A stretch of DNA of 62,775 bases from NCBI GenBank assembly GCA_009779925.1, contig WRAZ01000010.1, forward strand, positions 1 to 62,775, read 5' to 3'. This document shows, one piece after another, positions 1 through 62,775 of the stretch. The number at the start of each line of letters is the position of its first letter. The first letter of the stretch is position 1. The DNA is from Chitinivibrionia bacterium (GTDB lineage Bacteria > Fibrobacterota > Chitinivibrionia > Chitinivibrionales > Chitinivibrionaceae). The position numbers were made by a program, and so were the translations under genes. The notes beneath the pieces are model-generated. The model was given only the letters and a program-made list of their open reading frames with translations. It searched no databases and was not told the DNA's origin.

Positions 1-54
1 ACCGTTTTTTTGCACCGTTTAATAATTTTTAATATTCAAAAAAGGAGTGGGCTA

Positions 55-795
55 ATGCTTGCTAAAAGAAGTTTATTGGTGTTATTGTGCTTGGTAATGT
101 TTGCTTTTGCAAACGATTCACGCGTGTTTCTTGGTCTTCGTCTCGGAGGCGGTATCGGTATGAGCCGTCCGACAGGAGATGTAAAAGAAGCTTATGACGA
201 ATCTGAAGGTTCAAAATTCAGAAGCGGCGGCGGCTCTTTTGATGTTGCTCCTTTTGTGAGTTTTCAGTTGACTGACAACTTTGCTGTCGGAACAGAGTTT
301 ATGTTCACTCGTTTCGGTTATGGCGGCGAGAAACTTACGGAAGATGACCCCTGGGATGATGGTAAAGACGGTGATTGGTTTTCAACAAGCAGAGCCGCTA
401 TGGTAATTCCTGTTTTGGCGCAGTTTACTTTGGCGCAAAGAAAAGTTAATCTTTTCGTAGGTCCCCATTTTACAATAAATATGGGTGATATGAGAGATGC
501 TGAGAATTGGGCTGGTGAAAGCAAAAGCGAGAAATGGGATTCGGAAGAGATGGACTGGTTCAAAGATGAAATGAACGTTCCTGTTATTGGCTTGACTGTC
601 GGCGCGGCATTTGCCGTTGGTCCTGTTTTCATTGACATAAGATACCTTACAGACTTGGGTGCTGTTAAGCCCAAAGACGCGGGGGAAGTACTTTATGCAG
701 GCGAACCTTGGGAATTTACAATGCCTGACGGCGGAGTTCGTCGTGCAAAATTGGCGCTTTCTGTAGGTTGGCAATTCGGTTTGGGTTCAAGATAA
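55..795 (+). CDS. Small outer-membrane beta-barrel protein
   Basis: A secreted protein of 246 residues, probably an eight- to ten-stranded outer-membrane barrel. The ATG at 55 is preferred over an upstream TTG because an AAAGGAGTGG ribosome site lies just before it and a clean signal peptide follows (two basic residues, a hydrophobic core, then AFA). The mature part alternates polar and hydrophobic residues in short strands rich in Gly and aromatics, as in porin-family barrels. Acidic loops (for example the DDPWDDGKDGDW stretch near residue 100) would face outward. It stands alone, with a strong hairpin terminator behind it. The specific role is unknown; the barrel call rests on composition only. 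Confidence 0.6.
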   Translation: MLAKRSLLVLLCLVMFAFANDSRVFLGLRLGGGIGMSRPTGDVKEAYDESEGSKFRSGGGSFDVAPFVSFQLTDNFAVGTEFMFTRFGYGGEKLTEDDPWDDGKDGDWFSTSRAAMVIPVLAQFTLAQRKVNLFVGPHFTINMGDMRDAENWAGESKSEKWDSEEMDWFKDEMNVPVIGLTVGAAFAVGPVFIDIRYLTDLGAVKPKDAGEVLYAGEPWEFTMPDGGVRRAKLALSVGWQFGLGSR

Positions 796-820
796 TTTGA
801 ACTTAAAAAGTTAAGATTTA

Positions 821-857
821 AAAAAGCGGGAGAACATTTGTTTTCCCGCTTTTTTAT
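821..857. terminator. Bidirectional rho-independent terminator
   Basis: GCGGGA (826-831) pairs with TCCCGC (844-849). A-rich sequence lies on the left and a T run on the right, so it can end both the barrel gene on the plus strand and the convergent ligase gene on the minus strand. Confidence 0.8.
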
Positions 858-872
858 TTTATTTAATCTTTT

Positions 873-2153
873 TTACTTTCTGTTATCCACAAAACGAATG
901 GCTTTTCTTGCCTCGCCTCGCAGGTGTTTTATTGAGCCTTTATTGCTCAAAAAGACGGAAACGCGAACTCTCGCTACATTCAAAATCGACTGCGTTATTT
1001 TGTTCAATTCCTTTTTATCGGCAATCACGTGGAGAATAATATCGTTGTGATTGTCGTCGGCTTTGTGTCCCTTTAATTCTATAATATAGTCTTCGCAACA
1101 TCCCAAAGAATCCATAATATTTGTTATTGTCGATGGGTAAATTGTCGTGCCTTTTATCTTTATTAACTGCGATTTTCTGTAAATTATCGGACCTATTCTC
1201 ATAGAATTTCTGCCGCATTCGCAATTTCCGGGGACTTTAAACGACATATCGCCCGTTCTGTATCTCAGAAGCGGCATTCCTTCCATTCCGAAAGTCGAGA
1301 CTACGATTTCGCCTACTTCGCCGTCGGGAACGGGATTTCCGTCGTCGTCCAGAATTTCTGTGTAAACCAATTCGGGGTGCGAATGTCCGCCCGTTCTGTA
1401 TGCGCAATCGCAAAAAGACGAGCAGGTTTCGGTTGACGCGTAAGTGCTGAAAACCTGAGCGTTATAAAGCGATTCTATTTTTTGCGCGGTAGCATTCCAC
1501 GACATATCTTCGTTTCGTAGCGGCTCGCCTATACAAATAAGCTTATTTACGGACGAAGTACAAATATCTTTTCCCATATTTTTGAGATTTTCGGCAAGTT
1601 TTATGAAATACGACGGAACGCCGACAAGAACGGTCGGACGCAAAAGTCGAATGTAATATTCCTGCATTTCAAAAGGCAAAACGCCTATACGCGTCGTATT
1701 TACGCCAAGAGCGATAAAACCGCGATAATACGCCATTCCCGCGACAAAAAGACGGTCGAGCGACACCATAACTTGCGCTCGGTCGTGCGCATTAATACCT
1801 ATCGAATTAAACGACATCGACTCGTTGTAAGCAAGGCGGTCAAGGTCTGCGGCGGTCAGCGGAACAACAAGAGGTTGCCCCGTAGAGCCGCTTGTGACGC
1901 AGGTTTCCACAATATTATTGCTACAATAAAAATTATTTGTTTGCGCGCACAATTCCTCTTTGGTTGTAAAAGGCAAGCGCGAAATATCGTCAAATGTTTT
2001 TATATCCTGCGCGTTAATTTTATCAAGTTTTTTTGCATAATATGCAGATTTTTCTTTCAGGTTAACGACTTGATTTCGCATCACCCGAAGAGTGTTATTT
2101 TCTATTTCGTCTTTGGACTTAAAGTCCCAAGAATATTCCGGTAGAAAAGGCAT
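873..2153 (-). CDS. PaaK-like AMP-forming ligase (phenylacetate-CoA ligase / coenzyme F390 synthetase family)
   Basis: 426 residues, the usual length for the family that activates a carboxylate with ATP and usually transfers it to CoA. The ATP-binding motif TSGSTGQP is at residues 87-94, followed by an ASTE motif and YRTGD further on. Two cysteine-rich patches (SFCDCAYRTGGHSHPE and NCECGR) resemble the metal-binding clusters of this family. It is the last gene of a run that starts with argF and includes a KaiC-like ATPase and two membrane proteins, 11 nt behind the nearest of them. No aromatic-degradation genes are nearby, so phenylacetate is not a safe substrate. The substrate is unknown. 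Confidence 0.75.
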   Translation of the reverse strand: MPFLPEYSWDFKSKDEIENNTLRVMRNQVVNLKEKSAYYAKKLDKINAQDIKTFDDISRLPFTTKEELCAQTNNFYCSNNIVETCVTSGSTGQPLVVPLTAADLDRLAYNESMSFNSIGINAHDRAQVMVSLDRLFVAGMAYYRGFIALGVNTTRIGVLPFEMQEYYIRLLRPTVLVGVPSYFIKLAENLKNMGKDICTSSVNKLICIGEPLRNEDMSWNATAQKIESLYNAQVFSTYASTETCSSFCDCAYRTGGHSHPELVYTEILDDDGNPVPDGEVGEIVVSTFGMEGMPLLRYRTGDMSFKVPGNCECGRNSMRIGPIIYRKSQLIKIKGTTIYPSTITNIMDSLGCCEDYIIELKGHKADDNHNDIILHVIADKKELNKITQSILNVARVRVSVFLSNKGSIKHLRGEARKAIRFVDNRK

Positions 2154-2164
2154 ATCGCCCTCCT

Positions 2165-2491
2165 TTATTTTTTCAAGTTTTCAGAAAACAGCCAACGCCA
2201 ATAAATCATTGTAACAGGAAACGTAGAAAGCACAAGCATTGCGCGTAAAGCCATAGTAGTCGTCGATATTTCGTTTTTGTCTGCATCGTTCATAAAATTC
2301 GGAAGCACAATATCCGCCGCAATAAGAAAAATCAGCGCAATCGCACAGCCGTAATAATAATGATAGAAATGAGGCACCGCCAAAGCTTCGCCGATTTTTT
2401 TGCTCAGAGCCGCTAAAATCATCAGCAGAAAAAACACGCTCGCGTCAAGGATGTGAACCGCGCCTAAAATCGGCAAAAACGCTCCCTCCAT
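2165..2491 (-). CDS. Small integral membrane protein, three predicted helices
   Basis: 108 residues with about three hydrophobic segments (near residues 5-27, 45-65 and 84-104). No family was recognised. Its ATG shares a base with the stop of the upstream membrane protein (TAATG at 2491), which indicates translational coupling. It sits between that protein and the PaaK-like ligase, so the two membrane proteins probably form a unit working with the KaiC-like ATPase and the ligase. Confidence 0.65.
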   Translation of the reverse strand: MEGAFLPILGAVHILDASVFFLLMILAALSKKIGEALAVPHFYHYYYGCAIALIFLIAADIVLPNFMNDADKNEISTTTMALRAMLVLSTFPVTMIYWRWLFSENLKK

Positions 2492-2793
2492 TATTGCCCT
2501 CCGTTCTTAATGTTTTTTCTTACAATAAAGTGCAATTTTATCCCATTCCAAAGCGAGGCGATTGACGCAACCGACAATGTTAAAATCATAATTTTTGTGA
2601 AAATTGCTTTGTCTTCGATAAACGAGGCGCCGATGGCAACGCTTATGGCGCACATCGAAATAACAAACCCCGTCGGATTAAGACGATTATCTACTTTTTT
2701 TCGATAATATTCGGCAATCATATAAATAAATAGATTAAGTGCAAAAACAGCTACAAGGTAAGCCAAAAGTAAAAAATTATCAATAAAAAACAT
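2491..2793 (-). CDS. Small integral membrane protein, about three helices
   Basis: 100 residues with hydrophobic segments near residues 4-26, 42-60 and 67-85 and a basic C-terminus. No family was recognised. It begins 17 nt after the KaiC-like gene and its stop overlaps the start of the next small membrane gene. Size and topology resemble its neighbour, but the two sequences are not obviously related. It is likely a membrane partner of the cluster. Confidence 0.65.
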   Translation of the reverse strand: MFFIDNFLLLAYLVAVFALNLFIYMIAEYYRKKVDNRLNPTGFVISMCAISVAIGASFIEDKAIFTKIMILTLSVASIASLWNGIKLHFIVRKNIKNGGQ

Positions 2794-2810
2794 AGTCCGA
2801 CCGCTCCTTT

Positions 2811-3587
2811 TTACCCTTTTTTCTTCCCGAAAACATTAACAAAAGCGTCTTGTGGAGTAAGGCGCGAACTTCCGCTCATAATTCCCTCGCGACCCATAAA
2901 TTTGCTTTCTACTTCTATTCCGTTTGCAGTACATTTATATTTGCGAATATCCTTTTTGTGGTCGCTTCCGCGCATTTTAAAAATTGTAAGCGCCTTTTGG
3001 ATTTCGCTGTCAATTTCCACATATCTAAGCAGTATAAAACTATCTACAACAAAAGGAACTTTGCTGTTAATTGCGTCTATGCTTCCGAAAACCGCGTTGT
3101 TTTCACGAATAAGAATTGCCGTTGTTCCCTCGCGCTTAAAGCCGTTTACAATCTGCCGCTCAATTTCCCGCAGTTGATGAATATCCATTGTCAACGCCTC
3201 AAAATGCGAAATGCTGTCAATTACAACCCGCTTAATATTGTATTCTTTCATAAGCGATAAAAGTTCGCCGCTCGGCTCGTTAATTTCATTTAAAATAGTC
3301 GCAGGTGTGGAAAAAACAATTTTGAGTTTCCCTTCTTTTTCGAGGGTTTTCAAGTCCCAGCCAAGCTGTGCCGCATCGTGATAATACTGCAACGGAAACT
3401 CTTCAAATGAGATTATCAGCCCGTTTTCGCCGAAAGTTTTTATTCCGTTATATATAAATTGCATTGCGATAGTGGTTTTTCCTGTTCCCGGCGCGCCCTC
3501 TATGAGATTGGCGGAATTCTGCAAAAACCCGCCGCCAAGCATTTCGTCTAATCCGACAATTCCTGTTTTTACACGCTCGTCGCCCAC
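2811..3587 (-). CDS. KaiC-like RecA-superfamily ATPase
   Basis: 258 residues, a single KaiC-type ATPase domain (the clock protein KaiC has two). It opens with the typical VKTGIVGLDEMLGGGF motif, then Walker A GAPGTGKTT at residues 31-39; a Walker-B-like RVVIDSISH is near residue 140. The ATPase fold covers nearly the whole protein, with a short tail after residue 225. Single-domain relatives are common in archaea and some bacteria and often act in signalling with membrane or receiver proteins. It starts 7 nt after argF ends and is followed by two membrane proteins and a PaaK-like ligase. No KaiA, KaiB or SasA partner is present, so a clock role is not supported. Confidence 0.8.
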   Translation of the reverse strand: MGDERVKTGIVGLDEMLGGGFLQNSANLIEGAPGTGKTTIAMQFIYNGIKTFGENGLIISFEEFPLQYYHDAAQLGWDLKTLEKEGKLKIVFSTPATILNEINEPSGELLSLMKEYNIKRVVIDSISHFEALTMDIHQLREIERQIVNGFKREGTTAILIRENNAVFGSIDAINSKVPFVVDSFILLRYVEIDSEIQKALTIFKMRGSDHKKDIRKYKCTANGIEVESKFMGREGIMSGSSRLTPQDAFVNVFGKKKG

Positions 3588-3594
3588 AAAAAAC

Positions 3595-4524
3595 TCACTT
3601 TGACTGTTGTAAAAGATACATTATTATAGCCTTGTGAGCGTGAAGCCGATTTTCCGCTTCTTCAAAAGCAATGGAACGCTCGCCGTCCAAAACGCTGTCT
3701 ATAACCTCTTCGCCTCTGTGAGCAGGCAAACAATGCGAAAATAAAGCGTCGGGTTTTGCTTTTTTCATTAAATCTTCGTTTACCTGATACGGCATAAATA
3801 TTTCTTTTCTCGACTGCGCTTCGTTTTCTTTTCCCATACTCGCCCAAACGTCCGTATAGACAACATCCACGTCCTTTAGCCCTTCGTCTATGTCGTTTGT
3901 TATGGTTATTAAACTTCCCGTATGTGTGGCTATTTTTCTGCCTTCCGCGGCAATTTCCGCATTCAGTTCAAAGCCTTTCGGACAAATAAGCGTAAAATCG
4001 TAGCCCATTTTTGTGCAGTAATGCAAGTGCGAAGCACAAACGTTATTTCCGTCGCCGACAAACGCCACTTTTATCTTTTTGTCGCCGAATTTTTCTTTGA
4101 GCGCAACTCCGAAAGCGATTGATTGGCAAGGGTGAAATTTATCCGTAAGCGCGTTTATTACGGGAATATTCAAATGTCCCGCAAATTCGCGGAGCGTATC
4201 GTCGCTAAAAGTGCGAACAACCAAAAGATGTACCCAACGCTCAAGATTTTTGGCGACGTCGTAAACCGACTCTCTATCGCCCAATCTTCCGTTTGCAGAA
4301 GGCATATCAAGCGCGTTGCCGCCCAATTCGTAAATGCAAGTCTGAAATGTTATTTTTGTTCTCAGAGACGGTTTATCAAAAACCAAAACAGCGGTTTTGC
4401 CACGCATTTCGTCGCGCATTAATTTTCCGTGCGCTCTTTCTTTCTTCACTTCGAGCGACAAATCAACAATTTTACGAATTTCTTCGCTCGAATATTCCGA
4501 TAATGTTAAAAAATCTCTTTTCAT
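3595..4524 (-). CDS. argF: Ornithine carbamoyltransferase
   Basis: 309 residues, normal length. It makes citrulline from ornithine and carbamoyl phosphate in cytosolic arginine synthesis. The carbamoyl-phosphate loop is KPSLRTK (residues 51-57, with SLRT in place of the common STRT), HPCQ is at 131-134, the ornithine loop is DVWASMG, and HCLPAHRGEE is near 265. The HCLPAHRG form points to plain ornithine as substrate rather than N-acetyl- or N-succinylornithine. It is the first gene of a minus-strand run into the KaiC-like cluster; no other arginine genes are in the window. A TATTATTTTA element lies about 50 nt upstream. Confidence 0.92.
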   Translation of the reverse strand: MKRDFLTLSEYSSEEIRKIVDLSLEVKKERAHGKLMRDEMRGKTAVLVFDKPSLRTKITFQTCIYELGGNALDMPSANGRLGDRESVYDVAKNLERWVHLLVVRTFSDDTLREFAGHLNIPVINALTDKFHPCQSIAFGVALKEKFGDKKIKVAFVGDGNNVCASHLHYCTKMGYDFTLICPKGFELNAEIAAEGRKIATHTGSLITITNDIDEGLKDVDVVYTDVWASMGKENEAQSRKEIFMPYQVNEDLMKKAKPDALFSHCLPAHRGEEVIDSVLDGERSIAFEEAENRLHAHKAIIMYLLQQSK

Positions 4525-4574
4525 AATAACGCATACCTCGCTTTGTTTTGCGATTTTTTAAATATATGAGGCAC

Positions 4575-4584
4575 TAAAATAATA
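4575..4584 (-). promoter_or_regulatory. Promoter-like TATTATTTTA element before argF
   Basis: On the minus strand TATTATTTTAG lies 51 nt upstream of the argF ATG. It is one of a set of matching elements found before many genes in this window. Confidence 0.35.
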
Positions 4585-4671
4585 AATGCGCACCGATTTT
4601 GGGGAATATTTCTTCTTATTTGAATAAAAAATCAGTGAATTTAGAAAAATTGAGTGAAATTTCCAAAACTG

Positions 4672-4697
4672 AACACTGTTCAAAACACTGTTCAAAA
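4672..4697. repeat. Tandem 12-nt direct repeat AACACTGTTCAA
   Basis: AACACTGTTCAAAA occurs at 4672-4685 and again at 4684-4697, a period of 12. The first copy extends to the 11-bp palindrome GAACACTGTTC (4671-4681). It lies in the divergent argF / DUF4143 spacer and could be an operator. Confidence 0.5.
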
Positions 4698-4721
4698 ATA
4701 ATAATTCGCAAAAAAACACAC

Positions 4722-4804
4722 AAACTCCCCACGACTTTATGTTGCATACTACAGAAACTCCCCACGACTTTTGCAAACAAAACACAAAAACTCCCCACGA
4801 CTTT
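4722..4804. repeat. Three 17-bp repeats at exact 33-bp period
   Basis: AAACTCCCCACGACTTT is present without mismatch at 4722-4738, 4755-4771 and 4788-4804, separated by two different 16-nt spacers. The array ends about 10 nt before a palindromic promoter-like element and 40 nt before the ATG of the DUF4143 ATPase. The repeat is not itself a strong palindrome and is shorter than CRISPR repeats, and no cas gene is near. Possible roles are a multi-site operator or a structured leader. The remainder of 4525-4843 is AT-rich with no gene seen. Confidence 0.8.
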
Positions 4805-4813
4805 GTGTAAATA

Positions 4814-4828
4814 TAGTATATTATACTA
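4814..4828 (+). promoter_or_regulatory. Palindromic promoter-like element before the DUF4143 ATPase
   Basis: TAGTATATTATACTA is a perfect inverted repeat with a one-base centre. It sits just upstream of the ribosome site AGGAGGG and 30 nt before the ATG at 4844. It overlaps an ATAGTAT core like that seen before other genes, so it may be both the -10 region and an operator. Confidence 0.4.
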
Positions 4829-4843
4829 AAAAAAGGAGGGCTT

Positions 4844-6151
4844 ATGTATAGAAATATGATAGAAAACTTGCTTAATTGGAAAAACAAAGCCGACAAAAAG
4901 CCGTTAATACTGAAAGGCGCAAGGCAAGTCGGTAAAACATTTTTGATGAAACAGTTCGGTGAGCGGCATTATAAAAGCACGTTTTATGTGAATTTTGAAA
5001 ACAATTTTGCCATAAAACAACTGTTTGCAAACGACATTTCGCCCGAAAAAATAATTCGCGGACTTGAAATACATTTCGGGCAAAAAATAGACAGTCAAAA
5101 TTCCTTGATTATCTTTGATGAAATTCAGGAAGAGCCGAAAGCGGTTAGTTCGCTTAAATATTTTAACGAGGACGCGCCGCAATACGACATAATTTGCGCA
5201 GGCTCATTGCTTGGCGTTGCGCTTCATAAAGGAACTTCTTTTCCTGTCGGCAAAGTGGAATTTCTGAACTTATTCCCTATGTCTTTTGAAGAATTTTTGC
5301 TTGCAATCGGCAAAGAAAATTTGGTGAACTTATATAAGGAAAAGGAATACGACCTTATTAACGCGTTCAAAAACGAGTATATTTCATTGCTTAAAACTTA
5401 TTATTTTGTCGGCGGAATGCCTGAAGTCGTCGCAAGTTTTGCCGTTGAGCAGGACTTGGAAAAATGCAGAAATCTACAAAATAACATCCTTGCGGCATAC
5501 GAACAGGATTTTTCAAAACACGCGCCGAACGAAATTGTTCCTAAAATTCGGATGCTCTACAATAATATCCCCGTTCAACTTGCCAAAGAACACAAAAAAT
5601 TTGTTTATAGCCATATAAAAGAGGGAGCGAGAGCAAAAGAATTTGAAATGGCAATGATGTGGCTTATTGATTGCGGGCTTATTCACAAAGTTGACAATGT
5701 AAGCACGGTTCGCATTCCGCTTAAAAGTTATGCCGACCCAAAAAACTTTAAACTGTTTTTGCTCGACGTCGGACTTTTGTCTTGTATGAGCGGCTTGCTT
5801 CCTCAGATAATTTTGGAGCAAAACAAATTTTTTGTAGAATTTAAAGGAGCGATAACAGAACAGTTTGTATTGCAGGAAATGAAGACTTTCAACGATTTTG
5901 AGATTTTTTATTGGTCTAACAGCAACGGAAGCGCGGAAGTCGATTTTTTAATTTCCAATAAAAACAATCCTATACCCATCGAAGTAAAGGCGGAAACTAA
6001 TTTGCAGGCAAAATCATTATCTGTTTTCAGGGATAAGTTTGCGCCCGATTTGCTTATGAGAATATCCATGAGCGATTACAGAAAAGACGGAAATTTACTT
6101 AATTTGCCGCTTTATTTGATAGAAAATTTGAAATCGGAGATTGGCAAATAG
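4844..6151 (+). CDS. AAA ATPase with DUF4143 C-terminal domain
   Basis: 435 residues, typical for the AAA_14 plus DUF4143 family of anaerobe genomes. Walker A GARQVGKT is at residues 25-32 and Walker B LIIFDEIQ at 88-95. The C-terminal part carries EVDFLI followed by IPIEVKAE, a D...ExK pattern like restriction-type nuclease folds. Family members are scattered, often strain-variable, and of unknown function; roles in defence or toxin-like behaviour have been suggested. An AGGAGGG site precedes the ATG. The upstream spacer carries three 33-bp-spaced repeats, and the gene is followed by a FliS-like gene with its own promoter-like motif. Confidence 0.8.
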   Translation: MYRNMIENLLNWKNKADKKPLILKGARQVGKTFLMKQFGERHYKSTFYVNFENNFAIKQLFANDISPEKIIRGLEIHFGQKIDSQNSLIIFDEIQEEPKAVSSLKYFNEDAPQYDIICAGSLLGVALHKGTSFPVGKVEFLNLFPMSFEEFLLAIGKENLVNLYKEKEYDLINAFKNEYISLLKTYYFVGGMPEVVASFAVEQDLEKCRNLQNNILAAYEQDFSKHAPNEIVPKIRMLYNNIPVQLAKEHKKFVYSHIKEGARAKEFEMAMMWLIDCGLIHKVDNVSTVRIPLKSYADPKNFKLFLLDVGLLSCMSGLLPQIILEQNKFFVEFKGAITEQFVLQEMKTFNDFEIFYWSNSNGSAEVDFLISNKNNPIPIEVKAETNLQAKSLSVFRDKFAPDLLMRISMSDYRKDGNLLNLPLYLIENLKSEIGK

Positions 6152-6158
6152 TATTTTC
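6149..6158 (+). promoter_or_regulatory. Promoter-like TAGTATTTTC element before the FliS-like gene
   Basis: TAGTATTTTC overlaps the TAG stop of the DUF4143 gene and lies 42 nt before the ATG at 6200. It belongs to the recurring ATAGTATTTT set. Confidence 0.35.
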
Positions 6159-6199
6159 CCTCTAAATTTACTAAAAAGTTTGGTGGGAGCAAACCATAA

Positions 6200-6559
6200 A
6201 TGCGGGTAGATGCGGAAACGGTTTCGGAATACTATAAGCAAATGCAAATTGAAACTTTGCCTCAGTATAATCGTGTCGCGTTTCTGCACGAAACTATGTA
6301 TAATATGGTACGACAGGCAATTTTAGGCGAAAAAGAAGACGTGCGAAAACGTCTCGATACCGTCCAAAACATACTTGTTCAACTTATGGCGGTCGTGAAA
6401 AAAGACGATGACGACGAAATCGCCGAAGGATTGCTTTTGCTTTACGACTATATATATGTAAAATTGGAAAGCAACGACGTTGTCGCAATGAACGAAGCTC
6501 TTCAGGTGCTGTCGGTGCTTCACGAAACTTTTGATAAACTTATGAAGAAAAGAGTGTAA
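6200..6559 (+). CDS. FliS-like helical protein
   Basis: 119 residues, all-helical. The pattern matches flagellar export chaperone FliS: an N-terminal YYKQMQIETL segment, then LHETMYNMVRQAIL, a middle helix RLDTVQNILVQLMAVV, EIAEGLLLLYDYIYVKL, and a last helix ALQVLSVLHETFDKLM. FliS binds the C-terminus of flagellin before export. No flagellin or other flagellar gene is in the window. It lies 2 nt before the helicase start, so the two are co-transcribed. Either flagellar genes lie elsewhere or the FliS fold has been reused for another client. The family call comes from pattern, not alignment. Confidence 0.55.
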   Translation: MRVDAETVSEYYKQMQIETLPQYNRVAFLHETMYNMVRQAILGEKEDVRKRLDTVQNILVQLMAVVKKDDDDEIAEGLLLLYDYIYVKLESNDVVAMNEALQVLSVLHETFDKLMKKRV

Positions 6560-6561
6560 TT

Positions 6562-9500
6562 ATGTCTATTTTTAATTTTGCCGATGAAGAAACAAAGAGA
6601 AAACTTTATGCGATGAAGCATATGTCCAAGAAAAACATAGAGGGGAATACGCTGAGGAACACACTCGGGCAGACACACGTAAATATCAACGGAAACATTG
6701 TCGATAAAAAATCAAAAGCCGCGCCCGAAAGCATTAACGGAAATTTAATCGACGAGCTGAAAAACGTGCCGAAAGAGTTGACCCCGCGCCAAAAATATCA
6801 GTCTAACTGGAGCAAAATTCCCGATTTTGTAGCGGTGGACATCGAAACCACGGGATTGAGCAAAACCAAAGACAGAATAACCGAAATCGCCGCTATAAAA
6901 TTTGTGGACGGAAAAGCCGTAGAAGAATTTACGACGCTCATAAACCCCAAAATCGAAATCCCAGCAAAAATAACGCAACTTACGGGAATTGACGCGGAAA
7001 CCGTTAAAGACGCGCCCGAATTTGTAGAAGTTATGGACGAATTTGTAGAATTTGTGGGTCGCCTCGCAATCTGCGGACACAATGTGGACTTTGACATTTC
7101 GTTTTTGAACGCAGAAATAAAGCGAAACTGCGGAAAAGAGATAAACAACTGGAACATAGACACCCTGATTTTATCGCGAATAATTTTGGAACTCGAAGAG
7201 GGCTACGCGCTCACAAAAGTCGCAAATTATCTTAACATAGCGCTCGAAAACGCACACCGCGCATTGGATGACGCGAGAGCTTCGGGACTTATTGCAACAA
7301 AACTTATCCCAAAAATTAAGGAAGTTCCGATACTTTCGAGAGCGCGAATTGCGAGTAATTCGGTCGGCTTCACCAAAAAGATTTTTGAACGCACGCTTAC
7401 AGGGTATATTCCGCCTCAAAAGATAAAACTTGAGGTCGTTCCAAACGTAAAACCGCTTAAACCTAACGGCAAAAAAGTTGATGTTTCCAATACTCAGTTA
7501 AAGAAATATTTCAATTCAAAACTTGGGCAGGTTATAAGAAGATACCGCTCGCGCCCCGAGCAATTAGAGTTTGCACAAACCGTTGCCGACGCGCTCAACA
7601 ACGGAAAAATCTGTGCGATAGAAGCAGGAACGGGAACGGGTAAAACGCTCGGATATTTAGTGCCTGCAATGCTCGCCGCCATCGGAAAAAACGAGCGGAT
7701 TGTGATTTCGACGGCAACAAAACAGTTGCAAAACCAACTAATCGAAAAAGATTTGCCCGCGCTCGCAACGACTTTGGAGGGCAAAGAAGGCAAAATTTCG
7801 GCGGCTATCCTTAAAGGCAGAAGCAACTACGTTTGCCGAAAAGCGTTTGAAAAAATTATTTCGGGAGAAGTTCCGGGGATTTCGCCCAAAGAAAAAGGCG
7901 CGCTTTTGCCCATTATTAAATGGTACGAAAAAACAAAATCGGGCGACATTGACGAGCAAAACGCGTTCCACAGACGAGGCAATAAGCAGTTGTGGGATTT
8001 GCTTTCCGCTCAAAACAGACACTGCGGCGGCAAATGCGAATACAGCAACTCCTGCTTTCTGATAAAGGCGCGCAAATACGCAATGGCGGCTAATATTGTG
8101 GTGGTAAATCACGCGTTTTTTTACAGCGACATAGTTGCAGGAAACGAAATTATGCAAAACGCCGCGGCAATAATTTTCGACGAAGCACACCGCTTAGAAG
8201 AAACTGGCTACTATTCGCTTCAGACCGAAATAGACACGCACTCGCTCAATAATTCGGTGGAAGGTTTTCAGCATATTCACACGGTTTTGTATAACATAAC
8301 AAAAGCAATTCCCGCAGACGTTGCGGAAAACAAAGACAACCGCGAATTTATCGATGACGTTATAAAACTAAAACATATTATATATAATTTCCGCAAAGCA
8401 AGCGAGAATTTTTTGGCGGCGATTTCGGATTTTCTTGTCGATAACGCCGACGCAAACAATGCCACTCAAAGCGCAATTTTAACTTTGGGCTACAAGGCAA
8501 ACACGCTCCACAAATTACACGCCCTAAACGAAATTATGATGAATATCTGCGAATTTACGGATATTTTGCGGCTCATAAAACAAGCTCACCGCGAAAAAAT
8601 CAAGGCGGACAACAACATCGAAGCGCAGATTTCGGCGGCGGAAAAAGCGGCGCAACAATTAAAGGCGGATATGCAATATTTGAGCGAAGCGCAAACCGTC
8701 GGCGATATATTCTGGGTAGAAGGTCCCGCAAGCAAGAAATGGGTAAAATTGACGGGAACAACCACAAACATAAAAAATTTCCTGAACCCTTTTTGGCAAC
8801 AGTTTCAAAAGCCCGTGATTTTCACTTCGGCAACGCTTTCGCCGCAAAAAAACATTGACTATTTTGCCGACCGAGTAGGAATTTCCGGCTTGGAACCCGT
8901 GCTTAAACAATTTACAAATGAAATTATCAGCGAAAACTTAACTTTTGCAGTAGCGACCGAAACTCCCGAAGTAAGCACGCCCGAGTTTAACGTGTACACG
9001 GCGCAGATAATAAAGGATTTAAGCGCGAAATTCCAAAAAAATATACTTGTGCTTTTCACAAACAACGAAAATTTGGAGCAGGTTTACAACGAATTGTGCA
9101 AAGACGGTAAAAATCCGAACATTTTCGCACAGGGAATAAGCGGCAACAATGCGTGGATACAGCGGCAAATGCGAGATGTTCGCGGCGCCGTTTTGCTGGG
9201 AAGCGGTTCTTTTTGGGAGGGCGTGGATATGCCGGGCGACCAATGCGAAATTCTCATTATCCCCAAACTTCCGTTCCCCGTGCCGAACCATCCGCTTCAA
9301 AAACAGCTGGCGGAAAACGCCGAAAGCGACGGCAAAAACGGCTTTATGGACTACTCGCTTCCCGAAACTCTGCTTAAATTCAGACAGGGAGCAGGTCGTT
9401 TAATACGAAAATCTGAAGATATGGGCGCGTTTTTTGTGCTCGACAGCAGAATTGTAAATAAACCATACGGCAAATTCTTTGTAAATTTAATGAATTCCGA

Positions 9501-9705
9501 AGCATTAACATTCTCCGAAATAAGCGAAACTTGGGAGCCGCTCGAAAAACTTTTTGCCAAAAAAGAAGAACTGGAAAAAATAAGAGAAGCGGAAAAAATT
9601 GCGAAAAGAGAAGCTTGGGCAAAAGCCGAAGCAGAAAAAGCGGCAAAAGCAGAAAAAAACAATGCTGAAAATGTCGAAAAACAAGCAGAAAGCGCAAAGG
9701 AATAA
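6562..9705 (+). CDS. dinG: DinG-family helicase with N-terminal DnaQ-like 3'-5' exonuclease
   Basis: 1047 residues. After an 85-residue leader comes a DEDD exonuclease (DIETTGL with D93 and E95; GHNVDFD; AHRALDDA near 235). The XPD/DinG helicase follows, with Walker A GTGTGKT (356-362), DEAH (540-543), FWEGVDMPGD and the arginine-finger motif QGAGRLIR. Cysteines 425, 488, 492 and 498 are spaced like the four iron-sulfur ligands of XPD/DinG. The exonuclease-DinG layout is well known in Firmicutes, where the helicase part can be degenerate; here the key motifs and cluster look intact. The last 50 residues are a Lys/Glu/Ala coil. It would act on DNA repair or recombination intermediates. Confidence 0.88.
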   Translation: MSIFNFADEETKRKLYAMKHMSKKNIEGNTLRNTLGQTHVNINGNIVDKKSKAAPESINGNLIDELKNVPKELTPRQKYQSNWSKIPDFVAVDIETTGLSKTKDRITEIAAIKFVDGKAVEEFTTLINPKIEIPAKITQLTGIDAETVKDAPEFVEVMDEFVEFVGRLAICGHNVDFDISFLNAEIKRNCGKEINNWNIDTLILSRIILELEEGYALTKVANYLNIALENAHRALDDARASGLIATKLIPKIKEVPILSRARIASNSVGFTKKIFERTLTGYIPPQKIKLEVVPNVKPLKPNGKKVDVSNTQLKKYFNSKLGQVIRRYRSRPEQLEFAQTVADALNNGKICAIEAGTGTGKTLGYLVPAMLAAIGKNERIVISTATKQLQNQLIEKDLPALATTLEGKEGKISAAILKGRSNYVCRKAFEKIISGEVPGISPKEKGALLPIIKWYEKTKSGDIDEQNAFHRRGNKQLWDLLSAQNRHCGGKCEYSNSCFLIKARKYAMAANIVVVNHAFFYSDIVAGNEIMQNAAAIIFDEAHRLEETGYYSLQTEIDTHSLNNSVEGFQHIHTVLYNITKAIPADVAENKDNREFIDDVIKLKHIIYNFRKASENFLAAISDFLVDNADANNATQSAILTLGYKANTLHKLHALNEIMMNICEFTDILRLIKQAHREKIKADNNIEAQISAAEKAAQQLKADMQYLSEAQTVGDIFWVEGPASKKWVKLTGTTTNIKNFLNPFWQQFQKPVIFTSATLSPQKNIDYFADRVGISGLEPVLKQFTNEIISENLTFAVATETPEVSTPEFNVYTAQIIKDLSAKFQKNILVLFTNNENLEQVYNELCKDGKNPNIFAQGISGNNAWIQRQMRDVRGAVLLGSGSFWEGVDMPGDQCEILIIPKLPFPVPNHPLQKQLAENAESDGKNGFMDYSLPETLLKFRQGAGRLIRKSEDMGAFFVLDSRIVNKPYGKFFVNLMNSEALTFSEISETWEPLEKLFAKKEELEKIREAEKIAKREAWAKAEAEKAAKAEKNNAENVEKQAESAKE

Positions 9706-9707
9706 AA

Positions 9708-10202
9708 ATGAAAAAAGCGGTTTTGGTAATATTTCTCGTTTTTCTCGTATTTTTCACAGGTTGCGGAATTTATTCATTCACAGGCTCTACACTTCCAAGC
9801 AACGTGAGAACAATAGAAATACCGCTTTTTGAAAACGTCGCATTGGTGAGCGGTGCGGCGGAGCGAATTACTGAAGTTTTGTCGCAAAAAATCGTGAGAG
9901 AACGTCTTACCGTTGTAGCAAGAAACGGGGACGCGATAATCAGAGGAACGGTAGTATCGTATATAAACAGAGCAAGTGATTTTACAGGCACACGAGACGA
10001 CTTAACCGTTCTTCAGTCGTCGGTGGAAATTGTCGCGGACATAATCTTTTTTGACAACCGAAACAACCGTGAAATTTACAGAGGTCGCGTAATCGCCATA
10101 GGAAATTACGATTTTGCCACCGAAACCGAAATGGACGGAAGAGAACGCGCCATAGACGATTTAACCGAACGAATTTTGATGAATTCAATTAGGAGCTGGT
10201 AG
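9708..10202 (+). CDS. lptE: LPS-assembly lipoprotein LptE
   Basis: 164 residues. A lipoprotein signal with lipobox FFTGC (Cys19) is followed by GIYSFTG and the LptE pattern of a beta-sheet flanked by helices (TIEIPLFENVALVSGAAERITEVLSQKI, then ERLTVV...DAIIRGTVVSY). LptE plugs the LptD barrel and delivers LPS to the cell surface. It starts 2 nt after dinG stops. The fused LptFG permease is 15 kb away and lptD is not in the window. The ends of the gene are clear and a palindromic element follows. Confidence 0.72.
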   Translation: MKKAVLVIFLVFLVFFTGCGIYSFTGSTLPSNVRTIEIPLFENVALVSGAAERITEVLSQKIVRERLTVVARNGDAIIRGTVVSYINRASDFTGTRDDLTVLQSSVEIVADIIFFDNRNNREIYRGRVIAIGNYDFATETEMDGRERAIDDLTERILMNSIRSW

Positions 10203-10216
10203 CGCCGCGCGCATTC

Positions 10217-10280
10217 GTAGGGGCGTATTGCATACGCCCGATTTCTGTTGGCTATTTGGGCGTATGCAATACGCCCCTAC
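10217..10280. repeat. Paired palindromic mini-element (GGGCGTATTGCATACGCCC type)
   Basis: Two 23-nt arms (10217-10239 and 10258-10280) are exact reverse complements around an 18-nt loop. Each arm opens with GTAG and contains its own hairpin (GGGCGTAT, loop TGC, ATACGCCC). It fills the junction between convergent lptE and hisC and may serve as a terminator for both. A near-identical copy is at 40566-40634. Confidence 0.85.
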
Positions 10281-10282
10281 AA

Positions 10283-11356
10283 TTATTTCTGCATTTCTTT
10301 AATTTTGTCGATTAGCGCTTTCATTTCGCCGTCGGTGCCGATTGTAATTCTCAGCCAATCGCTGATTTTCGGTTTATTCCAAAAACGCACTAAAATACCG
10401 TTTGCTTTAAGTTTTTTGTACAATTCTTCGGCTGAAATTCCTGCTGAAATAAATTTTGTCGGACGAGCAAAAACAAAGTTCGCCGACGACTCTAAAATAT
10501 CAAAGCCGAGTTCTTTGAGTTGAGCCACCGCCCAATTTCGAGTGCCTATAACTTTTTTGCAACAATTTTCAAAATATTCGCTGTCTTTTACTGCGGCAAC
10601 GGCTATTTTCAGCGCCAAACGGTCAATCGTGTAAGAATTAAACGAATTTTTTATTACGTTAAGCGAAGAAATAAGTTCCGCGTTTCCGATAGCAAACCCC
10701 ACCCGCGCGCCTGCAAGCGAACGACTTTTTGAAAGAGTGTGAACAACCAGAAGATTGTCGTATTTTTTCGTAAGTTCAATACTGCTCTCCCCTCCGAAAT
10801 CGATATACGCCTCGTCGCAAAGGATAAGCGTGTCGGGGAATTTTTGCAATATTTCTTCGATTTGCGCCATTTTTACGGCAATTCCAGTAGGCGCATTCGG
10901 ATTGCAGATTACAATTCCGCCTGCGTTTTTCGGAAAGTTTTCAAAGTCGATAGTCCAGTCTTCTTTGAGTGGCACAATCTGCTTTTTTATGCCGAAAATG
11001 TCGCACCAAACGGGGTAAAACGAATATGTTATATCGGGAAAAACAAGCGGTTTGTCGCCTGTAAAAAACGCCATAAACGCCATAGCGATTATTTCGTCCG
11101 AGGAGTTTCCGCAGAAAATATTTTCGGTTTTAACGCCGTAAAATTCGCCGATTGCTTCCCGCAGTTCGCTTACGTCGGGGTCGGGGTAAAGTTTCAGCGT
11201 GGAATAATCGAAACTATCAATCGCTTCTTTCACTTTCGGCGACGGTGAATACGGGTTTTCGTTTGTATTCAATTTTATGTATTTCATATCTTTGGGCTGT
11301 TCGCCTGCAACATACGGCACCAGCCCGTCAAGCATTTTTCCGTTAAATCGGCTCAT
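10283..11356 (-). CDS. hisC: Histidinol-phosphate aminotransferase
   Basis: 357 residues, the standard length for this PLP fold-type I enzyme of histidine synthesis, which converts imidazole-acetol phosphate to histidinol phosphate. LNTNENPY is near the N-terminus, CDEAYIDF carries the PLP-ring aspartate, and SKSRSLAGARVG holds the Schiff-base lysine and phosphate-binding arginine. Its start overlaps the stop of vapC by 4 nt, so it may be read from the vapBC promoter. No other his genes are near. Aromatic aminotransferase activity is a family alternative. Confidence 0.87.
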   Translation of the reverse strand: MSRFNGKMLDGLVPYVAGEQPKDMKYIKLNTNENPYSPSPKVKEAIDSFDYSTLKLYPDPDVSELREAIGEFYGVKTENIFCGNSSDEIIAMAFMAFFTGDKPLVFPDITYSFYPVWCDIFGIKKQIVPLKEDWTIDFENFPKNAGGIVICNPNAPTGIAVKMAQIEEILQKFPDTLILCDEAYIDFGGESSIELTKKYDNLLVVHTLSKSRSLAGARVGFAIGNAELISSLNVIKNSFNSYTIDRLALKIAVAAVKDSEYFENCCKKVIGTRNWAVAQLKELGFDILESSANFVFARPTKFISAGISAEELYKKLKANGILVRFWNKPKISDWLRITIGTDGEMKALIDKIKEMQK

Positions 11357-11772
11357 TTGTTCTCCTTCCAGTCTTCCAATTCTAACCCGCGTACACGCTC
11401 AAAATCTTTTGTATTGTTCGTGACAAGAACAGCGCCATTCGACATAGCGTGAGCGGCGATAAGTATATCAAAATCTTCTATCAAACACCCTCTTTTCTGC
11501 AAATCTGCACGTATTATTCCGTATTGTTCCGCTGCATTATTATCAAACGGCAATATTTCCAATGCACACAAAAAATCGTCCAACGCTGAACGATTTTTTT
11601 CGCTACTTTCACTAAGTTCAACGCCGTGCAAAAGTTCCGCCAAAACCAACGAAGATATTGCAATACCTTCTTGACTTCTTATTCTGTCAAAAATGTGTCG
11701 ATACATACTATTGTTTTTTCGTGCGCCACGAATAGCAAAAACGCAGGTGTTTGTGTCAAGCATATATTTCAA
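11353..11772 (-). CDS. vapC: VapC-type PIN-domain toxin ribonuclease
   Basis: 139 residues. It opens MKYMLDTNTCVFAIRG with the first PIN acidic residue, has a central LAELLHGVELSE carrying the conserved Glu, and ends with EDFDILIAAHAMSNGAVLVTNNTKDF, which holds the last PIN acids. PIN toxins cut RNA (initiator tRNA or rRNA in studied cases) when the antitoxin is lost. Its start overlaps vapB by 4 nt and its stop overlaps hisC by 4 nt. All catalytic acids appear intact, so it is likely functional. Confidence 0.88.
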   Translation of the reverse strand: MKYMLDTNTCVFAIRGARKNNSMYRHIFDRIRSQEGIAISSLVLAELLHGVELSESSEKNRSALDDFLCALEILPFDNNAAEQYGIIRADLQKRGCLIEDFDILIAAHAMSNGAVLVTNNTKDFERVRGLELEDWKENK

Positions 11773-12005
11773 AAGACAATCTCTCTGGTTCTGTTAATGT
11801 GTTCTGCTCTGCCGTCTTTCATAAAATCTTCGGAAAATCCTTTTGCGCCTCTTTCAAAAATTTCCAACATTTTTGATTTTGGGAAAAGATATACCGTGCT
11901 TCCGATTTTTTTTATGCAGACCTCGTCTTCGTCAAATCTATATTCTTTCGGAATTCTAACCGCCTGACTTCTCCCCGTCTTGAATACTTTTGCCGTTGCT
12001 ATCAT
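11769..12005 (-). CDS. vapB: VapB-type AbrB/SpoVT antitoxin
   Basis: 78 residues from the ATG at 12005, chosen for the AAAGGAGG site just upstream; a longer frame to 12059 lacks one. The N-terminus MIATAKVFKTGRSQAVRIPKEYRF is the swapped-hairpin DNA-binding fold of VapB. The C-terminal half, with acidic and aromatic residues, would wrap VapC. Expected autoregulation would act on the spacer to trpB2, where TAGTG/CACTA (12104-12119) and TTCCGGGAA (12072-12080) form small inverted repeats. Confidence 0.85.
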   Translation of the reverse strand: MIATAKVFKTGRSQAVRIPKEYRFDEDEVCIKKIGSTVYLFPKSKMLEIFERGAKGFSEDFMKDGRAEHINRTREIVF

Positions 12006-12140
12006 ATTTTCCTCCTTTTTCTGAAATTCTCTTCGGATACATACTGTGGTACATATCAAATATAATAAATGTTCCGGGAAATTGTCAAGGAAGATATGAA
12101 ATGTAGTGAAAAAACACTAAATATTCCATTACACCTCAAA

Positions 12141-12155
12141 ACAAATATTATTTTG
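12141..12155 (+). promoter_or_regulatory. Promoter-like ACAAATATTATTTTG element before trpB2
   Basis: It lies 44 nt before the trpB2 ATG. The 17-mer starting at 12138, AAAACAAATATTATTTT, recurs exactly before the mazE-like gene, ending at 19064. A close match (ACAAATATTATTT) precedes the hybrid kinase on the minus strand. Confidence 0.4.
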
Positions 12156-12198
12156 TTCCTATAAATAGAAACAAAAACATTTTCTGAAAGGAAAAACA

Positions 12199-13575
12199 AT
12201 GTCTCAAGTACCATACAAAATCCACTTGTCGGAAGACGAAATGCCTAAGCAATGGCTTAACTTGCGGGCGTTTATGAAAAATAAACCCGCGCCGATTTTG
12301 CACCCCGCAACACTGCAACCGGCAACTGCCGACGAACTAAACGCCGTTTTTTGTGAAGAGTGCGTAAAGCAGGAATTGGACGATACGTCAAAGTTTATCG
12401 ACATTCCGTCGGGGATATTGGAGTTTTACAAGGGCTACCGTCCGTCAGCGCTGGTTAGGGCGTATTTTTTGGAGAAAGCGCTCGGTACTCCCGCGGAAAT
12501 TTACTACAAATACGAGGGAACAAACACAAGCGGCTCGCACAAATTAAACTCCGCAATTCCACAGGCGTATTACGCTAAACAGCAAGGTTTAACATCTCTT
12601 ACAACCGAAACGGGAGCAGGTCAATGGGGTTCGGCGATGAGTATGGCGTGCGCATTTTACGGGCTGGATTTGCTTGTTTATATGGTAAAAGTTTCAGCGG
12701 AACAAAAACCGTATCGCAAACATTTAATGGAAACTTACGGCGCAAAAGTTATTCCTTCGCCGTCGAATACGACCGAAGCGGGAAGAAAAATACTCGAAAA
12801 AGACCCGAACACAAGCGGCTCTTTGGGCTGTGCAATCAGCGAGGCAGTCGAAACTGCGGTAAAAACCGACAAATGCCGCTATGTTTTGGGAAGCGTTCTC
12901 AATCACGTTCTTTTGCACCAATCGATAATCGGTTGCGAGGCGAAAATTGCACTTGACAAATACGGAATTTCTCCCGATATAATTATAGGATGCGCGGGCG
13001 GCGGCTCAAATCTGGGCGGACTTATTTCACCGTTTATGGCGGATAAACTGACGGGCAAAAGCAATGCGCATTTTATTGCGGTAGAGCCTACAAGCTGCCC
13101 GTCGCTTACACGCGGAAAATACGCCTACGATTTCGGCGACACCGCACAAACAACGCCGCTTATGAAAATGTACACGCTCGGAAGCGGATATATTCCTGCT
13201 CCCGGACACGCAGGCGGATTGCGTTATCACGGAATGACCACAACGCTTTCGCAGCTTTATGCGGACGGATTTATGGAAGCGCGCGCAGTTGAGCAGACAA
13301 AAATTTTTGACGCGGCTGTCCTTTTTGCGAAAACCGAAGGAATTTTGCCTGCGCCCGAATCATCGCACGCAATCCGCGTTGCAATCGATGAAGCGCTAAA
13401 AGCAAAAGAGAGCGGCGAAAAAAAGAAAATTTTGTTCGGACTTACAGGAACAGGGTATTTCGATATGACCGCTTATGCGCAATACAACGCAAAAACAATG
13501 AGCGATTATATACCGAGCGACGAGGAGTTGGCGAAAGGTTTTGCTACAATTCCCGATGTTGCGGTGAACAGATAA
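12199..13575 (+). CDS. trpB: TrpB2-type tryptophan synthase beta subunit
   Basis: 458 residues, longer than TrpB1 (about 400) and matching the TrpB2 group. It condenses indole with serine using PLP. The Schiff-base lysine is K115 in SGSHKLNSA; TETGAGQWGSAM and the phosphate loop CAGGGSNLGG are present. TrpB2 enzymes usually work without a tight TrpA complex and may salvage free indole. No trpA or other trp genes are in the window, which fits a salvage role. An AAAGGAAA site precedes the ATG. It is divergent from vapB and ends at a palindromic mini-element. Confidence 0.88.
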   Translation: MSQVPYKIHLSEDEMPKQWLNLRAFMKNKPAPILHPATLQPATADELNAVFCEECVKQELDDTSKFIDIPSGILEFYKGYRPSALVRAYFLEKALGTPAEIYYKYEGTNTSGSHKLNSAIPQAYYAKQQGLTSLTTETGAGQWGSAMSMACAFYGLDLLVYMVKVSAEQKPYRKHLMETYGAKVIPSPSNTTEAGRKILEKDPNTSGSLGCAISEAVETAVKTDKCRYVLGSVLNHVLLHQSIIGCEAKIALDKYGISPDIIIGCAGGGSNLGGLISPFMADKLTGKSNAHFIAVEPTSCPSLTRGKYAYDFGDTAQTTPLMKMYTLGSGYIPAPGHAGGLRYHGMTTTLSQLYADGFMEARAVEQTKIFDAAVLFAKTEGILPAPESSHAIRVAIDEALKAKESGEKKKILFGLTGTGYFDMTAYAQYNAKTMSDYIPSDEELAKGFATIPDVAVNR

Positions 13576-13588
13576 TTTGTGATGTGTT

Positions 13589-13610
13589 GGGGCAGGTTTT
13601 AAACCTGCCC
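13589..13610. repeat. Palindromic mini-element / terminator (GGGCAGGTTTTAAACCTGCCC type)
   Basis: A near-perfect hairpin (GGGCAGGTTT against AAACCTGCCC) followed by TTTAAA, in the 44-nt junction of convergent trpB2 and the GH8 gene. It opens GTTGGGGC, a variant of the GTAGGGGC opening of the other elements. It could terminate both genes. Confidence 0.7.
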
Positions 13611-13619
13611 TTTAAACAT

Positions 13620-15726
13620 TTATTGCAACAAAAATCTCCGTGAAATATTCAATCCATTCCTGCCGTCCACCCGTAAAATCAATACTTGATTTCTTGAAAT
13701 TGTTGCGGGGATTGCGAAACTTGCGACACCTGCCGAATTAAGCGTTATATTTTCACTCAAAAGTTGGCGTCCTCTTACATCGGTTATACGTAAAACAACG
13801 TCGCTTTGTGTCGGAATATTTAAGTTAATATTATTTCTTGCTACCGAAACGGAGGCAGGCAGGCGACTTACCGTTCTCGCATTGGGAATTGAAAAAGCGG
13901 ATGTTTCGGAGCCGTCGCCCGTAAAACCGACAAGTTTCAGCTGAGTAATAATTCCCGAAGTTGTGCCTTGAGTAAGCGTTTCTACTCTTATGCCGCTGAC
14001 CAGCGACAAATCGTTAGGCGCAATAAGGTGCTGACTCCATAGAAAAACCCAATCCGGCTGAGAAAACGCCCTCGGATTGACGGTAATAGTTCTTGGTTCG
14101 GCGCTTACGGGAAGCGTTGTGTAAAATCCCGCGCCCTCGCTGACAAGGGCTGGATCGTCGAGAATAAGGCGTATAGGTCTCGTTGCCGTGTATGTTATGG
14201 TAATGGAGCGCCCTTGCAGCTTCAAATTCGGTGTAAATGTTTGCGTAGGCGTAATAAGGACTGGCAGTTCTTCCTACGGTTAAGGAAAAATTAACATTAT
14301 TGGCAGTATGCGTGAAAGATACGGAAGATGTCGTGCTCGAACTGTCTCGCCAATCGGTTTGCGCTCTTGTTAAGTCGATAAAAGGAAGATTTTGGTTTTC
14401 GTTGCCTCGCGTATCCAAGCCCCACCAATTTCCTGTTATTAAAAGCAAGTTCATAAGTCGAAGCGACTCGTTGTAAAAACTGCTCTGTCCTCTGGCGACA
14501 ATATTGTTGTAAGTTGCATTCAAAAACTGTTGATTAGCCGCGTCGGCAAGCATTCCCGAAGCAAAAGGAGCGGCAAACGCCATAGCGGAATAATCGCTGT
14601 ATCTCGTTCCGTTCAATAAATACCCCGAGCCGATTAGGGCAGGATTGCCCCCTGTTGCGCCTCTTAGCCAAGTGCTTATCCTGCTGATTTGTTCTCTTGC
14701 TTCGGGAGTTGCGTAGTGAACATAATCCAGTGCGAGCCGCCAAGGAACACGGCAGGCGTTAAATGCGTAATTATCCCAGTTGTGTTCTCCTGCAACCAAT
14801 GCCTCCGCCGAATTGGCGACAGTTCTTGCGTCATTTCGCTCCCCTATAACAAAATCAGCCATAAGTCCTGTAATTCTGTGCGAAACTTGGTGTAAAAGCG
14901 AATAAACTTCGTCTGCGGCGGTAAGCCAGAATGGGTCGTCCGTTGCTCTGTAAAACGCTCTGAAATGTCCCGGCATCCAATCGGAACTACGCGAAGTTGT
15001 TCTTTGGGCAAGCGTTATCGCTTCAAATCTTCCGTGCCAATCTCCGAGATTTGTTCTGTAAAGCCCCGGGTGAAAATTCAAGTCCTTAATTGAATTGATA
15101 ATCGCTATTGCGTCGGTCATATACTGCGGGTCGCCCCACTGAGCATAAGCCAAAAGCAAAGCAAACGCCATATCCATATCGCCGTCGGTGGCAGAACTGC
15201 TTCTGCCGAACGTCTGCCAACAACCCTCCCATTCGTCCCAACAAATTCTGTTTTCGGCAACAGGATTGCTTGATTCCACATCGTGTATCACCCACGACAT
15301 AAGGTTGTTGCGGGGTAAATTTCTGGGAGCGATATTTGAGCCTTGTACACGTCTCAGCGCGTTCATTCTGTCGAAAGCTTCCTTTTCGTCGCCCTCAACT
15401 CCCGCCATTAAAACGAGTATCATCATTCCGTAGCCGTGCGTTTCTGAGTTTGTACGCGCTCGGCTTCCGTTTACTCCTGTTCCGCCTGCCTCAAACCACG
15501 AATGTCTGCCGTTATTTGACGTCCTGAAAAAACGCGTTCGCAAGTCCCTGTATAAACGAGCAACGTCGGTATTCATTTGGTCTTGCGAAACGTGGTCAGG
15601 TCTGATTGTATTCCCTATCGGTTCAAATTCGTCTGCCTGCGGAAACGGGCGACTTTGAGCGAAAAGCGGTGAAAAAATCGAAATTAACAGCAATATAATT
15701 GCAATATGCTTGATTTTTTTACACAC
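13620..15726 (-). pseudogene. GH8 glycoside hydrolase with C-terminal sorting-like domain, frameshifted
   Basis: A signal peptide (cut near A23) leads into a GH8 barrel: catalytic-acid motif SETHGYG (E95) and signature ATDGDMDMA (179-187) match the family. At the catalytic-base site of subfamily a there is Asn (N323 in FNACR), as reported for subfamilies b and c. After residue 490 a beta-rich carbohydrate-binding-like region begins. Near 14210-14235 the frame breaks: upstream reads to TEFEA and the continuation LQGRSITITY is in another frame, so one indel separates residues 1-505 from the last 200. The second part ends in a module (DVRGRQLLSENITLN...) shared with the next gene. Real inactivation or a sequencing error are both possible. 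Confidence 0.8.
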
Positions 15727-15768
15727 AAATCCCTCCCTTCTCTAAAAAAACATTTTACATATATAGGT

Positions 15769-18210
15769 TTATTGCAACAAAATTCTCTGCGTAATATTTA
15801 CTCCGTTTTCGCCTCTGACATTCAAAATCAACGCCTGGTTTCTTGCTATTGTCGCAGGAATGTTCAAAGAGCCCAATCCGCTCGAATTAAGCCTTAGATT
15901 TTCGCTGAAAAGTTGGCGACCTCTAACATCGGCTATTCTTATTTCAACGCTCGTTTCGCCTTTAATGTTCAGATTTACGATATTCTGGGCAACGTTAACC
16001 TGCGAGATGTTGCTTATTCGTCTTGCGTTTTGCTGTGGAGAGACAGAAACAGACAGCATTTCTTCGCTTAGTATCAACCTGCGAATTTCCCCTTCGGTTA
16101 TACTATTTGCCGACTGCGCCGAAATTAAAATTCCCGACACTCTTGCCTTGTTAATCGGAGTGCGACTGCCTGCGCTTAACCAACTCGGTTGCTGAAACGA
16201 GGTCAAAGGAATGGTAATGGTTTCAGGCGCGCCTCTGTTTTCTCTGAGTAAAAATTCGTGGCTTGTTCCGTTTGCCGTAAGTACTGAATCGCCGATTATT
16301 ATATGTATCGGTCTTTCCGAAACATACTCAATAGTTATGTAATTTATCTGCTCAAAACGTCCGCCCGCTCTGAAATATGCTCCTGCTTGCGCCCAAGTAA
16401 ATATTGTTCCGCCTTGAGGACCTCTGTCGAGATTAAAACCCACAATCCCTTCTGCAAAATTGGTATCTAAAACAACCTCGGAGAGAGGGTCAACCTGTGT
16501 TTCCCAATCCGTCCAATTTACCAAATCAATAACTCCTGCCATCGGAAGAGGCTCGCGCTGTCTGGCAGGCGGGAAAACGGTTATTTCAAATGCTTTTTCA
16601 AAGTAGTTTGGTGTTTGGGTTGATGATGCGTCAGCCACTCTTATTCTTACGGAATATGTGTTTGCTTCAAGTTCGGCGGTAGCGTTCAAATTCGCTCCGG
16701 AAATTGTAAACAACGCATTGTTAGCACTGCCGTTTCCGCTTACAAGCGAGAATGTGTATGTATTTGCCGCTTGCGTTTCCGCGTCAACTGCGCTTAAAGT
16801 TCCTATTCTTGCGCCCGATGCAACAGGTGCGACCAAATTATTTTGCGACAACAAAATATCGGTAGGCGTTCTGTTTTCTCCCTGATTTCCGCCCACTAAC
16901 TCAGCAGTGGGATACCACCAGTTTCCCGATATAAGAAGCAAGTTCAAAATATTGATTGCGCCTCCGTATGAGCCTCCGCCCGCATTTGAGCGAATACGGT
17001 CATAAGTAGTATTCAAAAACGTCTGATGCGCGCTCCCGCCTGCCGTATTACCTAACATCGCCGTGGTAAAAGGAGCGCCGAATGCCACGTCAAAACTTCT
17101 TCCGGTAGCCGTTCCGTCCAATTCATAGCCGTTTCGGATATTTGCAGAGTTTCCGTTAGTTGATGTCCTCAGCCAACTCGAGATTCTATTGATTTGCGTA
17201 AGAGCTCTCGGCTCTCCGTGTTGTACCCAGTCCTGCCCGATTCTCCAAGGCATACGGCAGGCGTTGTAGCTAAACGTTTCGCAACGAAGTCCGCCTTCAC
17301 TTGCGCCACCGCAACGCGGGTCGGGAACTGCGGGAATGCCTGTTGCAAAATCGGGGGTAAGCCCTGTTGTCCGGTGGCTCACCTGATCCAAAAGAGAGTA
17401 AACGGTATCAACGGCGGCAAGCCAAAAATTGCGGTTTGACATTGTCGTTTCAGCCAGTGCAAACGCTCTGAAATGCCCCGGCATCCAGTCTGAGGAGCGG
17501 GTGTTTGAGTTGTTTTGAGTTCCTGCCCATAATCTTGTTCTGTGGGTTGCGCCGGGCATCGTCGTCATACCTCTGGTTCTCATTCCTGTAATAATGCGTC
17601 TTGCTTGATCCAAATAGCTAACATTGGTAAAAGCGTCGCCCTCGGGCCACTGCGCGTGCGCCAAAAGAAGAGCGTAAGCCATATCCAAACATCCGTCAGT
17701 GGCGTTTCCTCTTCGCTCATTTGCCGATAAAACGGGTGTTCCTGTTGCGGCAACGTTTTCGGGGAATATTACCCAAGACATCAAACTGCTGTCGTTTGTT
17801 GCGAAGTGTGCTCTTCTTAAACGGTTCATTCCGTCAAATATTGCTTTTGCTTCGGGGTCGTGCCCTGCCATAAGCACAACCATCAGCATTCCGTAGCCGT
17901 GCGCTTCCGATTGAGTTACATACGCTCTCGATTCGGCGGGAGTTCCCCCTGCTCGAAAGTAGAAATTTCCGCCCGGCACCCTTACCAAGAAACTGTTCTT
18001 GAAAGCGGTGTAGCGGTCAATCACGTGCTGGTTCATTTGTGCTTGTGTAAAATTTGTCGGACGCAATATTTGGTCTGCGTGTGCGCCTCTTTCCCATCTT
18101 CCCGCCATCGGGAACGGTCGTTGTGGTGCTTGTGCCGAAATCGGAGTTGCTGATGATATTAATAATAGTGCCAAAATAAAAACCCTCGGTAGTTTTGTTT
18201 TATTCAACAT
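15769..18210 (-). CDS. Secreted GH8 glycoside hydrolase with cadherin-like, carbohydrate-binding-like and C-terminal sorting-like domains
   Basis: 813 residues. Order: signal peptide (1-27), GH8 catalytic domain (30-445), cadherin-like repeat (about 455-560, from PTDILLSQNNLV to AFEITV), a beta-sandwich that may bind glycan (570-715), and a C-terminal 75-residue module (VEIRIADVRGRQLFSENLRLN...) ending RILLQ. The acid motif is SEAHGYG (E102). The signature reads ATDGCLDMA, with Cys174 where the sister gene and the family have Asp. The base site is Asn (N316). It probably attacks a plant beta-glucan, xylan or chitosan. It lies 42 nt upstream of the broken GH8 paralogue; the two arose by duplication. 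Confidence 0.85.
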   Translation of the reverse strand: MLNKTKLPRVFILALLLISSATPISAQAPQRPFPMAGRWERGAHADQILRPTNFTQAQMNQHVIDRYTAFKNSFLVRVPGGNFYFRAGGTPAESRAYVTQSEAHGYGMLMVVLMAGHDPEAKAIFDGMNRLRRAHFATNDSSLMSWVIFPENVAATGTPVLSANERRGNATDGCLDMAYALLLAHAQWPEGDAFTNVSYLDQARRIITGMRTRGMTTMPGATHRTRLWAGTQNNSNTRSSDWMPGHFRAFALAETTMSNRNFWLAAVDTVYSLLDQVSHRTTGLTPDFATGIPAVPDPRCGGASEGGLRCETFSYNACRMPWRIGQDWVQHGEPRALTQINRISSWLRTSTNGNSANIRNGYELDGTATGRSFDVAFGAPFTTAMLGNTAGGSAHQTFLNTTYDRIRSNAGGGSYGGAINILNLLLISGNWWYPTAELVGGNQGENRTPTDILLSQNNLVAPVASGARIGTLSAVDAETQAANTYTFSLVSGNGSANNALFTISGANLNATAELEANTYSVRIRVADASSTQTPNYFEKAFEITVFPPARQREPLPMAGVIDLVNWTDWETQVDPLSEVVLDTNFAEGIVGFNLDRGPQGGTIFTWAQAGAYFRAGGRFEQINYITIEYVSERPIHIIIGDSVLTANGTSHEFLLRENRGAPETITIPLTSFQQPSWLSAGSRTPINKARVSGILISAQSANSITEGEIRRLILSEEMLSVSVSPQQNARRISNISQVNVAQNIVNLNIKGETSVEIRIADVRGRQLFSENLRLNSSGLGSLNIPATIARNQALILNVRGENGVNITQRILLQ

Positions 18211-18362
18211 AAAATCCCCCCTATTTTTTTCCTATATTTCAATAGGATTTAAATATATCTTACGGAAATCATATAAAATATACTGCAAAAAACAGATTTT
18301 CGCTCGAATTTATTTTTGGCATAAACTATTTTCCCTAATTAAAAAGTGAAGGGGAGAGAATT

Positions 18363-19010
18363 TTGATAGACTTAAAAAAATATACTTCGATTATTTGGGA
18401 TTGGAACGGCACCATTATGGACGATTCGCAGTTAGTTTACGGCATTTACAATGAAGAATGCGAAATTCACGGCTTGCAAAAACTAACCGAGAGCGAATAC
18501 AAAAAGCGATTTTACTTCCCCGTTGCCAAATTTTACGAAGAAATGGGATTGCCTCTGCACAAATACCCCGCCGTCGCCGAGAGATTTTCGAGAATTTATC
18601 GTCCACGATGGAACGAAATAAAAGTGCACAAACAAGTTTATGAATACTTGCAAAAATTTGAAGCGGCAAAAATTTCACAATTTGTATTATCCGCATACGA
18701 GCAAAACGAGCTCTCGGAAATGGTAAATTTCTTTAATTTGCAAAACTATTTTACGGAAATCGCAGGAGTATCCGCCGATTTTGTAGCGCAATCCAAAATT
18801 CAAAGAGGTTTGGAACTGATAAAACACGACAAAATCGACACATCAAAAACGCTTATGATAGGCGACACCGCCCACGATTTCGAGGTAGCGCAAGCGCTCG
18901 GAACAGACGCGTGCATAGTCGCTTGGGGAGCGACTTCTTACGAAAAATTAGCGCAAGTTTGCGGCGAAAAAATAGTTTTCAAAAGTTTGAGAGAAGCGTT
19001 CGGGGAGTGA
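18363..19010 (+). CDS. HAD-superfamily hydrolase, phosphoglycolate phosphatase-like
   Basis: 215 residues from a TTG at 18363, preceded by AAGGGGAGAG. Motif I is WDWNGTIMDD (nucleophile D13, with Trp-Asn in place of the usual FDxDGT: the second Asp position is Asn). Motif II is FVLSAYEQ, the lysine is in VAQSKIQRG, and motif IV is MIGDTAHDFEVA. A helical cap (residues 17-85) makes it a subclass I enzyme. Loss of the second motif-I Asp is seen in some pyrophosphatase- and phosphonatase-like members, so the substrate is uncertain. It stands alone, divergent from the GH8 gene. Confidence 0.8.
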   Translation: MIDLKKYTSIIWDWNGTIMDDSQLVYGIYNEECEIHGLQKLTESEYKKRFYFPVAKFYEEMGLPLHKYPAVAERFSRIYRPRWNEIKVHKQVYEYLQKFEAAKISQFVLSAYEQNELSEMVNFFNLQNYFTEIAGVSADFVAQSKIQRGLELIKHDKIDTSKTLMIGDTAHDFEVAQALGTDACIVAWGATSYEKLAQVCGEKIVFKSLREAFGE

Positions 19011-19055
19011 AAACTTCAAACTTTTCAATTTTCCGTCCACTTCGCCGAAAACAAA

Positions 19056-19065
19056 TATTATTTTA
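19056..19065 (+). promoter_or_regulatory. Promoter-like TATTATTTTA element before mazE-like gene
   Basis: It lies 32 nt before the ATG at 19097 and sits inside a 17-mer identical to the one before trpB2. Confidence 0.4.
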
Positions 19066-19096
19066 ATAGTAAAAAATAACATAAAGGAGAAAATTT

Positions 19097-19339
19097 ATGA
19101 ACGCGACGATTTCTATTCCGCAAAGCTTGTTTCATCAAGCGGATAAAATTGCTATAGATATGGGAATGTCTCAGAGCAAGTTGTTTGCGGCTGCAATAAG
19201 AACATATATTAAAGAATACAAAAATAAAAAATCTGAAATTAAAATAAAAAAGATGTGTTTTGAATTTATTCCCGACGAGCAGATGTTAAGAGCAGGACGA
19301 AAAAATGTAAGGAAGTTGCTGAAAGATGATGCGTGGTGA
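19097..19339 (+). CDS. Ribbon-helix-helix antitoxin of a MazEF-type pair
   Basis: 80 residues. The N-terminus MNATISIPQSLFHQADKIAIDMGMSQSKLFAAAIRTYI has the beta-strand plus two helices of a MetJ/CopG DNA-binding fold. A Lys-rich linker and an acidic tail (LLKDDAW) would neutralise the toxin. AAAGGAG precedes the ATG. It overlaps the toxin by 14 nt, so the pair is translationally coupled. Confidence 0.8.
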   Translation: MNATISIPQSLFHQADKIAIDMGMSQSKLFAAAIRTYIKEYKNKKSEIKIKKMCFEFIPDEQMLRAGRKNVRKLLKDDAW

Positions 19340-19667
19340 AATTTGGTGGGTAGATTTTGGCGACCCGATAGGTAGCGAGCCCGGATTTAGACGTCCTGCG
19401 GTAATTGTTCAAAACGATAAATTAAACATAAACAGATTAGCGACAACTGTAGTTTTACCTATAACAAGTAATTTAGCGCACAAAGATATTCAAGGAAATG
19501 TGTTTTTGAATAAAAGCGTTTCAAAATTGAGTAAAGATTCGGTAATTCTTGCGCATCAAATCGCTTGCGTTGACAGAGCCGCTTTAATAGAAAAAGTATC
19601 GGAATTGACAAACAAAGACCTGCTCAAGCGAATTGGAAACGAGATGATGTTTGTTTTGGGTATATAG
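19326..19667 (+). CDS. mazF: MazF/PemK-type endoribonuclease toxin
   Basis: 113 residues, the normal length. It opens MRGEIWWVDFGDPIGSEPGFRRPAVIVQND, the hallmark strand-loop-strand of MazF with the catalytic Arg in FRRPAVI. VVLPITSN and the later LSKDSVILAHQIACVDRAAL follow family order, with the usual Ser/Thr near the active site. Toxins of this family cut mRNA at short motifs. Start choice between two adjacent ATGs (19326, 19329) is open. A hairpin terminator follows at 19727. Confidence 0.9.
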   Translation: MMRGEIWWVDFGDPIGSEPGFRRPAVIVQNDKLNINRLATTVVLPITSNLAHKDIQGNVFLNKSVSKLSKDSVILAHQIACVDRAALIEKVSELTNKDLLKRIGNEMMFVLGI

Positions 19668-19726
19668 AATACTTAATTTTGGTGGTAGATTTGGTGGTAA
19701 AAAAAAGATTGTTTGTTTTTTAATGC

Positions 19727-19753
19727 AAGGGGCGCAAAACGCGTCCCTTTTTT
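19727..19753 (+). terminator. Rho-independent terminator after mazF-like gene
   Basis: AAGGGGCGC pairs with GCGTCCCTT (one G-U) around an AAAAC loop, followed by a T run. Confidence 0.75.
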
Positions 19754-19764
19754 ATTGTGCGAAA

Positions 19765-19774
19765 TAGTATTTTA
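19765..19774 (+). promoter_or_regulatory. Promoter-like TAGTATTTTA element before xthA
   Basis: It lies 41 nt before the xthA ATG, just behind the terminator, and starts the long plus-strand run. Confidence 0.4.
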
Positions 19775-19815
19775 AGTAATAAAGAATATATATAAACAGA
19801 AAAAGGCGCTGAAAA

Positions 19816-20577
19816 ATGAAAATCTACTCTTGGAACGTAAACGGAATAAGAGCCTGTGCTCGCGATGGCTTACTGCAAGAATTTTTCGCAAAAGAAGACC
19901 CCGATATTTTGGCTATTCAAGAAACGAAAGCCCATAAAGGACAGTTAAGCAACGATATTTTGAATATAGGCGGCTATAAAAGTTTTTGGTATTCTGCAGT
20001 AAAAAAAGGATACAGCGGAGTTGCCGTTTACACAAAAACAGAGCCCAAAAGCATTGAAAATCTCGGCAGTGAAAAATACGACAACGAAGGACGGACAATA
20101 ATCGCAGAATTTGAAAATTTTACGCTTGTAAACTGTTATTTTCCAAATTCACAAGCGGAAAGAGCGCGGCTCGATTACAAACTCGGTTTCTGCGATTATT
20201 TGCTTTGGAGGCTGAAACAAATTACAGAAAGCGGCAAAAACGTAATTTTAGTCGGAGATTACAACATTGCGCATACCGAACTTGATATTAAAAATCCGAA
20301 AAGCAACGAAAATTCGCCGGGATATTATTGGGAAGAACGCGAATGGATGACTAAGTTTTTAACTTCGGGGTTCAGAGATGTTTTTCGCGAACGCCACGCA
20401 GGCGAACCCAACCATTACACTTGGTGGTCATACAGAACAGACGCTCGTACAAGAAACGTCGGCTGGAGAATTGACTACTGTTGTGTTAACGATGAGTTTG
20501 CAAAAGACGTAAAAAACACGGCAATTCATAAAGAATATTTGGGAAGCGACCATTGTCCCGTAAGTATAGAGGTGTAA
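19816..20577 (+). CDS. xthA: Exodeoxyribonuclease III
   Basis: 253 residues, the ExoIII/APE1 type of base-excision repair enzyme that cuts at abasic sites and trims 3' ends. MKIYSWNVNGIRA is the typical start; QETKAHKGQL carries the metal-binding Glu, GDYNIAHTELDIKNP the catalytic Asp/Asn pair, and GWRIDYCC with SDHCPVSIEV the final catalytic Asp-His. All are intact. It is first in a run that continues with a small membrane protein 2 nt downstream. Confidence 0.93.
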   Translation: MKIYSWNVNGIRACARDGLLQEFFAKEDPDILAIQETKAHKGQLSNDILNIGGYKSFWYSAVKKGYSGVAVYTKTEPKSIENLGSEKYDNEGRTIIAEFENFTLVNCYFPNSQAERARLDYKLGFCDYLLWRLKQITESGKNVILVGDYNIAHTELDIKNPKSNENSPGYYWEEREWMTKFLTSGFRDVFRERHAGEPNHYTWWSYRTDARTRNVGWRIDYCCVNDEFAKDVKNTAIHKEYLGSDHCPVSIEV

Positions 20578-20579
20578 AA

Positions 20580-20810
20580 ATGCTTGAAACCGTATTTGCC
20601 GTTGTGCTCATAGTTGTAATACTTGCCATTATTTGGTTTGTTTTTAAGGCGTTGATAGTAGTCGCAATAGCGGTAATTATTTTACTGACTTTGCTTTTCA
20701 TAGGAAATAGACTGTTTGGCGAAGAAAAAAGCGGAGAGTTTAACAAAAAATGGGAGGCGACCGTCGCCCAAATAGTATTTTCTCGCGAAAAGAACAGTCT
20801 TCACAATTAA
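20580..20810 (+). CDS. Small membrane protein, two hydrophobic segments
   Basis: 76 residues from the ATG at 20580 (a GAGGTG site overlaps the end of xthA). Residues 4-45 are almost entirely hydrophobic, rich in Val and Ile, with one Lys at position 23 between two likely helices. A short charged tail (GEEKSGEFNKKWEA) follows. No family was recognised. Its tail codons hold a TAGTATTTTC element that may drive the next gene. Confidence 0.65.
   Translation: MLETVFAVVLIVVILAIIWFVFKALIVVAIAVIILLTLLFIGNRLFGEEKSGEFNKKWEATVAQIVFSREKNSLHN
20773..20782 (+). promoter_or_regulatory. Promoter-like TAGTATTTTC element before the 20829 gene
   Basis: It lies inside the end of the preceding gene, 47 nt before the ATG at 20829. 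Confidence 0.3.
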
Positions 20811-20828
20811 ATTCAAATAGGATTTTTT

Positions 20829-22562
20829 ATGAATAAGATAGGATTTTTGCTAATTTTTTTGGTGTTTTTGCCTGTAATTTGCATAGCGCAATCGATGCAC
20901 GAGGTTCCGACTGAGTCTGACGGCGATTTGGTGCAACATATAACACTGCACGAGAAAGACGGCGCAACAGCAACGCCGCAACAACCCGCGCCGGCAACCG
21001 AAGCAGGGCAATTTCTCAGAAGTTCCATATCTTTATTGAACGTCTTGGCGACAAGAGATGCGCCTCTGCCTCCACAGTGGGCGGACGCGCTTGTGCGAAC
21101 AATTCAGGACAGTATTCGTATGGCGCGCTTCGATTACAACGCGATAAGCCAATCGGTAGTTGAACGATTTTTGGCAATGCCGTCAAGTATATCTATTGAA
21201 GAACGAATGAATGCAACCGTTGTTCCCGCGGTTTTGACGGCAGTCGAAGCCGAAAGCGAACTTCGCGCAATGGGAATGCTTACCGAACAGCAAAGAAATT
21301 CTTTTATCGTAAATAAAGCAAGAGAATTGGGGATTACGGAAGCGGAACTAAACGCTGTAATGAACTCCGCCTACATTTTTGTGGTCGTTTTTAACGGAAT
21401 GGAGCGCAGAAGAAACCAACAGGGCGAAACAACAATTCGCTTAAGCGCGGGCGGGCATTGGTGGAGAATAGACAACAGCGGCGATGTGCCAACCGCAGTA
21501 CTTTTTTCCCGAATAGAAAGAACACACACGGCAACCGACGCCAACCCTAACAGAGCGTTCCAAACAGCGGCAAGCGCTATTGCGGCGGACGTTCAGACGG
21601 CGACAAGAGGAATACCCGAATTTCAACTGACCGCGCAAATACTCAGCAGAACGGCTCGCCACGTCGAAATATCCATAGGGCAAAGCGAGGGTGTCAGAAT
21701 TGACGACAAATACAGAATTTACGAAAGCATAGAAGACGCCGACGGCACTATACGCGAGCGTCGTCGCGGTTGGATAATGGTAAACAAAGTTATGACGGAC
21801 GCTCAAGCATCGCAGTCGCGGGCGCAAATAATTTCAGGTTCGCCATACCTCGGCGCAGTTGTCCGCGAAGTCCCCGAACTCGGCTTTGACGCAGGTTTTG
21901 CGTTTGTTCAAGTGCCCCGAAGAATTACCGTAAAAAACGACAGCGCAGGCGGCGATTTACGTTTTAACGACGTAAAAATAGGCAACAGTTTTGGTCCCAG
22001 AGTAAAAATCAGCGCAAATATGGCTCGTTTAGGCGTTCCGATTTCGCAACTTTGGGTAAATTTAAGCCTCGAATATCTTTGGGGAAGTGCGGACGGCTCA
22101 GTTTTTCTCCACGGACAAGATATTCGTTTATCAAACACCGAAAGCTATGGCGGCGAATTGTCGTTTACTAAAAAATGGTATATCAGACGTTTTGTTATCG
22201 CTCCCGAAGCAGGTTTTGGCGTTAAAAGAGTTTTGCTTAAAACCGATGAAGTTCGCGCAACTTGGACGCCTGGGCAAAACCCTTGGCTTACTCAATTCGC
22301 GTATTCTCAATGGTCTGTCGGAGCAATTGCAAATTTAGGTGTGGAAATCGCAATCTCACCTTTGGTTAACATAGGAAGTTTTGCAGGAGTAAATGCCTTT
22401 ACAGGCAATAATCAATGGTCTCTTACGTGGCTTAACAGAGACAATAAATGGGAAGATTTTGTAGATTTAACTGACAGAAAAAGCGGCGATTTTCGCCTTA
22501 ATAATATGGGAATGTCTTGGGGAATTTATTTTTCAATGGCTATTCCGAGTGGAAACAGATAA
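20829..22562 (+). CDS. Secreted protein with FlgT/SH3-like middle part and predicted C-terminal beta-barrel
   Basis: 577 residues with a signal peptide (cut near AQS, residue 21). Residues 45-235 are mostly helical and unfamiliar. Residues 250-340 read like a bacterial SH3-type repeat (IGQSEGVRIDDKYRIYE, then RRGWIMVNKV and SRAQIISGSPYLGAVV), similar in pattern to the C-terminal domain of FlgT-like proteins. From 360 to the end, alternating strands with Trp/Tyr/Phe suggest an outer-membrane barrel. No firm family. It sits in an envelope-rich run with another barrel protein and LptFG. Confidence 0.5.
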   Translation: MNKIGFLLIFLVFLPVICIAQSMHEVPTESDGDLVQHITLHEKDGATATPQQPAPATEAGQFLRSSISLLNVLATRDAPLPPQWADALVRTIQDSIRMARFDYNAISQSVVERFLAMPSSISIEERMNATVVPAVLTAVEAESELRAMGMLTEQQRNSFIVNKARELGITEAELNAVMNSAYIFVVVFNGMERRRNQQGETTIRLSAGGHWWRIDNSGDVPTAVLFSRIERTHTATDANPNRAFQTAASAIAADVQTATRGIPEFQLTAQILSRTARHVEISIGQSEGVRIDDKYRIYESIEDADGTIRERRRGWIMVNKVMTDAQASQSRAQIISGSPYLGAVVREVPELGFDAGFAFVQVPRRITVKNDSAGGDLRFNDVKIGNSFGPRVKISANMARLGVPISQLWVNLSLEYLWGSADGSVFLHGQDIRLSNTESYGGELSFTKKWYIRRFVIAPEAGFGVKRVLLKTDEVRATWTPGQNPWLTQFAYSQWSVGAIANLGVEIAISPLVNIGSFAGVNAFTGNNQWSLTWLNRDNKWEDFVDLTDRKSGDFRLNNMGMSWGIYFSMAIPSGNR

Positions 22563-22577
22563 AAAAAGGAGTGCATA

Positions 22578-23549
22578 ATGGCAAAATTTGCAATAGGCGT
22601 CGGGTCGGCGTTAATGGACATAATACTGTTGGAAAGCGACGGTTTTCTTGCAGACAACAAAATCACAAAAGGCGGAATGACGCTTGTTGAGGCGGATTAC
22701 GCCGACAACCTTTTGGCAAAAACACCGAACAAACCGATAATCGCCCCCGGCGGCTCGGCTTGCAACACCATTATAGGTTTAGGGCGTTTAAGCGGAAAAG
22801 CAAAATTTATCGGTTGTTGCGGTGTGGATGAATTAAGCGAAAAATATCGCAACGCGCTCGCCAAAAACAATGTCGAGGCGCAACTTACCGCAACCGATAA
22901 AGCTGCAACTGGACGAGTGGTTTCGGTGGTCACTCCCGACGCGCAACGTTCTATGCTCACATATTTGGGCGCAAGCGGCTACACAGACCCCGCGCTTTTC
23001 ACCCCCGAAATTTTTGCGGGAGCGTCTCTTGTTCATATTGAAGGATACTTAATTTTCAACGAAAAACTTTTGCGCGCAGTTTTAGACGCCGCCAAAAAAG
23101 CAGGCTTAAAAATTTCTATGGATTTAGCAAGTTTCAACGTTGTGGAAAGCAATTTGGATTTAGTAAAATCACTCGTTAAAGAATACGTGGACATTGTCTT
23201 GGCTAACGAAGACGAAGCAAGAGCATACAGCGGAACATCAGACGAAAAAGCAGCGCTCGACATTATCGCAAAAGACTGCGAAATCGCCGTGGTCAAAGTC
23301 GGAAAACGCGGAAGTTTCGTGAAAAAAGACGGCATTGTGTACGAAATCGCTCCCGTAGGCAGTGAGACGGCAAAAGACACAACGGGCGCAGGCGACTTGT
23401 GGGCAAGCGGCTTTCTTTACGGCGTAATAAACGGACTTTCTATGGAAAAAGCGGGCGCAATAGGCTCACTCTGCGGCTACGAAGTTTGCCGAGTATTCGG
23501 CGCGCACATCCCCGACGAACGTTGGGATGCTATTCTTAAGGAAATATAA
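22578..23549 (+). CDS. PfkB-family sugar or nucleoside kinase
   Basis: 323 residues. N-terminal GGSACNTIIGLGRL and C-terminal DTTGAGDLWASGFLYG (anion hole plus catalytic Asp) are the two PfkB signatures. Between them, MLTYLGAS and VHIEGYLIF fit the adenosine-kinase/ribokinase branch, and LANEDEARAYSG is the typical NExE-like magnesium site. Adenosine or a related nucleoside is the nearest guess, since FIGCCGVDELSEKYRNAL and RSMLTYLGA resemble adenosine kinases. AAAGGAG lies before the ATG, 15 nt after the barrel gene, so it is co-transcribed. Confidence 0.85.
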   Translation: MAKFAIGVGSALMDIILLESDGFLADNKITKGGMTLVEADYADNLLAKTPNKPIIAPGGSACNTIIGLGRLSGKAKFIGCCGVDELSEKYRNALAKNNVEAQLTATDKAATGRVVSVVTPDAQRSMLTYLGASGYTDPALFTPEIFAGASLVHIEGYLIFNEKLLRAVLDAAKKAGLKISMDLASFNVVESNLDLVKSLVKEYVDIVLANEDEARAYSGTSDEKAALDIIAKDCEIAVVKVGKRGSFVKKDGIVYEIAPVGSETAKDTTGAGDLWASGFLYGVINGLSMEKAGAIGSLCGYEVCRVFGAHIPDERWDAILKEI

Positions 23550-23563
23550 AATTTGAGAAAACC

Positions 23564-25609
23564 GTGAAAAAACTCACCGCAATTTTTTTGTTTTCTGCAT
23601 TTTTCTTCAGCGTTTTTGGTGCTGAAACCATTGAGATTACGCGAAACGAAATCGCCGAAGTTGCGCAAGAATATGCGAACGATGAAAACATAGAGGCAAA
23701 TAATGAGTTGCCCCTGCAAACCGACGAAACAATTAACGAAGAACAGCAACAAGCGCTCCGTAATTCCCTTTTTGAACAGCTTGCAATACAAGAAGCGCAT
23801 TACAGCGAGCGGTTTTTTGACAATGCAACGCTTTTTTCGCCGAACAGAATTTTGCGGCAACACTTTTTCGGAAGCGATTGGTTTAATTGGACGGACGCGC
23901 TCAGAGGCAATCCTAATTTTGTGTCGGTGTATAATTCGCCCGATTTTCCGATAAACCGAGCGCTTTGGCGTGGCTACACTATTCCGATGGAGTATTCGCT
24001 TCTCAATCGCCTCTACTCCCCTACTCTGCCTTGGGAACATTACGACTTGCTTGAAATTCGAGAATTTGGAATTAGTCCGACAGGCGCCATATCGCCGACA
24101 ATTTTAGATGGGAGAACTATAACTCCCGACGTATTTTTCGCTTGGCAGGGCGGACTTTTTTCGGGAAATATGCTTAATTTCAGGATGATGCGTAATTTGT
24201 CGCACAATTTGTCGCTCAGCGCATTTATTTCTCACACTGACCTAAAAAGAACCGATTTTTACAGAACCGGCGGAATTGCACCGATGTTCAGAACGTGGTA
24301 CAGAGACACAACAAAAACGGTCATTCGCGGCTACAATCCGCTTTCATACAGCAACAGAAGCGGTTTTGCGCTTGATTATCAAAACAATATCCGCGTCAAT
24401 TTTCGCTATTCTTACTCCGACCTGCGCTTTGATTTGCCGTATCAGACAGATTCTATTTTGGCTGTAGATACAACTCGACAAGAAGGAAGCCGTTTGCCTA
24501 TCGCTTGGAACGAAGCGCGAAATTTTCTGAACCAAATAGACGGAATGCTCGAAATACCGATAGGCGATAAATTTTTATTGCGAAATCTCGGCAGACTGGA
24601 AACGGTAAATCAAAGAGAAACTCCGCTTTCAAGAACAAGAAGCGGATATTTTGCAACTCCGAGAAGCTCGCAAAACCATACCGTTCAGGCGGCAGGCTCT
24701 CAGTTTTTTTTCGCGCCTGTGCCAAACGACAGCATTTCAATCCAATTTTCAGTTAATCGCCATATTTCGCAAGCGGAAGATATTACTCATACCGTCGCAC
24801 ACCATACAAAAATTATTGCAGAAAATAAATTTACGTCGCCCAATTCCGATAATTTTTCAGTAATAACAAGAGGCGGCGCTCAGTTTATTAGAGCAAACGC
24901 GAGTGAAATAGAGACAAATCCGCTCGCTTTAGCTGAAATCGACTGGCAAATCGGCAATTTCAGCACACAATTTTGGGGAAGATACGACATTGCTCCGTTA
25001 GCTTTCTCAACACCGTTTACTTATAATTATTACTACGAATTAGGAGAGGGTTTCTGGGGGTTCGGAGCAAATTTACGCTATCAATTTCCTGCCGCCTCAA
25101 TTCACGGCGGATATTCTTATATGCGCTTACCTATTGGGTCTGTGGGTAAATTTTGGCACAGAGATATACCATATTTTCAGCCGCAAAATGTGTTTTCTGC
25201 CGGCGGAAATCTTGGTGAAATCGGCAGGTTTTCTTTATTCACAAATTGGTTTTTAAGCGACGAAATGCCACACGTCAAGTCATCTTCGGGGTTAAGATTT
25301 CGCTTTAACAGAGACTTGCAAGTCCGACAATTTTACGTAGAGACGTTTTACAATTATTGGAGCCCAAGAAGCATATCTATAGGCTCGTGGCTAAATTTCG
25401 AAGATTTTACCATTTCCTACATCGGCAATTATCCGCATTGGTATCGCGCCATCCACGACGTTTCGCTGAAATTTACCGCCGAAGTTCACACTTTCAGGAT
25501 GTTTTGGAAGATAGACAATTTCCTTAACCGCGCCAACAGTTATGTTCCGGGGTATATTATGCCGGGGATTATTTTCCGTTGGGGCTTTTCGTGGAATATT
25601 TTAGGGTAG
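23564..25609 (+). CDS. Large outer-membrane beta-barrel protein (putative porin)
   Basis: 681 residues from a GTG at 23564. A signal peptide (KKLTAIFLFSAFFFSVFGA) is followed by a Glu/Asn/Gln-rich region to about residue 75. The rest is a long series of amphipathic strands with many Arg-Asn-Tyr/Phe turns (RMMRNLSHNLSLSAFISH, LDYQNNIRVNFRYSYSD), and it ends YIMPGIIFRWGFSWNILG. The layout resembles the 'putative porin' group of Bacteroidetes relatives. It is followed 10 nt later by the LptFG fusion, so a role in the outer membrane or its lipid traffic is plausible but unproven. Confidence 0.65.
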   Translation: MKKLTAIFLFSAFFFSVFGAETIEITRNEIAEVAQEYANDENIEANNELPLQTDETINEEQQQALRNSLFEQLAIQEAHYSERFFDNATLFSPNRILRQHFFGSDWFNWTDALRGNPNFVSVYNSPDFPINRALWRGYTIPMEYSLLNRLYSPTLPWEHYDLLEIREFGISPTGAISPTILDGRTITPDVFFAWQGGLFSGNMLNFRMMRNLSHNLSLSAFISHTDLKRTDFYRTGGIAPMFRTWYRDTTKTVIRGYNPLSYSNRSGFALDYQNNIRVNFRYSYSDLRFDLPYQTDSILAVDTTRQEGSRLPIAWNEARNFLNQIDGMLEIPIGDKFLLRNLGRLETVNQRETPLSRTRSGYFATPRSSQNHTVQAAGSQFFFAPVPNDSISIQFSVNRHISQAEDITHTVAHHTKIIAENKFTSPNSDNFSVITRGGAQFIRANASEIETNPLALAEIDWQIGNFSTQFWGRYDIAPLAFSTPFTYNYYYELGEGFWGFGANLRYQFPAASIHGGYSYMRLPIGSVGKFWHRDIPYFQPQNVFSAGGNLGEIGRFSLFTNWFLSDEMPHVKSSSGLRFRFNRDLQVRQFYVETFYNYWSPRSISIGSWLNFEDFTISYIGNYPHWYRAIHDVSLKFTAEVHTFRMFWKIDNFLNRANSYVPGYIMPGIIFRWGFSWNILG

Positions 25610-25619
25610 GAGCGGATAA

Positions 25620-28202
25620 ATGATATTTTACAGATACATAGTTCGCGAATTTATACGCCCGTTTGTATATTCGGTCGCTGTTATTTCTATGATATTTTTT
25701 ATGCAACTCACCGCACAAATTTTGCCGCGAGTTTTATACAGAGGCGTTTCTTTTGAGATAGTCGCCGAGCTTTTGGTTTTGAATATGGCAAGCATAATTT
25801 CGCTCGCTCTTCCTATGGCTCTTCTGATTTCGTCGCTTATGGTTTTCGGAAAATTATCGTCGGATAACGAATACACTGCAATGAAATCGTCGGGAATGAG
25901 CTTGTTCGATATGTTGCCGCCCGTTATAAGTTTCAGTGCGGTAATCGCCATACTCTTAATGTTTTTTAACGCCAATATTATGCCTAACGTAAATCACCAC
26001 GCGGCGCGCCTGATGTCGGACGTTATGCGAAAAAAACCTGCCGCACTAATAGAGCCGGGTGTGCTTATAAGGGATTTCCCGGGTTATGCCATAAGGGTGG
26101 ATTCTGTCACTACGGGAACGGGAAATTTATACGGAATTACTATTTTTACAACTCAAAACAATCAATTTCCCGTGGTAACCGTCGCCGACAGCGGCACTCT
26201 TTACCTTACCCAAAACGAGCAATTTTTGGAACTGACGCTTTTTTCGGGGCAGACAATAAGCGACAATTTGGCTATGAGCGCGTCAGGCAGAGACGATGCT
26301 AATTTCTTCAGAATTGACTTCGCAAAACAAGTGATTTTTGTTGAAAACATAGACAGCGAATTTACCCGAAGCGACCTGCATAATCGCGGCAGAAGAGAGA
26401 TGACAAATGACGAGCTCTTTACCGAAAGAGACAGGCTAAAGGAGCGAATATCAGTCGAAGAAGACCGCTTCAAAAAACGTTTGACGGAAATGGCAAGCCG
26501 AATAGAAACCGCCGTCGAAGACACTTCCGCCGCCCTTTTTATTGAAGATTTTTCGCTGTGGTATCAGCACGTAAGCAATCGGATTGGCTCGCGAGGCGTA
26601 AATGACGCGTTATCGGGCGAGATAAATTTTGCCGCCGCGCGAACTCAAAGAACAAGCGAATATCGTCTCGAAATAAATCGGCTTATGGTCGAAGTCCATA
26701 AAAAATACGCGATTGCAATCGGCGCAATAATTTTTGCCATTTTAGGCATTCCGCTGGGACTTATAGCCAAAAACGGAAGCGCCGCTATAAGCGTAAGTTA
26801 TAGTTTGGTCTTTTTCGTTTTTAATTGGGTGTCTCTGATGAGCGGCGAACATTACGCAAATCGAGGTATTTTGCCTGCCGCCGTCGCAATGTGGGGCGGA
26901 AACGTAATTTTGGCGCTTGTGGCAATTTGGCTTTTGCGAAAAGTGTCGGGCTACGAAAGTAATTTCAGCATTTTGTCCGTATTACGAATTATTTTATCGC
27001 CTTTTAAAAAATTTGCAAATTTAATTCGTCTGCCGCTTATCTGGAAACTTGTAAAAAACATATTTGCCTTTTTGGCAGACTTGCCTCGAAAGGTTTTAGG
27101 AATATTATTACCTATAATTCCCGCATACCTCATAGGTCGATTTTTCTCTTATTTTATCATCACCACCGTCGGAATTTTCGTTATTACGGCAGTAATTGAC
27201 TTTGTCGGCAATATCCACATTTTTAACGGCGCAAAACCCGACGAAATAGTGGAATACTACAAACATTTCATTATCACGTTTTTGTCTATGCTTATCCCTA
27301 TCTCTATGCTTTTGTCGGTTATGCTTTCCATTGGTTCTTTTGCTAAAACAAGCGAACTTACGGCGATAAAAGCGGGCGGTGTCAGCATAGTAAAAATCAC
27401 TTTTCCGCTGATATTCTTGGGACTTTTTCTTGCGGTCGGCAACTTTTGGTTTAACGAGACATTCTTAACCGAAGCAAACGAAAGAATAGAACTTTACCGC
27501 GAAATTTTTTCCGCTCGCAGACACGGTCGCCCTGTCCCTACGGAAGTTATAGAATCCAGAAGAGACTTTTATTTCTTTTCCAACGATAACACCGCGTATT
27601 TCTTCCGCAGAATAGGCACATCTCCCGCAAAAGGCGAAACAGTTGTGCGCTACGCCTTTAAAAACAACAGATTGTCAAGCGTAATCACCGCCGACAAAAT
27701 AGAGTTTTATCACGATACAAAACAATGGATTATGCCTGTCGGACAAGAGCGAATTATACACGAAGACGGCACTAAATCGTTAAATATACTATCGCAGACA
27801 ACACTTTACGACCTTATCCAAGCCCCCTCAGATATGATGAAAACCATTAGACGAGTAGAGCAGATGAGTTGGTCGGAATTGCAGAACAGAATAGAAAATG
27901 CACGACTTAGAGGCGAAAGAACCCAAAGGTATTTGGCAGATAGTAATTTTAAGTTTTCTCTGCCGCTTATGAACGTAATTGCGGTGCTTATCGGGATTGC
28001 GGTTACTGCGCGCTCAACCAAAAGAGGCGGAGCAGTGCATTTTGGAGCAGGGCTTGGATTTGTATTTATTTATTGGGGAATTGCACAATATTTGATTGTG
28101 CTTGGAAGAAACGAGTCAATAAATCCATTAGTGGCGGCGTGGAGCGCTACTGTGATTTTTACAATTTTAGGATTTTTTCTTTATACGAGGGCGTCAAGAT
28201 GA
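25620..28202 (+). CDS. LptF-LptG fused LPS export permease
   Basis: 860 residues, about twice a normal LptF or LptG. The first half (1-445) has YRYIVREFIRPFVYSV, the MALLISSLMVFGKLSSDNEYTAMKSSGMS coupling region that meets LptB, a periplasmic beta domain (about 130-260) and three C-terminal helices. After a linker (450-510) the second half repeats the plan: FFSYFIITTVGIFVITAVIDF, ISMLLSVMLSIGSFAKTSELTAIKAGGVSI, a periplasmic domain (630-740) and final helices. Both halves look complete, so one chain should replace the LptF/LptG pair that lifts LPS from the inner membrane. No frameshift or internal stop is seen. Confidence 0.85.
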   Translation: MIFYRYIVREFIRPFVYSVAVISMIFFMQLTAQILPRVLYRGVSFEIVAELLVLNMASIISLALPMALLISSLMVFGKLSSDNEYTAMKSSGMSLFDMLPPVISFSAVIAILLMFFNANIMPNVNHHAARLMSDVMRKKPAALIEPGVLIRDFPGYAIRVDSVTTGTGNLYGITIFTTQNNQFPVVTVADSGTLYLTQNEQFLELTLFSGQTISDNLAMSASGRDDANFFRIDFAKQVIFVENIDSEFTRSDLHNRGRREMTNDELFTERDRLKERISVEEDRFKKRLTEMASRIETAVEDTSAALFIEDFSLWYQHVSNRIGSRGVNDALSGEINFAAARTQRTSEYRLEINRLMVEVHKKYAIAIGAIIFAILGIPLGLIAKNGSAAISVSYSLVFFVFNWVSLMSGEHYANRGILPAAVAMWGGNVILALVAIWLLRKVSGYESNFSILSVLRIILSPFKKFANLIRLPLIWKLVKNIFAFLADLPRKVLGILLPIIPAYLIGRFFSYFIITTVGIFVITAVIDFVGNIHIFNGAKPDEIVEYYKHFIITFLSMLIPISMLLSVMLSIGSFAKTSELTAIKAGGVSIVKITFPLIFLGLFLAVGNFWFNETFLTEANERIELYREIFSARRHGRPVPTEVIESRRDFYFFSNDNTAYFFRRIGTSPAKGETVVRYAFKNNRLSSVITADKIEFYHDTKQWIMPVGQERIIHEDGTKSLNILSQTTLYDLIQAPSDMMKTIRRVEQMSWSELQNRIENARLRGERTQRYLADSNFKFSLPLMNVIAVLIGIAVTARSTKRGGAVHFGAGLGFVFIYWGIAQYLIVLGRNESINPLVAAWSATVIFTILGFFLYTRASR

Positions 28203-28606
28203 AAATGAAAGCGGATTTACAAAAAATTAAAATCGACAAAACTAAAAAAAACGTCGTAATAATCGGCGACAGTTTTGATTTAACTGACCTTTTGGAAATT
28301 TATCTTTACCAGAAATACAATGTAATAACCGCGCTTAACGAGTTTGACGGTATGGAAAAAATAGGACATTTTGAGCCGAGCGTAGTTTTCATAAAAAGTA
28401 CAAACGACAACACTGCAATCCTTGCCTTTATGCCGAAATTAGCGGCAAGACATTCGAGAGATATTCCCGTAATCGTATATACCAAAGAAGAAATATCAAC
28501 CATAAACGATTTTTCTATGAAAGCGGCAGGAATTCGCGAAATAATAAAATTTCCCATAACCCACAAAGATTTTACAACAATAATGCGACTTTGTGTTAAG
28601 GATTAG
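28199..28606 (+). CDS. Degenerate receiver-domain protein
   Basis: 135 residues from the ATG at 28199, which overlaps the LptFG stop by 4 nt. The fold order is that of a response-regulator receiver: VVIIGDSFDLTDLLEIYL, then VVFIKSTNDN at the phospho-acceptor strand, VIVYTKEE and IIKFPITHKDF. The acceptor Asp is replaced (FIKS instead of a DxxMP-type strand) while the switch Thr and the late Lys remain. It probably works as an unphosphorylated binding module. Coupling to LptFG suggests a link to LPS export, but that is inference. Confidence 0.65.
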   Translation: MKMKADLQKIKIDKTKKNVVIIGDSFDLTDLLEIYLYQKYNVITALNEFDGMEKIGHFEPSVVFIKSTNDNTAILAFMPKLAARHSRDIPVIVYTKEEISTINDFSMKAAGIREIIKFPITHKDFTTIMRLCVKD

Positions 28607-28671
28607 AAAAACTTGGAGTATTTCATATAAATTTACAGGACGATGAAATTGCAAGAAAGGACAAAGCGAAT

Positions 28672-29295
28672 ATGTTTATCACCTTTGAAGGCATTGACGG
28701 CGCGGGAAAAAGTACGCAAATCAGCAATTTAGCGAATTTTCTCAAAGAAAAAGGCGTTGAATTTGTCTTAACAAGAGAGCCGGGCGGCTGTGAAATCAGT
28801 GAAACTATACGCAATTTAATTTTAGACGTAAAAAGTGATTTGGGCGCTGTCGGCGAATTGTTTTTATATTTTGCGGCGCGAGCGGAACACGTAAGACAAG
28901 TGATAAAACCTGCGCTCGACAGTGGTAAATGGGTAATTTGCGACAGATTTGCGGACAGCACTTTTGCATATCAAGGCGCAGGAAGAGGGCTTGACATTGA
29001 AAAAATGAAATATATAAATTTCTTTGCAACAGACGAAATTTCGCCCGATTTAACAATTTTACTCGATATTTCGGTTGAAGCGTCGCTTGAAAGAAGAAAA
29101 TTGCGAGGAAAAGCAACGGACAGATTGGAGCAAAACGACAAAATTTTCTTTGAAAACGTGCGAAATCGCTTCTTGAAATTAGCCGAAAACGAGCCGACGC
29201 GATTTCTTGTAATTGACGGGACGCTCGATGAAAATGAGATTTATGAAAAAATTATCGCAAAACTTCAATCGCAAAAAGTATTTTACTCCCCATAA
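28672..29295 (+). CDS. tmk: Thymidylate kinase
   Basis: 207 residues. It phosphorylates dTMP to dTDP. The P-loop FEGIDGAGKST is at residues 4-14, the DR[YFH] motif appears as CDRFADSTFAYQGAGRG, and LTREPGG binds substrate phosphate. The LID region RRKLRGKATDRLEQ carries basic residues and the downstream Asp-Arg pair. All motifs are intact. Co-directional with its neighbours and 15 nt before the S41 protease. Confidence 0.93.
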   Translation: MFITFEGIDGAGKSTQISNLANFLKEKGVEFVLTREPGGCEISETIRNLILDVKSDLGAVGELFLYFAARAEHVRQVIKPALDSGKWVICDRFADSTFAYQGAGRGLDIEKMKYINFFATDEISPDLTILLDISVEASLERRKLRGKATDRLEQNDKIFFENVRNRFLKLAENEPTRFLVIDGTLDENEIYEKIIAKLQSQKVFYSP

Positions 29296-29310
29296 GTGAA
29301 AGGGAATTAA

Positions 29311-31176
29311 ATGAAAAAGAAAAAAAAGAACTTATATTCGGGTATGGCGGCGATTATTATTGTTGTCGCCGTGGTCGCAGGCGGATTTTTTGACACGGTT
29401 GTCGCTAAATCGAGAAATGTATCTGCGAACGAGCCGTTTTATGAGTGGATCAGCGTGTTCGAAAGAGTTATGCAAAGAGTGCGTTTCGGGTATGTCGAAG
29501 AGATAAATGACTCCCTCCTTATGCGGCGGGCGATTGACGGAGCGCTTGGCGTTCTTGACCCGCATACTACGTTTTTTGACCAAAGGGACTACGAAAATCT
29601 GCGCCTTCACACAGAAGGAAGATACGGCGGGCTCGGAATGCTTATTTCAATCCGCAACAACGTTTTGACCATAATGAGCCCTTATGAAGGAACGCCTGCC
29701 GAGAGAGCGGGGCTTCGTTCTGGCGACAGGATTTTGCGAATTGACGGAACATCGACGCGCGGAATGGGTTCTGACAGAGCGGCTTCTCTTATGCGAGGAA
29801 CTCCGGGAACAAACGTTACTCTCACAATTCAGCGCGAGGGACAGGAGCAAAACGAGATTACAATTACGCGCGAAATTATAAACATTCGCTCTGTGCCTTT
29901 TGCAGGGCTTCTAAATGACAGCGTAGGCTACATTCGCCTTAATTCATTCTCGCAGACAGCGGCAACCGAGGTCGCGCGAAATATTGATTCTTTGCGCGCG
30001 CTCGGAATGCGTTCGTTAATCTTTGACTTGCGCTCAAATCCGGGCGGACTTCTTAATCAGGCGGGCGAAATTTCGGAGCTTTTCCTCGAGAGGGGAAGAT
30101 TGGTAGTTTTCACACAAGGGCGCGCGGGCGTAAGAGAACAGCAGTTCTTTACGCGCAGAGACCCGCACGTGCCGCTCGATATGCCGCTTGTAATTTTAGT
30201 TAACCGCGGCTCGGCTTCGGCTTCAGAAATTGTTGCGGGCGCAGTTCAGGATTGGGACAGAGGACTTATTTTAGGCGATACCACTTTTGGAAAAGGCTCA
30301 GTCCAGAGCGTTTTTCCGATTGACGAAATCCGACACATGAAAATGACTACCGCTTTCTATTACACGCCGTCGGGCAGATGTATAAATCGCCCTGAAAACA
30401 ATAGACGAAACACAGGCGAAGAGGAAGAAGAATACGACGACCCTTCGATGAACGAAGCTGATAAATTGCTTGACGAAGAAGCGAGAGCAACTGCGGCGGT
30501 CGCCAAAGAAGAGGCAAAAGATACTGCGCAAGAGGTTTTCTTTACCCATAACGGACGCAGAGTATTTGGCGGCGGCGGAATAATTCCCGACACTATTGTG
30601 CGAGCAACACCTCTTCCTTATATAGTACAGCGAATTTTTGCGAACGATATGTTCTTCAGATTTGCTAATTTTTACTATCCTGTTTTGGAGAACAACAACA
30701 CTCCCGTCGATACTAATTTCGTAATAACGCCCGCAATTATCACGAGTTTTTTCAATTTCCTCGATTCTATGCAACAAGATTACGGCACTTTAGCCGACAG
30801 AAAATATCGTGATTTCAAGGCTTATTTGGGACTTGTGCAAGACACAACTATAGACAGCGCCTCTCTTGCTCAGCACAGAATTACATTCAGCGGTGCGGAT
30901 TCAGTAAGATTGGTTGCAATAATCGCCGAACTTGATAAAATGATGGAAACAAACAGGAACGCACGATTGAAAGCAGAAACGAAGATAATTTCTCGCCACT
31001 TGCGAAATGCGTTTTTGGTGCGAGCTTTCGGACAGGATAACAGCTTTGTTCAACGGCAACGCCTTACACACGACGAACAATTAGAAGCGGCGCTCAGAAT
31101 TTTGAGCGACCGAAATAAATATAACGCGCTTTTGGGAATTGAGAACACGAGAGACCAAAGAAGGTCAAGGCGCTAA
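29311..31176 (+). CDS. S41-family C-terminal processing protease (Ctp/Prc type)
   Basis: 621 residues. One N-terminal membrane anchor (about 9-30) puts the enzyme in the periplasm. A PDZ domain (about 105-190, GGLGMLISI...AGLRSGDRILRIDG) gates the peptidase core. Catalytic residues: the serine in GSASASEI (S301-S305) and K328 in FGKGSVQ. After residue 365 there is an acidic Glu-rich insert and a helical C-terminal region of 200 residues, as in Prc-like members. It would trim or degrade envelope proteins and fits beside the PpiD-like foldase downstream. Confidence 0.9.
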   Translation: MKKKKKNLYSGMAAIIIVVAVVAGGFFDTVVAKSRNVSANEPFYEWISVFERVMQRVRFGYVEEINDSLLMRRAIDGALGVLDPHTTFFDQRDYENLRLHTEGRYGGLGMLISIRNNVLTIMSPYEGTPAERAGLRSGDRILRIDGTSTRGMGSDRAASLMRGTPGTNVTLTIQREGQEQNEITITREIINIRSVPFAGLLNDSVGYIRLNSFSQTAATEVARNIDSLRALGMRSLIFDLRSNPGGLLNQAGEISELFLERGRLVVFTQGRAGVREQQFFTRRDPHVPLDMPLVILVNRGSASASEIVAGAVQDWDRGLILGDTTFGKGSVQSVFPIDEIRHMKMTTAFYYTPSGRCINRPENNRRNTGEEEEEYDDPSMNEADKLLDEEARATAAVAKEEAKDTAQEVFFTHNGRRVFGGGGIIPDTIVRATPLPYIVQRIFANDMFFRFANFYYPVLENNNTPVDTNFVITPAIITSFFNFLDSMQQDYGTLADRKYRDFKAYLGLVQDTTIDSASLAQHRITFSGADSVRLVAIIAELDKMMETNRNARLKAETKIISRHLRNAFLVRAFGQDNSFVQRQRLTHDEQLEAALRILSDRNKYNALLGIENTRDQRRSRR

Positions 31177-31224
31177 GAAACGGACATTGCAACTAAAAAC
31201 AAAAGATAAAAGGAGTTTGAATTT

Positions 31225-33042
31225 ATGCTTACTTGGATGAGAAAATGGACGCCGATAATAATGATAGTGGCGCTTGTCGGATTTATGCTGACCATATTTC
31301 TTGAATGGGGTATGGGACTTGAAAATGTTCCCGGACGAAGAGGACAAACCGTCGGAAAAATCGGCAGAGATTACGTAGGGATACGTGAATTTTCGCAAAT
31401 TTTAGAGAGAGAAAGGCACGCGCGCCGTATGCAAGGGCAACGAATGGACGACGAAGGACAACTTCCGATGCAGGTTTGGGAGTCTTTCGTAAATGAGACT
31501 ATTACGAGCCTTATTGTGCAAAGATTAGGATTAACCGCGACCGACGAAGAAGTTTATCTTTATTTGCTGAATAACCCTCTGCCCGAATTTGCACAGAGCG
31601 AATTTTTTCAGACAAACGGACGTTTCGATATGGAAACGTATTTGGCATTCATAAATAATCCTGCAAGTTGGGATAACCCCGCAATGGTACAGATTGAACA
31701 ATACGTGCGAAATGTTCTTGTTCCGATAAGCAAGTTAAACGCCATTATCGAAAGTGCAAACAACCCGTCGTTTTCGGAATTAGAATACGAATACAGAGCG
31801 CAGAGAGAGCGTGTCAGCTTTGAATTTTTGCACTTACATCCTTTCGCGATTGATTTGTCTGCGGACGCGTTGAATGACAATGCGCTTCTTGCGCATTACA
31901 ATGCCAACATTGCTGACTTTGCCACTGAAGAAGTAGTCATATTGAACTTTGTAAGATTTCCCAAAACTCCGACATCGAGAGACGAAGAAATGATTAGACG
32001 AGAACTCAGAGATATAAGAGCGAGCATTTTGGCGCAATACGCAACTTTTGCAGACGAAGCGGCAGCAGAAAGCGATGATGTCGGTAGTGCTAGAAACGGC
32101 GGGGAGCTCGGTTGGTTCGGCAGAGGCAGAATGGTAGGCGAATTTGAAAACGTCGCATTTTCGACCCCTGAGGGCGATATTTCGCAACCGTTCAGAACGC
32201 AATTCGGTTATCATATTGTAATGGTGGACAGCATCAGAAGAGAAGACGGACAAATTACTGAAGTAAAAGCAAGACATATTCTAAAAAATATTATGGCTGG
32301 CGCAGAAACACTTGACAGCATAGAAGCGCTTGCTTCAAGCCTGCTTAATTCAGCGGAAAGCGGCGAGAATTTTGCAGACGCGGCAATGCGACTTTCACTT
32401 GCACTCGGCACAACACTTCCGTTCGGCAGAGGCGAAACGCCGTCGGGCATAGGTAATCTTTCGGGTTTGGGTCATTTTGTTTTTGACAGAGACACAAGAG
32501 CAGGCGATGTCGGCGAGTTGTTTGAAACAGAAGACGCGTTTTTTGTAGTGCAATTACAAGCAAGAATACCCGCAGGAACGATGCCGTTTGAACACGTAAG
32601 AGCAAGAATAAGGGATATTGTGTCGGATTCGCTTCGCGTACAAAACTCAAGAAGCTACCTTGCAGAAGTCGCAGGCAGAATAGGCGAAATGTCATTTGAA
32701 GAATTCGCCGAAACAAACGACATACTCACCGCAGGCTCGGCGCAATCAATAACAAGAAGGCAGTTTGTCCCAAGCGTGGGCAGAGATAACAGAACACTTG
32801 CCGCGGCATTCAGACTACCGATAAATACAATTTCTTCACCAATAATTTGCGATAACGGTGCGTTTATAATAAGAGTAAGCGAGCGCGATGCAGTAAGAGC
32901 AATGCCTGCCGACGCTCCCGAAATCGCCGTAATCCGCAATCAACTGCGAAGCGAGGCGGCAAGAATTGCGTATCAACAATGGTTTGAAGCAATGAAAAGA
33001 CAAATCGGCGTCATAGAAAACGTGCGAGAGTTTTATTATTAA
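31225..33042 (+). CDS. PpiD-like membrane-anchored peptidyl-prolyl isomerase / chaperone
   Basis: 605 residues with one N-terminal helix (9-29) and a large periplasmic part, the PpiD layout. SurA-type N-terminal helices cover 30-190, including LTATDEEVYLYL. Two parvulin-like segments follow: one around GGELGWFGRGRMVGEFENVAFSTPEGD...FGYHIVMV, the second around KARHILKNI to GDVGELFETEDAFFVVQL. It helps newly exported outer-membrane proteins fold, consistent with the barrel genes in the same run. It closes the run and is followed by a terminator at 33064. Confidence 0.87.
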   Translation: MLTWMRKWTPIIMIVALVGFMLTIFLEWGMGLENVPGRRGQTVGKIGRDYVGIREFSQILERERHARRMQGQRMDDEGQLPMQVWESFVNETITSLIVQRLGLTATDEEVYLYLLNNPLPEFAQSEFFQTNGRFDMETYLAFINNPASWDNPAMVQIEQYVRNVLVPISKLNAIIESANNPSFSELEYEYRAQRERVSFEFLHLHPFAIDLSADALNDNALLAHYNANIADFATEEVVILNFVRFPKTPTSRDEEMIRRELRDIRASILAQYATFADEAAAESDDVGSARNGGELGWFGRGRMVGEFENVAFSTPEGDISQPFRTQFGYHIVMVDSIRREDGQITEVKARHILKNIMAGAETLDSIEALASSLLNSAESGENFADAAMRLSLALGTTLPFGRGETPSGIGNLSGLGHFVFDRDTRAGDVGELFETEDAFFVVQLQARIPAGTMPFEHVRARIRDIVSDSLRVQNSRSYLAEVAGRIGEMSFEEFAETNDILTAGSAQSITRRQFVPSVGRDNRTLAAAFRLPINTISSPIICDNGAFIIRVSERDAVRAMPADAPEIAVIRNQLRSEAARIAYQQWFEAMKRQIGVIENVREFYY

Positions 33043-33063
33043 TTCAGAGTTTAGTTTTATTTA

Positions 33064-33085
33064 GGGTGCGAAAGCACCCTTTATT
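33064..33085. terminator. Rho-independent terminator
   Basis: GGGTGC-GAAA-GCACCC (33064-33079) followed by TTTATTTTTT. It closes the long plus-strand run, next to the convergent rhodanese gene. Confidence 0.85.
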
Positions 33086-33088
33086 TTT

Positions 33089-33523
33089 TCATTCCCTGAC
33101 CGTCCCGTATCCCCAAGATTGAATTCCGCCGAAATCATAAACGTTGGTATAACCAATAGAAATTAGTGTGTTAGCGGCGGTGCGGCTTCTGCCTCCGCTA
33201 CGGCAATATACCAAAATCAGAGCATTTTTGTCGGGAATAACTATTGACGCATTTTCTTTTATTTCGTTCACAGGAAAATTGACGGAATTTTTTATACGAC
33301 TTTGTCTGAATTCCTGTTCTGTGCGAACGTCCAATATTATGACATTTGCGCTGTCGGTCATAATTCGCTTAGCCTCAGATGCTGATATTCTACGCTCGAC
33401 AACTGTTTCGTTTTGCCCTGAAGCACGACTTGTACCGTGTCCGAATAAGACGACAAGACCAAGCAAGATTATCGCTATGGTTATTACTCTGTTGTTCAAC
33501 AGTGAGTAGTTATTTGCTTTCAT
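33089..33523 (-). CDS. Rhodanese-domain protein, membrane-anchored or secreted
   Basis: 144 residues with an N-terminal hydrophobic segment (residues 13-28) that is a signal peptide or anchor. The rhodanese domain follows: VIILDVRTEQEFRQSRIKNSVNFPV and the active loop YCRSGGRSR with the reactive Cys. A periplasmic sulfur-transfer role or a redox-sensing role are both possible. It is convergent with the PpiD gene and divergent from hydE. No sulfur-oxidation genes are nearby. Confidence 0.82.
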   Translation of the reverse strand: MKANNYSLLNNRVITIAIILLGLVVLFGHGTSRASGQNETVVERRISASEAKRIMTDSANVIILDVRTEQEFRQSRIKNSVNFPVNEIKENASIVIPDKNALILVYCRSGGRSRTAANTLISIGYTNVYDFGGIQSWGYGTVRE

Positions 33524-33590
33524 TCATACTCCTTAATGTTTAGTTTTATATATTACAAATACATAAAATAATATATTGACGCGAACAAAA

Positions 33591-33600
33591 TAGTATTTTA
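33591..33600 (+). promoter_or_regulatory. Promoter-like TAGTATTTTA element before hydE
   Basis: It lies 30 nt before the hydE ATG, with a TTGACG hexamer 15 nt upstream of it (33576). Confidence 0.4.
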
Positions 33601-33630
33601 GTGGCATTTGAAACATAAAAAGGAGTAAAA

Positions 33631-34662
33631 ATGAGAGAACTTACAGATAAACTCGAAAAACAACAAACCCTTTCCGCTGACGAATTTGAAAAAATTTTGC
33701 TTTGCAACGAAGAATATCTTTTTGAACGCGCAAGAGAAGCAACAAAAAAAATATTCGGCAATAAAATTTACATTCGCGGATTGATTGAATTTACAAATTA
33801 CTGCAAATGCAACTGTTTTTACTGTGGATTGCGCGTAAAAAATAAAAACATTGAAAGGTATCGGCTTTCAAAAGCAGAAATACTCGAATGCTGTGAAAAA
33901 GGATACGCACTCGGATTTCGCACTTTCGTCTTACAAGGTGGAGAAGACCCGCATTTTACGGACGAAATACTTGTTGATATTGTCTGCGCAATAAGAGCGA
34001 AATATTCGGATTGCGCCATAACTTTATCTACGGGCGAGCGCAGTTTCGATAGCTTCAAAGCCCTATACGACGCAGGAGCGAACAGATATTTACTGCGCCA
34101 CGAAACAGCAAACAGCGAACATTACGAATTACTGCATCCTGAAAATATGTCTGCCGAATATCGAAAAAAATGCCTGTTTGAACTTAAAAAAATCGGTTAT
34201 CAGGTAGGTTGCGGCTTTATGGTCGGTTCTCCCGGACAAACATTGCAAAATATTGTTGAAGATTTGATGTTTATTAAAGATTTAAGCCCCCAAATGGTTG
34301 GAGTTGGTCCGTTTCTTGCACATCACGACACTCCGTTCAAAAACGAAAAATCGGGAGATTTGCGCTTAACGCTGAACATTTTAGCGATTTTACGTCTTAT
34401 GCAACCCAATTTGCTTTTACCTGCAACAACAGCATTGGCAACACTTGACAGTCGCGGCAGGGAACTCGGAATAATGGCTGGCGCAAATATCGTTATGCCA
34501 AACCTATCCCCTCTTGACGTTCGCAAAAAATACCTGCCTTACGACAACAAAATCGCCACAAATACCGAAGCCGCCGAAAGCGTCGCCGCAATGCACGAAC
34601 AAGTAAAAAAGATTGGCTACGAGATAATTACAGCGAGAGGTGATTGGAGAGAATTCGCTTAA
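33631..34662 (+). CDS. hydE: FeFe-hydrogenase maturase HydE (radical SAM)
   Basis: 343 residues. The radical-SAM cluster motif is C58-x3-C62-x2-C65 in NYCKCNCFYC. The IRGLIEFTNYC lead-in, the LQGGED motif and the HETAN segment are characteristic of HydE, as is the ending ARGDWR. HydE helps build the dithiomethylamine-bearing diiron site of FeFe hydrogenase. HydF, HydG and the hydrogenase itself are not in this window. The close relative PylB is less likely because no pyrrolysine genes are seen. AAAAAGGAG precedes the ATG; the stop overlaps convergent mntP by 4 nt. Confidence 0.87.
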   Translation: MRELTDKLEKQQTLSADEFEKILLCNEEYLFERAREATKKIFGNKIYIRGLIEFTNYCKCNCFYCGLRVKNKNIERYRLSKAEILECCEKGYALGFRTFVLQGGEDPHFTDEILVDIVCAIRAKYSDCAITLSTGERSFDSFKALYDAGANRYLLRHETANSEHYELLHPENMSAEYRKKCLFELKKIGYQVGCGFMVGSPGQTLQNIVEDLMFIKDLSPQMVGVGPFLAHHDTPFKNEKSGDLRLTLNILAILRLMQPNLLLPATTALATLDSRGRELGIMAGANIVMPNLSPLDVRKKYLPYDNKIATNTEAAESVAAMHEQVKKIGYEIITARGDWREFA

Positions 34663-35213
34663 AGCAAGCCCTCTAACAAAATTTTAAGCCCGAGCGCGAT
34701 AAGAACTGCACCGCCGAAGATTTCCGCTTTCGACCTGAATTTTGTTCCGAAAATATTTCCGACTTTTACTCCTATCATTGATATAACGAATGTTGTTAAA
34801 CCGATTATTGCGACTGCGGTGAAAATGTTTATTGTAAAGAAAGCAAAGGTTATCCCGACCGCCATTGCATCTATGCTTGTAGCAACAGCCAAAACCAGCA
34901 TATTGGCAAACAAAAAATTGTTTTTACTACAACACTCTTCTTTTGCAAATCCCTCTTTTATCATTTTGGCGCCGATAACTCCAAGAAGTGCGAATGCTAT
35001 CCAGTGGTCGAAACTCTGTATTTTTTCAGCAAAAAGAGTACCTGCAAAATATCCGATTATAGGCATAATCGCCTGAAATAAGCCAAAATATATTCCTGCA
35101 AGCAAAAACTCTTTTATTTTCGGTTTTTTTACCGACAAACCCAAGCAAATCGACACCGCAAAAGCATCCATCGATAAGCCGATAGCGATTAAAATAATTT
35201 CGGAATAGCTCAC
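34659..35213 (-). CDS. mntP: Manganese efflux pump MntP
   Basis: 184 residues, the usual size, with six predicted helices in two inverted repeats. The repeat motifs GLSMDAFAVSI (12-22) and ATSIDAMAVG (110-119) carry the conserved Asp residues of the MntP/DUF204 family. A Cys-Cys pair (EECCSKNN) sits in the cytosolic loop. It exports Mn2+ from the cytosol. Its start overlaps the stop of dxr by 4 nt, so it is co-translated with the isoprenoid gene. No yybP-ykoY riboswitch is visible. Confidence 0.88.
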   Translation of the reverse strand: MSYSEIILIAIGLSMDAFAVSICLGLSVKKPKIKEFLLAGIYFGLFQAIMPIIGYFAGTLFAEKIQSFDHWIAFALLGVIGAKMIKEGFAKEECCSKNNFLFANMLVLAVATSIDAMAVGITFAFFTINIFTAVAIIGLTTFVISMIGVKVGNIFGTKFRSKAEIFGGAVLIALGLKILLEGLL

Positions 35214-36349
35214 ATTAACTCTCTGCGCACCGCTTTATCGATTTCTAATATCTGCTCCACGCTTTCGCTCGTTTGCCTATTGTGTCTGTTCAAGGATTTT
35301 TCTACAATCTCGGCAATTTGGGTAAATTTTATTTCGTTGCGCAGAAATTTTGCTACCGCGACCTCGTTTGCCGCGTTCAAAACACAAGGAAGCGTGCCGC
35401 CCGCTTTGCCTGCTTCAAAACACATTCTCAGGCAGGGAAATTTGTCTAAATCTGGCTCAAAAAACGTTAAATTTCCGATTTTTGCCAAATTCAGGCGCGG
35501 AGTTGGACTCATAAAAAGGCGTTTTGGATAGGTAAGCGCGTATTGAATTGGCAATTCCATATCGGGATAGCCGCATTGAGCAAGAACTGCGCCGTCCGTA
35601 AAAGTAGCAAGCGAGTGAATTATCGACTGAGGATGAACGACGACATCGATTTTGTCGTAGCCGATTTTATACAGATGATACGCCTCTATCACCTCAAAGC
35701 CTTTGTTCATAAGCGTTGCGGAGTCGATTGTTATTTTTGCGCCCATCGCCCAAGTCGGATGTTTCAGCGCTTTTTCGGGAGTGATTTTTTCAAATTCGGA
35801 TAGTGGTAATTCTCTGAAAGGTCCGCCGCTTGCCGTTATTGTTATGCTCTCAAGCTCCTTGCGGTTTTCGCCGTGAATACACTGCAAAATAGCCGAATGT
35901 TCGCTGTCAATCGGAACAATACTGCCGCCGTATTTCGCGAGCAAATTATCGATTACCTCTCCCCCGACTACCAAGCTTTCTTTGTTGGCAAGGGCGACTT
36001 TTTTGCCGCGAGTGAGCGCCGCCGCAGTCGGAGCAAAGCCCGCACAACCAACGATTGCGTTAAGTAAAACGTCGTATTCGGCGTTTTTTACCATTTCCAC
36101 AAGACCGTCTGCGCCGTCGAAAAACTTTACTTTGTTAAAATCGTTTTTCGGGAAATTTTTTGCGGCGTTTTCGCTTGTTATTGCGGCACATTTTACGGTA
36201 TTAAAGGTCTTTAGGCACTCGCTCCCCAATTCCGCCCTGCTGTTAAAGGAAATCCCAACAAGCTCGAACTCGTCGGGGTATCGTTTTACGCAGTTTATTG
36301 CGGATTGTCCGATAGAGCCGCTGGCTCCGAGAAGTAGTATTTTTTGCAT
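35210..36349 (-). CDS. dxr: 1-deoxy-D-xylulose 5-phosphate reductoisomerase
   Basis: 379 residues, full length. It makes MEP, the first committed step of the non-mevalonate isoprenoid pathway. The NADPH loop LLGASGSIGQS is at the N-terminus, LANKESLVVGG follows, and PIDSEHSAI carries the metal-binding Asp and Glu. The flexible loop SGGPFRELPL and the MNKGFEVIEAYHL motif complete the active site. It is upstream of mntP and behind hipA, from which it is separated by an ATAGTATTTTA element. Confidence 0.93.
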   Translation of the reverse strand: MQKILLLGASGSIGQSAINCVKRYPDEFELVGISFNSRAELGSECLKTFNTVKCAAITSENAAKNFPKNDFNKVKFFDGADGLVEMVKNAEYDVLLNAIVGCAGFAPTAAALTRGKKVALANKESLVVGGEVIDNLLAKYGGSIVPIDSEHSAILQCIHGENRKELESITITASGGPFRELPLSEFEKITPEKALKHPTWAMGAKITIDSATLMNKGFEVIEAYHLYKIGYDKIDVVVHPQSIIHSLATFTDGAVLAQCGYPDMELPIQYALTYPKRLFMSPTPRLNLAKIGNLTFFEPDLDKFPCLRMCFEAGKAGGTLPCVLNAANEVAVAKFLRNEIKFTQIAEIVEKSLNRHNRQTSESVEQILEIDKAVRRELM

Positions 36350-36379
36350 AGTTCTCGCTTTTTGTTAATGTTTCTTTAG

Positions 36380-36389
36380 TAAAATACTA
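36380..36389 (-). promoter_or_regulatory. Promoter-like TAGTATTTTA element before dxr
   Basis: Minus strand, 31 nt before the dxr ATG and overlapping the hipA stop. The 15-mer GGCAGATAGTATTTT is shared exactly with the rdgB upstream region. Confidence 0.4.
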
Positions 36390-37490
36390 TCTGCCGCAAC
36401 CTTCAAGCAATTTATCCACCGCTTCACGTACTTCATCGCAAATTTCTCTTGCTTTCGTTTCGGCAATCCCATTTTTCTTTGCAACTCCCAAAATATCAAT
36501 TAAACTTGGCTCTTTTCCTTTGCCGTTTACCGTTGTCATACGTTCGCCGTTTATTCCGTTGCTGAGCGTTAAATCATAAGCAGGCGCCACTCGCCATTTT
36601 GAATTTTTGTAAAGAAATGAGAAATTTTTTGCGTGGTCGTCAAGATTTTTTGCCACAACGTTAAAACACATCAATCGAAACATTTTTTCTACTTCACCGA
36701 AGTTCCTTGTAAGTTCCAAAGTTGCCGAAAGCAAGTCGTTGTAGTCGAGCGTCGGGTATCTGTGGCTTGCCTCCATCAGTCCGCCTGCCGAAAGCATTTG
36801 AATTTTTTGTCCGTTTTCTCTGTCAAAACGCTTTGTGCCGAAATATTTACCTTCAAAAAGACGGCAGTCGCTCATTTCGATTTTTGCCGCTTTTGCCGCA
36901 ATGGAATACTGATATTCCAGCTCGCCGATGTCTTGCGGGTCGTATGAAGAACGAAATTTGATTATCCAGTCCTCGTCGTCGATTTTCACAAGCACTTTCG
37001 GACGCGCTCCGCCCGAACTTCCGCCTTTTTTTACAAGCGTTTCCAGTTGTTCCGATTCGTAATTGTCGTTTGCTAAAATTTTTTCACATTCTTTCGCCAA
37101 ATCGTCAAGAGGGGCAGATAAATCTTCATCTCCAAAACCCTCCGACGGCTCGTATTCCAAAGCGCCGGCGCCATTTTTTCCGACAATTGCCAAACGGTCG
37201 AGAATGCTTATGCCTGATGGCTGCAAACCCTGTTTTTTCAGCATTCTGTCAATAAGTAAACGCCCCCAGCCATCTGGCAAGCTATCTTCAAAAACGCCAA
37301 AATTTCCCCTGAACGGCTCTCTGTCTGCAATAAACACTTTTTTGACAAGCGGAAGCGAAAACGGTGAAATCGAGAAACCGCTTGCAAGCCATTCGTCGCT
37401 GTATTCAAAGGCGCAACAATAATTTTTAGTCATTGCGAGCCGCCCGACATTTTTGCCGAAACAATTTACCAAAATTACCTTATTGTTCAT
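36387..37490 (-). CDS. hipA: HipA-family serine/threonine kinase toxin
   Basis: 367 residues, shorter than E. coli HipA (440), so the N-subdomain is reduced. FRGNFGVFEDSLPDGWGRLL is the family start. The ATP-loop segment GGSSGGARPK holds the Ser expected to autophosphorylate. NLDDHAKNFSF carries the catalytic Asp and Asn, and APAYDLTLS is the DFG-like magnesium site. In studied systems HipA phosphorylates a tRNA synthetase and halts growth. It overlaps hipB by 11 nt. Active-site motifs look intact. Confidence 0.88.
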   Translation of the reverse strand: MNNKVILVNCFGKNVGRLAMTKNYCCAFEYSDEWLASGFSISPFSLPLVKKVFIADREPFRGNFGVFEDSLPDGWGRLLIDRMLKKQGLQPSGISILDRLAIVGKNGAGALEYEPSEGFGDEDLSAPLDDLAKECEKILANDNYESEQLETLVKKGGSSGGARPKVLVKIDDEDWIIKFRSSYDPQDIGELEYQYSIAAKAAKIEMSDCRLFEGKYFGTKRFDRENGQKIQMLSAGGLMEASHRYPTLDYNDLLSATLELTRNFGEVEKMFRLMCFNVVAKNLDDHAKNFSFLYKNSKWRVAPAYDLTLSNGINGERMTTVNGKGKEPSLIDILGVAKKNGIAETKAREICDEVREAVDKLLEGCGR

Positions 37491-37710
37491 TTATCACCTC
37501 GTCAAGCGAAAGGTATGTCTTTTTTGCGAAAACTTCGTCAAAATCCTTTTCGCAAGAAAGAACAATGGCAATTTTCAAAAGCGAATCAAGCGATATTTCT
37601 CCGCTTCTCTCAAATCTTCTTATTGACCCAAGAGACACGCGCGAGATTTCAGCCAGTTTTTGCTGTGATATATTTTGTTCCTTGCGCCTTGCTTTAACGC
37701 GATTCGCCAT
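37480..37710 (-). CDS. hipB: HipB-family XRE helix-turn-helix antitoxin
   Basis: 76 residues. The HTH is QNISQQKLAEISRVSLGSIRRFERSGEISLDSLLKIAIVL. The C-terminal tail (AKKTYLSLDEVINEQ) would contact HipA. A GGAGG lies about 33 nt upstream of the ATG, too far for normal spacing, so either the start signal is weak or initiation differs. Two TTAATATATTA palindromes in the promoter are the probable operators for autorepression. Confidence 0.85.
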   Translation of the reverse strand: MANRVKARRKEQNISQQKLAEISRVSLGSIRRFERSGEISLDSLLKIAIVLSCEKDFDEVFAKKTYLSLDEVINEQ

Positions 37711-37723
37711 TTTGGTTTTTATT

Positions 37724-37777
37724 GTTAATATATTAACGATTTCCTCCTTTTTTGGGGCTTTTGTGTTAATATATTAT
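37724..37777 (-). promoter_or_regulatory. hipBA operator pair
   Basis: GTTAATATATTAAC (37724-37737) is a perfect 14-bp palindrome, and GTTAATATATTA recurs at 37765-37776, 41 bp away (about four helical turns). They flank the start region of hipB and are probable HipB sites. Between here and the next gene at 38058 (347 nt in all) the DNA is AT-rich with no other gene seen. Confidence 0.55.
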
Positions 37778-38057
37778 CTGCGCATTGTTTTTGTCAAGGG
37801 GATAGTATAATTCTCCCGTATCATATTTTGCTTAATAATACCAAGGCTGGAAAATAAAATTTAGGTTCAAGATAAGTTAATAATATTAATGTAATATAGA
37901 AACAAATGATTTGCTTGTTTTTGGTGAAAGCGAATTTTTTTATTAGAAAAAAGCATTTTTTTGCCGCTTTTTGTCGCACTGATAGTACGCAATAATATAT
38001 TTTTGTATATAAGGTCATTGAAAAACTGCAAATTACAAGATTTTTAGGGGGTGGATT

Positions 38058-39161
38058 ATGTCTTGCAAAACAGAAAACAAAATACCTGCAATCACTTCGT
38101 GTTTGGCTTCTAAAATTTCGCCTGTAGAAAATCCGCCGTTGTTTATTGTTGTTGGAAGCGATGACAATACCGACCCTGTTGCGATTTCGTGGATACAAAG
38201 CGTTATGGACGGCGGAACAAACGCAGACGGAAGCAAACGCTATATGTCTTTTTATGTAAACACAGGACAAAAAGTTGCAATGTGGTCGGAAAAACCTGAC
38301 TTGTCAGCCGCCGCATCAGCCGCATATAAAGCAGGACACGAAGTTAGCAATCACACCGAAGACCACCTTTATTGCCTTACTTACGACAGAAAAACAAAGG
38401 AAGATGTCAATACCATCACAAAAACAATAGAAAACGCGCAAAATGCACTTGTTGCGGCAGGAATTCCCGCAAAGCATCATTTTGGATTTCGCACGCCGTA
38501 TTTGACATATTCGGACAACACTTTTGTCGCAATGAAAAACGTAATGCTAAAAAACGGCGCAGAATTTTTATACGACTGCTCAATAAACGCAATGGACGAC
38601 AAAGACGGCAATAATTTTCCATACACCTTAGACGGTCCAGCCGATAAAAACGGAAACGTAGCGCCCGACAACAACGAAGATTTTAACGAATGGGGAAAAG
38701 ACAATCCCGTCCGCGAGCACAAAGGAATTTGGGAGTTGCCCGCACACAAAGTCTATATAGACCCGCAAGATTACGCTTTTGTCGAAGAAGTCTTTAAGCG
38801 CAAAGAATTAGATTACGATTGGAAACATATAACAGGGCTCGATTACAATTTGTGGAACGAAGCCGAGTTAAACGCCGAACAAACCACCCGCGCATATATG
38901 AACACTCTGAGAAAATGCTTGTCGGGCAACCGTGCGCCTCTGACCTTAGGCGTTCATTCGCAGTTTTATTACGAAGAACGCGGCGATTTATATCCAAACA
39001 TTACCGATCCCGCCGAAAAACGTCGCTCTTTTATTGATTTTGTGGAGCAGGCAAGCAAAATCGACGGCGTGTTTTTTGTGTCGGGCGATATGGTAATTCG
39101 CTGGATGCTTAACCCTGTTTCAGCCGATAAATTTAAACCCGAAAACTATCGCCGAACTTGA
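38058..39161 (+). CDS. NodB-type polysaccharide deacetylase-like protein (CE4 fold), no signal peptide
   Basis: 367 residues. Motif 1 is IVVGSDDNTD (acid pair), motif 2 HEVSNHTEDH (the H-x-x-x-H metal pair), motif 3 FGFRTPYL, and a late LGVHSQFY supplies the last His. These match CE4 metal-dependent amide hydrolases acting on chitin or peptidoglycan sugars. Oddly, it starts MSCKTENKIP with no signal peptide or membrane segment, so as written it would be cytosolic or exported by another route. AGGGGGTGG precedes the ATG. The substrate is unknown. Confidence 0.75.
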   Translation: MSCKTENKIPAITSCLASKISPVENPPLFIVVGSDDNTDPVAISWIQSVMDGGTNADGSKRYMSFYVNTGQKVAMWSEKPDLSAAASAAYKAGHEVSNHTEDHLYCLTYDRKTKEDVNTITKTIENAQNALVAAGIPAKHHFGFRTPYLTYSDNTFVAMKNVMLKNGAEFLYDCSINAMDDKDGNNFPYTLDGPADKNGNVAPDNNEDFNEWGKDNPVREHKGIWELPAHKVYIDPQDYAFVEEVFKRKELDYDWKHITGLDYNLWNEAELNAEQTTRAYMNTLRKCLSGNRAPLTLGVHSQFYYEERGDLYPNITDPAEKRRSFIDFVEQASKIDGVFFVSGDMVIRWMLNPVSADKFKPENYRRT

Positions 39162-39281
39162 TTTTACAAGAAAATTCAATATATTTGCAAAATTCACTGC
39201 AAACCTTATTCGCATAATGTATTTTCCCCCTGCTTTTTTTGTTAAATTTAAAACATTCTCATTGAAAGGGTAGCTTGGCTT

Positions 39282-40559
39282 ATGTCTGCACAAATCTTTG
39301 AGCAATACGAATCGACGGTCAGGTCGTATTGTCGCAGTTTTACCGATGTTTTCACAAAGGGCAAAAATGCTTTTTTGTATGGAGAATCGGGCAAGGAATA
39401 TATTGACTTCTTCGCGGGAGCGGGTGCATTAAACTACGGACATTCCAATCCGTCTATAAAACAAAAGGTTATAGACTATATCGCCGATGACAATATTTCG
39501 CACGCTTTGGATATGCACACTGTCGCAAAAGCGGAATTTTTGCAAAAATTTCAGGAAAAAATATTAAAACCGAGAAAAATGGATTATAAAGTAATGTTCC
39601 CCGGACCAACAGGAACAAACGCAAACGAAGCGGCGCTGAAACTTGCCCGCAAAGTAAAAAGACGGACGAACATTTTTGCGTTTATGGGAGCGTTTCACGG
39701 ACAAACTTTGGGCGCGCTTTCGGCAACGAGCGACGCTACTATGCGCGCAGGTGCAAGCATTCCTCTTTACGGAACTACTTTTATGCCTTTCCCGTCCGAA
39801 ACGGGTTATTTGAGCAAAATAAACTCTATCGAATATATGGACGGCATTTTGAGCGAAGACCATTCGGGGATAGATAAACCCGCGGCAATCATTCTCGAAG
39901 CGGTTCAAGGCGAGGGCGGCTTAAATGTTGCGCCTGTTCAATGGCTCAAAGATTTGGAAGTCCTTTGTAAAAAACACGACATTTTGCTTATTTTGGATGA
40001 AGTCCAGACGGGTTGCGGAAGAACGGGAACATTCTTCGCCTTTGAAAGAGCGGGAATTTCCCCCGATATTATTACGATGTCAAAGTCAATCGGCGGCTAC
40101 GGGTTTCCTATGGCGCTTACGCTTATTAAGTCGGAGTGCGACATATTCAAACCGGGTGAGCATAACGGTACATTCCGCGGAAACCAAGTTGCATTTGTTG
40201 CGGCGGCGGCGGCTATTGATTATCGCGAAAGTTTCGATTTTGACGGAGAAACCAACAAAAAGGCAAAAATTGTCGAAGATTTCATAAAAACAGAAATTTT
40301 ACCGATGAAAACAGGACTTCGCCACAAAGGTATCGGCTTAATTCAAGGTGTTTGCTTTGAAAACGTAGAATGCGACATCAATGCGGCAACAGGAGCTATT
40401 GTTAAAGAATGCTTTGCGAACGGGCTTGTTTTGGAGCGCGCAGGAAAATGCGACTGCGTTGTAAAAGTAATGCCGCCGCTCACCATAGAAGAAGAAGTTT
40501 TGCGCAAAGGAATGGAAATTCTGAAAGCGGCTTGTCAAAAGATAATTGCAAAAATTTGA
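39282..40559 (+). CDS. ectB: EctB-like diaminobutyrate-2-oxoglutarate aminotransferase
   Basis: 425 residues, PLP class III. YESTVRSYCRSFTDVFTKGKNAFLYGESGKEYIDFFAGAG is close in pattern to EctB starts. GPTGTNANEAALKLAR, GAFHGQTLGALSATS, LILDEVQTGCGRTGTFF and the Schiff-base motif MSKSIGGYG follow in order. EctB makes L-2,4-diaminobutyrate from aspartate semialdehyde. Neither ectA nor ectC is adjacent, so the product may feed another pathway (siderophore, peptide or cell wall). It ends 7 nt before a palindromic mini-element. Confidence 0.82.
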   Translation: MSAQIFEQYESTVRSYCRSFTDVFTKGKNAFLYGESGKEYIDFFAGAGALNYGHSNPSIKQKVIDYIADDNISHALDMHTVAKAEFLQKFQEKILKPRKMDYKVMFPGPTGTNANEAALKLARKVKRRTNIFAFMGAFHGQTLGALSATSDATMRAGASIPLYGTTFMPFPSETGYLSKINSIEYMDGILSEDHSGIDKPAAIILEAVQGEGGLNVAPVQWLKDLEVLCKKHDILLILDEVQTGCGRTGTFFAFERAGISPDIITMSKSIGGYGFPMALTLIKSECDIFKPGEHNGTFRGNQVAFVAAAAAIDYRESFDFDGETNKKAKIVEDFIKTEILPMKTGLRHKGIGLIQGVCFENVECDINAATGAIVKECFANGLVLERAGKCDCVVKVMPPLTIEEEVLRKGMEILKAACQKIIAKI

Positions 40560-40565
40560 TTTAAT

Positions 40566-40634
40566 GTAGGGGCGTATTGCATACGCCCTGTTTTTCACGA
40601 TAACGGTTATTGGGCGTATGCAATACGCCCCTAC
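40566..40634. repeat. Paired palindromic mini-element, second copy
   Basis: Arms 40566-40588 and 40612-40634 are reverse complements of each other and identical to the arms at 10217-10280; only the 23-nt loop differs. It fills the junction of convergent ectB and an outer-membrane protein gene. Confidence 0.85.
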
Positions 40635-40644
40635 AGAAAATTCC

Positions 40645-41454
40645 CTATTTCACTAAATACTGAACACCTGCATACTTGCTCAATCCCAAAGCGTTATGAA
40701 GCGAAAATGCGGCGTATGAACGGGTTTGTTTTACATTAAAAACAAGCCCGATTTTTATTATAAAGGGTTTCGGCACAAAAGAAACGCCCATATTTACATA
40801 TTCGTGAAGAATAAGCGAATACGCCAATTCCGCAGAAGTTCGACGGGTGAAGTCGTCGTATCGAAAAACCGCCGCCTGACTTCCAAAACGGTTTTCTTTC
40901 AGGCGAATTATTGCTTTTATTTCTTGGATTATCGGGTTATACGTTTCGTCGCCTATATTTTGAACCGAATACGCCACAGTTCCCATAATTATTCGATTGC
41001 CCACTCCACCGGCGATTTCGCCGCCTGCTCCGTAAATTGCCTCGCCCTCGCTTCGATAAACCAAATAGTCTCCGATAAGTCCCAAGTGCAAAATTCGTAT
41101 AAAAGACCTGCCAAAACTCGCACGAAGATTAGTTTCCGAATATAATTCAAAGGCGTTCAGAGAAGTCATTGAAAACGAAAATCTATTTTCACCGCTTCTT
41201 AAAAGTGCTCCGCAGAAAAAATTTGTTATCTGCTCTCCCCTGTCAAAAACTGGAGTGTCATAATACGAAACTCCACCCATTTCTAAAACTAATCTTTGCC
41301 GCTCGGTGTTGTATATAGCGTTAATCATCGGCGAATTTCCGCCTGCGCCCGTTCCGCCATCAATAACAGACAGTCCCGGATTTTCGGGAAGACGTGCGAA
41401 AACGCTCGCAATACCCAAAAACGTGATTGCAACAAAGGTTTTAATTAGTTTCAT
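40645..41454 (-). CDS. Predicted outer-membrane beta-barrel protein
   Basis: 269 residues with a signal peptide (cut after FARL, near residue 22). The mature protein is a run of short strands with Gly turns (GALLRSGENRFSFSMTSL, LIGDYLVYRSEGEAIYGAGGEIAGG), ending AGVQYLVK. The GNSPMINAIYN start and general pattern are loosely like PorV/PorQ-type barrels of FCB bacteria, but that is weak. It overlaps pheA by 14 nt and is the last of four overlapping genes. Confidence 0.55.
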   Translation of the reverse strand: MKLIKTFVAITFLGIASVFARLPENPGLSVIDGGTGAGGNSPMINAIYNTERQRLVLEMGGVSYYDTPVFDRGEQITNFFCGALLRSGENRFSFSMTSLNAFELYSETNLRASFGRSFIRILHLGLIGDYLVYRSEGEAIYGAGGEIAGGVGNRIIMGTVAYSVQNIGDETYNPIIQEIKAIIRLKENRFGSQAAVFRYDDFTRRTSAELAYSLILHEYVNMGVSFVPKPFIIKIGLVFNVKQTRSYAAFSLHNALGLSKYAGVQYLVK

Positions 41455-42016
41455 CTGATTTTTTTAATACAAGAAAGCGAGTGCGATTATCCGCCTCATC
41501 GGTAATGTTTTTAACGCAAAATTTGTAATTTCTCGAATACTCTTCAAAAAGATGACTTGGAACAACTGCGGCGCTTTCCAAACTCAAATCTTCGTTCAGT
41601 TTTTTAAAAGAGTCTATATTACTATCAGTATGAATGATTTTATTTGATGAGTATTCGCTCAAAAATTTAAGACATTGATTTTGTGCTTCTTCTTTAACAA
41701 AAATTTTTTTGATTTGCGAGGGTTCCGCTTTAGAAAAGAATGAAAGTTTTACGGGCAAAACCAAGTCGTCAATAATACTGACTTTAAAATTTTTTAATGC
41801 AACTTGGGTTTCTTTCACAATGCCTTGTGTTTTTGTGCTGTTTTCGGCAGGAACTACGCCGAGGTCGCAATTTTGCGCCGACAATTCTTCAAAAACATTT
41901 GTTATTGTCTGCACATACACAATTTGTGCCTGCAAGTTTGGATGTTTCTCCAAATATTTTTGCGCGGCTTTGTCCGAAAATGTTCTTTCGGGACCCAAAG
42001 TTGCTATTTTTATCAT
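41441..42016 (-). CDS. pheA: Prephenate dehydratase, catalytic domain only
   Basis: 191 residues, covering the catalytic domain but not the regulatory ACT domain found at the C-terminus of most PheA. IATLGPERTFSDKAA is the typical start, VVPAENS the substrate loop, and DEADNRTRFLVL carries the catalytic Thr. It makes phenylpyruvate for phenylalanine. The glycine-rich part after ENS is unusual (ENSTKTQGIV rather than ENSxxGxV). Without ACT it may be free of phenylalanine feedback. It overlaps aroQ by 4 nt. Confidence 0.78.
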   Translation of the reverse strand: MIKIATLGPERTFSDKAAQKYLEKHPNLQAQIVYVQTITNVFEELSAQNCDLGVVPAENSTKTQGIVKETQVALKNFKVSIIDDLVLPVKLSFFSKAEPSQIKKIFVKEEAQNQCLKFLSEYSSNKIIHTDSNIDSFKKLNEDLSLESAAVVPSHLFEEYSRNYKFCVKNITDEADNRTRFLVLKKSDETN

Positions 42017-42456
42017 TTTTTATCACCTGTTTTTTGCGCTAAATAATGCATTGCGGCAACATACCCAAAGAAGCCCAAGCCCGAAATTACACCTTCGCTT
42101 GCCCCAGCTGTAAAAGAATGACGACGAAATTCTTCGCGCTTGTAAATATTTGAAATATGCACCTCAATAAACGGAAGGCTGACCGACGAAATTGCGTCAA
42201 AAAGCGCAACAGAAGTGTGTGTATATGCGCCCGGATTAAAAATTACGCCGTCAAAATTTTCGCCCGACCATTTTTGAATAATATTTATAAGTTCGCCCTC
42301 AACATTACTTTGCGCAAATTCGAGTGTTATGTTTTTGCCTTGCGCTTCTGTTAAGAGTTGGTTTTTAAGGTCGTCAAGCGTTAATTTACCGTAAATTTGC
42401 GGCTCTCTTTTACCCAAAAAATTAAGATTAGGTCCGTTCAAAATTCCGATTTTCAT
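42013..42456 (-). CDS. aroQ: Type II 3-dehydroquinate dehydratase
   Basis: 147 residues, the usual dodecamer-forming subunit. ILNGPNLNFLGKREPQIYG carries the Arg and the catalytic Tyr, NPGAYTHTSVAL the substrate Asn, and EVHISNIYKREEFRRHS the catalytic His and Arg. It acts in the shikimate pathway, upstream of pheA in the same operon, which links both to aromatic amino acids. Overlaps of 4 nt on both sides. Confidence 0.94.
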   Translation of the reverse strand: MKIGILNGPNLNFLGKREPQIYGKLTLDDLKNQLLTEAQGKNITLEFAQSNVEGELINIIQKWSGENFDGVIFNPGAYTHTSVALFDAISSVSLPFIEVHISNIYKREEFRRHSFTAGASEGVISGLGFFGYVAAMHYLAQKTGDKK

Positions 42457-43076
42457 AGATTTCCTCCGTCTAAAATATCCTCAAAAATATCGGTCAGTAT
42501 TTCGAGTGCGTTTGCTCTGTGCGAAATCTCATTTTTAATCCCCGAAGACAGTTCTGCAAATGATTTATCGTATCCGTCGGGAATAAACACGGGGTCGTAG
42601 CCAAAACCGCCCGAACCGCTTTGGGCAAAAGCGATTTTGCCTTTACATTTTCCGATTGCCGCAAACGATTTGTCGCTGACGGGTGAAACCAAAACCATAG
42701 CGCAGGTAAAATGCGCTTTTCGTTGTTTTTCATCACGAAATTCCTGCATTTCGCTAAGCAATTTTTCTATGTTTCTTTTATCACTTCTCGGCTCACCCGC
42801 ATATATTGCCGATATAACACCGGGGGCTCCTTTGAGCGCTTCGACAACCAATCCCGAATCGTCTGCCAAAACCCAATTTCCGTCAAATCTTTCGGCGAGC
42901 CAAGTTGCCTTTGCAAGCGCATTGCCCGTAAAAGTTCTCTCATTTTCGGGGATTTCCGGAATTTCGTCAAAAATATCTTTCAACGATAAAATCTCGATTT
43001 GATTGTTAATTTTTCTGAGAATTTCGCCTATCTCTTTAACTTTACCCGCATTAGACGTCGCAACTAAGATTTTCAT
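42453..43076 (-). CDS. rdgB: Non-canonical purine NTP pyrophosphatase (RdgB/HAM1)
   Basis: 207 residues from the ATG at 43076, preceded by AAAAAGGAGAAG; a longer frame to 43121 is rejected for lack of a ribosome site. ILVATSNAGKVKEI is the substrate loop, ADDSGLVVEAL the catalytic Asp, and GFGYDPVFIP the base-recognition motif. It removes ITP and XTP from the nucleotide pool. It heads the rdgB-aroQ-pheA-OMP overlapping set. Confidence 0.93.
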   Translation of the reverse strand: MKILVATSNAGKVKEIGEILRKINNQIEILSLKDIFDEIPEIPENERTFTGNALAKATWLAERFDGNWVLADDSGLVVEALKGAPGVISAIYAGEPRSDKRNIEKLLSEMQEFRDEKQRKAHFTCAMVLVSPVSDKSFAAIGKCKGKIAFAQSGSGGFGYDPVFIPDGYDKSFAELSSGIKNEISHRANALEILTDIFEDILDGGNL

Positions 43077-43103
43077 TTTTTTTTCTTCTCCTTTTTCCGA
43101 TAC

Positions 43104-43113
43104 AAAAATACTA
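43104..43113 (-). promoter_or_regulatory. Promoter-like TAGTATTTTT element before rdgB
   Basis: Minus strand, 28 nt before the rdgB ATG. It shares the 15-mer GGCAGATAGTATTTT with the dxr upstream region. Confidence 0.4.
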
Positions 43114-43180
43114 TCTGCCATCTAAAAAAAACACAAAAAACAAAAGAGAAGTATTTTACTTGCATAAGATATTGAAAAAA

Positions 43181-43190
43181 TAGTATTTTA
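43181..43190 (+). promoter_or_regulatory. Promoter-like TAGTATTTTA element before the small membrane pair
   Basis: It lies 20 nt before the ATG at 43211, with AAAGGTGG between. A TTGCAT starts 21 nt further upstream. Confidence 0.4.
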
Positions 43191-43210
43191 ATTAAAAGAA
43201 AGGTGGATTT

Positions 43211-43402
43211 ATGATATTAGACAAAGGGAAATGCAAAGTAATAGCGGGCGAATATTTTATCAATATCAGCCTTGCTGTCTTTGTGGGTGGCGTTATAGGT
43301 GGAGCGTTCGGACAAAAATTTGATTTAACGAGTGTGTCTGTTGGTTTGATTTTGTCGTTAATAATTTTTGTATTTGGTCTTTTAATGAAAGGTGGTAAAT
43401 AA
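43211..43402 (+). CDS. Small membrane protein, 63 residues
   Basis: Two hydrophobic segments (about 17-33 and 41-58) joined by a short polar loop, with Gly-rich GGVIGGAFGQ at the end of the first. It starts from an ATG with AAAGGTGG upstream. No family was recognised. Its TAA overlaps the ATG of the next tiny gene, so the two products are probably made together. Confidence 0.6.
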   Translation: MILDKGKCKVIAGEYFINISLAVFVGGVIGGAFGQKFDLTSVSVGLILSLIIFVFGLLMKGGK

Positions 43403-43497
43403 TGGAATTAATGGTAATGGGTGGCGGTATGGCTGTTGCGGCTATGGTTTTCTTTTTCATATTTAAAGACACTAAAATAATGCCGAGTGCAGTATAA
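43402..43497 (+). CDS. Tiny membrane peptide, 31 residues
   Basis: Starts at the ATG sharing one base with the preceding stop (TAATG). It encodes a Met/Gly-rich single helix (MVMGGGMAVAAMVFFFIF) with a short charged tail KDTK, ending in TAA at 43495-43497. A terminator hairpin begins 6 nt later, which supports a real gene end here. Single-helix peptides of this size are often membrane-complex subunits; the partner is unknown. Confidence 0.5.
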   Translation: MELMVMGGGMAVAAMVFFFIFKDTKIMPSAV

Positions 43498-43502
43498 TAA
43501 CG

Positions 43503-43523
43503 GGCGAGGAAACTCGCCTTTTT
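43503..43523 (+). terminator. Rho-independent terminator
   Basis: GGCGAG-GAAA-CTCGCC followed by TTTTTC, closing the small membrane pair. Confidence 0.85.
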
Positions 43524-43542
43524 CTTATTATGCCAAAACAAA

Positions 43543-43570
43543 AAAGAGAGCCGATTTCTCGGCTCTCTTT
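43543..43570 (-). terminator. Rho-independent terminator for the minus-strand barrel gene
   Basis: AAAGAGAGCCGA (43543-43554) pairs with TCGGCTCTCTTT (43559-43570). The A-rich left flank gives the U tract on the minus strand. Confidence 0.85.
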
Positions 43571-43596
43571 AATTATAAGCAAAATTCAAGAAAGAA

Positions 43597-45081
43597 TTAG
43601 AAGTTTGCTGTAAAGCCAAGTCCCAAACGAGCGGCTCTGAGACCTGTGCGTTTATTATCATCTATGTCGTCAGAAGAAGACGGCAAAAGGTTTGGAGAAG
43701 GGAATGCGTTGTCATATTGCACTCTATACCTGTCTCTTCTGAACGCCATTGCAAATTGCGGTCCAAAAGCAAAATTGTCGCTTAATCTAAAATTCCAATC
43801 CAACGCCAAATCATTAAACGCAGAAGATGTTATACTTTTTGTCGTATGACTTCCGCTGGCACCGGGCACGTTTGATTCAATATATTCTTTATCTGTAAAT
43901 CTTGCAACACCAAAGCTGTATGAAAATGCAATTTCATTTATTCCGAATGTCATCGTCGGAGCAGCTCGCAAAAGAAAACCAAAACCCGTAAGTCTTTCGT
44001 TTTCGCTATTTGTGCCAACACCGGGAATATTAGTTTCACTTTCATCGTAATGAAGGCGAATATGTCCAAGCGCCGCGCCTACTTCAAGGTTAAAGGCATC
44101 GCTTAATTCAATACCCAAATCTGCTCCGTATGTAAACAACACAGGCGTTCTGAATACCTCTTCTTCGTCTATGTTTTCAAAACTATACGAAAGAGCATCA
44201 AAAGAACGAAGAGTTATAATCGGACTAAGTGTAAGAGCCCCTAAACCGATGTCTGCACCAAAAATAAAACGGAAATCAACATCAGTTGGAGCAAGCGCCG
44301 CAAAATTAAGCGTAAAATCAGGAGAAAGCTCTACATCCATTTTTAAGCCAACCTGAGAAGCATTGGTGATTGCATTCCAGTTCTGATAACTTGTCCAAAG
44401 CCCTCCTGCACTATTGTTAAGCGGAGCGTGTACCCTTTGCTCAACTCCTGCAACAAAATCAAGGGCGGTGTTGCCTTTAATCTCAAGAAGTCCGCCGTAA
44501 AAAGAAAACATTGAATTAGGTCTCAAAGTAATGAATGCATTCGGAACTCTTGGGATAGACCAGCCTCTAAACCAGTCGTCCTGCCCCGTCGTAACTTCGC
44601 TTCCCCGCCAAAGTCCACTCAATCTGTTCATATTATTGCCTGCGTATCCTGCAGGATTACTGAAACGAAAATCCAACGAAACTCTTTCGTTGAAATCAAG
44701 TCCAAGGCGAACGTTCCAATTATACATAATGTCAAACCAATCTTCGACGTTATCTACTCTTACTGTATCTATTACCGGGCGACCATCTCTGTCGAGCACA
44801 GGAGAACCGTCCGGGTTCCTGCGTTGCTCTTCACGATGGCGATAATTATTCGCAAATTCAAATCCGGGATTGAGATAAAGATCGCCGGAAACTCTGACGC
44901 CAATATTGCGATTACGATTGCGCTCTCTTGTTGTTGTCGGAGAAGTCGCCGCAGGCGCTGTCCAAGTCGGCTGAGCCGCCGCAGGTGGGGGGGGGGTAGT
45001 AAACCACTCGTCTGCGTCATTTTGTGCAAATACCATAGCAGACGCCGCCGCTACAACTAAAAATACTTTTGAAAACTTCAT
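43597..45081 (-). CDS. Outer-membrane porin-like protein with a C10 tract
   Basis: 494 residues with a signal peptide (cut after VFAQ). Next comes a low-complexity linker DEWFTTPPPPAAAQPTWTAP and an Arg/Asn patch, then about 420 residues of barrel strands ending LGLGFTANF, with the terminal Phe of outer-membrane barrels. It may be a carbohydrate-related porin, but no specific family is clear. Ten consecutive C (44987-44996 on the plus strand as G) encode the PPPP run, so slippage would throw the gene out of frame right after the signal peptide. It is a single gene with its own terminator. Confidence 0.7.
   Translation of the reverse strand: MKFSKVFLVVAAASAMVFAQNDADEWFTTPPPPAAAQPTWTAPAATSPTTTRERNRNRNIGVRVSGDLYLNPGFEFANNYRHREEQRRNPDGSPVLDRDGRPVIDTVRVDNVEDWFDIMYNWNVRLGLDFNERVSLDFRFSNPAGYAGNNMNRLSGLWRGSEVTTGQDDWFRGWSIPRVPNAFITLRPNSMFSFYGGLLEIKGNTALDFVAGVEQRVHAPLNNSAGGLWTSYQNWNAITNASQVGLKMDVELSPDFTLNFAALAPTDVDFRFIFGADIGLGALTLSPIITLRSFDALSYSFENIDEEEVFRTPVLFTYGADLGIELSDAFNLEVGAALGHIRLHYDESETNIPGVGTNSENERLTGFGFLLRAAPTMTFGINEIAFSYSFGVARFTDKEYIESNVPGASGSHTTKSITSSAFNDLALDWNFRLSDNFAFGPQFAMAFRRDRYRVQYDNAFPSPNLLPSSSDDIDDNKRTGLRAARLGLGFTANF
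44987..44996. repeat. Poly(G) tract of 10 inside a barrel gene
   Basis: Ten G on the plus strand. At the observed length the porin frame is open; a change of one base would shift the frame about 30 residues into the protein. Confidence 0.85.
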
Positions 45082-45129
45082 AAAAAAACTCCTTTTGAAA
45101 ATTATTTTCTTCTAACTTTTTTTCTATGT

Positions 45130-46362
45130 TTACTTATCGCTCAACGCAACAACACCGGGAAGTTCTTTGCCTTCCAAGAATTCCAAACTTGCGCCGCCGC
45201 CTGTCGATACGTGCGAAACTTTGTCTTCCAAGCCCGCTTTTTCGATAGCCGAAACCGAATCTCCGCCGCCGATAACCGTAATTGCGCCGTTTGCTGTCGC
45301 TTCAGCAAGCGCTTGCGCTACCGCGAATGTTCCTTTTGCGGTCGCCGCGATTTCAAATACGCCCATAGGACCGTTCCAAAGAACTGTTTTTGCGCCTTTT
45401 ACGATGTCAACAAATTTCGCCATTGATTTGGGACCAATGTCGCAACCTTCTTCGTTTGCGGGCATTTTGTCGTAATCGTAAATATGCTCGTCGGCAATTG
45501 TTCTGCCGTCAAAGTCAAGTTTTGTCGTGCAAAGGCTGTCTATCGGAAGAACGATTTTGTCGCCCGCTTTTGCAAGAAGTTCTTTTGCCAAATCAACTTT
45601 GTCGTTTTCGCAAAGAGAATTTCCGATTTCGTAGCCTTGCGCTTTAAGGAACGTGTAAGCCATTCCGCCGCCGATAATAAGTTTATCAACTTTCGGAAGA
45701 AGCGCGTTTACAACATCGATTTTACCGGAAATTTTTGCACCGCCGATAATCGCTACAAAAGGACGAACGGGGTTTGCAACCGCATCACCCAAGAATTCCA
45801 ATTCTTTTTTGAGCAAATATCCGCTTGCTCTTTTAAGATTTACGCCGACCATAGAAGAATGCGCGCGGTGAGCAGTTCCGAATGCGTCGTTAATGAATAC
45901 GTCGCCGTGTTTCGACAATGACGCGCAAAACGCCGCGATTTGGTCTTTGGTAGCTTCGGTTTTTGTGCCGTCGTCGTTTTTCACTTTTCCTTCTTCTTCT
46001 ATATGGAAACGCAGGTTTTCGAGCAAAATTACATCGCCAGCTTTTGCCACCGCGGTTGCCGCTTCAGCTTCTGCGCCAACGCAGTCATTTACAAATTTTA
46101 CGGGTTTGCCCAAAAGTTCTTCCAAGCGTTTTGCTACGGGAGCAAGAGTGTATTTTGCGTTTACCTGTCCGTTTGGTCTTCCCAAATGGCTCATTAAGAT
46201 AACTGATGCGCCTTTATCGAGCGCGTATTTAATTGTGGGTAAAGCCGCTTTAATTCTTTTGTCCGATTCCACAACGCCGTTTTTTACGGGAACGTTAAAA
46301 TCCACGCGTATCAACGCTCTTTTTCCGACCAAATCAAGGTCTTCAATAAACAATTTTGCCAT
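45130..46362 (-). CDS. pgk: Phosphoglycerate kinase
   Basis: 410 residues. It transfers the high-energy phosphate of 1,3-bisphosphoglycerate to ADP in glycolysis. [25 protein letters not shown], the hinge and nucleotide motifs [15 protein letters not shown] and [13 protein letters not shown] are all present. A three- to five-residue insert with charged residues ([15 protein letters not shown] near 130) is a mild oddity. No neighbour gapDH or tpiA is seen. A TATTATTTTC element lies 44 nt upstream. Confidence 0.95.
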
Positions 46363-46405
46363 TTTGTATCCCTTCCTTTTTGTTAAAATCAGTTAAATTT
46401 GTCGT

Positions 46406-46415
46406 GAAAATAATA
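46406..46415 (-). promoter_or_regulatory. Promoter-like TATTATTTTC element before pgk
   Basis: Minus strand, 44 nt before the pgk ATG. Confidence 0.3.
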
Positions 46416-46484
46416 TTTTCCCACACACGATTTCAATTTTTTCGCTATTTTTGTAAATATTTCCTCAAAACTATGCAAAAAAGA

Positions 46485-47888
46485 TTAACAATTACACTTT
46501 ACCGCATCCTGTTTCATAAGCGGCGGCTGTCCTGTTAGTTCCAAAACCGCCCGCCAAATTGTAGAATTCGGAGGCAATGTATTACGACTTTTTACCGCCA
46601 TTTCTATAGGAACGTGCACATAATAATTATGAACAATCCCCAAAAGTATTCCCGTTTTACCCGCCATTGCCGCGTGAACGGCGTTTGCCGCAAGCAACGA
46701 GCAGTGAATGGAATCGTTTGCATTAGCAGGTTGGCTTCGTATCATATACGACGGGTCTATGTATTTCATATTCAAATCGGTTTCCTTATCGGCAAAATAC
46801 TTCATAATTTTATCGCGCAAAAAAGTTCCGATGTCGTCTAATTTTTTATTGCCCGACGCGTCAAGTTGCTCCTCTTTTCCTTCGCTGGATTTTTTAAGAA
46901 GGTCTTGCCCCGCGCCCTCAGCTACAACAACAACCGCATATCCGTATTTGGGGTCAAGCACTTTTTTGCGAAGAGATTCCAAAAATCCGTTTTTACCTTC
47001 CAATTCAAAAGGAACTTCGGGAACAAGCACAAACGCCACGTTTTTTGCCGCTATAGCCGTGTGCGCCGCAATAAATCCCGATTCGCGCCCCATAAGTTTT
47101 ACAAGCCCTACCCCGTTTGGCGCGCTTCTTGCTTCGGTGGTCGCCGACAACACTGCTTTTGCCGCTTCTTCAACCGCCGTTTCAAATCCGAATGACTTGC
47201 GCACATAACTTAAATCGTTATCTATGGTTTTGGGAATTCCCACTACCGAAATTTTCAGACCGCGGCGTTTTGCTTCTTCATAAATTCTCAGCGCGCCCTT
47301 TTGCGTTCCGTCGCCGCCTATCGTAAAGAGCATATTTATTCCCTTATCCTCCAAACGATTAACAATGTCTTTCGTCCTGTCGCCGTAGCCGCGAGATGAA
47401 CCTAAAATAGTTCCGCCCTCACGGTGAATATAACGCACCACGTCTCTGCTGAGAGAAACAATCGGATAATTAAATTCGCGCAAAAAACCCTTGTAGCCGT
47501 TGCTTATGCCGATAATTTCATCAACTCCGTATCTTCTGAGAGTATATGTAATATCACGAATAACGTTGTTTAGACCGGGGCATAATCCACCGCAAGTAAC
47601 TATGGCGGCTTTTACCTTATGAGGCTCAAAGTAAATTTTTTCCCGAGGTCCCGCCGCCTCAATAAAAATAGGTTTGTATTTCTCGTCTTTCGTTTTCAGC
47701 GCTTCTTCCAAATACTTTTTATCCGTATGCCCGTTGAGAATTATAGACTCGCTGTCATCTACAAAATTCGGCAAGTAATTTCCTCTGGTTTCAGTCGATG
47801 TCAATTCTATCGGCGAATCGACGTTTCGTTCTCCAAGCATTTCCACAATAAAGTCATCCGTACAAACTTCTCCGTAATCAAAAACCAT
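46485..47888 (-). CDS. 6-phosphofructokinase, long PFK type (phosphoryl donor uncertain)
   Basis: 467 residues with an extended N-terminus like plant and trypanosome enzymes. The core starts FEPHKVKAAIVTCGGLCPGLN. Donor-site residues are G194 in GGDGTQKGA and K220 in GIPKTIDNDL. Classic ATP enzymes have Gly at both positions and PPi enzymes have Asp and Lys. The Gly/Lys mix here occurs in the trypanosomatid ATP-dependent group, so ATP is favoured but not certain. It starts 5 nt after the PAP2 gene stops, so the two form an operon. Confidence 0.85.
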   Translation of the reverse strand: MVFDYGEVCTDDFIVEMLGERNVDSPIELTSTETRGNYLPNFVDDSESIILNGHTDKKYLEEALKTKDEKYKPIFIEAAGPREKIYFEPHKVKAAIVTCGGLCPGLNNVIRDITYTLRRYGVDEIIGISNGYKGFLREFNYPIVSLSRDVVRYIHREGGTILGSSRGYGDRTKDIVNRLEDKGINMLFTIGGDGTQKGALRIYEEAKRRGLKISVVGIPKTIDNDLSYVRKSFGFETAVEEAAKAVLSATTEARSAPNGVGLVKLMGRESGFIAAHTAIAAKNVAFVLVPEVPFELEGKNGFLESLRKKVLDPKYGYAVVVVAEGAGQDLLKKSSEGKEEQLDASGNKKLDDIGTFLRDKIMKYFADKETDLNMKYIDPSYMIRSQPANANDSIHCSLLAANAVHAAMAGKTGILLGIVHNYYVHVPIEMAVKSRNTLPPNSTIWRAVLELTGQPPLMKQDAVKCNC

Positions 47889-47893
47889 AAGTT

Positions 47894-48484
47894 TTACTCC
47901 TTTATTTTTTTGTCTGTTTTTTTCTCTAAAAACCGCTTCGATAATTTATAGGCGAGAAACCCGAGACCTGCGCCGAAAATGAAGCCGAAAAGTATATCGA
48001 GCGGATAATGAACACCTACATAAATACGCGTAAAGCCGATAAACAATGCAAAAGGCACAAAAATCCACCACAGTTTCGGCGCCCAAAGCGTCCAAACCGT
48101 TGCCACCGCGGCGTTTGTCATTGCGTGATTACTCGGAAACGACACAAAAGCGTTGCTCGGTCGTCCAAAGTTGACATTCGGAAACAAAATATGTACGCCG
48201 TCCACAAAATAAAGAGCATTGTTCGGACGAGGACGTTCAAAAAATTCTTTAAGCACTCTCGCCCCGAGCAAATCGGCAAGCCCCAAAATTATGGAGGCGA
48301 CAACAACTCTTTTTAACGCCAATATTTTATCTTTTGCCATCGCAATATAAATCGCCGAAAGCGAAAAGTAGAATATCGTAAGATTCGTAGCCGAAGTTAT
48401 ATGCGGAATCACGAAGTCAAAAAACGGATTTGAAAAGAAAGTATTAAAAAAAAGAAATAACTGATAATCTATACTTGTTAACAT
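47894..48484 (-). CDS. PAP2-family membrane phosphatase
   Basis: 196 residues from the ATG at 48484, preferred over one 15 nt upstream because GAGGTG lies between them. Six helices are likely. The three phosphatase motifs are KEFFERPRPN, SFPSNHAMTN and RIYVGVHYPLD, with the catalytic His residues intact. Substrates could be undecaprenyl pyrophosphate or phosphatidylglycerol phosphate at the inner membrane. It is directly upstream of the phosphofructokinase gene. Confidence 0.87.
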   Translation of the reverse strand: MLTSIDYQLFLFFNTFFSNPFFDFVIPHITSATNLTIFYFSLSAIYIAMAKDKILALKRVVVASIILGLADLLGARVLKEFFERPRPNNALYFVDGVHILFPNVNFGRPSNAFVSFPSNHAMTNAAVATVWTLWAPKLWWIFVPFALFIGFTRIYVGVHYPLDILFGFIFGAGLGFLAYKLSKRFLEKKTDKKIKE

Positions 48485-48542
48485 AATCACCTCTAACATA
48501 AATTATTTTTCTGTCGTAAAACAACAAAAAAAGGATTATTTT

Positions 48543-50342
48543 ATGATAAAATACTTTATTTGCGCATTGATTGCGGTATTTTTCGTATCTTGCGGACAAA
48601 ATACAAGTTTTTCGCAAGAAAGCAGAGACCAATACACCCTCGAACAACTCGACAGCATCGGGCGCGCGTTTGTGCCGAACATCGGAAATCGCGGCGGAAC
48701 AATCAATCTGATTTTGGCAAGCGACCCCGACGGATTTGCACCCGCGCTTACAAGTTCGGGATATTCTATGGAAGTTTTGGGCTTTATTTTTGAGGGACTT
48801 GTAAGACGGAGCCCCATAACTATGGAATTTGAGCCGAATATTGCAGAAAGCTGGGAAATGTCCCCCGACGGCTTAGTGTGGACGTTTAATTTACGCAACG
48901 ACGTTTATTTTTCGGACGGCGTACAACTGACATCGGCAGACGTTCTCTTCACTTTTAACGATATAGTCTATAACGACCGCCTTAATTCGCCGCTAAATCA
49001 CAATTTTCGCGTGGACGGCGAAAAAATAGACGTCAGCGCACCCGACAGTTTCACGGTTGTCTTCAATTTGCCAAAACCCTTTGCGCCGTTTTTAACGGTT
49101 GTCGGAATGTCGATTATGCCCAAACACCTTTACGCAGAACACGCCGCAAACGCTACAATGGAAGCCTTTCTTTCGAGCGGCACAAATCCGAAAAATGTCG
49201 TCGGGACGGGAGCTTTTATGTTGTCTCGCGTAGAACTGGGACAACAAATAATTCTGGAGCGAAATCCGTATTACCGTAAAAGAGACGCCGAGGGCAACCA
49301 ACTCCCCTACCTCGACTTTGTGCGTTTTGCAATAATCCGCGAGCCGAATATGCAAACAATGATGTTTCAAAACGGACGAATTGACCACTATATGCTGAGC
49401 GGCGAACATTTTCCGCTTCTTAAGCCAAGGGAGCGCGAAGGAAACTTCAGAATATTCCGCGTAGGACCGCGTCTTTTCAACAGATTTTTTGTATTTAACC
49501 AAAACAACCAAATTAACGAAGAAACAGGGCAGCCGTTCCTCGACCCGATAAAACAGCGTTGGTTTCGCGATAAAACTTTCCGCCAAGCCGCCGCATACGC
49601 CATAAATTACGACGAAATTATCAACATCGTTTTTAACGGCTTGGCTCATCCGCCCGCGGGAGTTTGGGGAAATCACAAAGGCAAATTCTCCGACCCCGAC
49701 CTCGAACAATTTCACTACAATCCACAAAGAGCCGACTCGCTACTTAATTCAATCGGATTTTTGCGAGGCGCCGACGGTTTCCGTACCGACGACGCGGGCA
49801 ATCGCGTAGAATTTACCATTACTACAAGCGCTGGGGTAGAGCGAATTTCACGAATGTTCGGCATAGTTCGCAAAGACTTGGAAAACTTGGGCTTTCGCGT
49901 TCACTTGGATTTTGTAGAGTTCAACACTATGATTTCGCGTGTATTCAACACTTTCAACTGGGACGTAGTCGCATTTTCGATGGGCGGGATATCAGACCCG
50001 CATTTTGCACGCTCGTCAATAATGCATAATTCGCAAAGATACATAATAAATCCGCAACGCCAAGACAAAAACGGCAACAAAATCGCGAAAATCGACCGAG
50101 ATTACGAACTGCGAATTGCCGAAATCTTTAATTTGGCAGTCCAAGAAATGGACGAGGAAAAACGCGCGCAGTTGTATTTTGAATGGCAAAGAATAGACCG
50201 TAAACACAGCCATTTTGTATATTTGCCAATCGACGAAGTCATCTTAGGCGTAAACAATCGCCTCGGCAACATTCACCTAACGGCACATTTAGCAACAATG
50301 GAGTCGCTCATTCACAATATTGAGTATATTTATATAAGATAA
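48543..50342 (+). CDS. Oligopeptide-type ABC transporter substrate-binding lipoprotein
   Basis: 599 residues. A lipoprotein signal with Cys17 (FFVSCGQ) precedes an SBP_bac_5 fold: GGTINLILASDPDGFAPALTSSG, SWEMSPDGLVWTFNLRNDVYFSDG and LTSADVLFTFNDIVYND are the family hallmarks. Later, FRQAAAYAINYDEIINIVFNG and the C-terminal half complete two lobes. It would capture peptides or similar solutes in the periplasm. No permease or ATPase genes are adjacent, so it may serve a transporter encoded elsewhere or act as a sensor. Confidence 0.9.
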   Translation: MIKYFICALIAVFFVSCGQNTSFSQESRDQYTLEQLDSIGRAFVPNIGNRGGTINLILASDPDGFAPALTSSGYSMEVLGFIFEGLVRRSPITMEFEPNIAESWEMSPDGLVWTFNLRNDVYFSDGVQLTSADVLFTFNDIVYNDRLNSPLNHNFRVDGEKIDVSAPDSFTVVFNLPKPFAPFLTVVGMSIMPKHLYAEHAANATMEAFLSSGTNPKNVVGTGAFMLSRVELGQQIILERNPYYRKRDAEGNQLPYLDFVRFAIIREPNMQTMMFQNGRIDHYMLSGEHFPLLKPREREGNFRIFRVGPRLFNRFFVFNQNNQINEETGQPFLDPIKQRWFRDKTFRQAAAYAINYDEIINIVFNGLAHPPAGVWGNHKGKFSDPDLEQFHYNPQRADSLLNSIGFLRGADGFRTDDAGNRVEFTITTSAGVERISRMFGIVRKDLENLGFRVHLDFVEFNTMISRVFNTFNWDVVAFSMGGISDPHFARSSIMHNSQRYIINPQRQDKNGNKIAKIDRDYELRIAEIFNLAVQEMDEEKRAQLYFEWQRIDRKHSHFVYLPIDEVILGVNNRLGNIHLTAHLATMESLIHNIEYIYIR

Positions 50343-50344
50343 TT

Positions 50345-50438
50345 GTAGGGGCGGGTTTGAAACCCGCCCAAATCACCGCCCGCCTGTGTTTAATCTCGTG
50401 TTTGATACAGTAAGGGTGGGTTTGAAACCCGCCCCTAC
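50345..50438. repeat. Paired palindromic mini-element (GGGTTTGAAACCC type)
   Basis: Two arms (50345-50369 and 50414-50438), each holding a GGGTTT/AAACCC hairpin, in inverted orientation around a 44-nt middle. The left arm opens GTAGGGGC and the right arm closes GCCCCTAC. It lies between convergent genes (binding protein and ACP), with a separate terminator just behind. Confidence 0.8.
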
Positions 50439-50443
50439 ACAAA

Positions 50444-50475
50444 AAAGGACGGAAGCATTATTTCCGTCCTTTTTA
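50444..50475. terminator. Bidirectional rho-independent terminator
   Basis: AAAGGACGGAA (50444-50454) pairs with TTCCGTCCTTT (50462-50472), with flanking A and T runs. It ends the ACP transcript on the minus strand and any read-through from the plus strand. Confidence 0.85.
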
Positions 50476-50495
50476 TTCTTGTTCCAAAGTTTCTT

Positions 50496-50732
50496 TTACT
50501 TTTTTGCCGCTTGTTTCTCGTTAATATAATCAAGAACATTTTGCACGGTTTTGAGCGTGTTAATATCGCGGTCGTTCACTTTAATGTCAAATTCAGTTTC
50601 GATTTCGTTTACTATTCCTGCAACGTCAAACGAATCAAGTTTCAAATCCGAAAGCAATGCCATTTCGGGCTCAACTACAATGGACTTGTCGCCTTTTGCC
50701 TCGCGGACAATTTCCTGAAATTTTTCTAACAT
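50496..50732 (-). CDS. Acyl carrier protein-like protein
   Basis: 78 residues from the ATG at 50732, chosen for the GGAG site 8 nt upstream over a GTG three codons earlier. The phosphopantetheine site is S34 in KLDSFDVAG, with Phe where most ACPs have Leu. Four-helix ACP pattern with acidic helix II (VNEIETEFDI). It lies 14 nt downstream of an acyl-activating ligase, so the pair may load a carried acyl group rather than act in general fatty-acid synthesis. Confidence 0.85.
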   Translation of the reverse strand: MLEKFQEIVREAKGDKSIVVEPEMALLSDLKLDSFDVAGIVNEIETEFDIKVNDRDINTLKTVQNVLDYINEKQAAKK

Positions 50733-50746
50733 AAAATTCACTCCTT

Positions 50747-52444
50747 TTATTTTTTGTAATTTCTTTTAATTTTCTTCGTCGTCGTTTTTGGAAACTCCTC
50801 GTCGCGCACCAAAGTTTTCCCGATGTTCTTTTGCGGCGGCTGTTTTCTGTTGTACTCAACGATGTCCCTTGCAAATTTTTTCGCGTAATCGACGTCCTGC
50901 GTTCCCGTTTGCTCAATGTATTCGGGATTGAAATACGCTTCTGCTACAATCACTTTTTCCTCGTCATCTTGGAAAACGACAACTTCCATAATGTATGGCA
51001 TTTCGGTCATAATTTCCTGTTCCATACCTTCGGGAGAAACGTTTTCTCCGTTGCTCAAAATTATGAGATTTTTCTTACGTCCGCCGATGTAAAGGAAGTT
51101 ATCCTCGTCTTTATATCCCACGTCTCCCGTTCTGAACCACTTGCCGTCGGGATGTTCAAAGAACGCTTCTTTGGTTGCCTCTGCGTTGTTGTAGTAGCCC
51201 ATCATAACGTTGTCGCCTTTAACGCAAATTTCGCCCATTCCTTTTTCGTCCGGTTCAAATATTTTAATGTTTATGCCGGGAAGAATGAAGCCGATACTTC
51301 CTTTTTTCTGCCAGAAATTTCTGTTTACCGAAACAACGGGCGAGCATTCGGTAATTCCGTAGCCGTTTATAGTATTTACGCCCAATTCACGGAAGCCCTG
51401 AATGTATCTTTCGTCAATAGGAGCGCCGCCTGTTACAATCAAAGTCAAATTTCCGCCGAATGCCGAGTGTACCGCCTTAAACAACGTTCTTCTAAGGTCA
51501 ATGCCGAATTTAAGCAGGAAGTTGCTGATTTTTATCATTTTTCGGAGCAATTTTGCCTTGCCCGATTTTTCTGCGCTTGCCCAGACACGAGCATAAAATT
51601 TTTCCACAAAAAGCGGCACCAGAAGAATGCTGTCGGGCTTAAATTTACCCATATCAGCCAATACGTTCGGAAGCGATTTGTTTATACATATATCACATCC
51701 GTAATATAACGGACACAATACGCAAGCCATAAACGCAAAGGAATGATTAAGCGGCAAAACCATAAGCACTCTTCCGTAAACTTCGGCGGCAAGTACAACT
51801 TGATTTACATTGGAAGCAAGGTTTTTATGCGTTAGCATAACGCCTTTGGAATTTCCAGTAGTTCCCGAAGTATAAATTATCGCCGCCAATTTTTCGGAGT
51901 CAATTTTATATTCCAAAAATTCTTTTGCAGACGGAGCGTTTTGCGCAACAAGCTCTTTTCCGCTTTCTATCATTTTAACAATGTCTGTGTGCAGATTAAG
52001 TTTTAATTTAAGTTTATCGCTTTTGATTTTTTCGGCAATGTCGGCAAAATCATTGGAATAAACAAGAACGCCCGCCTCGCTGTCTTTTACTAATACCTCC
52101 AGCTGTTCAGCAGAAAGATTTTTATCAAGCGGCACCATAGCGCTTCCGCCGTTTGCACCCGCAAAATACGACAATACCCACAAATACGAAGATTCGCCAA
52201 GCAGGACAATTCTTTCATTTTTTATGTTTTTTTCGTAAAACGCCGCTCCCAGCGCATCTATTTCCTGCTTAAAGCGGGTGTATGAAATATTGACTTCCTT
52301 ATCGTTGTCGTCTTCAAAAGAAAAAGCGTTTTTTTCACCCCACTTTTTACTTGCATAATCCATAAGGTCTTTTAAGTCCCTAACCATCTCTCTATTGTAA
52401 AGAGGGTACGGCTTACTCGTAGTTTTCAGCATTCCCTTAATCAT
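50747..52444 (-). CDS. Long-chain fatty acyl-CoA synthetase / acyl-ACP ligase family
   Basis: 565 residues, ANL adenylate-forming superfamily. The P-loop is YTSGTTGNSKGVMLTHKN, the A5 motif NGYGITECSP, and YKDEDNFLYIGGRKKNLIILSNGENVSPEGME holds the hinge and substrate Lys region. The end (FPKTTTKKIKRNYKK) supplies the catalytic lysine. Closest by pattern to FadD/AcsL enzymes that activate fatty acids. Its ACP neighbour makes an acyl-ACP ligase plausible. An AATAACGTATTTTA element lies 52 nt upstream. Confidence 0.85.
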   Translation of the reverse strand: MIKGMLKTTSKPYPLYNREMVRDLKDLMDYASKKWGEKNAFSFEDDNDKEVNISYTRFKQEIDALGAAFYEKNIKNERIVLLGESSYLWVLSYFAGANGGSAMVPLDKNLSAEQLEVLVKDSEAGVLVYSNDFADIAEKIKSDKLKLKLNLHTDIVKMIESGKELVAQNAPSAKEFLEYKIDSEKLAAIIYTSGTTGNSKGVMLTHKNLASNVNQVVLAAEVYGRVLMVLPLNHSFAFMACVLCPLYYGCDICINKSLPNVLADMGKFKPDSILLVPLFVEKFYARVWASAEKSGKAKLLRKMIKISNFLLKFGIDLRRTLFKAVHSAFGGNLTLIVTGGAPIDERYIQGFRELGVNTINGYGITECSPVVSVNRNFWQKKGSIGFILPGINIKIFEPDEKGMGEICVKGDNVMMGYYNNAEATKEAFFEHPDGKWFRTGDVGYKDEDNFLYIGGRKKNLIILSNGENVSPEGMEQEIMTEMPYIMEVVVFQDDEEKVIVAEAYFNPEYIEQTGTQDVDYAKKFARDIVEYNRKQPPQKNIGKTLVRDEEFPKTTTKKIKRNYKK

Positions 52445-52495
52445 TTAACAAATTCTCCCCAAAATAAAAGTTAAAAAAGACATATAAAACTGCCA

Positions 52496-52507
52496 TAAAA
52501 TACGTTA
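52496..52507 (-). promoter_or_regulatory. Promoter-like TAACGTATTTTA element before the acyl ligase
   Basis: Minus strand, 52 nt before the ligase ATG. A matching TAACGTATTTTT lies before eno (54748-54759). Both keep the GTATTTT core of the wider set. Confidence 0.3.
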
Positions 52508-52555
52508 TTTCCGCGCCATAAACGGAAAAAAAGTGAAAACGAGCATAATCCTATG

Positions 52556-53308
52556 TTATCCGCCGAGCCAAAATTTTGCTTCACTCACGCTCTCTCCGCC
52601 TCTTTCTGCGTAGTCTTTCAGCTGGTCTTCACCAATTTTTCCAACCGCAAAATACTTTGCTTTGGGATTAGTAATATAAAACCCGCAGACCGACGAAAGC
52701 GGCGACATCATATAATTTTCGCTTAAAGTTATACCTATACTTTTAAAATCGAGAATTTTGTCTATATCTTTCATAATTCGTATATCCGGAAGCGATGGAA
52801 AACCTGCCGCCGCACGTATTCCGTGTCTCCCGTCAAGGTATTTTTTGTGATAATATTCCGACAACGCCTCCACAAGCCGCTGTGCCGAAGACGCATACAA
52901 AAGCGACAAATACATATCGTCGGCTTCGGCAAACTCTTGAGATTTTTTGTCAAATTCCGCGCCTACCGTTATCGCAAAAACGCCTATTTTATCGCCTTTT
53001 TCAATAAAATCCGATAAACAATAATACGGTTGCCCCTGTGGTTTTTTAGTTTGTTGTCGAAGCAAGCGCAATAAAACGGGCTCTTTGGCGCAAATAATTA
53101 TATCGTCGCCTTGCGCTTCCACATCAAAAAACTCAATTTTTGCCTCGCCGAAGTAAAAGTTTTCATTTTGCAGTTTTTTTATTAAATCCAAGGCATCTGC
53201 GCGCAGTTTTTTTGCCTCGTCGCAATCAGTATCTCTGATTTTCCAGAAACGAAAAAATTCGTTCCAATCAATATATTCTATTACTTCTTGAGTTATTTTG
53301 TTTTGCAT
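52556..53308 (-). CDS. Stand-alone MetH activation domain (reductive SAM-binding domain)
   Basis: 250 residues, corresponding only to the C-terminal activation domain of cobalamin-dependent methionine synthase. GIRAAAGFPSLPD (163-175) matches the SAM-binding R-x-x-x-GYPACPDH segment. IGITLSENYMMSPLSSVCGFYITNPKAKYFAVGKIGEDQLKDYAERGG is the C-terminal signature. In full-length MetH this domain remethylates cob(II)alamin with SAM and reduced flavodoxin. As a separate polypeptide it would need a split MetH core, which is not in the window. It lies downstream of eno behind a terminator. Confidence 0.85.
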   Translation of the reverse strand: MQNKITQEVIEYIDWNEFFRFWKIRDTDCDEAKKLRADALDLIKKLQNENFYFGEAKIEFFDVEAQGDDIIICAKEPVLLRLLRQQTKKPQGQPYYCLSDFIEKGDKIGVFAITVGAEFDKKSQEFAEADDMYLSLLYASSAQRLVEALSEYYHKKYLDGRHGIRAAAGFPSLPDIRIMKDIDKILDFKSIGITLSENYMMSPLSSVCGFYITNPKAKYFAVGKIGEDQLKDYAERGGESVSEAKFWLGG

Positions 53309-53332
53309 TAACTTTTCACTCCCTAAAAAAAA

Positions 53333-53362
53333 CAGGGGCGAAACTATAAAATTTCGCCCCTG
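53333..53362 (-). terminator. Rho-independent terminator after eno
   Basis: CAGGGGCGAAA (53333-53343) pairs with TTTCGCCCCTG (53352-53362), with an A-run on the left giving U on the minus strand. Confidence 0.85.
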
Positions 53363-53415
53363 CTATTATAAAAACACGCCCCGCGAAGCGTCAAATCGCC
53401 CGCACGGCAAGTGTG

Positions 53416-54756
<1,341 letters not shown>

Positions 54757-54827
54757 TTATTCCATCAAGACATTTCGGAATTTCGCTGAAATTTAACAAA
54801 TTTTGTCTTGATTGGCGTTTTTATCCC

Positions 54828-55229
54828 CTAATTATTTTTTTCCAGTTGTCGTTCAATGCGCTTGATTAAATCCGAATCCTTAGAGAGAGAAAGCGAGAGA
54901 GAAGACTTGGATATATAGTCCGCCGCACCAAAATTATGTCCTTTCATAGAACTTTCAATTCCGTCTTCCGAAGTTAAGAAGATTACTGGAATATTCTTGA
55001 AACTCGGGTCTTTTTTCAGACATTCAATTCCGTCAAAACCACTTATTTCGGGCATATTTACGTCCAAAATAATTAAATCGGGTCTGATATTTTGCATAAA
55101 CTTGAACATTTTGTCAAAACACGGGAACGGATATACTTCGTAATAAGCGTCCAATCGGCTTTTCAACGAAACCAAATTGCTTGGCATATCGTCAACATAA
55201 AAGATTTTTTTGCGGGTGTTTGCACTCAT
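54828..55229 (-). CDS. Single-domain response regulator
   Basis: 133 residues from the ATG at 55229, which has AAGGAG upstream; a longer reading back to 55346 lies inside the kinase gene. IFYVDDMPSNL holds the acidic pair, LIILDVNMPEISG the phospho-acceptor Asp, FLTSEDG the switch Thr/Ser and YISKSSLS the Lys. It has no output domain, so it acts through protein contact. It starts 19 nt after the hybrid kinase ends and is its likely partner. Confidence 0.88.
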   Translation of the reverse strand: MSANTRKKIFYVDDMPSNLVSLKSRLDAYYEVYPFPCFDKMFKFMQNIRPDLIILDVNMPEISGFDGIECLKKDPSFKNIPVIFLTSEDGIESSMKGHNFGAADYISKSSLSLSLSKDSDLIKRIERQLEKNN

Positions 55230-55248
55230 AAGTTTTATTCTCCTTAAA

Positions 55249-58200
55249 TTAAATTTTTTCTTTCGATAATTTTTCTGCAATTTGCGAAAAATCCATTTTA
55301 TCAACGCTGTCTCGCAACCAAACTGCAAGGTCGGCGTCTTGTGCATATCGATACATTTCTATTTCTTTCATTGCAACGCTAACACCGTCCATACTGAAGT
55401 CTCTACAGGCGGCAACAAGTTTTTCCAAAATGTCGGCGTCAATCTTTTCTTTTTGGGGCTTTTCGTTTTCTGCGTCTATTTGTGTAATCATTGTGCTCAA
55501 GTCCGAAAGTAATTTTTTCAGTGTCTCCAAGAATGCCGAATTGTGCTCTTTTATGAATTTCAAGTCTTTGGATTTTGCCGCGGCTTCGAGTTTTGCCGCC
55601 GAGTTTGTAATATCATCCGCAAAAATACCATAACTTGCTCCCTTTATGCTGTGGGTCGCATTTTGATACTCTTCGAGCTTATCTGTTTTTTCGCCTTTTT
55701 CCAATTCGGGTAAAAGCACGCTTACACTCTTTTCGTACGAGCGTAGAATTTTAAGGTATATTTCTTCGTCGCCGTCGTATTTTTCCAAGCCTTCGACAAT
55801 GTTTATTCCATCCACTTTTTTGTCGGTAAAAAATGACTTTGTTTCGCCCTTATCGACTAAACACGCTTGCGCCGCCGCGGCGGCTTCTTGGCGCGCGGCG
55901 GCTTCTTGGCGCGCGGCGGCTTCTTGGCGCGCGGCGGCTAAAACTTGTGGCGACTGTTTGTCGCGCACAAGTTTATTCAAAACCATATTCAAACGGCGAA
56001 TATCTATTGGCTTAGAAATAAACTCGTTAAATCCGTTTTTCAGGAATATCTCCGCCTGCCCCACCACGGCATTTGCCGTAAGCGCAACTATCGGATTTGT
56101 GTAGCCGATTTGGCGAATTATCTTTGTCGCGTCCAATCCGTTCATTTCGGGCATCATGTGATCCATAAATATAATGTCGTACACATTGCCCATTTTAATT
56201 TTATCTATTGCCTCTTGCCCGCTGGTTGCCGTTTCTATTCGCAGTTGATAAGGTTTCATAACCCCTACGGCGACATACAGATTTGTTTCCATATCATCAA
56301 CAACCAAGACACTTCCGTAAGGCATCGGGTCGCGCAAAATCTGTCTTCTTTCTCTGCTGGAAATGTATTTGCTTCGGAATTGTTTAAGATTTGCAACATT
56401 GTCGGCGCCTAAAATTTTGTCATCAGCTTTTTCCTGCAAAAGCCGCACAACAAACAAAGTTCCTACGTTAGGTTCGCTTTCTACACGAACATCGCCGCCC
56501 ATAAGTTGCGTCAAATGTTTTGTTATGGCTAAACCAAGCCCCGTACCTTCAACATTTTTGTTCTTTTCCAAATCAAAGCGAGAGTATTCTTCATAAAGTT
56601 TATTCAACTGCTCTTTAGACATTCCGCAACCCGTATCGCGTACACTCAACACAAGCATTATTTTATTATCGTCTAAAACCGCTTCGGAATGCACAGAAAG
56701 CACTACTTTACCCTTATCGGTATATTTGAACGCATTAGAAAGCAGATTGTTAAGTATTTGCTTCACACGAAGTTCGTCGCCTATGAGGTTTGCTGGAAGA
56801 TTTTGGTCTATTAACAATTCAATTTCTATCGGTTTGCTTTCGAGACGCGTCAAATTCATGTGGAGCGAATCGTTTATCATACTCGATACCTCGTACTCCG
56901 CAGGAACAATGTCCAATTTGCCCGCCTCGATTTTGGAAAAATCCAAAATATCGTTTATTATACCCAAAAGCAAATTGCTCGACGAGTAAATTTTGCTTAA
57001 TCCCTCCAATATACTTTCAGGAAGCGTGGCGTCTTCCGTCAAGATTTCGGTAATGCCGATAATTGCATTCATAGGCGTCCGAATTTCGTGGCTCATATTT
57101 GCCAAAAATGTCGATTTTGCCCTACTCGCCTCTTCGGCGGCGCGCTGAATTTCTTTACGATTTGTTATATCGTGCGCTATACCCATAACTCCGACAATTT
57201 CGCCGCCTGTCTCAATAGGCGTTTTGGTTGTTTCAAAAACCATAGTTTTTTCACCCATCGGTATTTCTACCTCCGAAACAGTCATTATGTTTTCATTTAT
57301 AGTCAGCATATCATTATTGACGAATTCTTTTGCTTTTTCATCTGAGTTCCAAAGGTCGTAATCGGTTTTTCCTATAATGTCTTGGTGCTTTTTTCCGAAA
57401 ATATCTTCCCAATACTCAAAAAACGCCTTGTTGCAATGCGTATAACGCAAATTCAAATCTTTAACAAAAATAAGGTCGGGTATCGAATCAAAAAGCGTGT
57501 TGAGCATTGTTGTTTGCAAAGCAAGTTCGCGCGTGCGTTTGCGTACTAATTCCTGCCGGTTTATCGCGCTTGCAATCATTAAATTCAACGAGCGCAGAAT
57601 AGCGATTTCTTCGTCTGAAAAATCTCTATCTTCTTTGCAATCGCCGACGCAGAATACTCCCCATAATTGCTCGTCTAAAAACATCGGAACGACAGCAACC
57701 GATTTTATACCGAAAACGCTTAAAAAAACCGCCTCTTCCTGAGACATATTTGAAAGCGAGCCGTTTACACAATCGCCGCTTAAAAACTTAGCGTCCCAAT
57801 CAATGCCCGCTTCTTTTGCGGAAAACTTCGCACCCGTGGGTACGGGAGGCAATTCTCTCGCTATTTCACTGTTCCAACCGTGAGTAACCGTATAACTGTG
57901 TTCACTGTCTGTTATATCACATTTCCAAACATATACGCGGTCGCCGCCCATAGCCCTGCCTACAAACTCCAGACTTTCTACAACCGAACGCTCAACATTC
58001 TCATCTTCTTTTGTAGAAAGAAGCAATATAGCCGCGTGATTAACCGCTTTCAACATTTCGTCGCGCAACTTTATCGCCTGCATCGCTTTGTCTTGTTCGC
58101 GCATATCGTATGTGTAGCCCAAAACAACGTCTTCACCCTTATATTTGGCGCGGACAAGTGTAATTTTTGCAAACATAAGCGAATTATCGTAAGGAATTCT

Positions 58201-58701
58201 GTGCATCCAGTTAAAAGTACAGCGCCCCTCAACAAATGCTTTGCCGACAAGCTCTACAGCCATTTCGTCGGAACGTCGCCCGTTTGGTTGATATTCGGGC
58301 GAACATTCTGCTATAAATCTGTCTTGGTATTCTTTTTTGCTCTTAAATCCATAAAGCTTAACGCCTGCCTCGTTGCAATCTATTGTAGCAAGTTCTTTGC
58401 TCCACACCTGAATACACGTAGGCGACAAGTCAATCATAAGCATAGCGCGTTCGTGTTCTTCCTCTAATAATTTCTGCGCATTCTTAAAATTTTTTTCCGT
58501 TTGCCTTATTCTTATCCCAATTATAAAAAACGATATGACCGCAATAACAATCCCGATAAAGGAAGGCAGAAGCATACTTCCTGCAACCGCTTCACCGCGA
58601 TACTTTATAACATAGAATGAATATAACCACAATAAAGAAAGAAATGCTATAGCAGGCAATAAAACTATTTCCGCTCTGAAAAAAGTTAGATTTTTTACCA
58701 C
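55249..58701 (-). CDS. Hybrid sensor histidine kinase (2TM-PAS-GAF-PAS-HisKA-HATPase-REC-Hpt)
   Basis: 1150 residues. Two membrane helices (11-33, 42-63) with almost no periplasmic loop suggest sensing inside the membrane or cytosol. PAS (about 85-195), GAF (about 210-385), PAS (about 405-525), dimerisation with H538 in MSHEIRTPMN, ATPase with DTGCGMS and EGTGLGLAI, receiver with D847 in FMDHMMPEMNG, and Hpt with H1017 in NATHSIKGASYG. The REC-Hpt linker holds three exact 18-bp repeats encoding AARQEA. Phosphate can run His-Asp-His and on to the small regulator downstream. Upstream ACAAATATTATTTAG matches the motif before trpB2. Confidence 0.93.
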   Translation of the reverse strand: MVKNLTFFRAEIVLLPAIAFLSLLWLYSFYVIKYRGEAVAGSMLLPSFIGIVIAVISFFIIGIRIRQTEKNFKNAQKLLEEEHERAMLMIDLSPTCIQVWSKELATIDCNEAGVKLYGFKSKKEYQDRFIAECSPEYQPNGRRSDEMAVELVGKAFVEGRCTFNWMHRIPYDNSLMFAKITLVRAKYKGEDVVLGYTYDMREQDKAMQAIKLRDEMLKAVNHAAILLLSTKEDENVERSVVESLEFVGRAMGGDRVYVWKCDITDSEHSYTVTHGWNSEIARELPPVPTGAKFSAKEAGIDWDAKFLSGDCVNGSLSNMSQEEAVFLSVFGIKSVAVVPMFLDEQLWGVFCVGDCKEDRDFSDEEIAILRSLNLMIASAINRQELVRKRTRELALQTTMLNTLFDSIPDLIFVKDLNLRYTHCNKAFFEYWEDIFGKKHQDIIGKTDYDLWNSDEKAKEFVNNDMLTINENIMTVSEVEIPMGEKTMVFETTKTPIETGGEIVGVMGIAHDITNRKEIQRAAEEASRAKSTFLANMSHEIRTPMNAIIGITEILTEDATLPESILEGLSKIYSSSNLLLGIINDILDFSKIEAGKLDIVPAEYEVSSMINDSLHMNLTRLESKPIEIELLIDQNLPANLIGDELRVKQILNNLLSNAFKYTDKGKVVLSVHSEAVLDDNKIMLVLSVRDTGCGMSKEQLNKLYEEYSRFDLEKNKNVEGTGLGLAITKHLTQLMGGDVRVESEPNVGTLFVVRLLQEKADDKILGADNVANLKQFRSKYISSRERRQILRDPMPYGSVLVVDDMETNLYVAVGVMKPYQLRIETATSGQEAIDKIKMGNVYDIIFMDHMMPEMNGLDATKIIRQIGYTNPIVALTANAVVGQAEIFLKNGFNEFISKPIDIRRLNMVLNKLVRDKQSPQVLAAARQEAAARQEAAARQEAAAAAQACLVDKGETKSFFTDKKVDGINIVEGLEKYDGDEEIYLKILRSYEKSVSVLLPELEKGEKTDKLEEYQNATHSIKGASYGIFADDITNSAAKLEAAAKSKDLKFIKEHNSAFLETLKKLLSDLSTMITQIDAENEKPQKEKIDADILEKLVAACRDFSMDGVSVAMKEIEMYRYAQDADLAVWLRDSVDKMDFSQIAEKLSKEKI
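55885..55938 (-). repeat. Three 18-bp tandem repeats in the kinase linker
   Basis: TTCTTGGCGCGCGGCGGC three times without mismatch. In frame it encodes (AARQEA)3, a helical linker between the receiver and Hpt domains; copy number can change without breaking the frame. Confidence 0.9.
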
Positions 58702-58735
58702 CCCTGAACTCTCCTATTTGAAAGTTTACCGCCCC

Positions 58736-58752
58736 TAAAATAATATTTGTTG
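58736..58752 (-). promoter_or_regulatory. Promoter-like CAACAAATATTATTTAG element before the hybrid kinase
   Basis: Minus strand, 34-50 nt before the kinase ATG. It shares ACAAATATTATTT with the upstream regions of trpB2 and the mazE-like gene. Confidence 0.35.
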
Positions 58753-58779
58753 CAAGAGAATGGGTAAAAATAAAATATT

Positions 58780-59670
58780 TTATACCAAATTTCGCTTATT
58801 TACCGTTTTTCTCCGCAAGTTATAAAATTTACTGCCGAAAAAAATCGGCGTACCTTTTGCAAAATGTGGAACAAGCGTCGAAAGAACGACGGTCGTCCCT
58901 CTGATTTCTCCGCAAATTTTACTTTGCATATCTTTTTTATCGTCAAACGGATAAATCGCCGTCGCAGGAATAATATTTTTTCCGTCGGCAAATTTGTGCT
59001 TTCTGTAAACCGCAAATTTTTCGTAGCCGTATTTCTTTGCCTGTTCTATCACCCTCTCATTCCACCCCCCGTAAGGAAAGGACAACGTAGAGACAAGGCA
59101 TGCCTTGTCTCCCCTATCCGCCTTGTCTCTGTCAAATATTGCATTCTCTAATTCGTTTTTGGAATTAAGCAATTCCTGCGCCAATGTCTCATCGTTAAGA
59201 AGCGTTAAATCCAAATGCCGAACTCCGTGGCTTGCTATTTCCCAGCCGTTTTGACTTAATTCTTGCAAATTTTCGGCATTCATCATATTTTTTGTGCTGT
59301 AAAAATCCGCTATCTTTTCGCCGCCCGCTATCCCGCTCGCCGCAAAAACCGTCGCCGTAAACCCGTATTTTTTAAGTATGGGAAATGCCAAATCAAAGAC
59401 AGACTTGTGCCCGTCGTCAAAGCAGATACAAACCTCGTCTTTTTGCATTGTAAATTCGCTGAATAAAACCGCTTTTTTTCGAGAGAGAGAAAGCTGAGTA
59501 CAAAAAACTTCAAACTGCGCCGCCGAAACCTGCGAAAGCGACAGAGGTATCCCCTTTGATATTCTGTGAAAAAGTAGAACGCCCACATTTTTATTTGGGG
59601 GCACAAGAAGTCCCGCAAAAAAACCAAGCAAAAGCGGCAACAATAAAACAGCTAACGCTGTAAAAATCAT
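58780..59670 (-). CDS. Polysaccharide deacetylase family protein (CE4), membrane-anchored
   Basis: 296 residues with an N-terminal hydrophobic segment (1-24). Motif 1 is CICFDDGHKSV, motif 2 IASHGVRHLDL (H-x-x-x-H), motif 3 FPYGGWN. It likely removes acetyl groups from envelope or extracellular polysaccharide. Between motifs 2 and 3 (about residues 180-196, RDKADRGDKACLVSTLS) lies a palindromic mini-element inserted in frame. It overlaps the roadblock gene by 4 nt and is last in the MglA operon, which suggests a surface or slime role tied to motility. Confidence 0.85.
   Translation of the reverse strand: MIFTALAVLLLPLLLGFFAGLLVPPNKNVGVLLFHRISKGIPLSLSQVSAAQFEVFCTQLSLSRKKAVLFSEFTMQKDEVCICFDDGHKSVFDLAFPILKKYGFTATVFAASGIAGGEKIADFYSTKNMMNAENLQELSQNGWEIASHGVRHLDLTLLNDETLAQELLNSKNELENAIFDRDKADRGDKACLVSTLSFPYGGWNERVIEQAKKYGYEKFAVYRKHKFADGKNIIPATAIYPFDDKKDMQSKICGEIRGTTVVLSTLVPHFAKGTPIFFGSKFYNLRRKTVNKRNLV
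59087..59131. repeat. Palindromic mini-element inside a coding region (ACAAGGCATGCCTTGT type)
   Basis: AGACAAGGCATGCCTTGTCT (59091-59110) is a perfect palindrome opened by GTAG; a partial second arm CCTTGTCTCTG follows at 59121-59131. It is in frame within the deacetylase gene. Confidence 0.8.
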
Positions 59671-60137
59671 TTTTTATCCGTTTTTTTATACGACGACACG
59701 TCCAAATTCAAGAATGGGTCGGCAACAACCCTTGCGTACATATTTTCCAAAACGTCGGCGACTGCGGATTTGCAATCGTTAATAACGGTTTTTACGCGCA
59801 TAAGGTTGCTTCTGTCGGTAAAAATCGCAGTAATTATATTATTATGGTCAATTTGAACGACATACAAATGATAGAGAACACCCTCCTGATAAAGCGTTTC
59901 AAATTCCTTTTCTCCGACTATATGTGCAATGGCACTGCTGGACGCAAAACTTCCCACTACCAAAGCCGCAAGCGAAACCTTGTCGAAAGCGTTTGCTTCC
60001 GCCTGATACGATATAAGCCGACCCGATTTGTTTATTACCATTATAAGGTCGCACTGTCCCGAATCAACGATTTTAGTCAACACCAAATTCAGTTTATAAA
60101 TATCGTGTTCGTTTATTATCAAGTCTCTTTCAGCCAT
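59667..60137 (-). CDS. Roadblock/LC7-domain protein (MglB-like)
   Basis: 156 residues. The roadblock fold spans about 13-125: LVLTKIVDSGQCDLIMVINKSGRLISYQAE, ALVVGSFASSSAIAHIVG and VQIDHNNIITAIFTDRSNLMRVKTVI. Roadblock partners regulate small GTPases; MglB is the GTPase activator of MglA. It starts 6 nt after the MglA-like gene, so the pairing is strong. The C-terminal 30 residues after the fold are polar and may mediate polar localisation. Confidence 0.83.
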   Translation of the reverse strand: MAERDLIINEHDIYKLNLVLTKIVDSGQCDLIMVINKSGRLISYQAEANAFDKVSLAALVVGSFASSSAIAHIVGEKEFETLYQEGVLYHLYVVQIDHNNIITAIFTDRSNLMRVKTVINDCKSAVADVLENMYARVVADPFLNLDVSSYKKTDKK

Positions 60138-60143
60138 ATTTTT

Positions 60144-61433
60144 TTACTCCTCGTCTTTGTTTTTCTTGAACAAATTATCCATAAAACTCTTTTGGTATTT
60201 CGGATTTATCGGCATCTTTTTCTGAACCGATGTACGGTCGATTTGCCCACCCTTGTTCATCGACGAAAAGTGCATTTTCGCAGGTGGCATTAAACTGTCG
60301 GCTTTACCTCTCTCAAGCGCAGCCCTTATAGGGTCAACCGCCTGCGCTTCTTCCGATGTCTGTTTCGGCGCCGATATTTCAAAATCATCGTCCAGACCAT
60401 CCGAGATTATCGACTGCGCTTCAGCTACAGGCGATGTTTCGGGTTTTGTCGCAACAACGGGAGCGCTCTGTCCATCAAACATATTTTCCAATTCAAGGTC
60501 TGCTTCAAAAAAGTCTTCGTCTGCTTGTACTTGCGCCGCCTGCGGTTTTGCCGCGCCTTCGACACTGTCTTCAAAGTCTAAATCAAATTCTTCCTGCGGC
60601 GCACTTTCAACAATCGGTGGCGGCACAGGCGCCGATACTGCGGCAGGCGTCGGTTCAATATCCAAATCTAATTCTATAAAGTCCTGCTCTGCAACTTCTT
60701 CTTTTGCTTTAAAATCGGGAATAGGGTCTGCTTTTACGGGCGCAGGTTTTACGGGTGCAGGAGCTACAGCCGGTGCGGCGGGCGCAGTCTCTACCTCTTG
60801 CACAAACTCGTCTTCCTCAGCTTGCGGTTTTGCCGATGCCGCGCCTTCGTATTTTTTATTCAGAATATCTATAACTTCTTTGCTGATTACTTTGAGCGTA
60901 TCAAAAACGCCTTCGCCTGTCATAGCAACTGCCGCAACCCACTTTGAACTGTGGCGATTAAGTTTTTGGTTAAGCTCTTCAATACCCATCGGGTCATCGC
61001 AGTCTCTTTTATTATATTGGAGCACAAGCGGAATTGTAGTTAACGAATACCCGTATTCCGAAAGGTTTTCTTCCATATTATCTAAAGATTCGATGTTTTC
61101 ATCCATCTTATCTTTCGCCGAGTCTGCGACAAAAACAATACCATCCACCCCGCGAAGCACCAATTTTCTGGTTGCGTTGTAATAAACTTGCCCGGGAACG
61201 GTATATAATTGTATTTTTGTCGTAAAGCCTTTAATTTTCCCCAAGTCAATCGGAAGAAAATCAAAAAAGAGAGTTCTGTCGGATTCAGTCGCCAACGACA
61301 CCATATCGCCTTTTGAATCCTGCGGAACTTTTTTGTGAATAATCTGAAGGTTTGTCGTCTTCCCGCTCAAGGCAGGACCGTAATAGACAATCTTCACATT
61401 TATTTCACGAGCAGCATAGTTGATTGTTGCCAT
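60144..61433 (-). CDS. mglA: MglA-like small GTPase with long acidic Pro/Ala tail
   Basis: 429 residues, more than twice the usual 195. The GTPase domain (1-200) has Walker A GPALSGKTTN (19-28), G3 TVPGQ (77-81, MglA style rather than DxxG) and G4 NKRD (140-143). From about 200 to 370 the chain is a low-complexity run of Pro, Ala, Glu and Asp with repeated acidic patches (DFIELDLDIEP, EEFDLDFED, DEDFFEADLELENMFD). The last 60 residues are basic (NPKYQKSFMDNLFKKNKDEE). MglA sets cell polarity and drives gliding or pilus reversals. A weak CGCTATTTTA element lies about 86 nt upstream. Confidence 0.88.
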   Translation of the reverse strand: MATINYAAREINVKIVYYGPALSGKTTNLQIIHKKVPQDSKGDMVSLATESDRTLFFDFLPIDLGKIKGFTTKIQLYTVPGQVYYNATRKLVLRGVDGIVFVADSAKDKMDENIESLDNMEENLSEYGYSLTTIPLVLQYNKRDCDDPMGIEELNQKLNRHSSKWVAAVAMTGEGVFDTLKVISKEVIDILNKKYEGAASAKPQAEEDEFVQEVETAPAAPAVAPAPVKPAPVKADPIPDFKAKEEVAEQDFIELDLDIEPTPAAVSAPVPPPIVESAPQEEFDLDFEDSVEGAAKPQAAQVQADEDFFEADLELENMFDGQSAPVVATKPETSPVAEAQSIISDGLDDDFEISAPKQTSEEAQAVDPIRAALERGKADSLMPPAKMHFSSMNKGGQIDRTSVQKKMPINPKYQKSFMDNLFKKNKDEE

Positions 61434-61544
61434 ATTATCCCTCTATATATTTTCAATTCGTTAGTAATTCTTTATAACAAATATAATTTAATCCAACAAG
61501 AAAAAGTGTTATTTTTGTTAAAATAGCGTTTTTTTTGCTTAAAT

Positions 61545-61576
61545 AACAAACCGCCGAGAATTCTCGACGGTCTGTT
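61545..61576 (-). terminator. Rho-independent terminator after the SH3-type gene
   Basis: On the minus strand ACAGACCGTCGAGAA pairs with TTCTCGGCGGTTTGT (G-U wobble allowed), followed by a T-rich run. Confidence 0.75.
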
Positions 61577-61597
61577 AAAATCAAAATACACTCAAAA

Positions 61598-62038
61598 TTA
61601 TCTGACTGAACGCATATGTCTTTCTCTGTCGGCGCTTCTTTTAAGCGCGTCCGCGAAAGAACGGTCTAAGTCGATTTCAACGGTGCTTCCGTCTTCAACG
61701 TCGGTAATAAATATCGGCGTTGCATTATCAAGGAAACCGTGAATTTCAACGTCGTCAAAAGTCATAGCTCTTCTCGCTTCGGTTTGTTGAAGAAGGCGTC
61801 TTTCCACCCAACCTTCGTTTCCTGCGTCGGTTCTTACTCTGAAGTGGTTGCCTCTTTCTTCAAGCACTCTTACAGATCCGCCTCTTGCGATTGTTTCAAT
61901 CGCTCTTTCGTTCATTGCGCGGGTCTGATTGGCGTAAATAGGCGCCTCTGCCGTTGCCGTAGCAAAAAATTGTCTCTGAGCAAAAGACGTAGCCACAAAG
62001 AGCAATACTGCGAGCGCTACCAATCTAAAAACTTTCAT
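61598..62038 (-). CDS. Secreted SH3-like (SH3b) domain protein
   Basis: 146 residues from the ATG at 62038, with GGGAGGAAAG before it; a longer reading to 62125 lacks that site. A signal peptide (cut after SFAQ) precedes an SH3b domain (about 20-85): TATAEAPIYANQTRAMNERAIETIARGGSVRVLEERGNHFRVRTDAGNEGWVERRLL. Such domains bind peptidoglycan or act as cell-surface adaptors. The remaining part (MTFDDVEIHGFLD..., then SFADALKRSADRERHMRSVR) is unknown and ends basic. It is divergent from nothing and has its own terminator. Confidence 0.75.
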   Translation of the reverse strand: MKVFRLVALAVLLFVATSFAQRQFFATATAEAPIYANQTRAMNERAIETIARGGSVRVLEERGNHFRVRTDAGNEGWVERRLLQQTEARRAMTFDDVEIHGFLDNATPIFITDVEDGSTVEIDLDRSFADALKRSADRERHMRSVR

Positions 62039-62255
62039 AACTTTCCTCCCATTTTTAGGAATATTACACTTTCTTATCAATATAATATAATAAATGACAA
62101 AGCAAAAAAGCAAGATTTTTTTCAAAATTTTATTTTTTTCAAAAACCTTGCGTTTCTTGCTATCTTACCTCTCAATGCCAATTCTTATCGAATATCGGAA
62201 TTTTACCCATAAACACCTCCGTTAAACAGTGTAATCCGTACAAAATTCCGGAGGT

Positions 62256-62775
62256 TTACCTGTTCACTCCAATTCTCGCGGAATATAAATACCGCCTGCC
62301 GCTGACGGTTGTTGCTTCGGCGATGATTAAATACGTACCACTGGCGACGAATCTGCCTGATTGGTTGGTTATATTCCAGACGATTGCACCATCTGCCGTA
62401 GGGGCGGGTTTCAAACCCGCCCTTACATCGTCCGCCGAAAATACGACATTGCCCAAATTATCCAAAATCGCCAAATTCACCGTTGCCGCCTCGGGTATTA
62501 TTACCGAAATCCTCGCAAAATCGGACACTACTGCGTTCTCAAGAATAATTCCGTATCTGTTATCCCGCGAGGTATTTTGGCGAATAAAGCTTGGAAGAAA
62601 CTCATCCGTTCTTATAAAAAACTCCGTTGCTCCGATTTGGTAGTTTTCTGCAAGCATTCCCTCGGTTTCTATTCTCAGCAGATATAAACGGTATCTTACA
62701 AGGTCGTCCGAACGTCCGAAGCGCGACGAAGCTTCTATTTCGGCTTCGGGGTCTATAATTTTTACCGTGGGGCGC
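62256..62775 (-). CDS. C-terminal part of a large secreted protein with an FlgD-like Ig domain (cut at the window edge)
   Basis: The frame stays open to the last base of the window, so the true start is outside. 172 residues are visible. NLAILDNLGNVVFSADD...GAIVWNITNQSGRFVASGTYLIIAEATTVSGRRYLYSARIGVNR has the FlgD-type Ig-like C-terminal fold common at the ends of surface proteins in FCB bacteria. Within it VRAGLKPAPTAD is encoded by a palindromic mini-element (62398-62426) and looks like an in-frame insertion. The upstream part (YRLYLLRIETEGML) is unfamiliar. Confidence 0.7.
   Translation of the reverse strand, partial: RPTVKIIDPEAEIEASSRFGRSDDLVRYRLYLLRIETEGMLAENYQIGATEFFIRTDEFLPSFIRQNTSRDNRYGIILENAVVSDFARISVIIPEAATVNLAILDNLGNVVFSADDVRAGLKPAPTADGAIVWNITNQSGRFVASGTYLIIAEATTVSGRRYLYSARIGVNR
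62398..62426. repeat. Palindromic mini-element inside a coding region (GGGTTTCAAACCC type)
   Basis: A single unit opening GTAGGGGC, with GGGTTT/AAACCC hairpin and ending CCCTTAC. It matches the arms at 50345-50438 and lies in frame in the partial secreted-protein gene. Confidence 0.85.

Follow-up and report, generated by a model that had tools for sequence, protein, structure and literature searches.

What is the function of three identical, exactly phased repeats that stand directly before the gene of a DUF4143 ATPase? The repeats lie in a stretch of 62,775 nucleotides (contig WRAZ01000010.1 of the Chitinivibrionia bacterium assembly GCA_009779925.1), referred to here as the window, in which AAACTCCCCACGACTTT is found at positions 4722-4738, 4755-4771 and 4788-4804 with zero mismatches and with a period of 33 bp in both steps, a distance of about three helical turns. 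A preliminary description of the sequence had reported the three identical repeats and their two unrelated 16-nt spacers (4739-4754 and 4772-4787), and all of its coordinates match; it had also proposed selection on both the repeat and its phasing, and had offered a multi-site operator, a leader RNA or a small repeat-spacer array as explanations. We find that the layout is general among genes of this family while the 17-mer is private to the gene in the window. Our favored explanation, which we consider probable, is that the array is a private cis operator and that the ATPase, by binding its own three sites on the same helical face over its promoter, represses itself.

A triple repeat at the promoter of a DUF4143 ATPase gene

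The array is intergenic, between the divergent argF (3595-4524, minus strand) and the DUF4143 gene (4844-6151, plus strand). A search of the window allowing up to three mismatches returned 4 matches to the 17-mer against 0.22 expected. The genome-wide search that had been recommended found that, in the whole 2.5-Mb genome, the only exact copies are the three of the array, and that a single site elsewhere, with two mismatches, lies on another contig upstream of a gatB-like gene. When the minus strand is read, the true repeat unit is longer, AAAGTCGTGGGGAGTTTnTGTg, and fits the motif of the family; the three putative operator copies then read AAAGTCGTGGGGAGTTTGTGTG, reaching approximately to 4717, AAAGTCGTGGGGAGTTTCTGTAG, to 4750, and AAAGTCGTGGGGAGTTTTTGTG, to 4783. 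Judged from the sequence relative to the -10 hexamers, the third copy covers the expected -35 region. The probable -10 region (4812-4827, plus strand) offers TATAGT at 4812-4817 or TATACT at 4822-4827, both overlapped by the palindrome AGTATATTATACT (4815-4827), and a consensus scan of this region gave no strict sigma-70 site. Upstream of genes, TATAGTAT is about twice as frequent as its complement (19 versus 10). A Shine-Dalgarno sequence, GGAGG, follows at 4835-4839 (plus strand) and then the ATG.

It had further been pointed out that the complement of the array reads as a repeated KSWGV peptide. Three KSWGV peptides with an 11-residue period do appear in the translated complement, in an open reading frame of 112 aa with a TTG start (4558-4896, minus strand), but this frame is almost certainly no gene. 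A coding function was rejected for the arrays, since those with a 32-bp period break the frame and some are inverted.

Several features of the surroundings were also recorded. Between argF and the array, at 4672-4695, is a perfect tandem 12-bp duplication, AACACTGTTCAA, with the palindrome TGAACACTGTTCA inside it, which may serve argF or the ATPase as an operator. The contig is of chromosomal type, and the DUF4143 gene sits between argF and fliS. The argF-kaiC neighborhood (window 3595-6559 compared with L374-L379) is kept in six relatives, and because neither the DUF4143 gene nor fliS stands beside argF in these six, we place the DUF4143 gene at a synteny break. Further along the window, a PIN-domain toxin and a MazE-like antitoxin form a pair at 11353-12059 on the minus strand.

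The encoded protein is a candidate antiviral ATPase-nuclease

The gene encodes 435 aa with Pfam matches to DUF4143 (3.6e-35) and AAA_14 (6e-29), both above cut-off, and the PADLOC model PDLC04786 (PDC-S01) matches residues 1-431 of the 435 (4.1e-179), as expected of a full-length family member. An AlphaFold2 model with a mean pLDDT of 91.2 divides the protein into an AAA core (~1-165), a helical lid (~148-226), a winged helix (~232-306) and a PDDEXK-like domain (~331-422), the last with E-x-D...E-x-K residues that are conserved in an alignment. A sequence search of the PDB with the ATPase gave no match; among solved structures, the Pyrococcus ATPase PABY2304 and the ORC/Cdc6 AAA+ DNA-binding ATPases come closest in fold, at a weak global similarity (TM 0.26-0.44). 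In its passages on PDC-S01, one publication counts 29,494 instances in bacteria and 9,986 in archaea (~39,000 genes in total) and ranks the family fourth by frequency among the defense systems and candidates of prokaryotes; it was nominated as a defense candidate by guilt by embedding, and most PDCs still await validation (PMC12988326). The same passages describe its ATPase-PDDEXK composition and its prevalence without an upstream array (PMC12988326). We treat the gene as that of a putative antiviral ATPase-nuclease, with a presumed link to phage defense. One PDC-S01 gene with a 33-bp array (L384), on the Glaesserella parasuis plasmid NZ_CP071488.1, directly adjoins a type III restriction-modification system.

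The layout recurs upstream of homologs across phyla

In the upstream region of each homolog, the highest-scoring three-copy repeat was sought over all periods between 20 and 60 and compared with order-1 Markov shuffles, at a significance cut-off of 0.01, which is also the limit to which the shuffles resolve probabilities; start codons were assigned by rule, and the homologs are not mutually independent. The main subfamily was represented by 175 homologs from many phyla; 107 had a significant three-copy array, and in 103 of these the period was 32 or 33 bp. In the phylum of the window, 60 of 97 homologs were significant (57 of the 60 with a period of 32 or 33), and a separate cross-phylum scan of Bacillota, Bacteroidota, Spirochaetota, Verrucomicrobiota, Elusimicrobiota, Chloroflexota, Pseudomonadota, Lentisphaerota, others and one Methanobacteriota archaeon gave 47 of 78, with 46 of the 47 at 32 or 33. 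When no significance filter was applied, the best three-copy period was 32 or 33 in 129 of the 175 genes, where ~5% is expected, and even among non-significant genes the best two-copy lag was still 32 or 33 in 40 of 68. A clear array was absent in ~17-25% of homologs, many of them in Bacillota. The proposed connection with the DUF4143 ATPase family is thus real, and the layout precedes most relatives across bacteria; copies of the gene on plasmids, on phage-labeled sequences and on viral contigs also have arrays. Among passages on DUF4143 or PDC-S01 in open-access journal articles, no earlier description of arrays before PDC-S01 genes was found.

Of the 104 arrays that were aligned, 87 have three copies, 16 have four and one has five, and the period is 32 bp in roughly one in three homologous arrays. 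The distance from the end of the array to the start codon has a median of 30 bp and is 0-12 bp in a quarter of cases; arrays often extend as far as the start codon or lie over the -35/-10 region. The copies are always upstream of the gene and near the promoter, and extra copies of the word, as we call the repeat sequence of an array, also occur upstream only (104 loci).

The genome of the window contains 12 DUF4143 genes, 11 of them full-length, and seven of the full-length genes besides that of the window have an upstream direct repeat, each with its own sequence (that of L006 is weak). Throughout 858 kb of this genome, about a third of it (681 predicted genes), intergenic three-copy arrays at 32-33 bp were present only before DUF4143 genes, the seeming exception preceding a frame-broken DUF4143 remnant; one 27-bp repeat and several microsatellite repeats that also emerged from the genome scan are unrelated to the arrays. 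When the same test was applied to 329 upstream regions of the genome, the only cases at 32 or 33 were DUF4143 regions or their divergent neighbor. On contig C1 of this genome (L065), from 157352-157434 onward, a three-copy array at 33 bp, TTGCGAAAAGTTGTGGT, precedes a degenerate DUF4143 pseudogene starting MLKRKMTDKLLE; the word of this array is matched by that of L128, which belongs to a different taxonomic family. In PDC-S27, the sister ATPase-PDDEXK family, sampled in the same phylum, none of 28 loci had the 32/33-bp array; 5 of the 28 (L238, L239, L240, L249 and L261) had three copies of a repeat spaced at 52-57 bp, some five turns of the helix.

Each gene has a private word

Alignment of the 104 arrays revealed a hypervariable part of ~9 nt followed by a semi-constant A-tract-TGT end, AAAAATGT(G/A); 15 of the 104 (~14%), the array of the window among them, fit better in reverse orientation to the gene. 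Outside its own locus a word is absent or almost absent, and words differ between paralogs in one genome. A search for the 17-mer upstream of other DUF4143 genes, which had been suggested as a check, was accordingly bound to fail, the word being private to its gene and the layout alone common. Similarity of the variable part was 0.42 in the background, 0.53 at 70-80% protein identity and 0.73 above 80%, and words are therefore alike only above ~70-80% protein identity. For example, three genes from three genomes whose proteins are 75-77% identical (L013, L057 and L149) have a common word, CCCTGACTTTTT, and their surrounding DNA does not align; in one orthologous group, column conservation was 0.89 in the repeats versus 0.75 in the spacers. 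The proposal of selection on both repeat and phasing is supported. Two arrays of the same genome never exceeded a word similarity of 0.65. However, words within genomes are no more different than those between genomes (similarity 0.435 versus 0.418), and selection for orthogonality is thus without support. Covariation of protein and repeat columns, sliding-window partial correlations and domain regressions gave a weak hint at the winged helix and placed the specificity residues nowhere reliably.

Spacing follows the protein subfamily

The distance between copies depends on the subfamily of the protein, being 22-23, 32-33 or ~40 bp in PDC-S01 and 52-57 bp in PDC-S27. The PDC-S01 subfamilies at 22, 23 or 40 bp comprise L012, L326 and L328; L349, L351 and L353; and L015, L286, L292 and L302. 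On the protein tree the spacing classes require 4 changes compared with 11-12 after shuffling, and even 32 versus 33 alone requires 19 compared with 26-36. Agreement with the tree is by itself no proof of a cognate binder, as array DNA and gene are inherited together. Inside the genome of the window, spacing also varies with the subfamily (32-33 bp, 22 bp at L012 and 40 bp at L015); because spacing tracks subfamily within one genome and the words are gene-specific, the encoded protein is best explained as the reader. The combination of a different word for each gene with the same layout suggests that each protein reads a private control switch.

A proposed autoregulatory operator and its alternatives

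From the privacy of the words, the position of the arrays and their spacing, we infer an autoregulated operator, and the multi-site operator that had been offered among the explanations is supported as a predicted reading. The AAA_14-wHTH-PDDEXK protein would recognize its repeat, probably through the winged helix, and three protomers or dimers would line up along the same side of the helix across the -35 region; such binding would cause the gene to repress itself. Rapid diversification of the recognition word would provide each member of a multicopy, mobile candidate-defense family with a switch of its own. Binding of the array may activate rather than repress, but we favor repression because arrays lie at widely varying distances from the start codon and frequently cover the promoter or extend to the start codon itself.

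The main rival is that the array is indeed the binding site of the cognate protein and serves mainly for something other than gene control, as a parking, licensing or self-marking site at which the nuclease would assemble and stay inactive (or primed) until displaced by phage or plasmid DNA. The evidence on binding is the same as for an operator, and the PDDEXK-like domain with its conserved E-x-D...E-x-K residues, the fold resembling ORC/Cdc6, a kind that assembles on repeated sites, and the candidate-defense status of the family, one plasmid member of which adjoins a type III restriction-modification system, would all suit such a site. Nonetheless, the position of the arrays, always upstream and close to the promoter, fits gene regulation, and a parking site would not require it; we regard this alternative as rather unlikely. 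That a host or global regulator binds the arrays instead is improbable: the semi-constant end AAAAATGT common to most arrays speaks for it, but words differ among the paralogs of one genome and are nearly absent from the rest of that genome, and spacing there depends on the protein subfamily (22, 32, 33 and 40 bp).

Regular repeats with unrelated spacers do recall a miniature array giving rise to small RNAs, or a leader RNA, as had been proposed, but the arrays usually have three copies (87 of 104), their repeats are gene-specific, and 15 of 104 run opposite to the gene. In addition, folding of the array gave a z of -0.78, indicating no stable fold, an Rfam search had no match, and the array in the window lies upstream of the likely -10; with arrays at the start codon or over the promoter, many cannot be a transcribed leader. 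Six neighboring proteins that were scanned contained no cas domains. Taken together, these data make an RNA-based function very improbable. We give equally little credence to the ends of a transposon, with the AAA+ and PDDEXK modules as a Tn7-like machine. The genes are multicopy, plasmid-borne and patchy, and the argF-kaiC neighborhood of relatives lacks the gene; against this, copies of the word occur downstream of the gene at none of 104 loci and, for the word of the window, nowhere else in the genome, and the gene, a single unit, has no recognizable recombinase.

Implications for the PDC-S01 family

For each gene, the array points letter by letter to a likely DNA target of the PDC-S01 protein, which makes binding directly testable. 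The gene-array pairs are a rare natural data set in which words and readers diverge together at a fixed spacing, and phased triplets can aid annotation by locating promoters, correcting start codons and exposing PDC-S01 pseudogenes. As a tentative and rather doubtful extension, we speculate that the proteins of PDC-S01, among the most abundant families of candidate defense ATPases, are self-addressed nucleases: each gene would carry a hypervariable three-site address that its product alone reads, at a spacing set by protein geometry, rapid divergence of address and reader would keep many paralogs independent in one cell, and the address would restrain the nuclease or mark the gene as self.

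Comparison with known systems

Iteron arrays are direct repeats of plasmid replicons that are bound by Rep, whose rep promoters are autorepressed. The arrays described here are similar in that helix-phased direct repeats (22-23, 32-33 and ~40 bp) directly precede the gene whose product is presumed to bind them, are specific to the element and overlap the promoter. In contrast to iterons, they lack features of a replication initiator or origin, precede single chromosomal genes usually in exactly three copies, and belong to an AAA_14-PDDEXK ATPase of which several non-identical systems coexist per genome. Identity with an iteron-Rep system was rejected, the protein being AAA_14-DUF4143 rather than Rep and the contig being of chromosomal type with argF and fliS as neighbors. 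ORC/Cdc6 proteins on origin recognition boxes are likewise winged-helix AAA+ ATPases that bind repeated DNA sites, and they are among the best fold neighbors; however, sequence kinship is without support, a PDDEXK domain is added here, and the sites lie at the protein's own promoter rather than at an origin. STAND regulators of the MalT type also combine an NTPase with a DNA-binding domain, act on repeated boxes and include a distant fold match (8bob), but whereas MalT switches on other operons by means of a single box that they share, the words here are private and are found in cis only.
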